Shown: in pieces, positions 1 through 64,000 of the stretch
Position numbering within the stretch: the stretch's first letter is position 1
How the letters are laid out: the number at the start of each line of letters is the position of its first letter
Assembly (NCBI RefSeq): GCF_047511655.1
Contig: NC_133389.1
Location: forward strand, 155,759,973-155,823,972
DNA: 64,000 nt
Reading direction: 5' to 3'
Source of the DNA: Castor canadensis
Taxonomy: Eukaryota > Chordata > Mammalia > Rodentia > Castoridae
The notes under the pieces: model-generated
The model's input: only the letters and a program-made list of their open reading frames with translations
What the model was told of the DNA's origin: nothing
Databases searched by the model: none
Position numbers and translations under genes: made by a program

Positions 1-33
1 CAAATATATACAGATTTTGTTTGGTTTTTTTTG

Positions 34-109
34 TGGTGTTGGAAATCAAATGTAGGGCCTCATGCATGCTAGGAAAGCCCTCTACCACTGAGGAAACCCC
101 TAGCCCTAG
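34..109 (-). repeat. ID SINE
   Basis: Reverse tRNA-Ala-derived ID monomer (GGGCCTCATGCATGCTAGG, then CTACCACTGAGGAAACCCC), directly beyond the NDUFS1 cleavage site. Confidence 0.8.
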
Positions 110-324
110 AATACAGTTTTATTAAGCTATTTAACGTTTACACACAATACAGAAATTTTAAACTGCCAACTTTTTTGATTGCTGCAATACCATTTTCAAG
201 TAAGCATAGTACAACTAAAATATTGTCATTCAGATTTTTTTGAAAGAGATAAATTTCTAAGGGATTACTCCAAAGTAACTGTCCATTCACTCTTTGCAGC
301 AAAACTAGGTTCCTAGTAGATGTT
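100..324 (-). other. NDUFS1: NDUFS1 3' UTR with poly(A) signal
   Basis: A single AATAAA (minus strand) sits at 123-118, about 200 bases after the stop. Cleavage is expected at about 105-95. An inverted ID SINE begins immediately beyond, so the short 3' UTR ends almost exactly at the repeat edge. The exact cleavage position is inferred. Confidence 0.75.
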
Positions 325-22581
<22,257 letters not shown>

Positions 22582-22585
22582 GATG

Positions 22586-23160
22586 CTAAAAATAAAACAA
22601 GGAAGAGTAATATTATTGTAGGCGGAAAAAAACCTCACCTTACAAACGTTTTGGTAGTTTTATGCTTTTAAAATACTCTAAATTCATTGTCATTAAACAT
22701 TCACATGTTTTGATATTTTCCTTCCAATTCTCCAGATGAGAAAACTCATTCTCAGGGTCATTAACTTTGTCAATGTCAAGCAGCTAAGAAAGAGGAGCTA
22801 GTGTATAAATGTGGGCTTTCTGATGCAATCTAAAGGGCAATTTTGTTTTTTTATGACCACAAAGGAATGATAAAACTTAAAACACAATGTAGTAAAATAA
22901 ACGGCAAGTATGCTCATCACTAATAGCTATGTAAAATAAAGCCTACCTTCTATGTCCATTTCCTATCAATATGTACTCTACTACTGTGTATGCTCTAAGA
23001 ACAGTTATCTCCTAAGTGCTCTGGAGAAGTTCTGAGATGGCTTATTAGCCAAAAGGCTTTGATGTGTCTTGAGGGTCATTTTCTGTGCTGGGCAGTATGT
23101 TATCTTACAGATTTGCAATTATCTGCTTATATGCTTGTTCTACCCTAACTATATTATGAA
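22586..23160 (-). other. NDUFS1 intron 1, 3' part
   Basis: AT-rich, no recognisable gene or repeat. TCCAATTCTCCAGATGAGAAAAC may be a MIR trace. Confidence 0.4.
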
Positions 23161-23164
23161 CTTC

Positions 23165-24965
23165 CTGAATCTTTTTTTAAAAAATTTTTTGTGTGGTACT
23201 GGCATTTGAACTCAGGGTCTACACATTGAGCCACTCCACCAGCCTGTTTTTGTGAAGGGTATTTTCCACATAGGGTCTTAAGAACTATTTCCTCGGGCTG
23301 GCTTCGAACCTCAATCCTCCTAATCTCTGCTTCCTGAGTAGCTAGGATTATAGGCATTAGCCTCCAGTGCCTGGCAATCTTTCTGTCTTAAAACCTTTTC
23401 CCAAGGCTAGTACATAATAAGCTTTAAAACAGTGGCTGTCAGCTAGGACCAGGGACAATTTTGTTCCTTAGGGAATAATTGGCAGTGTCTGGAAACATTC
23501 TTGTCACAAGTGGAAAGAAGGTACTGGCATTTAGTGGGTAAAGAGAAGGATGTTGCTAACCATCCTGCAATTAACAGGACGGTTCTCTCAAGTAAGAATT
23601 ATTCAATGTGTCAACAGTGATAAAGTTTAGGGCTGATCTGCACTCAAGAGTATGGGACAGGAAGGCTGCAAGTTTGAGGTTGACTGGGCTACAGAGAGAG
23701 ATACTGTCTCAGAACAAAACGAAAAAACTAAAGGTTTATTGATTTACTAAAATAAATGGGAGTGGACTGCATAAACATTACTACCTAAATAAAGTCACAT
23801 ATAGGCAAACAGAAAGAAGTAACGTGAACTTTTCTGGGATTTTTTTGTGTGTACTCACTTGATCATATGAGTTAAGCACTGAATGTTTTGTTTACCACTT
23901 GATCATATGGCCTAAGCAGCTAAAACTGTGACTTCATTTGGGACTTTTAAGGGTATTAAAAATGAAAATTATGTGATTAGAATGTATTAACATAAAGTTT
24001 CAATAAAAAGTTCCAATAGTTGCAGCAGTACTATTACAATATAGTGCATATACATAAACTTTTAAGCACAAAATTCTGCAAAGTTATCATAGATGATGCA
24101 TAATAAGGAATTTCATTAATTCAGACATCATTAATTTCAATAATTCCTCAGTTACATTAATTCACAGGTTCCGATACTGTATTCATAGACATCGAGTCTG
24201 TTACCTACTAGTGAATATTTTTGGTAAATCAGTTTCTGGTTCTCTACCTGTAAAGAAGAAAGAAAATAATACTTCCTAGGCTGTGTGTTATTACTAGGAG
24301 CTCAATGTTATGTAGTGGCCACAGACAATCAGTTCTAAAGTGCTCTTTTTTGGTGCTCCTTATCTACCAGCACCCACTGAGTAATTACCTTGATTGTTCC
24401 ATTCACTAAACTGCAGGTTTGGACTGGGGATGTAGCTCTGTGGTAGACTGCTTGCCTAGCATGCACAGGGCTCTGGGTTGTATCCCCAACATAGAACAAC
24501 ACAACAAGAAACTGCAGATTAGTAATTAATTTTAGTAATTTGGTCATTTTTCTTTTTTTCAGTAACAACCACAGTGCCCTTACAAAAAACAGTCACCAAA
24601 TGGTCTTATCACCAAGTTGCAGAATGAGTAGTGTCTGTCCTTTTAAAAACTACTGATGGAGCTAGGCATAGTGGCATGATGACAAATGCCTGTAATCCTC
24701 ACAGTCTGGAAGCTGAGGCAGGAGGATTGAGTTTGAGGTCAGGTCACCAGTTTCACTGGTGTACATAGTGAAACCCTGTTTCATAAAAGAAACTACAATC
24801 TGTTGATGTCATATAAAAGTAAATCTGAATTTGCCCAGAGTACTAACAGATTCTACGTCAACAATTGATGGGCTGAGGATGTAGCTCAGTGGTAGAGTAC
24901 CAGCATGTGTAAGGCCTGGGTTCAATTCCCAGCATAATAAATAAACAAACCAGCCAGAACTAGGC
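23165..24965. repeat. SINEs in NDUFS1 intron 1
   Basis: Inverted B1-ID dimer 23175-23375; ID 24423-24495; forward B1 24658-24785; ID 24868-24945. A small B1-like piece lies at 23655-23730. The MER5A fossil is listed separately. Confidence 0.7.
23428..23640 (+). mobile_element. MER5A-type hAT-Charlie DNA transposon fossil
   Basis: Contains the MER5A landmarks in order: CAGTGGCTGTCAGCTAGGACC, TGGCAGTGTCTGGAAACAT, CTGGCATTTAGTGGGTA, GATGTTGCTAACCATCCT and AATTATTCAATGTGTCAACA. Non-autonomous; lies in NDUFS1 intron 1. Confidence 0.8.
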
Positions 24966-26190
24966 TATTTATAGAACATCCAGCATCAAAAGGAACACTG
25001 CACAGCTCCAACATGAGAAATTAATTGATAACACTTTGACAAGTGCTTTAAATATGTCTACCGGGTAGGAATAGAAATAATTACAGTCGTTCCTTCAGAG
25101 GCCTAAACAAACTAGAGTATGTGACAAGATGAACGTGATTTAAGGTGAACAATGCTCAAAGAACTGGTAGAGAGAGACTGGGGGAGGAGGGCTAGCAGGA
25201 TGCAGGCCTACATATCATTTCACCCTTGTGTATTAAGCTTAGTGCTGGACATGAAGCAGATTCAAGTTTTGCTGTTTTGGAATATTTTTGATCCAGAGTC
25301 AATATTATTGACTCTGAGGATGTGGAACCTGCAGATATGGAGGACAACTGTTTCTTTATTAGATGGAAAAATGTGGACGACCAATCACTTCTAAAACTAG
25401 CCTTGACAATTTGCCACATCAGGACTTTTTAACTACACTTTTTCCACTATGTAACCTGCATCCACTCACTTCTCTCCCTCCAAGGTACCACTTTGGGGTA
25501 GACTCTACCGGATTCCAAGTCACCATCATCTCTTTCCAGAGTATTCTAATAGCCTCTTACCAGTTTCCTGGCTTCCACTTTTTACACCAGCCCTTCTCCC
25601 AGTGGCCCTTCCCTCTTTCTGGGCCCTCCCCATTCTTTACATCTTGGCTAAAAGGCTTTTTCTCATGTTTTCCTTACCAGCCTACCTTAACGTTTTCTGA
25701 CTACTCCCTAGTCATATCACCCATTTTATTCTTCCTTACAGACTTAGTTCTGTAAGGAAGAACTAACTAACACATTCAATAACTACTTGCTAAATGATTT
25801 ATATTTCCGATCTCTTAGGTAATTTATAAAAGCCATCTTCCTGACATTAAAAGGTGCAGGTGCTCTGGCTGCCTTCTAACACTACTTAATGATGAAGAAC
25901 TCAATGAAAAAAAGGAACTTGATGTTTATTCACCGGAAACAATTCACGCCACATTTTCTATACTCCGAAGTCCTGTGTAATCATAGTGTGTTTGATCCAA
26001 GGTCTTACAGCACATGCCTTTGCAAGATCTCAAGAGCCTGCAAACAGTGCAGCTGTGTGGATCTCAGTACGACCCTGGGCTAACTTTCCCAAAGTTCTTT
26101 TTGTCATGTGCCCTTCAGTGACAGCGCTACCCAAGGTGGGCAACAGACAAGAGAAAGAACAACCAGGTGTGGACGGCACAGCAACTAAAC
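24966..26190 (-). other. NDUFS1 intron 1, 5' part
   Basis: Unique-looking sequence with a pyrimidine-rich middle (25420-25700). It contains a perfect 14-bp hairpin (25729-25742 with 25749-25762, loop CTTAGT). Open frames of up to 130 codons on the plus strand have no recognisable similarity and are not called. Confidence 0.45.
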
Positions 26191-26579
26191 AAGGATGTAG
26201 GCTCGCGAACAGCAGGTGGAAATGTGGGGAAACGCTCGGAGTTTAGGCCTCAGTCGCTGTGACACGGGTCCTCGCTGGGGGTAAAGCCTCGTCCTCCTGC
26301 AGGGGACGACCGCATTTTTCCGAGGAGGGAAGGAAGGGCGCCCGCAAGCCTGCACTCGCGAGGGCTTCCTGACCCTCCTGCTTTCTGCTCCTTCTGGCCA
26401 GAAACCGAGGATTACAGCCCTCACCTACAGGCTCTCCCGCGTTCCTGAGGCGGCGAGCGGGAGGCGGTGCCCAGTCAAGGACAAGAGGAGAAAGAGTCGC
26501 GCGGGCCAAAAACACAGTGGCGTCAAGAAATAAACCCTGGCCAAGGCACCTCAGCCTTCCCACCTACACACGACCTCAC

Positions 26580-26690
26580 CTTGTCCCCGGAGGGGCCGAG
26601 GCTGCTCTGCCGGCGCGTTGGGATCACACTGACCCCCTCAGAAACCCGGTCGTTTATCCAATATGGCGGCCTCGGCTAACTCCGTCAGCG
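26580..26690 (-). other. NDUFS1: NDUFS1 non-coding exon 1 (candidate)
   Basis: Exon 2 has an acceptor just before the ATG, so an upstream 5' UTR exon is required. On the minus strand the sequence from about 26690 down to 26580 ends in a consensus donor, ACAAG|GTGAGG, and contains a YY1-type GCCGCCATATTGG near its start. A second donor-like CTGTAG|GTGAGG near 26421 is an alternative. The start site is inferred from motif position, not seen. Confidence 0.55.
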
Positions 26691-27108
26691 GGTCCTGGAC
26701 AACGGAAAGCCAAGAGGGACCAGAAACCCCAGATTCGACAATTTCCGGCTTGAGGTGACTTCGGCGATTTCCGTCAGCCCGACAGGGGGCGGGGAGAAGG
26801 CGGGAAGAGGCGGGAACTAGGGCTTGGACCTGCAGTTCCGCCGGAAGTGACTGAGCCTCGGAGGCCGAGTCTTTCGGTCATCTCCGGCCCTTCAAGGGGC
26901 GGTTCCCTTAATTTTCGGAATTTGCGGAGGTAGGAATTTAAGAAATGTTCCTTCATTAATTTATTTCCAAATACATGTAAAGTCCCGAGGGCAATTTGTG
27001 AGCCACTTAGTTCAGAACTCTTGAGTTTTTATGTAGAAGAATGAGACTAGTAGCGTACTTTGACCTTTAACCTTCAGCCGGTGCAGCGGAGGGAAACGCC
27101 TCCGTCTC

Positions 27109-27155
27109 TATATAAGGAATTTTCCGGGCGCTTTGGCCTCTTTTTTCCCTCTCTT
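27109..27155 (+). promoter_or_regulatory. EEF1B2: EEF1B2 core promoter: TATA box and 5'TOP start
   Basis: TATATAAG lies at 27109-27116. About 31 bases downstream, at 27140, a C is followed by an unbroken pyrimidine run (TTTTTTCCCTCTCTT, 27141-27155). This is the arrangement of terminal oligopyrimidine mRNAs, which encode ribosomal proteins and elongation factors and are translated under mTORC1/LARP1 control. The start at 27140 is inferred from this geometry. Confidence 0.8.
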
Positions 27156-27224
27156 AGCTCTAGGCGCAGGCTTGTGGCGCTCTTTCCCTTTGCTTTTTCC
27201 CAGCTCCCGGATCCAGCCGAAGCA

Positions 27225-27304
27225 ATGGGTTTCGGAGACCTGAAAAGCCCCGCCGGCCTCCAGGTGCTCAATGATTACCTGGCGGATAAGAGCTACATCG
27301 AGGG
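27225..27304 (+). CDS. EEF1B2: EEF1B2 coding exon 1
   Basis: Residues 1-26 and two bases of Gly27. The ATG context is AGCAATGG. The donor is GG|GTGAGT. The 5' UTR from about 27140 appears to lie in the same exon, because no donor is needed between the start site and the ATG. Confidence 0.96.
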
Positions 27305-29781
27305 GTGAGTGGCCTGGGCGGCGAGGAAGCTCCTGCGGCCGGGGCCACGTGGCGCAGCCGCCGCTGGCGCGGGAGGGAGGAGGCCGAGCTGCGAGGGTTG
27401 GAGCGGTGAAGTATGCATGGTTTCCACCTGCTGGGTTCAGCCAGGTCTTTCCGCGTCTTTGCCCGGTTAGTAAATGTTAACTTAGTTACCTTGGAGATTG
27501 CAGTCTTTTTTTTTTTTTTTTTTCTGTGGCACTGGGGTTTGAACTCAGAGCCTCACACATTGCTATGCAGGCGCTCTACCTGTTGAGCCATTCTGCGAGC
27601 CTAAGATGGCAAATTTGAGACGTCCGAAGTGGAGGGCATTCCTTGAGATAGCCCCGCACCCCAAACAAATGGTCTCTAATCTTCAGCAGCTTCTAGTGAA
27701 GAACTATTATAGCAGCTTAGGTAGCTCGGTGATGAACAGACGAGTTCCCACTAATTAGTTTGGTGAATATAGGGTTTGTCATTTATTTGATGGCATTTGT
27801 GTCTTTATTTCAAGGGTGTGTGTAATTTTTTTTTTTCTTTTAATCACGGCAGGTATGTGCCATCACAAGCAGATGTGGCAGTATTTGAAGCAGTCTCTGG
27901 CCCACCACCTGCTGACTTGTGTCATGCTCTGCGTTGGTATAATCATATAAAGTCTTATGAAAAGGAAAAGGCCAGGTAAATGTATCTTTGAAAATACCTG
28001 AAGAATAAGAGTGCTTTCTAAGCTAAATCAAGATTTTCACACGACAAAATTGGATTCAGGCAACTTTAGCTTTGTTGGGATATTGTAAATTTCTTTGTGA
28101 CTTTAGAAGGCCAAGAGACTGAAGTCCTCCATTTTTTCACAGAACAGGTAGAACATGGACAACAGCAGTTCATCTTTTCCCCTGACCTGGGGGGGCCACC
28201 GCTGGGGTGAGAGGGTGGCTCAGTCATTCAGTCCTTGGCCATTCTTCTGAAACTGTCAACAAGGGTGGATGTTTGGGGAAGTGGACTGCAGTTCACTAAG
28301 AATGGAACTGAGCATACTTAATGAGATCTCAAACAGAGATGTTGATACTGAAAGAGTAAATCATAGTGAGTATTGAATGTAACATCTCACATGGTACTAA
28401 TGTTTGTTGGGTAAGGAGTTGGACATAATAGACTTGTTTACCTGGGATTGTGTTAAAAGGGTAAATAACTACTACAAAAGGGATCTAGGATAGTGATGAA
28501 AACAAGTGCTCTAGTATTATACACCAACCTAAATACTGGTCATATTTAATTTGTTTTTGCAAGCCTGCCAGGTGTGAAGAAATCTTTGGGCAAGTATGGC
28601 CCTGTCAATGTGGGAGACACCACAGGAAGTGGAGCTGCAGATAGCAAAGATGACGACGACATTGATCTCTTTGGGTCTGATGATGAGGAGGTATGAATTT
28701 TGGTAAATTGACATAGTGTATAAGCATAGATGCTATAGCCAAATTACTGGGATTTGAATCCTGGCTTCACTCAATTGTCTTCCTTTAAAAAATTCTCACT
28801 GGTTATATGATGAATAAAATCAAATCACCATCTTTCGGCTGAGCTCGTGATGGATTTGCTTTTTTCTGACAAAGCTGGTCATTTTTGTGATGACCCCATC
28901 ACCAATTTCAAGCAGAGGGACAATGACAGCTTTGTGAAATATGTTAAAAATTTTTCCATACAGGAAAGCGAAGAAGCAAAGAAGCTAAGGGAAGAACGCC
29001 TTGCACAGTATGAGTCAAAGAAAGCCAAAAGTAAGTCCTTTTGTAATTAGTGTTTGTTTCCTCTTCATTTGTTTCAATGCTCCACCCCAAAGTAATATCC
29101 ATGTTCACTGAATGGATCAGTAGTTTGAAAACTGTCCATGAAGGTTCTTCTGTATAAAATTTCCACAGCTACTGGTCTGCAGCTGTTCTTAATGGTAGCA
29201 GTTGTGGCATTCCTCTGTGGGAAAAGAAACTGTCATACAATTAAAAGCCTCTTTCTTAACTAAATGGAAAGTGGGCATGTGAATGACAGACACAAGATAT
29301 ATTCTGAAGTTTGGTTTGGCTGAGGAGATGATATATTTCAAAATGAGTTGATTTGGACTAGGTGAAAAAATACATACAAATGACTAATGCTGTTTCTTAC
29401 TCTTCTAGAACCTGCACTTGTTGCCAAGTCTTCCATCTTACTAGATGTGAAACCCTGGGATGATGAGACAGATATGGCAAAACTAGAGGAGTGCGTCAGA
29501 AGCATTCAAGCAGATGGCTTAGTCTGGGGATCTTGTGAGTTTAGCCTTTGCATTTTGAAATTGGAATTTGTAATTTGCTCATTAACAAACTTTTCTAACA
29601 TTTTTTGTTGTTGCTGCTCTTTTTAGCTAAGCTGGTTCCAGTGGGGTATGGAATTAAAAAACTTCAAATACAGTGTGTAGTTGAAGATGATAAAGTTGGA
29701 ACAGATATGCTGGAGGAACAGATCACTGCTTTTGAGGACTATGTGCAGTCCATGGACGTGGCTGCTTTTAACAAGATCTAA
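27225..29781 (+). CDS. EEF1B2: EEF1B2, translation elongation factor eEF1B beta (alpha-type GEF) (whole spliced CDS)
   Basis: EEF1B2 is the guanine-nucleotide exchange subunit that recharges eEF1A with GTP during cytoplasmic translation elongation, within the eEF1B complex. Six coding exons (27225-27304, 27853-27975, 28564-28690, 28964-29030, 29409-29534, 29627-29781) total 678 nt, giving 225 residues plus TAA, the usual length. The N-terminal GST-like part (starts [20 protein letters not shown]) comes first. An acidic linker follows around residues 94-115 ([19 protein letters not shown]), with the CK2-type Ser106. The catalytic exchange domain is about residues 134-225 and ends DVAAFNKI. All junctions are GT-AG and there are no disabling changes. 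The gene is head-to-head with NDUFS1 and hosts snoRNAs in its introns. Confidence 0.98.
27505..27605 (-). repeat. ID-type SINE in EEF1B2 intron 1
   Basis: A T run followed by GGCACTGGGGTTTGAACTCA and CACTCTACC-type sequence, inverted, within 200 bases of the CpG island edge. Confidence 0.8.
27853..27975 (+). CDS. EEF1B2: EEF1B2 coding exon 2
   Basis: Residues 27-67 and part of Ser68 ([20 protein letters not shown], then [17 protein letters not shown]). The acceptor is GGCAG, the donor GTAAAT. Confidence 0.97.
27976..28563 (+). other. EEF1B2 intron 2
   Basis: Intron without SINEs. Apart from the weak H/ACA-like structure near its middle I see no recognisable repeat or gene. Confidence 0.6.
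28286..28394 (+). ncRNA. Possible extra H/ACA-type RNA in EEF1B2 intron 2 (weak)
   Basis: A perfect 8-bp stem (GAGATGTT 28336-28343 with AACATCTC 28381-28388) is followed at once by ACA (28389-28391) and three bases, the placing of an H/ACA 3' end. Upstream is a second hairpin (CAGTTC 28289-28294 with GAACTG 28305-28310). No canonical H box is visible between them and the pseudouridylation pocket looks one-sided. It may be chance. Confidence 0.2.
28564..28690 (+). CDS. EEF1B2: EEF1B2 coding exon 3 (acidic linker)
   Basis: Residues 68-110. It starts [13 protein letters not shown] and ends in the acidic tract [14 protein letters not shown]. Residues 81-84 (PVNV) differ from the PADV recalled for human, in the variable linker. 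Confidence 0.97.
28802..28874 (+). ncRNA. SNORD51: SNORD51 (U51) box C/D snoRNA in EEF1B2 intron 3
   Basis: Box C ATGATGA is at 28807-28813, box D' CTGA at 28839-28842, box C' GTGATGG at 28847-28853 and box D CTGA at 28866-28869. The element before D' (CACCATCTTTCGG) is complementary to the 28S rRNA stretch CCGAAAGATGGTG. The fifth base upstream of D' selects an adenosine there, which agrees with the known U51 target (28S A1511 in human numbering) for 2'-O-methylation. The spacer to the 3' splice site is about 95 bases. Confidence 0.93.
28964..29030 (+). CDS. EEF1B2: EEF1B2 coding exon 4
   Basis: Residues 111-132 plus one base of Lys133 ([20 protein letters not shown]). The upstream frame that seems to start at 28847 reads through the SNORD51-bearing intron and is not coding. 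Confidence 0.97.
29111..29242 (+). ncRNA. SNORA41: SNORA41-like H/ACA snoRNA in EEF1B2 intron 4
   Basis: The first hairpin pairs ATGGA with TCCAT around an inner CAGT/ACTG. It is followed by an H box of form ANANNA (ATAAAA, 29154-29159). A second hairpin pairs CCACAG with CTGTGG (near 29163-29168 and 29215-29220). ACA at 29237-29239 is followed by three bases. EEF1B2 is the known host of SNORA41, which supports the name. The ACA lies farther from the second stem than usual and I did not match a guide pocket, so the exact ends are uncertain. Confidence 0.65.
29409..29534 (+). CDS. EEF1B2: EEF1B2 coding exon 5 (exchange domain)
   Basis: Residues 133-174 and one base of Ser175 ([20 protein letters not shown], then [14 protein letters not shown]). 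Followed by a 92-bp intron. Confidence 0.97.
29627..29781 (+). CDS. EEF1B2: EEF1B2 coding exon 6 (exchange domain, stop)
   Basis: Residues 175-225 ([16 protein letters not shown] through [13 protein letters not shown]) and TAA at 29779-29781. Confidence 0.97.
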
Positions 29782-29816
29782 AATCTATCCTGAAATAAAA
29801 GCTTGAAAGATGATTC
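29782..29816 (+). terminator. EEF1B2: EEF1B2 3' UTR and poly(A) signal
   Basis: AATAAA at 29794-29799, only 13 bases after the stop, implies a very short 3' UTR ending near 29815. A SINE starts directly beyond it. Confidence 0.85.
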
Positions 29817-29824
29817 TTGGGGTT

Positions 29825-30950
29825 TTTTTCTTTTTTTTTTTTGTGGGACTGGGGTTTGAACTCAGGGTTTCTGAGCTTGCAGAGCACACATAATGCTTGA
29901 ACCACACCTCCAGTTCATTTTGTTCTAGTTATTTTGCCTTGACTGGCCTTGAACCCTGATCTTAACCTAAATAGCTAGGATTGCATGCCTGAGCCACTGG
30001 TATCCCAGCTGACTCTTGGTTCTAGAGTCTTAAATCAGGGATGCTGTATATATTTCTTTTTGTTCAGAGGAAAGGAATTGAGTGGCTATATAATTGATTT
30101 GACATTCTTTGCTATTTTGTTTTTGGTGTAATGGGGTTTGAACTCAGGGAAGTACTCTACCACTTGAGCCAATCAGCAGTTGTGAGGTTCTGTCCTCATT
30201 AGTGATGCCTTCAGCAATTTGGGATTAGTTGACTAAAAAATTAACAGACCTCACTTAAAGATTATGTTAAGTGTTTGGAAATACCAGATATGCAACAGTG
30301 CCCAAGAACACCTAGCCCAGAGGGAAATCAGGGATGGCTTCCCAGAATTTGTATGAATTATAACTACTTAATAAACATTGCCGATTTTAAATAATGTCTT
30401 ATGCTGTAAAGGAAGAAGTTTTTATGGGTTTTTTTTTTTTTTGGTGCTACTGGGGATTGAACTCAGCCCTTAGACAGGTGCTCTATCACTTGAGCCACTC
30501 CATCAGCCCTTTATTGTAGAGTATTTTTGAGATAGGGGTTCTCTTTTGTTGCCTGGCCTGGCTTTGAATGAACAACAGCCCTCCAGATACCTGCCTTCCC
30601 CAAGGAGCTAGGATTCCAGACTTGGGAGACATTGCTACACTGCCTGAAGAACTTGTTAGTTGTTGGGAATGTGATCTGGAGTTAGCACCATGTTCTAGGA
30701 GGCACATACATGTAACTTTTCCAGGCTTTCCTTGAAACTTCACTTTGTAGTAAAGGAACATGTGCTTAGGTGTGGGTTATTTCAGTTGGATTTGGAAATC
30801 TGAACTTGGTGCTGCAGTTAAAAAATACTGGGACAGGTTAGGATGATAAGTCAAATACTGGCAACAGCTACTTTTGTTTTTTGGTGGTGCTGGGCCTTGT
30901 ACTGCCACATAAGCACTCTACCACTGACAATATCCCCAGCCCTCACGCTG
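29825..30950 (-). repeat. SINEs downstream of EEF1B2
   Basis: Inverted ID unit plus B1 remnant 29830-30010; ID unit 30118-30180; ID unit with B1 remnant 30430-30640; ID 30882-30945. 30185-30425 and 30640-30880 show nothing recognisable. Confidence 0.7.
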
Positions 30951-31246
30951 CATCTCAATAATCTGAGGTATGAGTAACTTGATATATATGTGTATGTGTG
31001 TATTTTTGACAGTAATGTTTACAGATGGAGTTTGAGAATGTAAAGGTTTCCTTGTTTAAATGATTTGGATCAATTTTTACATTCAATCAGACAATGATCA
31101 GTGGTTTTATGTTGTGATTACCTTAAGTCTGGAAAACTTTACGTAAGGATTTGCTTAATCAGATGCATATACCATTGAATAAAACCTTCACTAAGCAATA
31201 TTTTTAGTCCAACAGACCTTACCTAAAAGGGGAATTTTCATGAGAG

Positions 31247-31262
31247 CCAGCAGAGGGCAGCA
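31247..31262 (+). promoter_or_regulatory. CTCF-like core motif
   Basis: CCAGCAGAGGGCAGCA matches the CTCF core (CCASYAGRKGGCRS) closely. It lies between EEF1B2 and GPR1, in the first of two diverged sequence copies. Confidence 0.55.
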
Positions 31263-31270
31263 CTTTGTTT

Positions 31271-32120
31271 TCTGGAGAACCAGAGAGCTTGGGATACTGA
31301 AAATGACAAAATACTGCAGGGATCACTGGTGTAAAGGTATACTTTATTAGTCTTTACTGGTGTCTGTATAAACAGGAACACAAGGTAGAAATACATCTGT
31401 TGTCCATGCATTCTCTTTATGAAATACTGAGATTGGGCCAGCCTGTTCACCATCTATAATCATACATACCCAGAATTTTCCAAAAATGCACTTAATTGTA
31501 TAGAGGACTAAAGATGGACACAAGTTTCTTGACTTGCCATCAAGAGGTGGGGTTCTATGTCCTTTCCCCTTGAACCTGAGCTGGCCTAGGCCTGCTTTGG
31601 CCAATAGAGTGGGATGGATGTAATACTGTGCCATTCAAGCCTTTTAGAGGATTAGAAATGTCCACCTTGATCTCTGAGCCACACTGAAGGGCCATTTTGG
31701 AATAAATTCATGGGAAGGAGGACAGGGCAGGAGCTGCTCAGCCAGCCCCCCAGCTACTCCAAGTCTCAGCTGTTTGTATCCTCATATTCCCGTGAGGCTC
31801 CTGACAGGGAAACAGAGAGAAACTTCCTTTCTGTGTCCTCAGAATTGTGACATTACTAACTTACTGTTTTGAGCAACTAAGTTTTGGGGCAGCTTACTAA
31901 GCATCAATTAACGAATTGAAGTTATAAACTTAGTATAAACCAGCTATTTAATTCATAAAGGTATATAGCGATGTCATTTATTGAGTATACATGCATTTTA
32001 AGAAAATAACAGGTTACTTCTGCAAAATTAAAATGAATTTAAGCAAATACATTTTAACACAAAGTTATGTATGTACATATACCCATATATATACATATAT
32101 ACATACATATATGTGGGTTT
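31271..32120. other. Intergenic sequence between EEF1B2 and GPR1
   Basis: No gene recognised. A TA/TACA-rich simple repeat lies at 32065-32115. Minus-strand AATAAA hexamers at 31977-31982 and 31342-31347 are possible GPR1 poly(A) signals, but neither can be assigned from sequence alone. Confidence 0.4.
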
Positions 32121-32124
32121 GTTT

Positions 32125-32510
32125 TGGTTTTTTTTTTTTTTTTTTGGACAGTATTGGGGTTTGGACTCAGGACCTTATATTTACAGGGCAGGCACTCTAC
32201 CATCTGATCCACACCCCTAGCCTGTTTTTGCCTTTAGTTATTTTTTCTGATAGGGTCTCTAGTTTTTGCCCAGGTTGGCCTTGAACCATGATTCTCCTGT
32301 CTATGCCTCCCACAAAGTTGGAATTATAGGTGTGAACTATTGTGACTGGCTCTAGTTATATATTTATATTAAGATTTTTAAAAAGTTAAGATTAACCAGG
32401 TATGGTGGCATGTGTTTGTACTCCCAGCAGTCGGGAGGCTGAGGCAGGGGGATCGCTATTTCAAGGCCAGTTGGGCTACATAACAAGACCTTGTCTCAAA
32501 AACAAAACCC
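32125..32510. repeat. SINEs downstream of GPR1
   Basis: Inverted ID unit plus B1 (32130-32350) starting in a 20-base T run, and a forward B1 (32395-32505). Confidence 0.75.
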
Positions 32511-32767
32511 TGCTATTGCTTCAACAGTGATGATTGATCTGCTGTGGTAAACTTTGTGTTATAAAAGAGGATTTGTTTGGACTCAAGTGGTACAGTGCCT
32601 GCTTTGCAAGCATGAAGCCCAGAGTTCAAACCCCACAGGGGGAAGCAAAGGATTTGTTCGATCAAGTTCATATTTTGCTGAATAAAATCTTTGCTTAGCA
32701 GTATTCAGTATGACAGACCCACCCTAAACTTATGGAAGAAATGTGCAGGTTGTCAGTGTCAAGAAAG

Positions 32768-32781
32768 CCAGTAGAGGGCAG
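32768..32781 (+). promoter_or_regulatory. CTCF-like core motif
   Basis: CCAGTAGAGGGCAG matches the CTCF core in the same orientation as the motif at 31247. It is in the second diverged copy, about 200 bases beyond the GPR1 stop codon. Confidence 0.5.
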
Positions 32782-32976
32782 TAAGAATGACACAGAGTAT
32801 TTAACCTGCCAGGGAGAAAAATGTGCAGCTCATTCCACACAAAAATGTGAGGCCAATAAGTTGACCAAAAATAAAGAGTATGGTCAGTTCCAAATCTTAG
32901 AACCAAATTTAAATCTGGAAACATTTGTCAGGGGACTCACACAAAAACCTTACACAGATTCTTGGAAGAGTAATAC

Positions 32977-34044
32977 TCACTGAGCTGTTTCCAGGAGAGA
33001 CAGATTTTTGGTTTCAGAGTTTCTGAGCTGTTCACTGACTGTGCCAGAACAGCTTACTTCACACAGTGTATGCTTTAGTATCTCAGCAACAGAGGCCCTG
33101 AAGCGAGCTTGGAACTTTTTACTAATTAGGACATAAAGGATGGGGTTCAAGCAACTATTAAGGAATGCCAAACCAGTAGAGAGGGGGAGTCCGGCCTGCA
33201 GCACCGGGAGAAAGTAGCTACTATGGTGAATGGTGAGCTCCCAAATGCTAAACAGGTGATAAGGAGTCCAGCAAATCAAAAAGGCCATGACCACAACCAG
33301 GATTGTCCAGAAATGCTTACTGGAAATCAGTATGCTTCTCTTATTCACCTTGAAGATGAGACACAGGTAGCAAATACTCATCGTTAGCAAAGGGAAGAGG
33401 TAGCCGATGATAAATTTCACCCAGGTCAGAACATGGTGCCTCATCAAAGTGAGGTCAGGATCATGCTCGTGGAAATTGTTATAGCAAAGAGTGTGGTTAT
33501 TGAGCTCCAGAGTGTCCCGGAAGTATAGGGCAGGACCACCAATTAGAGAAGCTAAAAGCCAGACAAATAAAACAACAACCAGGGAGTTCCTCAGAGTTCG
33601 ATACCGATGAGACAAGACAGGATGGATCAAGTGGATATAGCGGTCCAGGCTGATCACTGTCAGGAAGAAAACACTAGAAAACATGTTCAACTGGGCAATG
33701 AAGGAATTGGCCTTGCACAACCAAATGCCAAAGGGCCAGTGGAAATTCATGGCCACATAGGAGATGTACAGGGGCAGGAAGAGAACAAAAATGAAATCCG
33801 CAATGGCCAGATTGAGGAACCAGACAGTGGTAACTGTCTTCTTCCACTTAAATCCTGTGAACCAAATGACAATGGCATTTCCTGGAATTCCCAGAACAAA
33901 CGCTAAGCCACATAACACCAGGGAGACCCAGTGAACAACACCTAGGTAGACTTTCTCCTCCAAATCAGATTCCAGAGAATAATATTCCAGGGGATAGGAG
34001 TAGTTCTCAAATTCTTCATACAACGTTTCCTTTAGATCTTCCAT
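32977..34044 (-). CDS. GPR1: GPR1 (CMKLR2), chemerin-receptor-family GPCR
   Basis: A class A seven-transmembrane receptor. GPR1/CMKLR2 binds the adipokine chemerin at the plasma membrane. The 355-residue frame is intact in one exon and equals the human length. Visible marks: an acidic N-terminus with sequon NYS (N14), N56 in TM1, D83 in TM2, the C110-C187 disulfide pair, DRY at 134-136, sequon N183-H-T in the second extracellular loop, CWTP at 258-261 in TM6, NPILY at 300-304 in TM7, and a Ser/Thr-rich tail ending LLETAQ. The start is the ATG that gives the family N-terminus MEDLKETLYEEFENYS. TM3 reads DRY where I recall DHY in human. The gene lies in the GPR1-ZDBF2 domain known to be imprinted in human and mouse. 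Confidence 0.97.
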   Translation of the reverse strand: MEDLKETLYEEFENYSYPLEYYSLESDLEEKVYLGVVHWVSLVLCGLAFVLGIPGNAIVIWFTGFKWKKTVTTVWFLNLAIADFIFVLFLPLYISYVAMNFHWPFGIWLCKANSFIAQLNMFSSVFFLTVISLDRYIHLIHPVLSHRYRTLRNSLVVVLFVWLLASLIGGPALYFRDTLELNNHTLCYNNFHEHDPDLTLMRHHVLTWVKFIIGYLFPLLTMSICYLCLIFKVNKRSILISSKHFWTILVVVMAFLICWTPYHLFSIWELTIHHSSYFLPVLQAGLPLSTGLAFLNSCLNPILYVLISKKFQARFRASVAEILKHTLCEVSCSGTVSEQLRNSETKNLSLLETAQ

Positions 34045-34071
34045 GACTTGGTAGGTAGAGAAAGATGAGAT
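34045..34071 (-). other. GPR1: GPR1 5' UTR start of coding exon; splice acceptor
   Basis: On the minus strand the sequence before the ATG reads CTTCTATAG and then 27 bases to the ATG. This is a good acceptor, so the 5' UTR continues in exon(s) farther upstream (higher coordinates). I could not place those exons inside the window. Confidence 0.6.
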
Positions 34072-34684
34072 CTATAGAAGCAAATTTAAAAGGAAAGAAA
34101 AAAATTTTGAAGAATTAAAGTTTAATGAATGATAAGGAACATAAAGAGTTAAAAAAACATTTCATCTTATGAACCAGATACGGTATATATTTTTTGGTAG
34201 GACTTGTGATTATCCTAATGATGTTGAAAAGGCAGGCCTCAATGTCACTGATTACTCTCAAAGCTATGAAAGTTCATTTGTGTATTCACTAATTGTAAAG
34301 TTAAAATGATTGACTCTGCTGGTGTAAATCCTCTGTTCATAATGCATGTATAGCTGACTTTCAACAAGCATTTATTAGGTTCATACTATACATTATTTTA
34401 TAGCAGATGAAAAAAAAAAAGATTGATACTAACACAGTCATGAGTTCCAAATCTGTATAATCTGTATTTGTACCCCTGACTTCTTAAGTGCTAGGCAGAG
34501 AGCTTCAACTGTTTTCTAGATCCATCCATCTGGATGTTATAGGTAAGCACTAATGATTTTGACCCACTATTTTACATTCAAGAATGTTTTGATTCTATGT
34601 TTTTGAATGGAGGTATGTTAATAAAAATTATATCAATGTGGATGACTTTTGATGTAAATTTAATTATGACTAATTTCTATGACT

Positions 34685-34885
34685 TTTTTTATTTTTTGCA
34701 ATACTGGGGCTTGAACTTAGGGCCTTGTACTTGCTAGACAGGCACTCTACCACTTGACCCACTCTGCCAGCCCTTTTTTGCATTGGGTATTTTCTAGATA
34801 GATAGATAGTGAACTATTTGCCCAGGTTGGTTTCCAATCTCTGCCTCCTGAGATTTATAGGCATGAGCCACCAGGGGGCGCCTGA
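34685..34885 (-). repeat. Inverted B1-ID SINE carrying a CTCF motif
   Basis: GCAATACTGGGGCTTGAAC, CACTCTACCACTTGACCCAC, a short AGATAGATAGAT stretch, then the B1 part to GGCATGAGCCACCAGGGGGC. About 35 bases of the usual B1 part are missing. Confidence 0.8.
34868..34882 (+). promoter_or_regulatory. Near-perfect CTCF motif inside a SINE
   Basis: CCACCAGGGGGCGCC is essentially the CTCF consensus core. It falls at the outer end of an inverted B1-ID-type SINE, where sister copies read GAGCCACCAGCGCCC or similar. Point changes in the SINE have thus produced the site. It is about 0.8 kb upstream of the GPR1 coding exon. Confidence 0.7.
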
Positions 34886-35539
34886 CTGGATTCTTTTCTA
34901 TAATAATTATGACAAAGATTGTTAGTTTTAGGGTTTTTTTTTTTTTTTTTTTGGTCCATACCAAATTTTATTATTATTATTTCTACAAAAATGCTTTCTT
35001 TTTGCTCATCCCCATTTTTTGTCTTACCAAGGCAAATTTTCCTGGATTAAGAAGATTTCAATGTCAATTTTTTAATCAAAACAAAGTTTAATGGATGCAA
35101 TCCAGCTTCTTCAATTCTGTTTTATGTTATTTCTATCTGTAATATTTAATCAAGTGAAAAAGATTAATAGCTATATTCACTTCATGGAGCTACAATGATA
35201 AGTGGGCAAATAAGTAATAAGATTTGGGATTATGGTGAAGTTGGAATGAAGAAGTCAAAACACACTGCGTTGCTCACAGGCATTCGGACTCAACTATCTC
35301 TGGGTTCGTTATCTCACCTAAAATCTTTTGAGGAATCTGGCAGTGCATAACTAAGAATGAAAGCAATTTAATAGCTTCCTCCCTGACCCATCCAACTTCT
35401 TTTCATTTTCCAATATTCAACTAAAAATGCCACCTCTTCTTGGAACCATTTTTTGGTATTACTATCCTGCAGATCGTTGTATTAGTTAAAATTTGTGTAA
35501 GTAATAATATTATTGGGAATTTACTATCCACCATGCATA

Positions 35540-35705
35540 TATGATCTCATTTGGTCCTCATAAGAATCTTAAACAAGAGGTAAGTATTACTGTCATCTCA
35601 ATTATAAGAAAAGATCCTGAAGCTCAGAGAAGGATAGTGACCGGCCCAAGGTCATACAAGCTGCAATTGTAATCTAAACTCAGATCTGTTGGACCCAGAG
35701 CCCCT
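35540..35705 (-). repeat. MIR SINE
   Basis: Ancient MIR in reverse: GGTCCTCATAAGAATCTTA, then GAAGCTCAGAGAAGG and GCCCAAGGTCATACAAGCT. Confidence 0.8.
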
Positions 35706-35924
35706 CGTCTGTCATACTTCCCTTATAGCACTTAATACACTACATTGTCATTGATTTGTTTTTAATTTTTCCCTACCAGACTGTTAACTTTGTTGGGGCT
35801 ACTGTGTTTCATCTCTGCACCCCACAGCACCTCGTATAAGTCTTAATATATCAGAGGTGATTAGTACATGCTTCACAATGATTGGCTCTGCTATGAATCC
35901 TGTTTAAAACCAAAGATAATTGTA

Positions 35925-36365
35925 TTGTTTTGTTTGAAGTACTGAGGTTTGAACTCAGGACCTCAAGCTTGGTAGGCAGGCACTCTACCACTTGAGCCAC
36001 TCCACTAGCCCAGAACCAAAGATAATTGTAAAGCTTCAGGAGAGAGTTTGTGAGTTGACCCAAGTCAATGTTGCTGCCAGAATCTCTGTAACCTCACCCC
36101 ACAGTTCTATCCCCAGGGTCTTTGTGACTCTTTCACATCAAATCCTTTCCTTCATATGTCCTGCTTACTCCAGCAAGCAAGAATTGGCTGGTGGTTTTTG
36201 TTGCTGTTGTTTTGTTAGGTTTGCTTGTTTTCTTTTTTCTTTCATTTTTGAGACAAGGTCTTGGCATGTAACCCAAACTGGCCTCAAATTTGCAATCCTT
36301 CTGCCTCAGCAACCAAATACTGGGGATTATTGGCGTGTACCACCACACCCAGCTGCATTCTCTTT
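35925..36365 (-). repeat. SINEs in the GPR1 5' region
   Basis: Inverted ID unit at 35935-36010; it is flanked by copies of AACCAAAGATAATTGTA (35910-35926 and 36013-36029), a clear target-site duplication. Inverted B1 at 36240-36355. Confidence 0.8.
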
Positions 36366-37184
36366 GCTGCTTGTTCTTTCAGGTCTGGGATCTCACACAA
36401 CTCTCTTATTCCTTTCAGTAGCTGTTCCTCTCCAGTATTAAATCTTTTCCAGCTTAGTCTCATACTTTCCTGTTTTGGCTCTCTGTTGGCATACTAAAAC
36501 ACCCTTATCCTCCTTGTTCCTAAGGACTTGTTCTTTTAGGCTATTAGCAGTTGTGCAGTCAAATTGGCCAAGTTGTCTGAATCACCTTACAAAACCCTAA
36601 ACTGTGAGTAGAAGGAAACTCATTCCCAAACAAAGAAAAGTCCATGGAAAACCCTCTATAACCTAATAACTCCCTTTGCCAAAAGTCAGGAGCTTCCTTG
36701 CAGCGTCATTACTGTCCCTGCTGGGAGAGTGTGAACATAATAGCATCTGTCCAAGGATACCAACCACCCCTTCTGATTCTCTTGGGGTATGGTAGGGGGA
36801 GTACCTTGAGGATGAGTAACCTTTCTGAACAGAATTCCCCAAACAGAATCCAGAGAGGTTCCTATTCTAGAAAGCAGATGAATAGATTTGAATGCAGGAC
36901 CCATTCAGGGTTGGAGAAAAAGCTTCAAAGAGGACAAGAATTCTTCAGGAAAAATACAAGATAGAAACGCTCCTATGACTTGGAGCAGATGTTTTTGTGT
37001 GGTAGTGAATAAGAAAAGAGAAGGCAGAATTCAGCAACTAGCCTACAAATCCATGAGCAGTCACGGTTAACCTTTGAGGGCATATTCTTATTTAATCACT
37101 GTACCGTTTGTATATTGCTTTATGCTGCCAGGTTCCTCCAAATCTAATTAAGTTTCCAAACCTTGCTTAGAGTTACCCAAATAT
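36366..37184. other. No recognisable feature
   Basis: Unique-looking sequence in the GPR1 5' region, with short open frames on both strands and no recognisable similarity. Confidence 0.4.
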
Positions 37185-37545
37185 CTAGAGATTATCTGTT
37201 TCCTAGGTAACAAAGCACCGTAAAATATGCGACCTTGTGGCATAAAATAACAGAACCATTGTCTGACAGTCTGGAGGTTAGAAGTATGAAGGTAAGGTAG
37301 CTTCATCCTGAGGGCTGTAAGGGAGAATCTGTTTCATGCCTCTTGCCAGGCTTCTTGTGGTTCCATGGCAGGTTGACATTTCTTCCCTTGCACATGCGTC
37401 TCCTAGTCTATGCCTTCATCTTCACATGACACTCTTCATGTGTGATGATATTGTCTCTGGGTCCAAATTTCCCCCTTTTAGGAGATTAAAATTTCAACAT
37501 ACTCTTTGGAGAGAGGGAGAGTCACCATCCAACTCATCACACTAA
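37185..37545 (-). mobile_element. MLT1-like MaLR LTR fragment
   Basis: Carries the pattern AACAAAGCACCGTAAAAT, AGTCTGGAGGTTAGAAGTATG, GGAGAATCTGTTTCATGCC, TTCATCTTCACATGACACTC and GTCCAAATTTCCCCCTTTTA, the reverse of the MLT1-family LTR. Diverged; the exact subfamily is not determined. Confidence 0.55.
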
Positions 37546-37584
37546 CCCAGAGATGACCACCATTTCTGATTTTTTTCTCTTTTG

Positions 37585-37678
37585 TTGTTTTTTTTTCTTT
37601 ATTCATTTATTCATATGTGCATACATTGTTTGTGCCATTTCTTCCCCTTGCCCCCTGCCCCCTCCCTCTTGTTGTTTT
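37585..37678 (-). mobile_element. Short L1 3'-end fragment
   Basis: TTTTTTTCTTTATTCATTTATTC followed by a C-rich tract (CCCCTTGCCCCCTGCCCCC), the same element end as at 46819. Confidence 0.55.
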
Positions 37679-37870
37679 TTGAGACAGATCACTAGGCTGG
37701 CTGTAAACTCCAGATCTCCTGAGTGCTGGGATTATAGGTACATACCACCACACCCAGTAAAATTTCTGAATTCTGGCTTTTTTGTGTGTGTGTGTGGTAT
37801 TAGGGTTTTTAACTCAGGGCCTCATACTTGTTAGCAGGCACTCCACCACTTGAGCCTCTCCAGTAGTCCC
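37679..37870 (-). repeat. B1 and ID SINE units
   Basis: Inverted B1 piece 37680-37758 (GAGACAGATCACTAGGCTGG) and inverted ID unit 37775-37868, with a short (GT)n between. Confidence 0.7.
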
Positions 37871-37889
37871 ATTTCTGAATTCTAATCAC

Positions 37890-38165
37890 TCATTCATTTC
37901 AGCAAGTATTTAGTAAGTGCCTACAGGTGTCTGGCACTATTATGGCTGATTGGGATTCTTCACTAAGTAAGACAACTATTTCTTCTCAGATTTTAGATTC
38001 TAACAGAGATAAGAAAAAATCAACATAATAAAATAGTAAATTACATTGTGTTAAAAAGTGGCAAGTGCTGTGAAAAATGAAAAAAAATAGATAAAGGGAA
38101 CAGGAAATAGAGGACTGTTGAGAAGTGCAAAGGCTTGAAGAGCATTCCACACAGAAGGTAAAGCT
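37890..38165 (+). repeat. Old L2-like interspersed repeat
   Basis: Pattern of the very old mammalian repeat with AGCAAGTATTTAGTAAGTGC, TGTCTGGCACTATT, then AAGAGCATTCCACACAGAAG and CAAAGGCCCT. A second piece of similar type lies near 42530-42700. Family name not certain. Confidence 0.45.
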
Positions 38166-38186
38166 AGTACAAAGGCCCTACAGCAG

Positions 38187-38262
38187 CCTCCCCCCCCTCC
38201 TCCTCCTCCTCCTCCTCCTTCTCTTCCTCCTCCTCCTCCCTCCCCCTCTTCCTCCTTCTACT
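38187..38262 (+). repeat. (CTC)n triplet microsatellite
   Basis: A pyrimidine tract of CTC/TCC triplets beginning with eight Cs, with a few interruptions, directly after the L2-like repeat. Confidence 0.9.
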
Positions 38263-38264
38263 CC

Positions 38265-38956
38265 AGAAACAGGAAGGACATCTGTCAGTACATCTAGAGT
38301 AGGGCAAAAAAGTTAACAAGGAGAAAAAATAGAAGCAAAAAACTGCAGTGGATAAGTCCTTGACTTTCCCAAGTTTCCACTAGAGTTATTGAGGAAGACC
38401 CTGACTGGTAAGCAACAAAAATAATGAATCAGCACCTGGGGCCTCAGGTATTTTCTGCAGCTGTGACAAAGCTCCTGGACTTTCAGATGAAACAATAAGC
38501 CCCCTGGTACATGACCCTTATCCTACTTCCTGCCATCCTGCTTAGAAGACTGACCCTGCCTCATCATTGCTATATTTTTCACAGCTGGATTCTTGCCTGT
38601 AAACCATGCTCTTCCCTAAACTTGAACTCAATCATGTTCCTAGTTTAAAGTATAACTTGGCAGACATCCTGACCCATGGTCCCGTTTTGTTCTTTAACTT
38701 GGGTAAATGGTTACCCAAGGGGACTAGTTGATGCTAGTCCTTTTCCTGGGCTCTGGTTTTGGACTGCTATACTGTTGGTCCTTTCCAGTCCTCTGGAGAA
38801 TTATGTCTCTGTTAGCACATTTCTGTGACTCTGCTAGTTTGCTATCTCCCAGGCTCCATACTCCTGTGTTCCTACCCTGGTTAGACTAGTCACATACTGC
38901 ACCATGAGACATTACTTTGATGCCAATTCTCATCCCTTATCATCCCCAAATTCTAC
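38265..38956. other. No recognisable feature
   Basis: Unique-looking sequence. A short palindromic phrase GGGTAAATGGTTACCC lies near 38701-38716. Confidence 0.4.
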
Positions 38957-39115
38957 AGCATTCGTTCTCAATCAAGAGAAACTTTGCTTCTCGGGATATT
39001 TGACAATGTCTAGAGACTAGGGTTTGAACTCCAGGCTTTGTGCTTGCTAGGCAAGTGCTCTAGCACTAGAGTCATGCCCCTAGTCCTAGATGCTGACATT
39101 TAAACACTGGAAGGG
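38957..39115 (+). mobile_element. MER5-type fragment split by a SINE
   Basis: GTTCTCAATCAAGAGAAAC and TTTGACAATGTCTAGAGAC resemble MER5 up to about 39020. An inverted ID-like unit (39020-39088) follows, and then a short continuation with GCTGACATTTAAACACTGG. Confidence 0.5.
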
Positions 39116-39529
39116 TCACAAAAAGATTCCAATTTTTAGCTTCTCTTGATACTTTGTTTTATCTGGACCTACATTTTCTAAGGCAGAATTTGAATTCCTC
39201 TTTAGACAAGGTGTATATGTGCTTGCTTGTTTGTCTTGTCACCACCAGTTCCAAATCATTTATTCACTACACTTTCCAGGATGCTGTTAGCAATTGAATT
39301 TACAATGTTAACTAACACTGTGCCTTGTGTACAGAAAGAAATAAAATTGTTTAAAAAGTGAAGACTATGCACATAGAAGCAATTGCAAATGAAGTATGTG
39401 ATAATGCAATCTCAAAGTAATATTTGCAGCTTCAAAGTAAAATGTGGTTTATAAAGAAAACTTCCCAACTTAAGAATTTCTACCAAATTGAAGGGTCTAT
39501 AGGTATGTCTTTTTAAACTATCAAAAATT

Positions 39530-40200
39530 GGGGGCTAGAGGGCTGGCACAGTGACTCAAGCATTAAGAGTGCCTGCCTGGTAAGCATGAAGTCCCGAGTT
39601 CAGATCCCAATGTCTATAATCCTAGATACTTGGGAAGCTGAGATTGGGAGGATCATGTTTTGAGGCTAGCCCAGGAAAATAGTTCTCGAGACCTCATCTC
39701 CAAAATAATCAGACAAAATGAACTGGAGGTGTGGCTCAAGCAGTTGAGCACCTGCCTAGCAAGTGCAAAGCCCTGAGTTCAAACCCCAGTACCACCCTCC
39801 CCCCCAAAAAATAAATCAGTAAATCAATTGGGGGTTAGAAAAAGAAAAAATAAAAAATTGGAGCCTGAAGGTATAGTTGAATTGTAGAGTCCTTGCCTAC
39901 CATGTGTGAGGCCCTGGGTTTGACCTCCAGTACCACAGAAAAATAAAAATAAAAAAATAGGGGCGGTGGAGTGGCTCAAGTGGTAAAACACCTGCCTTGC
40001 AAGTGTGAGGCCCCGAGTTTAAACCTCAGTGCTGCAAAACAAAACAAAACAAAACAAAAATTGGGCCAGACACAGTGGCATGTGTGACATATGCCTGTAG
40101 TCCTAACTACTCGGGATGCTGAGGCCAAAGGATGGCTTAAATCCAAGAGTTCAAGGCAAGCCTGGGCAGCATAGCAAGACCCCAAACAACAAAACAATAA
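39530..40200 (+). repeat. SINE cluster
   Basis: ID unit, B1 and ID unit 39540-39815; ID 39865-39940; ID unit 39962-40055 ending in (CAAAA)n; B1 40070-40190. All plus. Confidence 0.75.
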
Positions 40201-41564
40201 AAACCTTTTTATACTGTATAATCAATCACATTGTGTTATACTTACTTACTTATTTTTGATGGGATAAGAGGAAAAGAGATACAGAAAGAAAACAGAAAAG
40301 ATTTTTCCTCAATTTAACCAAGTAGCAGTAGAGATAATAATATATACATACATATGCACATATATGCAGATACATATTTTTAAGAGGGGGTAGGAGGTAT
40401 GAGTGAAGACTCAGAGATGCACTGGAGGGATGTCTGGGCAGTAGAAAGGAACCATGTTGGACAGTAAACAGAAATGAAGATGGATGGTTGGCAGACATTA
40501 TGTCTTTTAAGCTCAAGTTTAAAGGAAACCTGGTCATTTATTAAGCAGGCAGGGTCAAGTGGTCTTGGCTGGCAGTGACTTTCCATTGAGATGTCAGTTT
40601 TCTCCATTTTGGAAGAGCATAATAACAATGCCAGGATGAGGCTTTTCGACCTGACTGAAAATAGGAAATTGCTACTGTATTTGTCTTAAACCATATGTGC
40701 TGCTGAAAGGCAAATAAAGAATTCTGACTGATATAAAGCCTAATACAGAACTCGTAATCATAAAATCTTTCGAGTAGTCACCCAAACAACTGCCAGGCTA
40801 CACTGTGGACATGGGTATATATAGGCCCACCCAAATCTATTAGAAATGTATGGAGAATGCTTGGTGTGGAGCCAAGTTCACAGACCGTCCATGAAGTCAG
40901 TGGTTTGTTTCCTGAGAATGCAAAGGGTATGTTTACTTCAGGCATTCAGCCGCTCTGAGGGCCCAAGGTAGCACAGTGCTGGGTTAAATTTATCCAGAAA
41001 CTCAAGCAGTATGGTTCTGGAGCACAAAAGTATTTATTGAATTAAACAAATTTGGTTTATGAGCTACTTAGACTTAATAGCTGGTAAAGCTGAAACTCTT
41101 TTCTGAGCAGATAAATTTTACTACAAGAGTTCTGGCAGAAAGTGTAGTGACAAATAGTCTATAAAATCCAGATAATTTGGGGGAAGGACATCTGGTAGAA
41201 ATGTGTTATCAGTAAACTTTTAGACAAGGATTGGCTACAGAGGGAAACATTTTGTTCATCTACCTTGACAAAACACAAAGATTCCTTCTGGCAGAACATT
41301 TGGTGAATACAGAGAGATTTAATTTAGTTCCATAACGTTGAATTAAATGGGTTTTCATGGACCATTGCAAAAATGTGTACCCAACAGTCTCAAAGGGAGG
41401 TTAGGCTTTAACCTACTTTGACAGAGAAAGAATTGATGCTCTTGACCTTTGTCTACATGGATTGCCAGTGTAGAGCTCCCTATGTACCCTGATAAAAAGA
41501 AACTCAAGAGCTGAATGTTTCTCTTGTTAAAACCATGGGGCCTTTGGAGGGACATGTATTAGGC
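40201..41564. other. No recognisable feature
   Basis: Unique-looking sequence with a short TA/CA-rich stretch near 40340-40380. Open frames on the minus strand (up to 95 codons) have no recognisable product. Confidence 0.4.
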
Positions 41565-41800
41565 GTTTTTTTTTTGTTTTGTTTTGTTTTGTTTTGGCAG
41601 CACTGGATTTTGAAGTCAGGGCCTCATGCTTGCAAGGCAGGCACTCTACCAACTTGAGTCACTCTGCCAAGCCTTTTATTTTAGGTGTTAGGAACTATTT
41701 GCCGGGGCTGCCTTCAGACTGCCATATTCCTGATTTCTGCCTCTTGAGCAGCTAGAATTATAGTCATGAGCCACTGGCTCCCAGCTGTATTTGGTTTTTG
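41565..41800 (-). repeat. Inverted B1-ID SINE
   Basis: (GTTTT)n start, GGCAGCACTGGATTTTGAAG, CACTCTACCAACTTGAGTCA, and the B1 end CTAGAATTATAGTCATGAGC. Confidence 0.75.
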
Positions 41801-44000
41801 ATTGGATAACAGGAATGAATAGAAAAAGAGTCCATTGACACGAGACAGAAACTCTGGTGATAACCACATATCCATGATCCAGCAAATACATATGGTCAGC
41901 AAACTATTTTTCAAGGGCTCTTTTTTTAGAGAAGAAAGATTTTTGGAAAAGCATGTGTGTATGTGTGTGTATGTTTCAGGGAAGGAATTTAGGACACTGC
42001 TCAGTGTTCTCCACTAATTTTCAGACATAAACCATATACCACACCCTAGAATGTGCTCAAGATGTTTGGCGCCAATAGAGTATTTTGCTGCCCTTTGGAT
42101 GAACAATCTCTGCTTGGAAGATCTTGAGGCCCAGCAATGTTTTAGAAGATACCTGTTTATTTTCCCAAGGGGGCAAAGGAAGCTTATTTTTTTTCTTCCA
42201 ATTTTGACTAAATCCAAGGCCTCCCATATGGTAACTCAACAAAAGTGGCTTAAATTGAAACTGAAGGCTGGGTGGTGATATTGACAGCTTCTGCTGATTG
42301 GAAGGTGACACAATAGCGATGATGTTAAGCCTTGGCAGAGCCCACCCACCCTTTAATAGAGAAACATTTTGCCTCTTTGTAGTTCCCATGACATTTATTG
42401 CTTAACACCAGACATTAAGACAAATGAAAGTATTCTTTGGCATATCACAAGGAATGGAATTATTTTGGTTTGGCTAGAAAATAGACAACACAAAAGGGAG
42501 TGTTCTAATGATAAAGGCTTTTGAATGTCATGCTTCAAGGTTTGGATTTTATTCCATGGCCAGTAGGAAGCAAGTAAAAATGTTTGTAGCAGGGAGTGAC
42601 ATGACTGAATCTTTGTTTTTTGTCAAAATCATCTGGGAGCAGATTGGGAGATGAACTATAAAGATTTGAATGGAAGTAAGGTGATTATTCTGAAATATAA
42701 AAATGGAATGGACACAGTAGAAGTTAGAGACAAGGGAGACATACTTGAAAGACGTTGATTTAGTAAATGAACTGAGAATAACCTTCACAGTAACATTTGT
42801 ATTGAGTTGGTACTGAAAATCTACCCTGGACAAAAAAGCTAGCTAATTCTAGGCAGGCAAATGTTTTATTCAGCTTCAAAGCTAGTAACTTGGGAGACAG
42901 AGGTTTTTCTTTTATTAAAAAAATACAATTAAATCAAATGGAAGTAAAATGATATCTATTTTCACTAAGCTGGGATTAAGTTCTCCTCTTAAAAGGAAGC
43001 TGCAAGCTGACCTGTGTATCTAACTCCCATCCTGCACTGAGACAGTTTGAGAAAGAGAAAGCAGATCATATTAGGAATGTCAATGCCTACTTATATACCA
43101 GTTATTTCAGTGCTCCACCCAGAAACTGGTGTCCCAACGTGTACAGTCTTGTGGCTCTGTTAATTGCCGTGGATCAGGGAGAAACTTTTACTCTTAATTT
43201 TCTTTTCAAGTCTTTAAGATAACTAGGACACAGGTAAAATCTAAATACCAGGCAATATAGTATCTATGAGTTCTGGAATCAGAGAGCCTACTTCCAAATC
43301 ATAGTCATACCTCTTCCTGGCTGTGGGATCTTGGACAAATCACCTGCTACTTGGAAACCTCAGTTTTCTCACTTGTAAAATGGGAAGAGTTTCGTAAATA
43401 TGTTGTGATGATCACATGAAGTAATCCTCAAACTGTGGTCAGTTCAGTGCCTGACACACAAAACATGCTCAGTGCATCGATCATTTTACTAACTTAGGAC
43501 TCAAAATGGTAGAAAATAGAGAAAAAGGTAGAGAGCAGGATTTGTGTGAGTCACTTTAAGAGACGGGTAAGATTTTAAGTTGAGATTTTAAAATATATTT
43601 TGTTTTGAGTGTTTCAGCTTTTTAAAAATCTTGAATCTGTATGAAGTTCACACATTGTTATAGTCCTGCCACCTGAGTTGGGGACTTCTATATCTAACCC
43701 CAAAATATATTTATCCCTATATTTGGCTGAGCAATGAGAAAAACTGTACAGCACTGTATTTTTCTTTTTACTTTTTAAAAAAGCTACTATTCATCTTTGT
43801 TTAAAAGCTATGGCTTAGGTATTTATCTCACTTCTCTGCAAATTTTAGTTAGAGTCTGGAAAAGAATTACCCCATCAGTACTGAAGTATTTCAAAGCCTT
43901 CTTCCTCTTACAGAGAGATTGTCTTCTTAGAGAGCTCCCCAAACCAGCATTTTCTTGGAAAGGGATTTCTATGTATACAAGTAACTTCTTTATTTTATTT
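41801..44000. other. Mostly unique sequence
   Basis: A short (TG)n lies at 41953-41978. An L2-like piece lies near 42530-42830 and a MIR at 43262-43490 (listed). No gene recognised. The 110-codon minus frame at 42057-42389 has no similarity I know. Confidence 0.4.
43262..43490 (+). repeat. MIR SINE
   Basis: Forward MIR: GGCTGTGGGATCTTGGACAA, CCTCAGTTTTCTCACTTGT, AAAATGGGAAGAG, then AGTGCCTGACACACAAAAC. Confidence 0.85.
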
Positions 44001-44004
44001 TATC

Positions 44005-44925
44005 TTTTGCAGTACTGGGGTTTGAATTCAGAACTTTGTGCTTGTGAGGCAGGCACTCTAACTGCTTGAGCCACACCTCCAGCCCTTTGTGCTTTGATTA
44101 TTTTGAAGATAGGATCTTGCTTTTTGCCCAGGTCAGCCTGGACTTCAGTTCACCTAATTTAAGGTTCCCACAGTTGCTGGGTGACAGATGTGTGCCTCTA
44201 TGCTCAGCTATTGGTTGAGATGAAGGTCTCATGATCTCCCTGCCTCAGTTGGCCCGGAATTGCGATTTTCCTGATCTCAGACTCTCAGGTATGTAGGATT
44301 ACAGGGATGAGCAACTGGTGCATGGCTACTTTTTATTTTTTAAACTTTTTGTTTTCTTTTTATTTTTTTGCAGTGCTGGGGATCAAACCTACCACCTTCT
44401 GCATGCTAGGCAATTGCTCTACCACTGAGCTACACCCCAGCCTCACAAGGACTATTTACCAGAAAGAACATCAGCACTGAAGTTTGAAACCTCGATGGCA
44501 CAGGACTTCTGAAACCTTATTTTTGCTGGACATGTTTCTGAATACCTACTGGAAAACTGCAGTTGCAGCTATGTTCATCCATATAAATAGTTAAAGCTAA
44601 AGTTTTAATCCTTTTTATTATCTCCTGGTCAATGAAGAACTAATCTTGGAAGTAAGGGTCATAGCAGGGTAGCTAACAGATTATAAAACTTCTCATAGAG
44701 CTAGTGGAGTGACTCAAGTGGTAAAGTGCTGCCTAAGAAGCATTAGGCCCTGAATACAAACACCAGTACCTAAATAAATAAATAAACTCACAAATAGATA
44801 CTACCCATGGTTTTAAAAATTCTTAAAAGGCAAAACAGAGGCTGAGGATGTAGCTCAGTGGTAGAGCATTTGCCTAACATGTACAAGGTCCTGTGTTTGA
44901 TCCCCAACCCTGCAAAATTATAAAA
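44005..44925. repeat. SINE cluster
   Basis: Inverted ID unit and B1 pieces 44010-44325; inverted ID 44360-44445; forward ID unit 44695-44775; forward ID 44838-44920. Confidence 0.7.
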
Positions 44926-45769
44926 ATAAAAAATTTAAAAGAAGATGGCTGAATATGATAGGCTTGCCTGGGTCTAGAATCTTTTAACTATGATCAGAAT
45001 CTTTGCAGTGGAGATAAGTTTTCAGAGACGCTAGAAGCATACAGTGGGAGTTTTCCTGGCTATACCTCTGCTTTCTATTTTATCACTACTTGTCACTAAA
45101 GATATTTTGGTTCTTGGTCACACATTGTCAATGACATTTATAGAAGTCCAGGGGGAATATCAGGTGTTTGTGGGGGAAACTGAATTGGCAACCCCTATAT
45201 TATTTTAATTTACATCAAGACATTTCCTGTCTTAAAGAAAGAGAAGGCTATTTCTCCTAAAGGAAAAGACACAATAGTCAGCAAAACTGCAGGATATATT
45301 GAGGTTGAAATCACTTGACAAAACAATATTGTTCATCATCCAGAGAGGGAAAAAGCGAACTTGATGAAGGGAGTAGAAAGGATACTCATCTTGAGAGCAA
45401 CAGTAATTCTGTTTCAATACTGCAGCAAAAAGGGAGTGGGCAGAAAGAACAACAATTCTAAAACCTCCTGTCATTCATACAAGATTATGCTTGGACATAC
45501 TTTTGCCTTTTTTTTTCCCCCTGGGAGACAGGAATAAAATGTAAAAGTAAAAGACAAAATAAAGCATGAGTTGGAAAACTTGCCCATTGTTTACAGTCAA
45601 GCAGTTTGGATGCCATATTCATTAACATGATGGCTAGGAGACATTCATTGTAAATACTTTTAATTATTTTATGGTAATGAAGAGGAAGCCAGCCACTGCA
45701 GCATTCCACTTCACCATGCCCAATTTATATCAGGACTAGTTTGCTAAGTTCTGAATAACAGACCTTGAA
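44926..45769. other. No recognisable feature
   Basis: Unique-looking sequence, with short open frames on the minus strand only. Confidence 0.4.
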
Positions 45770-45960
45770 AAGACCAGAGGAGGTGGAAGGGGGGCAGTAG
45801 GAGGGAATGAATAACATGAGAGTAAAATGGGGACCATTTGTGTCAGGGGAACAAGTGGGAGAGGGGAAAGTGAAAGGAGAGAGTGAATGTGATCAAAGAA
45901 CTTCATATACATGTATGAAAAAAGAATAATAAAAACTATTAAAAATTGTTTTAAGGGCTG
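45770..45960 (+). mobile_element. L1 3' UTR fragment
   Basis: A purine-rich tract (GGAGGTGGAAGGGGGGCAG) is followed by a segment with AGTGAATGTGATCAAAGAAC and a tail GAATAATAAAAACTATT. This is the layout of L1 3' ends seen several times in the window. No open reading frame of L1 is present. Confidence 0.6.
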
Positions 45961-46136
45961 GTGAATTGCTAGGTAGAGGGCCTACCTAGCAAGTGCAAGG
46001 CCCTGAGTTCAAATCCCAGTATGGGGTGGGGGAGTGGGTGGGTGGAATTGGTTAAAAGAGGGGGTGGGGATTTAACTCAGTGGAATAGCGCTTGCCTGGC
46101 AAGTGCAAGGCTCTGAGTTTGGTCCCCAGCACTAAT
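45955..46136 (+). repeat. ID-type SINEs
   Basis: ID unit 45957-46025 and ID 46065-46130, between two L1 3' ends. Confidence 0.75.
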
Positions 46137-46345
46137 AAATAAATAAATAAATAGATAGATAGATAAATAAGTAAATAAAAGGGGGAGGGAGGATAAAGTA
46201 ATAAAGGGATTGAATTTGATCAAAGGACATTGTATGTATGGTTGGAAATATCACAATAAAACCCCTTTGTATAATTAACATATGCTAATAAAAATAAAAA
46301 CACAAGCGATGGACAAAGGAAAAAAAAAAGGAAGGAAGGAAGGAA
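46137..46345 (+). repeat. AAAT/AGAT and GGAA microsatellites around an L1 3' end
   Basis: (AAAT)n and (AGAT)n run at about 46137-46180 after an ID SINE. A GGGGGAGGGAGGAT tract follows, then an L1 3' end with AATATCACAATAAAACCCC and AATAAAAATAAAA (to about 46310), then (GGAA)n at 46330-46347. Confidence 0.75.
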
Positions 46346-46347
46346 GG

Positions 46348-46780
46348 AGTTATTGGAAAATTGAAGCAGTGCAAAAGGACAGACTCAAGATAGTGATGGA
46401 GGAGAACTGAAATTTGAAAAAAACTAGTGAGAAAGGAAGGCTTAAGGAGTTTGATAGTTATTTTCAGAAACTTGAAGATGAGGAAAAAGATATTTATTTT
46501 GAGTGGTTCTGATCTTCGAACTAGGGATAAAAATGTTGTAATAGGAAAAATTTGGTTTAGAGAGGCAAGAACTTGTATCTGTTCAAAATTGAGTACAGAG
46601 TCTACCAACCAACAAAACAAACAGGCACTGCTCTGGGACAGGAGTTCACAAAGCTCCATAGCCTCAGGATGGGGATACTGGAGAAGTCATTGATCAAGAA
46701 AAAACAAAAAACAAAAACAACAAAAGAGAAATAGAAGTCACTGGTCCACAAGGGTGCTTTATTTTATTTATTTATTCATT
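46348..46780. other. No recognisable feature
   Basis: Purine-rich, possibly an old diverged repeat. The two overlapping frames on opposite strands have no recognisable product. Confidence 0.35.
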
Positions 46781-47335
46781 CTTTGCAGTACTGGGGTTGA
46801 ACTCAGGGCCCCGATCTTATTTTTTTCTTTTATTCATACATGCATACAATGTTTTGGTCATTTCTCCCCGCTTCCCCACCCCCCCACCCCCTCCCTCCCC
46901 CCCCATCCCCTCGTTACCAGGTAGAAACTATTTTGCCCTTATCTCTGATTTTGTTGAAGAGAGAGTATAAGCAATAATAGGAAGGACCAAGGGTTTTTGC
47001 TAGTTGAGATAAGGATAGCTATACAGGGAGTTGACTTGCATTGATTTCCTGTGCATGTGTGTTACCTTCTAAATTAGTTCTTCTCAAACTAACATTTTCT
47101 CTAGTTCCTGGTCCCTTTCTCCTATTGAGGGCCCCGATCTTGAGTCACTCTACCAGCCCTACTGAAGAGGTGCTTTTTTTTGGTGGTACTGGGATTTGAA
47201 CTCAGAGCCTACACCTTGAGCCACTCTGCCAGCCCTTTTTTGTGATTTTTTTTTGTCCAAGATAAGGTCTTGCGAATTGTTTGCCTAGGCTGGCTTCAAA
47301 CCGATAGCCTTCTGATCCTAAATGCCCCTTTATCC
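46781..47335 (-). repeat. Inverted ID-type SINEs around the L1 insertion
   Basis: An ID unit is cut by the L1 (46785-46818 and 47128-47160). Another inverted ID-B1 unit lies at 47175-47325. Confidence 0.75.
46819..47127 (-). mobile_element. 5'-truncated L1 insertion with 14-bp target-site duplication
   Basis: About 309 bp inserted into an inverted ID-type SINE. The 14-base AGGGCCCCGATCTT occurs at 46805-46818 and again at 47128-47141. The left edge starts with a T-rich run (poly(A) of the minus strand), then the L1 3' end with a C-rich tract (G-rich on the element strand) and about 220 bp of 3' UTR. Confidence 0.85.
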
Positions 47336-49035
47336 TCTTTTGGTGACTCAGACCTCATAAGAACCTACTGGATGACTTTTGCTCAATGCGTGTCTTTGAG
47401 CAACAGGTCTTCTTGGCCTTCTATGGTCAAGGGTGCTTTAAAGTGGTAGACATTTAGGTCCTGGACAACACTTGAGGTACAGGACACAGATGAGAGAAGA
47501 AAATCAAAAAGGGGAAAAAACTTTTTTAAAAATATTGTTTTTATTGTTGTACTGGGAATTTTTATTTTTTGGCAGTACTGGGGTTTGAACTCAGAGTCTC
47601 ACACTTACTAGGCAGGCACTCTACCACTTGAGCTGCTCTGCCAGCCCTGGGAAAAAAAACTTAAAAAACTAAGTTCCTCTATTGGATCAAAGGTCTCAAC
47701 CAAACCCCACTTGGGGTTCTGAAAACTCCATTTTATCCTCCACCTAGCAGAGTCTTAAAGGGAACCAGGTTTATTATAGGGTTATGGATTGATATGACCC
47801 ATCCACATTTGGAGTTTCCTCTCCCATGTTCTTCTGTCTCAGCTTCTTCCTCAAATAGATGAAAGCTAGTTCATTGCCATACACTGTTGTGGGCAAGGTT
47901 TGTGAATCATCACTAAACCTTGAGCATCTCACTCTACACAGTCAGGGCCTCCCTTACAATGATCCCATCCAAGGGAATATTTTCCATGTTGGTTTTCCAA
48001 CTTTTAATCCTCCCAACAGTTCTGATTATATGACATAGGACTGAGATTAGAGTGAAAGAAATGAAGCAGGGTCATGCAAGGGCAGGATATGACCCACTGT
48101 TCATTTAGAATTTTGATATTTTGGTTATAATGGATTTTTGTGTGTTAATTTAAGGAACTGAGGCTTTTGGTCCCCTGTTAGATTTTGCCTCAGTTGCTTT
48201 ACCTTAATTCTTATCTGCCACAACACTTTATCCAATTAAGTCTACCATATTAAGCACTCTGGTGTTTTCAATGAACACTGAAACTCAGAAGAGATGGTTC
48301 TAACCAGGCACCAGTGGCTCATGCCTGTAATCCTAGTTACTCAAGAGGTAGAAATCAGGAGAATCATGATTCAAAGCCAGCCCAGTGAAATAGTTCATGA
48401 GACCCTGCCTCAAAAAAACCCATCACTGAAAAAGTGCTGGTGGAGTGGCTGTAGGTGTAGGCCCTGAGTTTACATCACCAGTTGTGTGATTTGGGTGACT
48501 CACCCTCCCACTGGGCCTTATGTGGAAAATACATGTGACATTTAATTCTAATTATATTTAGTTTCAGTGCTGGCACTTGAACCCAGGACCTGGTATATGC
48601 TATGCATATGTTCTATCACTAATCTCCATCCCAGTCCTAGTTCTAAACTTTTATGATTATGCCCTAAGGCAGAATCAAACTAACCAAGAAGCTCAGAGAT
48701 GACAGGACGCACATCCTCCTTCTTATATTCTTGATGCATCCGAGTAGCACCCAATCCAGGGTTTTGCATGGAATGGACATTTAGAAAATGTCTTCAAGCT
48801 CTGGGGCACGTGCACAGTTCCCAGCTCCAGAGGCTTGCAGCCACTAGTGGCCTTTTCTTTTCTGGACAGAAGGTACAAGTTGCCTTGTCAATGGGACAGG
48901 GTAGTTGTGGTGACGATGGGCATGGTAGCATGGGCACTCTGGTGGGTGAGGTAGTGATGGCTTGACACATTCATCTTGAAGAGGAAGATGGATGGAAGAC
49001 AAAGATGATAGAGGTAAACATTAGACAACCAAGAA
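47336..49035. other. Sequence before the NT5C3A pseudogene
   Basis: Inverted ID unit 47565-47650; forward B1-ID with short right arm 48305-48490; inverted ID 48560-48635. The rest, including 47655-48300 and 48640-49035, is not recognised. Confidence 0.5.
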
Positions 49036-50624
49036 GAGACTAATCAAGAGCCTACCATACATACATGTGAAGATGATGTCAGAATTCCAGAAAAGGTCAG
49101 TTTGCATCAAAAACCCAACAAGAAGCTGGGTGTGGCAGCACACACAGGCCTATAATCCTAGTACTCTGGAGGCTGAGATAGGAGGATGGCAAGTTCAAGG
49201 CCAGCCTGGGTTTCTTAATGAGATCTTGTTTGAAAAAAAAAAAATCCAAAAAGAGTAGGAGAAATTATCTGTGGTCTTATCAAAGGAGGAGCTGTCATAC
49301 TTTAGATAAAAGATACTAAGATTTTCCTAAAGGGAAAAGATGTCTTTAGGCTTCCTTCCTTTCTTTTTTTCTAATGGGACTGGAGTTTAAACTCAGGGCT
49401 TTGTACTTGCAAAGGAGACACTCTTCTGCTAGAGTTATACCTCGTCCATTTTGCTCTGGTTATTTTAGAGACGGTGTCTTGTTTGCTCTGGTTATTTTAG
49501 AGATGGTGTCTTGTAAGTTATTTGCCTAGGCTGGCCTGGAACCATGATCCTCTATTTCAGCCTCACAAGTCCCAAGTAGGTGGGATTACAGGGGTGAGCC
49601 TTCAGCTTTCTTAACTAACAAGAAGCTCGTAGTATCATTGCAGCCCTCATTTACAGATGAACTCTGAAAAAAGTTACTGCAACTAAAGGAACAACACCGA
49701 GCTATTGAAGTTGATTCTGTTTACTGAAAGAGAAGAACCCTTATGTGGCAGAATGGTTTGCTAAATCACATGGTTTGCTTTTTGAACAAGCTGTACTAAA
49801 AAGACGCATAAGAAACCGTGGAGCTAGGAGCCTGGCTCAAGTGGTAGACTCTTATCTAGCAAAATTTCAAGGTCCTGGGTTCAATCCCCAGTCCCCCCAA
49901 AAAAGTGGCAGAATCTGGCTGTATTTATGCTCAAGGAAGGATATGAAAATTTCTTTGATAAGCTCTAAAAACACAGTATCCCTGTGTCTACCCTTTTGGC
50001 TAATTTTGGTGATGCACTAAAAGAAGTTCTCTATCAATGTGATGTTTATCCACCCTGTCAAAGTAGTGTCCAGCTTCACAGAGTTTGATGAAAATGGAGT
50101 GCTGAAAGGACTTAAAGAACTAATTCATGTATTTAACAAACATGATGGTACCATGAAGCAGATAGCTATTTTAGTCGACTCAAAAATAATACCAACATAA
50201 TTCTACTAAGAGATTCCCAAGGAGACTTAAGAATGGCAAGTGGAATAGCCAATGTTGAATACATTCTGAAAATTAGATATCTAAATAACAGAGTGGATGA
50301 GCTTTTAATAAAGCACATGAACCCTGACGATATTGAATTACCAAAAGATGAATCATAGCAGGACGTGGTGGTTTATGCCTATAATCCTAACTTCTCAGGA
50401 GGGAGAGGCAGGAGGGTTGTGAGGTAAAGGCCAGTCTGAGTAAAGTTAGTGAGACTCTATCTCAAAAACAAACAAACAAACAAACAAAAAAGGGCTGGGG
50501 ACTTAGCTCAAGTGGTAGAGCACTTGCAAGCTTATGGCCCAGAGTTCAATCCCCAGTACCACAAAAAATAAAAAAGGATCAATCATGAGAGGTTACTAAT
50601 TCTGTTTTACAGAAGATTCTATAA
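49036..50624 (+). pseudogene. NT5C3A: NT5C3A processed pseudogene, interrupted by SINEs
   Basis: Intronless pieces of cytosolic 5'-nucleotidase 3A follow one another on the plus strand. They include a segment readable as MMSEFQKRSVCIKNPTR (from about 49070), one like EEIICGLIKGGA (near 49260), KKLLQLKEQHRAIEVDS (near 49670), KSHGLLFEQA (near 49770), a long middle part with HVFNKHDG and [20 protein letters not shown] (50040-50340), and the C-terminal NSVLQKIL followed by TAA at 50622-50624. In-frame stops, frameshifts and a lost stretch disable it. At least five SINEs have landed in it (about 49120-49250, 49360-49610, 49820-49905, 50355-50475 and 50490-50570). The absence of introns shows origin from mRNA. 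It lies in the GPR1 5' region and is not related to its neighbours. Confidence 0.9.
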
Positions 50625-50950
50625 ATAAGCCTTCTTCAAAAAGACCTCTCTTGCTGGTCACTGGTGGCTCATGAATGTAAGCCTAGTTACTCAGGAGGCA
50701 GAGATCAGAAGGTCTGTGGTCCAAAGCCAGCTGGGGTAAATAGTTTGCAAAACCTTATCTTGAAAAAACCCTTCACAAAAAAAGGGCTGGTGGAGTGGCT
50801 CAAGGTGTAGCCCCTGAGTTCAAACCCCAGTACTGCAAAAAAAACCAAAAAACAAAAAACAAAACCTCTCTTGTGGGTACAGTTAATACAAGAACTGCTC
50901 ATTTGTCCATCTTTGGTTTTGGTAGTGGGGTTTGAACCCAGGGCCTCACT
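50625..50950 (+). repeat. B1-ID SINE in the pseudogene 3' flank with target-site duplication
   Basis: A B1-ID dimer occupies about 50654-50865. It is bounded by near-identical copies of ACCTCTCTTG (near 50644-50653 and 50863-50874), the expected target-site duplication. The sequence after it probably continues the NT5C3A 3' UTR. Confidence 0.6.
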
Positions 50951-52290
50951 CTTCTCTTTCTTTCTTTTTATTTATTTTTTGATGGTCTTATGGCTTGAAC
51001 TCAGAGATATGTGCTTGCAAGGCAGGTGCTCTGCCACTTGAGCCATCCCTCCAGCTCGTTTATTCAACTTGCAGAAAGATTCTTATTTACAATATATTCT
51101 TGCTCTTGAAGGGTTCAATTTGCATATTGAGTATTTTCAACTTGTTGAATCCATCAGTTGTCAACTCGTTTTTTTTCACCTGTCTCTGTACTCTCCTCAC
51201 TGTATTTTAACAGATTTTTAAAAATCTTAATGTCAAAATTTGAATAATAACTCCCTATTTCTCTGAATTGAATTGTGTAGTTTAATGTTATCATGTGCTT
51301 TTAGAGGAAGAATTTGTCACAGGGAAAGTTCGTAGAAGTTAAAAAAGAAGTTTTGTGAAACAGCAAAATAATGAGCATGATTTTAAGTAATGCCATTTGC
51401 CGTGTTTTTTTTTTTTTTTTTTTTTGGCAGTGCTGGAGTTTGAACTCAGCTTGCTAGGCGGTTACTCTACCACTTGAGCCATGACCTGCAACTATGTAAT
51501 GCCTTTTTTTGGGTAATTTTGATGAAATATGCGGTGGTGTCACCATCTCTCAAAATTGTGTTATAAACAATTGATTATTTTGTCAGAAGTCAACCAACAC
51601 TTATGAGAAAACCCTGGTACTTAGTTCCTGAAAAACTATTGAGTGTCCACATGCACTACCCATTACAAAATGTTCTTTATTGAAGCACTGATAACAAACA
51701 TGAAATGAAAAGCCTTTTTAAAAAATGCCTACAAGGAAAAATTTTTAAAAATTTGCACCATTGGAACAAAAAATGGACCAAGGTCCAAAATAAAAAGCTT
51801 ACCCAAATTAAAAAACACTTTGCAAATGAAAACAAAACTCCCCAAATAAAAACATATCCTCCCTTCCTTATTCCTACTACAGAAATATGAGATCATTGGT
51901 CTTTCTGCTTCATTTAAGCATGGCAAAGTCTTATTGCCTTTTTTTCTTCCCAGGTTGTGTGTGAAGCTGACTTACATAATCACACAGCCTTCTGGGACTT
52001 TTTCCCATCCCACCCTAATGAGTCACATTTCGTAAGATGTAACATCTGTGAGAGAATGTTACAAACACTGCAGCGCCCAAAACAGCTGTAGAACTTTAGA
52101 ATCCCCACTGTCCAACTAGTTCTTCATATTTCAGTTTGCAGAATGAAAAGGAAGTTGACGCATACTTGTACTCACTTTTCTCATTTTTCCTTGAGAAGGG
52201 AGGAAGGAAAGAAGTGAGGGGCCAAAAAGGGAAAAGATTCTTGTTGAGTGGTAAAATATTCAAAGAGGTCTTTTTAAAAAATTATTATTT
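50951..52290. other. GPR1 5' region, mostly unique
   Basis: Inverted ID units at 50975-51058 and 51405-51490 (the latter starts in a 22-base T run). The rest is AT-rich with no recognisable gene. Confidence 0.5.
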
Positions 52291-52495
52291 TTTTTGGTGG
52301 GACCGGGGTTTGAACTCAGGGTTCTACACTTGCAAAAGCAGACACTTGAGTCATGCTTCCAGTCCATTTGCTCTGCTGTTTTGGAGATGGGATCTCCAGA
52401 ACTATTTGCCCTGGCTGGCCTCAGACCACAATCCTCTTGATCTCAGCCTCCCAAGTAGCTAGGATTATAGATGTGAGCCACCTGTACCTGCTCCA
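52291..52495 (-). repeat. Inverted B1-ID SINE
   Basis: TTTTTTTTGGTGGGACCGGG through CTAGGATTATAGATGTGAGC. The 108-codon plus frame across it is repeat-derived. Confidence 0.75.
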
Positions 52496-53654
52496 TATAC
52501 TTATTATCTAACCTGTGGTAGGACTGAGAGGGGGAGAACTGCTTCTGAGCCCCTGACAACATTGTTCTGTAAATTGTTTCTGGGCACAAATGGTTATAGT
52601 GGTAATTACATAGTAAATAATTTAAGTTTATGTAATAATCTTTCATATTTCAAGTCACCTTGTCCCAGAAACAAAGGTGTAGTAATTGAGAAAAATGAAC
52701 CTGATCTTCTAAAGGTCATTAAGTCTGGTGGTTCATAGGAAGGATCGGTGTAAGGTTCCCATGGTCACAAACTGTACAACACAAAAGCAAGTATAGTTAT
52801 GAGGTACTCAAGTTAACTTTCTCAGAAAGTATCTAGGCACTTTCAAAAGCAATATACTGTTCACTGGAACATAATGTAAGTGGTTTATTTCCTGCCAAGG
52901 GCCTCAACAGGCCTTTCATAGAATACAATTCTTTTTAAAGATTCTACCTTTAGAATAGACTCCTGCATTTTTTTCCTCCATATAACAGATTTTTCTCAAA
53001 GGCAATGTCAGACATACTAACCGCCTTAATGAGAAATCCTGATTCTCTGAAACCAAGATTGAATAACTCTTGTGATAACTTATTAAAAGCAAAAAACCAC
53101 AGCAACTTGAAATTCATCTTTCAAAATCACTGAAGAATACTTACATTGTTAATAGACATAGGTATCTCCAATTGAACACATTTTGATTTTGCTGGCATTT
53201 AAGATAAAGTTATGAAGTTATGAAGGTTCTGAAGAAAAAAATCAGAATGGCTATTGACATATTTCTAAAAAATATCTAATTCCATCGTATGAACCTGGAA
53301 AATGGAAGAGAGAGGTCGTGTGCAGCGGGTTCAGTAGAATTACCAGTCGTTTCATTTCAGAATTCACTTAGTGAGCCCCTCAATAAAACTGCGCTAGAAC
53401 TAACTTCGTGCTAAGATTGGAGTACAAAGCCGACACTCCGTCCAGCGGGTTTCCCGGCTGCCTTTGTGCTCAGGCAGCAGTCCCAGGCCCTGGACACTTC
53501 CCTAAGCTGGGCTAATGGCTTTTTCAGGTCTGCCATTAACATCTGGAGAATGGGAATTCTCCCTTTACCAACCAATTTCCAGTCTTTAATCTCGGGAAAT
53601 GCATTTCAGAGTGGAGAGCGATCAGGGGACCTTGCTCTGTTAAAGTGGGTCGGG
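52496..53654. other. Flank of the CpG-rich block
   Basis: Unique-looking. CpG frequency begins to rise from about 53310. A CAATAAAA phrase lies near 53382-53389. No gene recognised. Confidence 0.4.
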
Positions 53655-53882
53655 GTCAGCGGAGTGCTGGTGACTCACACCTTCATCCCAGCTACTCAGG
53701 AGGCAGAAATCTGGGGGAATCCCAGTTGGAAGCCAGTTCAGGAAAGTAGTTCATGAGACCCTATCTCAAAAAATACCCTTCACAAAAAAAGGCTGGAGGG
53801 GTGAGTCAAGTGGTAGAGCGCCTGCCTAGCAAATGCGAGACCACAGTTCAAACCCCAGTACCGCTAAGGCAAAAAAAAAAAA
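53655..53882 (+). repeat. B1-ID SINE at the left edge of the CpG-rich block
   Basis: A B1-ID dimer ending in A12, flanked by AAAGTGGGTCGGGGTC (53641-53656) and AAAGTGGGCGAGGGTC (about 53881-53896), a diverged target-site duplication. The CpG-rich sequence was therefore continuous before the SINE arrived. Confidence 0.75.
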
Positions 53883-54490
53883 AGTGGGCGAGGGTCCGCG
53901 GCCTCTGTCCCCACCATGCGGCTGTGGTGCGGCCTCCTGACACCTGGATCCGGAATCCCGATCTGGCATCGGGAGAACAGCCAGTGTCCCCGTTCCACCC
54001 CCGCCAATGCACACGCCCATCCAGCTATGTCACATGGGTCACTGCTGCCGCCTCCAAACTCGGCCCCAGTGCTGGGGATATGGCTCAAGTGACAAAGCAT
54101 CTGCCGAGGAAGCCCAAGGCCTTGGGTTCAATCCCCAGCACCAAAAACAAAACAAAAACAAAACCCCTTAACCCCCACCATGGTGTTTTCTCCGCTACCA
54201 ACCCCTCCCTCGCTGCACCTTTCCAGGCACAGCCCTGAGCTCGCTCCCGTGAGTGCAATGCACACGTCACTCACTAATGCTAACCCGTGTCACGGCCTTC
54301 TGTTCACACGGATCCCCACCGCCGGAGGGCGGAAAGGGGCTGGAGGGTGACTGCAATTCCTAAAGGCCGAGCGTTCCACCATGCTTCCACAAAAACCCAT
54401 AGTTCCGGCGTGGTGAACACGTGGAGTGCAGAAATGGCGCGGCACAGTCTAGTCTATCTCCTTCCGCGGGGGTGCTCCTGAGTTTTGTTC
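53880..54490. promoter_or_regulatory. Isolated CpG-rich block in the GPR1 5' region (candidate promoter/DMR)
   Basis: By eye about 40 CpGs occur in about 610 bp, while the surrounding 20 kb is CpG-poor. The block is split by an ID SINE at 54065-54160, and a B1-ID dimer ends at its left edge. Two ZFP57-type TGCCGC hexamers are present, at 54046-54051 (plus) and 54439-54444 (minus), with a YY1-like AAATGGCGCGG alongside the second. Placed about 20 kb upstream of the GPR1 coding exon, it sits where the germline DMR and antisense promoter of this domain are expected. No methylation state can be read from sequence. Confidence 0.6.
54065..54165 (+). repeat. ID SINE inside the CpG-rich block
   Basis: GTGCTGGGGATATGGCTCAA to TGGGTTCAATCCCCAGCACC with a (CAAAA)n tail. 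Confidence 0.85.
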
Positions 54491-54600
54491 CCTGTAATGA
54501 TCTGTAATCTTGTATGTGAACTGTTTGCGCTTTACTCCAAGCTATGAAACATGAGAATGACTCTGGAAGCTTCCGATTTATAACCTGGTCATATGTACAG
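54440..54600 (+). ncRNA. Candidate first exon of GPR1-AS/Liz-type transcript
   Basis: Directly downstream of the CpG-rich block a plus-strand segment ends in a perfect donor, ATGTACAG|GTAAGT (junction 54600/54601). A transcript starting in the block and using this donor would run antisense to GPR1 and toward ZDBF2, like GPR1-AS in human and Liz in mouse. In primates that first exon lies in an LTR of the MER21C group. I cannot confirm an LTR here by eye. The exon start is arbitrary and there is no coding content of note. Confidence 0.4.
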
Positions 54601-54601
54601 G

Positions 54602-55610
54602 TAAGTCTGCACTGGCATCTGAAGTAGGGGTGCTGGGGATGGGCAGTCTTGGCGGACTAAGCTATTTCCAGAGGTAGAGAGAGTCATATTTGTAGGATAA
54701 CCTCAATCTGGTGGCGGAAGTGAATCACAATATTCTGAGAGTATTAAGAGAACAGTTTGTTTTTTATACAGGGTCTTATACACAGTAATTGTTACTGTAA
54801 TTTCCTGTTTCTACTCTCCTATGTCCTAACTTCCCTCTTCTCATATGTGCATATTTATCTACTTATTTTTTCTTTCTGGAAATGAAACCAGGGCCTTGTC
54901 CATGCTAGGCAAGCACTCTACCACTAAGCTGCATCCCCAGCTGTTTTTTTTTTTTTTAGACAGTGTCTTCTGTGTAGCCCAGGCTGGCCTGGAGCTCCCC
55001 ATCCTCTTGCCTCCCTCCACTCCCAAATGCTGGGATTCTTGCCCAACCATGCCTTGCTCTTTTATTTATTGTATCTGTACATACAACTTTGCTCTGTTCC
55101 AACCCAACAAACATTTCAAATCAAATACAGTTGTATAATTTTTTTGTAGATTTATTAGTATTATTATTTGCCCAAGATGATCTCAAACTCCAGGGCTCAA
55201 GTGATCCTCCTGCCTTAGCCTCCCCAATACTGACACTACAGGCACATACCACCATGCCTGGGCTGAAATAATTTTTTTTTAGCTGTACTGGGGTTTTGAA
55301 GTTACTGCCTACACTTTGAGCCATTCCACCAGCCCTCTTTTGTGATGGGAGTTTTTTGAGGTAGGGTCTCATGAACTATTTGCCTGGGCTGGCTTCAAAC
55401 TGCAATCTTCCTGATCTTTGTCTTCTGAGTAGCTAGGATTATAGACATGAGTCACTAGTGCCTGGCGGATATGATTTTTTTTTTCTTTTATAACAGGGTC
55501 TCCCTATGTGGCACAGGGTGGCCTTGAACTCTTGATCTCCTGCCTCAGCCTTCCAAGTGCTGGGATTTTATAGGTATGTACCACCATGCCTGACCATAAA
55601 TTTTTTATTT
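54602..55610. repeat. SINE cluster after the candidate antisense exon
   Basis: 54602-54865 shows nothing recognisable. Then inverted ID 54880-54945 and B1 54955-55055, inverted B1 55150-55265, inverted B1-ID 55275-55465, and inverted B1 55490-55600. Confidence 0.7.
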
Positions 55611-55679
55611 GTAATCAGTTCCTGTGTGTTTATCTGTGAGCTAGAAGGAAAACTCACTAGTAAACCATTTTGGGTTGGT

Positions 55680-55760
55680 TGTAAGAATTACACAAGGTAG
55701 CATGTTTAAGATTCCAACAGAGTGCCTGCCTCATAGTAAGAACTCAAAAAACATGATAGT
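55680..55760 (+). repeat. MIR 3' fragment
   Basis: Short match to the MIR end: AGAGTGCCTGCCTCATAGTA followed by AGAACTCAAAAAAC. Confidence 0.5.
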
Positions 55761-56934
55761 GTTCTTATAACCTTGCTCAATTAATCCTTTCATTATTGTG
55801 CATTATAAAATAATTCATATAAATAACATATGGGTATAAAGTTATATAAAGTGCCAAATTCTTGGGTCTACCAGCTAATTTAAAGATCAGTGGCTCTGAG
55901 CAGAGAGCTCATTTGAGGATATAATTTGTTGTTTCCTCTCCCACAACTCCCTACTGGAGACTGAATTCAGGGTCTCCTACTTGCTATCACTTGAACTACA
56001 ACCCAGGCCTTATTTGTTGTTAGGTTTAATAACCTTTTGGATTTAAGAATGGTCAGATACCACCATAAACAACAAGAAAATGGTGTCCTGCTGTTATAGT
56101 AAGCTACATCGTGTGCATACCTTGTTTACCAAAGTAGGACATTCTGATCCTGGGATACTGTTCTAGTAAAAAAAAAAAAAAAAGCTTGTTATTTTGCATC
56201 AAATCACTCCGTGGATGAGTTCATTTCTAGTGGTGAATATCAGAACAACAAGCTGAGCTACTTGCTGAGGTCTCATGACTCATTGTAACCCGGCTGGTTT
56301 GAGAATAGCTCAATTATCTGCCTCAGTGAAAGAGAAATTCTGTCTGGGCACTCTCTTAAGTTTGATGAGTATATTACACACTGATTGCTTCACAAAAATT
56401 TAGAAAGCAAGAAATGGCCATTTTGTAGGAAATTACTGAGTAGCGCCCAATTTGAGGTTTCACTTATAATAGCTAGAAAAGTTTTTAAATCAAGCTTTCA
56501 CTTATATATAAGACTGAGACAAATGAATGTGAATATTCTTGTGAATATTCTAATATAAATTTAAAATGTTTAGATATTCTGTATAATCATTTCTTTTCTA
56601 CCTGTGTTTTGGGAGCTACAATATGTTTCTGAGCAAAACTGGAAACACCACTTTTATGAGTTTGCTATATTACAATCCTTCTTAGACGACAAGCAGTTTT
56701 AACCATGTGCTGTAATTCAACACCCCCCCTTTTTTTTTTCCCAGTAAACTCCCCAAAGCAAAAGGCAGAAGAGAGAAAATCCCCATGTTTATAGGTGAAA
56801 TATCTTTTGAGAGCAAGGCATCTCTCCTGACAAGGAACAAAGACTTTATCTAGGATTCTTTTAACTGTTACCTAAAATTGACCTAACTTCTTTGATTAGT
56901 GAATATAAGGAACTGCAGTTGCTAAATATACACC
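55761..56934. other. No recognisable feature
   Basis: AT-rich unique-looking sequence. An inverted ID remnant may lie at 55945-56010. No gene recognised. Confidence 0.4.
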
Positions 56935-57065
56935 GAGCTTGCCTTATTCACGGATTTATTACATGTGATTTTGACCAAGCATGGTCAAAAAATAATAAAT
57001 TTAAAAATTCAACAGAAATTTCATAAGCAAAAATTGTAAATTCCCATAGACATTATGTAGTTCAG
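56935..57065 (+). mobile_element. TcMar-Tigger-like DNA transposon fragment
   Basis: CTTGCCTTATTCACGGAT and AAGCATGGTCAAAAAATAAT, followed by AATTTCATAAGCAAAAATTG, resemble the subterminal part of Tigger-group elements. Diverged. Confidence 0.45.
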
Positions 57066-57099
57066 TCAGTCCCAGGTTATGTTCAGTTGAGTTTAAATT

Positions 57100-57195
57100 G
57101 CCATGTGCGGCTGGTGGAGTGGCTCAAGTGGTACAGCACCGGCCTAGCAAGCACGAGGACCTGGGTTCAAACCCCAGTACTGCCAAAAAAATAAT
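57100..57195 (+). repeat. ID-type SINE unit
   Basis: GGCTGGTGGAGTGGCTCAAG to GGTTCAAACCCCAGTACTGC, a well preserved copy. Confidence 0.85.
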
Positions 57196-57303
57196 AATTG
57201 TGTGTGATGTTTCCCTGTCCTAATTTTGTGAAAATCTGCTTCCCCAAACTCAAATGGTATCCAAAAAGCAAGTTAAAAATGAACGTACTTAGTTTTTTTT
57301 TTT

Positions 57304-57640
57304 CTGCAAGAATGTGGGCTTGTTTTATTTGATAAAATGAAAATCTGAGATTAGCTGAAAGATGGCGTCTTCATTGGAAGTTGGGCAGTGTCGTGGTTGA
57401 AACGAGCCGAGCATGCGCAGTACAGCACTGACCGCTGCACGTCCTGAGCATGCGCGGTTTTCCTCCAGGGCGCTCTTTGAAGCCATAGAGCTTATACCAA
57501 GCCTCTGCTGTACTTTTGTGTATGTGTGTGAGTGTAATAATAAAATCAGAGGTAAATGATTTTATTTTAGTGAAGTAAAAGCCCTTGCGGGGCAGAATGA
57601 CAATTAGAAGAAAGGTCATGGGTAAGGTTAAAAACACAAT
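57304..57640 (-). pseudogene. Unidentified processed-retrocopy-like segment
   Basis: Read on the minus strand the segment ends in AATAAA (57329-57324), then about 20 bases, then an 11-base A run (57303-57293). This is the signature of a reverse-transcribed polyadenylated RNA. Upstream it is CpG-containing and open for 88 codons, but I recognise no protein. Within it are two GCATGCGC motifs (57411 and 57448) and an AAGATGGCG motif (57359-57367). It may instead be a small promoter next to an old repeat. Confidence 0.35.
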
Positions 57641-58654
57641 TGGATGATAGAATAAATATCAACATACCTGCCGTAAGTTAACCATATAATTGATTTGATT
57701 AAGCTTTTATTTTCTAAACTTGGTCTTACTTCCGTAAATAAACTCTCCCCTGATCTTCACAAACCTGTGCCCCATAAATCAGAGTCCTTACTCTACACCC
57801 TTTACTTCTAAGTGAATTGTTACTTAGGTTCTTGAATGCTTATTTGATGAATGTCTGTCTCCTTCACCAGACTGTAGTTTTGCTTTCCTTTATGCCCCCA
57901 GAGCCCAGCTCAGTGCCTGGAAAACGGGAGGGTTCATTCATATGTACTGAGTGACCAAGAGACCGCTGGGTGGGAGGGTTGAAAAAAGTCATCTATGCCC
58001 GGGGAACTTGCCTTAAGTATATGAAAAGACAAAGGTGGATTGAGAAGGGGATTGAAGTTCTTTGTTATCATCAAACCCATTAGTTTCTGGGCTCGGATCC
58101 TTTCTTATAAAAGGGTTTAAAAGAGTCAGGAGCCTGTGGCTCACGCCTGTAATCTTAGCTACAAAGAAGGCAAGGATCAGGAGAATCATGGTTCCAAGTC
58201 AGCCGGGCAAATAGATCTCAAAACCCTATTTTTTACCCAACACAAAAAAGGCTGGCTGGCGGAGTGACTCAGATGGTAAAGTGCTTGTCAATCAAGCATG
58301 AGGTGCTGAGTTCAAACCCCAATAACAAAAAAAGAAAGAAAAGAATGTTGAGTACCTAGGAAATCTAGTCTCATTTCTGAGCGATGTGTTAAATCTGTTC
58401 AGCCCTCCATTAGACTTTTGATTGACAGCAGGCCCCATTTCCAGGGAAAGAGGATGAGATTTCTCTCAAACTATTGGCAAGAGTAAGCAGTGTCTTTACA
58501 AGTAGTTATAAATGTCCAATCAGGAGGTGCTTATAGGGCAAACCAGTTTACCTAACTGCATTCAAAAGGAAGCAAACACCAACCATGCCTAATTGCATAA
58601 GTAGCATTTAACACATTTAAATGCTGAGTACTTGTTAAATACAAAACAGTGCTG
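57641..58654. other. GPR1 5' region
   Basis: Forward B1-ID dimer at 58130-58345. The rest is unique-looking, with a phrase like a MIR or L2 at 57850-57955 (AGAGCCCAGCTCAGTGCCTG). Confidence 0.5.
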
Positions 58655-58800
58655 ACCAGCTTCTCGTGCATTTTCACAGTTAATTCTCACAACAATCCTG
58701 TGAGGGACTATCATTATTTCCATGAGGCTAGGAGAGGCTGGCTAACTGGCAAAAGTGGTAAAACCCAGACCACCATCTGTCTGACTTCAGGGGCTCTCTT
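58655..58800 (-). repeat. MIR SINE
   Basis: Reverse MIR: TTAATTCTCACAACAATCC, CTGTGAGGGACTATCATTAT, then ACCATCTGTCTGACTTCA. Confidence 0.75.
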
Positions 58801-60954
58801 CTTCATCCTATCCACCCAGTCTCTGTGTAGCAATCATCTGTTAAGGTGTGTATCTCCATGACTAGCCTGTGAGAACCTCATGGGGAGGGCCTACCTTTCA
58901 CTTATCCGACTATGTCTAGATGGAACAGAGCGCCTGTGTATTGTAGACAATTAATGTCAGTGAATAGAGCAGCAAGCACTCGATCATCAAAACTATATTA
59001 CAAGGCAGGAATGGAAGGACATGCCTGCAATCCTCCAGAATCTGAAGCAGGAGGATTGTGAGTTCAAGGTCAGTCTAGGCTACCTAGGGAGACCCTGTCT
59101 CAAAAAAAAAAAAAAAAACAGAACAAAACCAAACTACATTGTTTAGTATGACTGAAATGTTGAATACATTTAACTACATACTATGTAGAAATAAAATATA
59201 AAATAAATATTTATATGATAAGATAAATGATTATATGTAAATACATCTTATTTGCCTTTAAATTATTAATTCATGGGTCTTTTTTTTTTTTTTTTTTTTT
59301 GTTAGGGTCTTGCTTTGTAGCTCAGGTTGGGCTTCAAACTCAAGATCATCCTGCCTTAGCCTCCTGAGTTCTGGATGACAAGAATGTGCCACCACGCCTG
59401 GCTTAATCCATATTTTATTTTGAAGCATAAGAACCTGCCATTATGTTAGGTCAGATAGTCTAATAATAGCACTTTTATATGGTACTGCCTAATAAGTAAA
59501 AATCTATCTGGGAGCTAGTGACTAATGCCTATAATCCTAGCTTCTTGGGAGGCCGAGATTGGAAGGCTTAAATTTTGAGGCCATACTAGTCAAATAGTTC
59601 GGGAGACCCCATCTCCAAAATAACTGATGCAAAAGGACTGGAGGTGTGGCTCAAGTGGTAGAGTAACTGCTTTATAAGCATGAAGTCCTGAGTTCAAACC
59701 CAAGTCTCACCAAAACAAACAACAAACAAAAAACTTATGTGAACCCTTACTTATATAATTATCAAAATGCTCCATTACCAGATTTTTTCTATCAGAGGTT
59801 CATCATTATAAACAGAGAAAAACATTTTTTGAAAAGTTAAGGATGTCCTATCTATAAGCACCTTCTTCTAGGTTCAATGATCAATGTGGATGTATTTTAC
59901 TATTTTTCATGCTGCTCGGGACAGTGAACATTCGGCCAGGCACATGTGTCTTAGACTTGGCTTGGGTTCTTATCTCTCCCATGATGCTAAGTTGCATACC
60001 AAAGTCCTTCTCCACCAGTCCACCCTTTTTAGCATGAACACTGCGTTTATCCCAAGCCCTAGTGTTTCTCAAGTGCTTTTGTGTTGATTAGATTGCACGT
60101 TAATAATGGTCACTTTTTGCTGAATATTGATCTTACTGTATCTGACTATGTAGAGCATTTGCAGTGGAGCAACTATTTACAATGGAACAATGCTATATAA
60201 CTCATTCCCTTATTACGCCAAGTGATGGTTGACTGTAGTAATTAGTAACTTTTGTTTTTGCATAAAAAAATCAGAAAATTAGCACTGCAGCGGTGACCCT
60301 GGATGCCATGTCAAGCCCAAGTGGGATCTGCTTTGTTTCTTCTCGATTCCTAAGAGAGGACTGTGGCTTCTCCTTATTGAATTCCTTATGTGCCAAACTT
60401 TATGAAATGAATTACTTTATAAATGTTTTACCTTTCACCGAACACCTAGGAATTGCCTTCTATTTTTGGTATTCCAGGAATATCTACCTAATCCCATTGG
60501 TGAATTTAAACTCTTTGCCTACTCAGTCTTCAATTTTAAATTCCACTTAAATCACAGTCCACTTGGGAATATCCTGGTCCTAGTTGAATTGGCCTGTGTT
60601 TGATCACTGCTCTATTATCTGGCATGATTAAATTCTGAAATACGTATGTAGGAGCAACATTGAGCTAACAGGTTTTGAGAATTTAAGCTAGATCCTTTAG
60701 TGCACATTGCAGTAAAGGTTAGGATTTGTGGATGGTACTGAGCATGTTGTAAGGGAAGAGCACAGTGAAAAACGTAAACTATGTAAACATATTTTTGTTG
60801 AAACCTGAAATTTTTCTTGTCACAGAGTACAAATGGAGTAGCATTTAGAGTTTTAACTCAGGATTCAATAGAGTGTACCTGTTGGCTGGTACACTGGCTG
60901 CTCTCTTGGCCCAACAAATATATCATACCTAGAAGAATTTTCTAGAAAAGAACA
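58801..60954. other. GPR1 5' region, SINEs and unique sequence
   Basis: Forward B1 59005-59120 with A17; inverted B1 59280-59405 with T22; forward B1-ID 59510-59725. 59730-60950 has no recognisable gene or repeat. Confidence 0.5.
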
Positions 60955-61050
60955 TCTGCTTATCTGCAGGGATTGGTTCTAGGATCCCTCTGGATATCAA
61001 TTTCTATGGATGCTCAAGTCAGTTATGTAAACAGTGTCCACAGATACCCA
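60955..61050 (+). mobile_element. TcMar-Tigger-like fragment
   Basis: GGGATTGGTTCTAGGATCCC, then GGATATCAATTTCTATGG and ATGCTCAAGTCAGTTATGT, the typical Tigger-group end sequence. Confidence 0.6.
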
Positions 61051-62514
61051 GTGCATTCCCTCCATGCAGCCAGATGCCCAAGAGGAAAGTCACCTTAGCT
61101 GAAGGGACAGTGGTGAGATCAGAGGGCTTCTCAGCTAAATCTACTACTGTACAACTGCAAATGAAGTAAAAAAGGGCAGCAGGAAAGGATGAATCTACAA
61201 CAAAAACGTGTGAACAAAAGGAGACTGAGGGAAAATAGGCTGAAGAGGCTTACCAAGAAACAAGAGATTCACTTGCAGAAAAAGGGGAAACTAAAAATAA
61301 GGAGAGGCTGGCATCTAATGAAGTCAGAGAAATAGAAACCAAGTCTAATTGATACCATATAACCTGTATTCCTTAACAGATGTCCATCTCCCTTCTACAG
61401 TCAGAGGAACAGCTGAGTTTTTTAAGATGGAGGGAATTGTATATCCCATTCTAAAATGTAAATGTTTTTCTTTTGGAAGGCAAAATCGTTTGTTGGTTCT
61501 GAGTTTTCTTTTTTTTTTTTTTTTTTCAGTACAACCAGAAAACAGTGAGCTAATGAATTATGGGAGGATTTGTGGTCTTGGGGTCTGCTTACCATTCTCT
61601 GTTGGGGGAGGGGACAGGTAGTGTGGTGGTAGCTTTTATATCCTATAATACAAAGCTGTAGTGAATTGCTGAACCTTATGCTGCTGCAGTATCCATTTTG
61701 AATGTAAATTGGACTTAGTCATACCAAAAGCAGGGCTTAGTCAGCCTTGACAGTTTCTAGTTTTCCTGGTTCCTCAAGGTGATGGATACAGATTCCTGCC
61801 TTATACAGCTGCCTCCAGCAGACAGCTAGATACAACCTACTTGCTTCACCCCACTGATGCCCACACCCTGTGTGGACAGTGCAAATAAGCCACACTAGTT
61901 ACCTCTCAAGTCACAGAGTGTCTCACAGAACTTTAGCCCGCTGGCCCTAAATCCACAAATTTTAACCCCCCATGGGAAACATGGTTGGGGACACCTTGGA
62001 CCCAGTAACCTGTGGGTCCCTGGTGTTTCTGCGCCTTTGGCACTGCAGGAGTGTGTGTGTTCCAGGTGACTTCCCCTCCCCATGGGCTGTGCAGAGCTTG
62101 CTCCCCTCTGCTCTCTGGGCTCTGTAATTACTACAGTGCTTGTGTTGTTTCACTCTCTTTGTTGTGCTGCCGCTTCTGCTTCTCATCTGACCTACACACT
62201 TGAACTCTCCTCCTGATCAGGGCTCTCCTAGAGAGTGGCTTTTTTCATAGGAATAAACTGGACAAAAGATACACAAGAGCCACAGGATTCTGCCATACAG
62301 ACAGACCCAACTTGAATATTTAGACTTTAGGTTGGGGAAAGCAACATGCATTTAAAAGAAACTGGACTGGATTATTTGAATTTTGATCTTTTTCTGTGCT
62401 AGCAAGCGATGCGCAGAAGTATGTACTCTTCAGATGCAGGGCAGGGCATGGAACCATAGCTCTCAGTCAGCCATGCAATCATGATAGAAAAACCATACTC
62501 TCTAGTGCACTGTG
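61051..62514. other. Unassigned sequence, partly LTR-like
   Basis: No gene recognised. 61800-62250 has pyrimidine-rich, TSS-like stretches that recall LTRs, but no family can be named. Confidence 0.3.
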
Positions 62515-62640
62515 TTGCTAAGCAACGATGTTCAGTAGGTTACGCATATTCAATCTGTTTTCAATTTAAAATGTTTTCAGCTTACAATGAGTTTATCAGG
62601 TTGTAACCCTCTCATAAATCCAAGAACATCTGTATAAACA
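62515..62640 (+). mobile_element. TcMar-Tigger-like fragment
   Basis: TTTTCAGCTTACAATGAG, TTTATCAGGTTGTAACCC and AATCCAAGAACATCTGTAT match the other terminal region of Tigger-group elements. The copy may belong with that at 60955, about 1.5 kb away. Confidence 0.55.
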
Positions 62641-62869
62641 AATTTCCTTTGCAAAGGACACCTGGTCGCAGGTTGGACACTTAAGTATTAGGCCAGGCTA
62701 AAGAAGTATCCAGAGAAAGGCACTGGAACATCTATGACACCTTCCCTGGAGCCTGCCAGGTGAAGAACTAGGTCCTGCTCTCTTTTTCAGGATCAAATTA
62801 GAGGATGATATAATGGAGCAAGGAGAGGTTTGTGGTCATGAAGACAAGGAGCACAATAAAAGGCCCTGG

Positions 62870-63480
62870 TCCTGCCTTTAGCCTTTTGTGTGGTTTTCCC
62901 ACAAGGCCCCCACTGCACACAGAAGCAGGTCTGTCACTCTGCTGCACAGCACCTCTGCCTCCTGTGGCCTACCCCTTGTTCACCCCAAAGGGTCACTGTT
63001 GTTGTTGTCAGTGAAAGTCCTTGTAGAGAGAGCAAATTGCCCCAACTCCTGCTCTAACAGGGAGAGCATGCCACACAGAGGTCCCAGACTGACAGGAGGC
63101 AGGACTGAAGACAGGGTCAGGAGAGTTGAGGAGCCTGGGTCAGACAGTGAGGCCATGACCTCTACTCTGATGACACTAATGGCTGAAGGTATTCGGGAAA
63201 TTAATTTCCATAGCAAGGGAACAGGAGACATCCCCTCCTGTCACCGCTGAGCTGGAGTCATAGCAGGAACTCACATCTTGATCTCAGTAGGAATAATCAT
63301 CTTGGGACGGAGCCGATCACATCGCCACAGGGGAATAAAGTGGAAGTTTGGGATTTCTCCTTGGGGTCTTTCTTGGGTTCTGTCATTCTTTGTCCCCCTG
63401 ACCCCAAGGAGCACAGCTGAGAGATAGAGAGGCAGCTGTGAACAGGGCCAGTGAAAACATGAAATGGAGGCTTCTGCTCA
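62870..63480 (+). mobile_element. ERV LTR-like segment (uncertain)
   Basis: An AATAAA near 63335 is followed by TTTGGGATTTCTCCTTGG, GGTCTTTCTTGGGTTCTGTC and ATTCTTTGTCCCCC, a layout like an LTR R-U5 end. No primer-binding site or viral gene is visible. The 120-codon open frame inside is not recognised. The preceding 61.8-62.25 kb also has an LTR-like look. Confidence 0.3.
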
Positions 63481-63599
63481 ACAACAGGGGTAACTTGCTG
63501 TCACCAAGAGTGAGGCAAAGTCCAAGAGAGGGAAAAATATTTCAGCCACATAAAAACATAAGCACATCTGTAAACTACAGATTTTAAACAGTGATGCTG

Positions 63600-63685
63600 A
63601 AGACGTGTGTCAGTGGCAGAGGATGTCTTAGCATGTGCAAAATCTAGGTTTGAGCCACAGTACTGAAGAAAAAAAAAAAAAAAGG
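63600..63685 (+). repeat. ID SINE
   Basis: Diverged ID monomer (GTGTGTCAGTGGCAGAGGAT to TTTGAGCCACAGTACTG) with an A15 tail. Confidence 0.65.
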
Positions 63686-63849
63686 AGATGTGGTACTAGT
63701 TATGTGACCTCAAAAGCAAATGTGAAAAAATAGATATTTACAAAACTAAACCATACTAAATCACAATTTGGAATCACAATCTGCAGTTACTATGTTGAAT
63801 GTTTTCAATTAATTGTACTCTCATATTGTTTTTAAGAGAATTATTTCCT

Positions 63850-63960
63850 AAAGAAAACCTCTCCTGATCAAGGGACACTGTGCCCACCTATAGAAATCCC
63901 TTTGTATAATTATTGTATGCTAATAAAAAATAAATACATACAAATAAAAATTTTAAAAAA
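63850..63960 (+). mobile_element. L1 3'-end-like fragment
   Basis: Contains ATCCCTTTGTATAATTATTG and TATGCTAATAAAAAATAAAT, the same terminal sequence as the L1 end near 46260. Confidence 0.5.
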
Positions 63961-64000
63961 GAAAAGCCGTCCTTCCTCTGGGCTCTCCCTGTCACTGTCA

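Follow-up and report, generated by a model that had tools for sequence, protein, structure and literature searches.

Does the North American beaver, Castor canadensis, carry a GPR1-AS/Liz promoter, and can the DNA from which it was made still be recognised? In human, other primates and rabbit, the first exon of GPR1-AS (CMKLR2-AS) lies in a long terminal repeat (LTR) of the MER21C type, and the LTR of the mouse is too degraded for recognition, at 46% to MER21C, according to the text available to us of PMC12129452. Methylation of the GPR1-AS promoter is absent in sperm and present in oocytes (PMC12129452; PMC5106035; both in the available parts). ZDBF2 imprinting has been proposed to go back to a single LTR insertion, in an ancestor shared by primates, rodents and rabbits, and under this model a beaver member is expected (PMC12129452, available text). 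The beaver is absent from the 24 genomes of that study, as its available text gives them, and eight other rodents are included, so a preliminary description of the DNA analysed here was right to speak of another rodent lineage. Here, we describe a block of DNA in a GPR1 intron, made of CpG-rich DNA joined to a shortened sense LTR, that is probably the GPR1-AS/Liz promoter and first exon of the beaver. We also describe a mirrored arm carrying a second copy of it, which is the part of the locus that a specialist would not expect.

Results

The window is the whole stretch of 64,000 nucleotides that was analysed, from contig NC_133389.1; extended coordinates carry its numbering on past 64000. Genes follow in the order NDUFS1 (minus strand), EEF1B2 (plus, placed by SNORD51 and SNORA41), GPR1 (minus), the CpG-rich block and ZDBF2 (plus). 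The GPR1/CMKLR2 coding exon (32980-34044, minus strand) encodes 355 aa, is at 89% to mammalian chemerin-like receptor 2, and matches chemerin-like receptor 2 chains in phmmer with an E-value of 1.6e-198. ZDBF2 coding exons lie at extended 129527, 148291 and 154076 on the plus strand, and the ZDBF2 exon past the window has 100% identity to Castor canadensis ZDBF2 over the 1,200 residues compared. A large ZDBF2 CpG island (extended 119901-122800) is found about 66 kb beyond the block. The GPR1 coding exon and the block are about 20 kb apart, with the block upstream, antisense to GPR1 and reading toward ZDBF2, and in this the spacing, position and polarity of the preliminary description are confirmed. 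The 5' exon of GPR1 presumably lies on the far side of the block.

Elsewhere at the locus, extended 64401-65900, just past the window end, holds 44 CpG in 1.5 kb and is a possible GPR1 promoter. Rfam gives 11 tRNA matches in the window at 30-41 bits (e.g. 2804-2876, 41595-41668 and 57113-57185), which are probably not tRNA genes since those inspected sit in tRNA-derived SINEs. Long repeats with a mutual similarity of 67-98%, containing open frames of 200-317 aa, occur at extended 73600-80100, 127460-127918 and 177300-181000 and are LINE-like by appearance.

The CpG-rich promoter candidate occupies 53285-54510 on the plus strand and, with two later SINEs included, contains 51 CpG in 1,226 bp, an observed/expected ratio (o/e) of 0.57. 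The richness in CpG noted earlier is therefore real, but the block is 1.2 kb long and interrupted by SINEs, not 0.6 kb. With the SINEs left out, o/e is 0.57 in its left, 0.69 in its middle and 0.72 in its right part. The 727 bp of 53880-54606 contain 36 CpG. Their o/e is 0.64, compared with 0.14 for the non-SINE background of the window, and among stretches of this length in the window they rank second, behind the NDUFS1/EEF1B2 island (57 CpG) and ahead of the next (17 CpG). A genome search with the left CpG part (53285-53656, plus strand) yielded two candidates, both of which matched: the query itself and, at 83%, the mirrored copy. This makes just two copies among the candidates. SINE 1 (53657-53886, plus strand; from self-repeat matches; o/e 0.29) is without a SINE counterpart at the corresponding position in the other arm, and SINE 2 (54066-54166, plus strand; about 40 genome matches; o/e 0.16) corresponds there to an interval of 0 bp. 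Both insertions postdate the inverted duplication.

The block was said to stand alone, which is true inside the window, but a mirrored CpG-rich copy is present 45 kb further on, outside it. This copy belongs to the second arm of an inverted repeat, between GPR1 and ZDBF2, and is directed at GPR1; outside its LTR part, it has 44 CpG in 803 bp (o/e 0.77). Arm A was delimited by collinear minus-strand matches and has two parts on the plus strand, 52616-60876 (partner extended 101135-95296, at a distance of 31-37 kb beyond the window) and 61124-64000, on to extended 64789 (partner extended 107917-103652), which are transposed in the second arm. By a three-state split whose rates are our own, the arm-to-arm columns comprise 2,965 at 96.8% identity, 3,778 at 69.7% identity and 1,719 that are not truly alignable. 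Poly-A runs of 16 and 17 A fall within the near-identical patches, whose edges are abrupt, and one patch ends at the SINE 1 insertion. The arms share one SINE, at a corresponding site (58132-58340). The SINEs at 53657, 54066 and 57109 are missing from the other arm, and those at 55326 and 59514 fall within non-aligning stretches. With one SINE in common and several unshared, the duplication is therefore placed after the onset of the spread of such SINEs and before the later ones. In our reading, gene conversion has probably acted on an old duplication to produce the mosaic of the arms. The near-identical patches could alternatively reflect selection on enhancers, and mouse enhancers do lie between the Liz and Gpr1 promoters (PMC6488298, available part). 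Our literature search found no report of a ZDBF2 inverted repeat or mirrored copy, and nothing on ZDBF2 in Castor canadensis.

The right end of the block is a 5'-shortened LTR in sense orientation (54312-54707, plus strand), recognised by nhmmer and by its dispersed relatives. It includes the splice donor and makes up at most 289 bp of the candidate exon 1, directly before the donor. A genome search with the original block was swamped by SINE 2, and the SINE-free mirrored copy gave three dispersed matches just upstream of the donor place. Further genome searches with the loci L027 and L026 gave at least 41 matches each, L026 itself included, with 40 of 64 and 40 of 144 candidates scored, respectively. 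In single-sequence nhmmer comparisons with 33 loci, collected via the mirrored copy and L027 and not randomly, the right part of the block matched L026 (E 4.2e-8), L042 (E 6.5e-8) and L047 (E 1.5e-6), and the mirrored copy as query reached E 8e-25. By our own scaling, the best E-value of the block, 4.2e-8, corresponds to about 1e-3 for the genome. Twenty-four of 32 dispersed loci could be mapped to the mirrored copy (E <= 1e-6; L028 was omitted, being L027's own place). In all 22 loci chosen, the longer of 30 LTR envelopes and entered by hand, the sense orientation of 54312-54707 outscored the antisense, and this sense excess was absent from the pieces upstream of 54312, the piece after 54720 and two controls. 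When the left, middle and 54167-54311 CpG parts were compared with the LTR family, two pieces came slightly above shuffles (P 0.01 and 0.04), which we take as an effect of composition.

A genome search with the LTR part of the block alone found only the mirrored copy and no dispersed copy. Complete ends of this LTR were not found, and its 5' part is unrecognisable; for a target-site duplication of 4, 5 or 6 bases with TG..CA there were 3, 1 and 0 matches, and shuffled sequence gave 3.33, 0.81 and 0.25. Its 3' end is marked by a degraded stretch resembling a primer-binding site (54709-54723, plus strand), with 2 changes of 13 from TGGTGTCAGAAGT; a similar site within 2 changes occurs in 10 of 24 relatives, and the mirrored copy has 1 change. 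We take this site to be of the tRNA-Leu type, and tRNA-Leu priming to be presumably that of ERVL elements. In the available parts of the sources, MER21C is class I (PMC1781489) and MER21 LTRs are listed together with MER21I (PMC5753468), and MER21C is therefore neither supported nor excluded as the source. Eight of 24 relatives, and the mirrored copy, retain the AATAAA of the LTR type; the block has AATGAT instead, so that read-through would be favoured.

Sense bias, dispersed copies and the primer-like site together argue for an exon-1 tail and donor that were made by an LTR and lie in the sense of GPR1-AS. What is new here is that this tail, with its donor, is a shortened sense LTR of an interspersed retroviral family. 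The LTR-derived first exon proposed in the preliminary description thus holds for 54312-54707 and the donor, but not for the CpG-rich DNA upstream, which has no clear family match; that kilobase may be either something else or too changed for recognition.

An old LTR that keeps its CpGs is as expected if it has been spared from methylation in a germ line. Across the stretch homologous to 54312-54510, CpG density per 100 bp is 6.03 in the block, 2.70 in the mirrored copy and 0 to 2.05 in 28 dispersed copies; these 28 are the ones with enough aligned columns among 30 LTR envelopes, of which L026 and L027 are inflated by self-match. A motif scan found the ZFP57 hexamer TGCCGC with C (Y form) at 54046-54051 on the plus strand, and followed by G (R form) at 54439-54444 on the minus strand, within the LTR part. 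Two of the three in the window fall within 53285-54720 (0.53 expected, P 0.07). In the same interval, VCGGAA cores of the ETS type (that of ELF1/ELF2, whose site is shared between species in the known system) number five where 1.61 would be expected (P 0.03, with 18 patterns tried and no correction), and the strong ETS site CCGGAAGT is absent. TGCACAC, which we take to be the ZSCAN4 core, is present three times against 0.23 expected, a count that 0 of 300 shuffles reach (18 patterns tried, uncorrected). In the block, TFAP2, NRF1 and YY1 patterns do not rise above expectation, and the CTCF consensus has no match. For the mouse Gpr1 DMR, three TGCCGC are reported, with ZFP57 bound on the maternal allele (PMC4491874, available part).

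The candidate exon ends at 54600, in CAG/GTAAGT, with the donor GTAAGT at 54601-54606 on the plus strand. Scored with donor frequencies, it reaches 8.5 and ranks first of the 6,636 GTs on both strands of the window, so the perfect donor of the preliminary description is indeed there. The sequence CAGGTAAGT has a single occurrence on both strands of the 64 kb, at 54598; by composition, about 0.66 perfect donor 9-mers are expected in the window and 0.003 in 600 bp of one strand. In none of the 24 mapped LTR relatives does CAGGTAAGT occur; a GT stands at the corresponding position in 11 of them, a position that is only roughly mapped where the locus is weak. At the donor place, L042 and the mirrored copy have CAGGTAACA, and therefore the donor of the block looks built from an LTR precursor. 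Near the block, the best minus-strand donors score 4.1 (52658) and 3.8 (54319).

Over a scan of 184 kb, one donor, at extended 107775, outscores that of the block. It lies in the second arm on the plus strand, reads CAG/GTGAGT (score 8.99) and is directed at ZDBF2; its first-arm partner is window 61272, which reads CAAGTGAAT.

An alignment to the mouse Gpr1 DMR, to which the preliminary description had looked, did not succeed: compared in bisulfite space with 6,126 scan windows on both strands of the 184 kb, the mouse amplicon (PMC4491874, as given in the available part) showed no homology, and the block ranked 30 of 6,126. The top place was the ZDBF2 CpG island, and neither flanking primer selects the block. 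For the 81-base mouse amplicon the mirrored copy, in its own sense, was the second-best place, falling to rank 28 once the sequencing primer was added.

Discussion

The gene order and strands, the CpG block, the best donor of the window, the LTR tail and the retention of CpGs all support the identity of the block as the GPR1-AS/Liz promoter and first exon. Position, polarity, CpG retention, donor and sense LTR fit the reading of the preliminary description, and homology to the mouse amplicon does not join them. Since the exon tail is an LTR with its CpGs kept, that candidate is real and stronger than sequence alone could show, and it is still a prediction. By analogy, we infer that the block would be transcribed, would be methylated with a parental bias and would be orthologous to the human MER21C insertion. 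After mouse and human, it would be methylated in the oocyte and unmethylated in sperm, and after fertilisation the paternal block would start a plus-strand transcript. The LTR-derived donor 54600/54601 would close exon 1, from where the RNA would run and splice toward ZDBF2. Upstream of ZDBF2, this transcription would set a secondary methylation mark on the paternal allele and so bring about paternal expression of ZDBF2, which is the prediction for the beaver.

The mirrored arm might itself be part of the imprinting machine, as a second CpG-rich GPR1-AS promoter module between GPR1 and ZDBF2. The mirrored copy could then drive a transcript in the oocyte that runs across the block and leads to its methylation, and arm-to-arm gene conversion could keep the CpG-rich patches of both copies alike. 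We hold this joint reading to be rather unlikely; if it is true, a two-armed control element would run beaver ZDBF2 imprinting. The mirrored copy and its near-identical patches allow a test of whether duplication of an imprinting promoter is possible, with gene conversion maintaining the likeness of the copies.

Among explanations that compete with a GPR1-AS/Liz promoter, the one that survives best takes the block as the relic of an ancestral LTR promoter that is unused in the beaver, with the mirrored copy or neither driving the transcript, and with the CpGs and identity patches of the block maintained by conversion with that copy. Consistent with it, 53350-53657 and 54213-54309 share 92-99% identity with the mirrored copy against a background of 70%, and outside its LTR part the mirrored copy is the more CpG-rich of the two. 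However, the mirrored copy is directed away from ZDBF2, its donor is weak (2.7 versus 8.5), and its LTR part falls below that of the block in CpG density. The CpGs of the block do not come from recent conversion, because its LTR part and the mirrored copy share only about 64% similarity. As a whole, this explanation seems quite unlikely to us. An alternative promoter or enhancer of GPR1 on the minus strand, in place of an antisense promoter, would suit a block within the GPR1 transcription unit, and CpG-rich DNA can fire both ways, but a good minus-strand donor is lacking nearby (4.1 and 3.8 against 8.5 on the plus strand) and the LTR part is in plus sense, which makes it very unlikely. It is highly improbable that the block is a CpG-rich relic lying by chance at an old LTR with a chance donor and without a regulatory role, since even with a common LTR family (144 first-look candidates for L026) and a donor 9-mer expected about 0.66 times in the window, CpG retention is far above that of 28 relatives, the donor is placed at the right-hand end of the CpG-rich DNA, and place and orientation match the published GPR1-AS.

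Inverted repeats (palindromes) with arm-to-arm gene conversion occur on sex chromosomes. Like these, the beaver locus has two facing arms with near-identical tracts; unlike them, its arms are mostly about 70% alike, with parts transposed in one arm, an inner distance of about 30 kb and a location at an imprinted locus of autosomal type. The probable beaver GPR1-AS shares with those of human, other primates and rabbit its place in a GPR1 intron, its antisense direction to GPR1 and toward ZDBF2, its CpG richness and an LTR in the first exon, whose share is similar (at most 289 bp in the beaver, 218-506 bp in the overlaps published in the available part of PMC12129452). It differs from them in the mirrored second copy, and in being known from sequence alone. 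With mouse Liz/Zdbf2linc, as described in the available parts of PMC12129452, PMC6488298 and PMC4491874, it has in common its place, polarity, CpG richness and TGCCGC hexamers. In the mouse, the LTR is nearly erased, whereas in the beaver it can still be recognised, and the beaver would thus offer a readable rodent intermediate.
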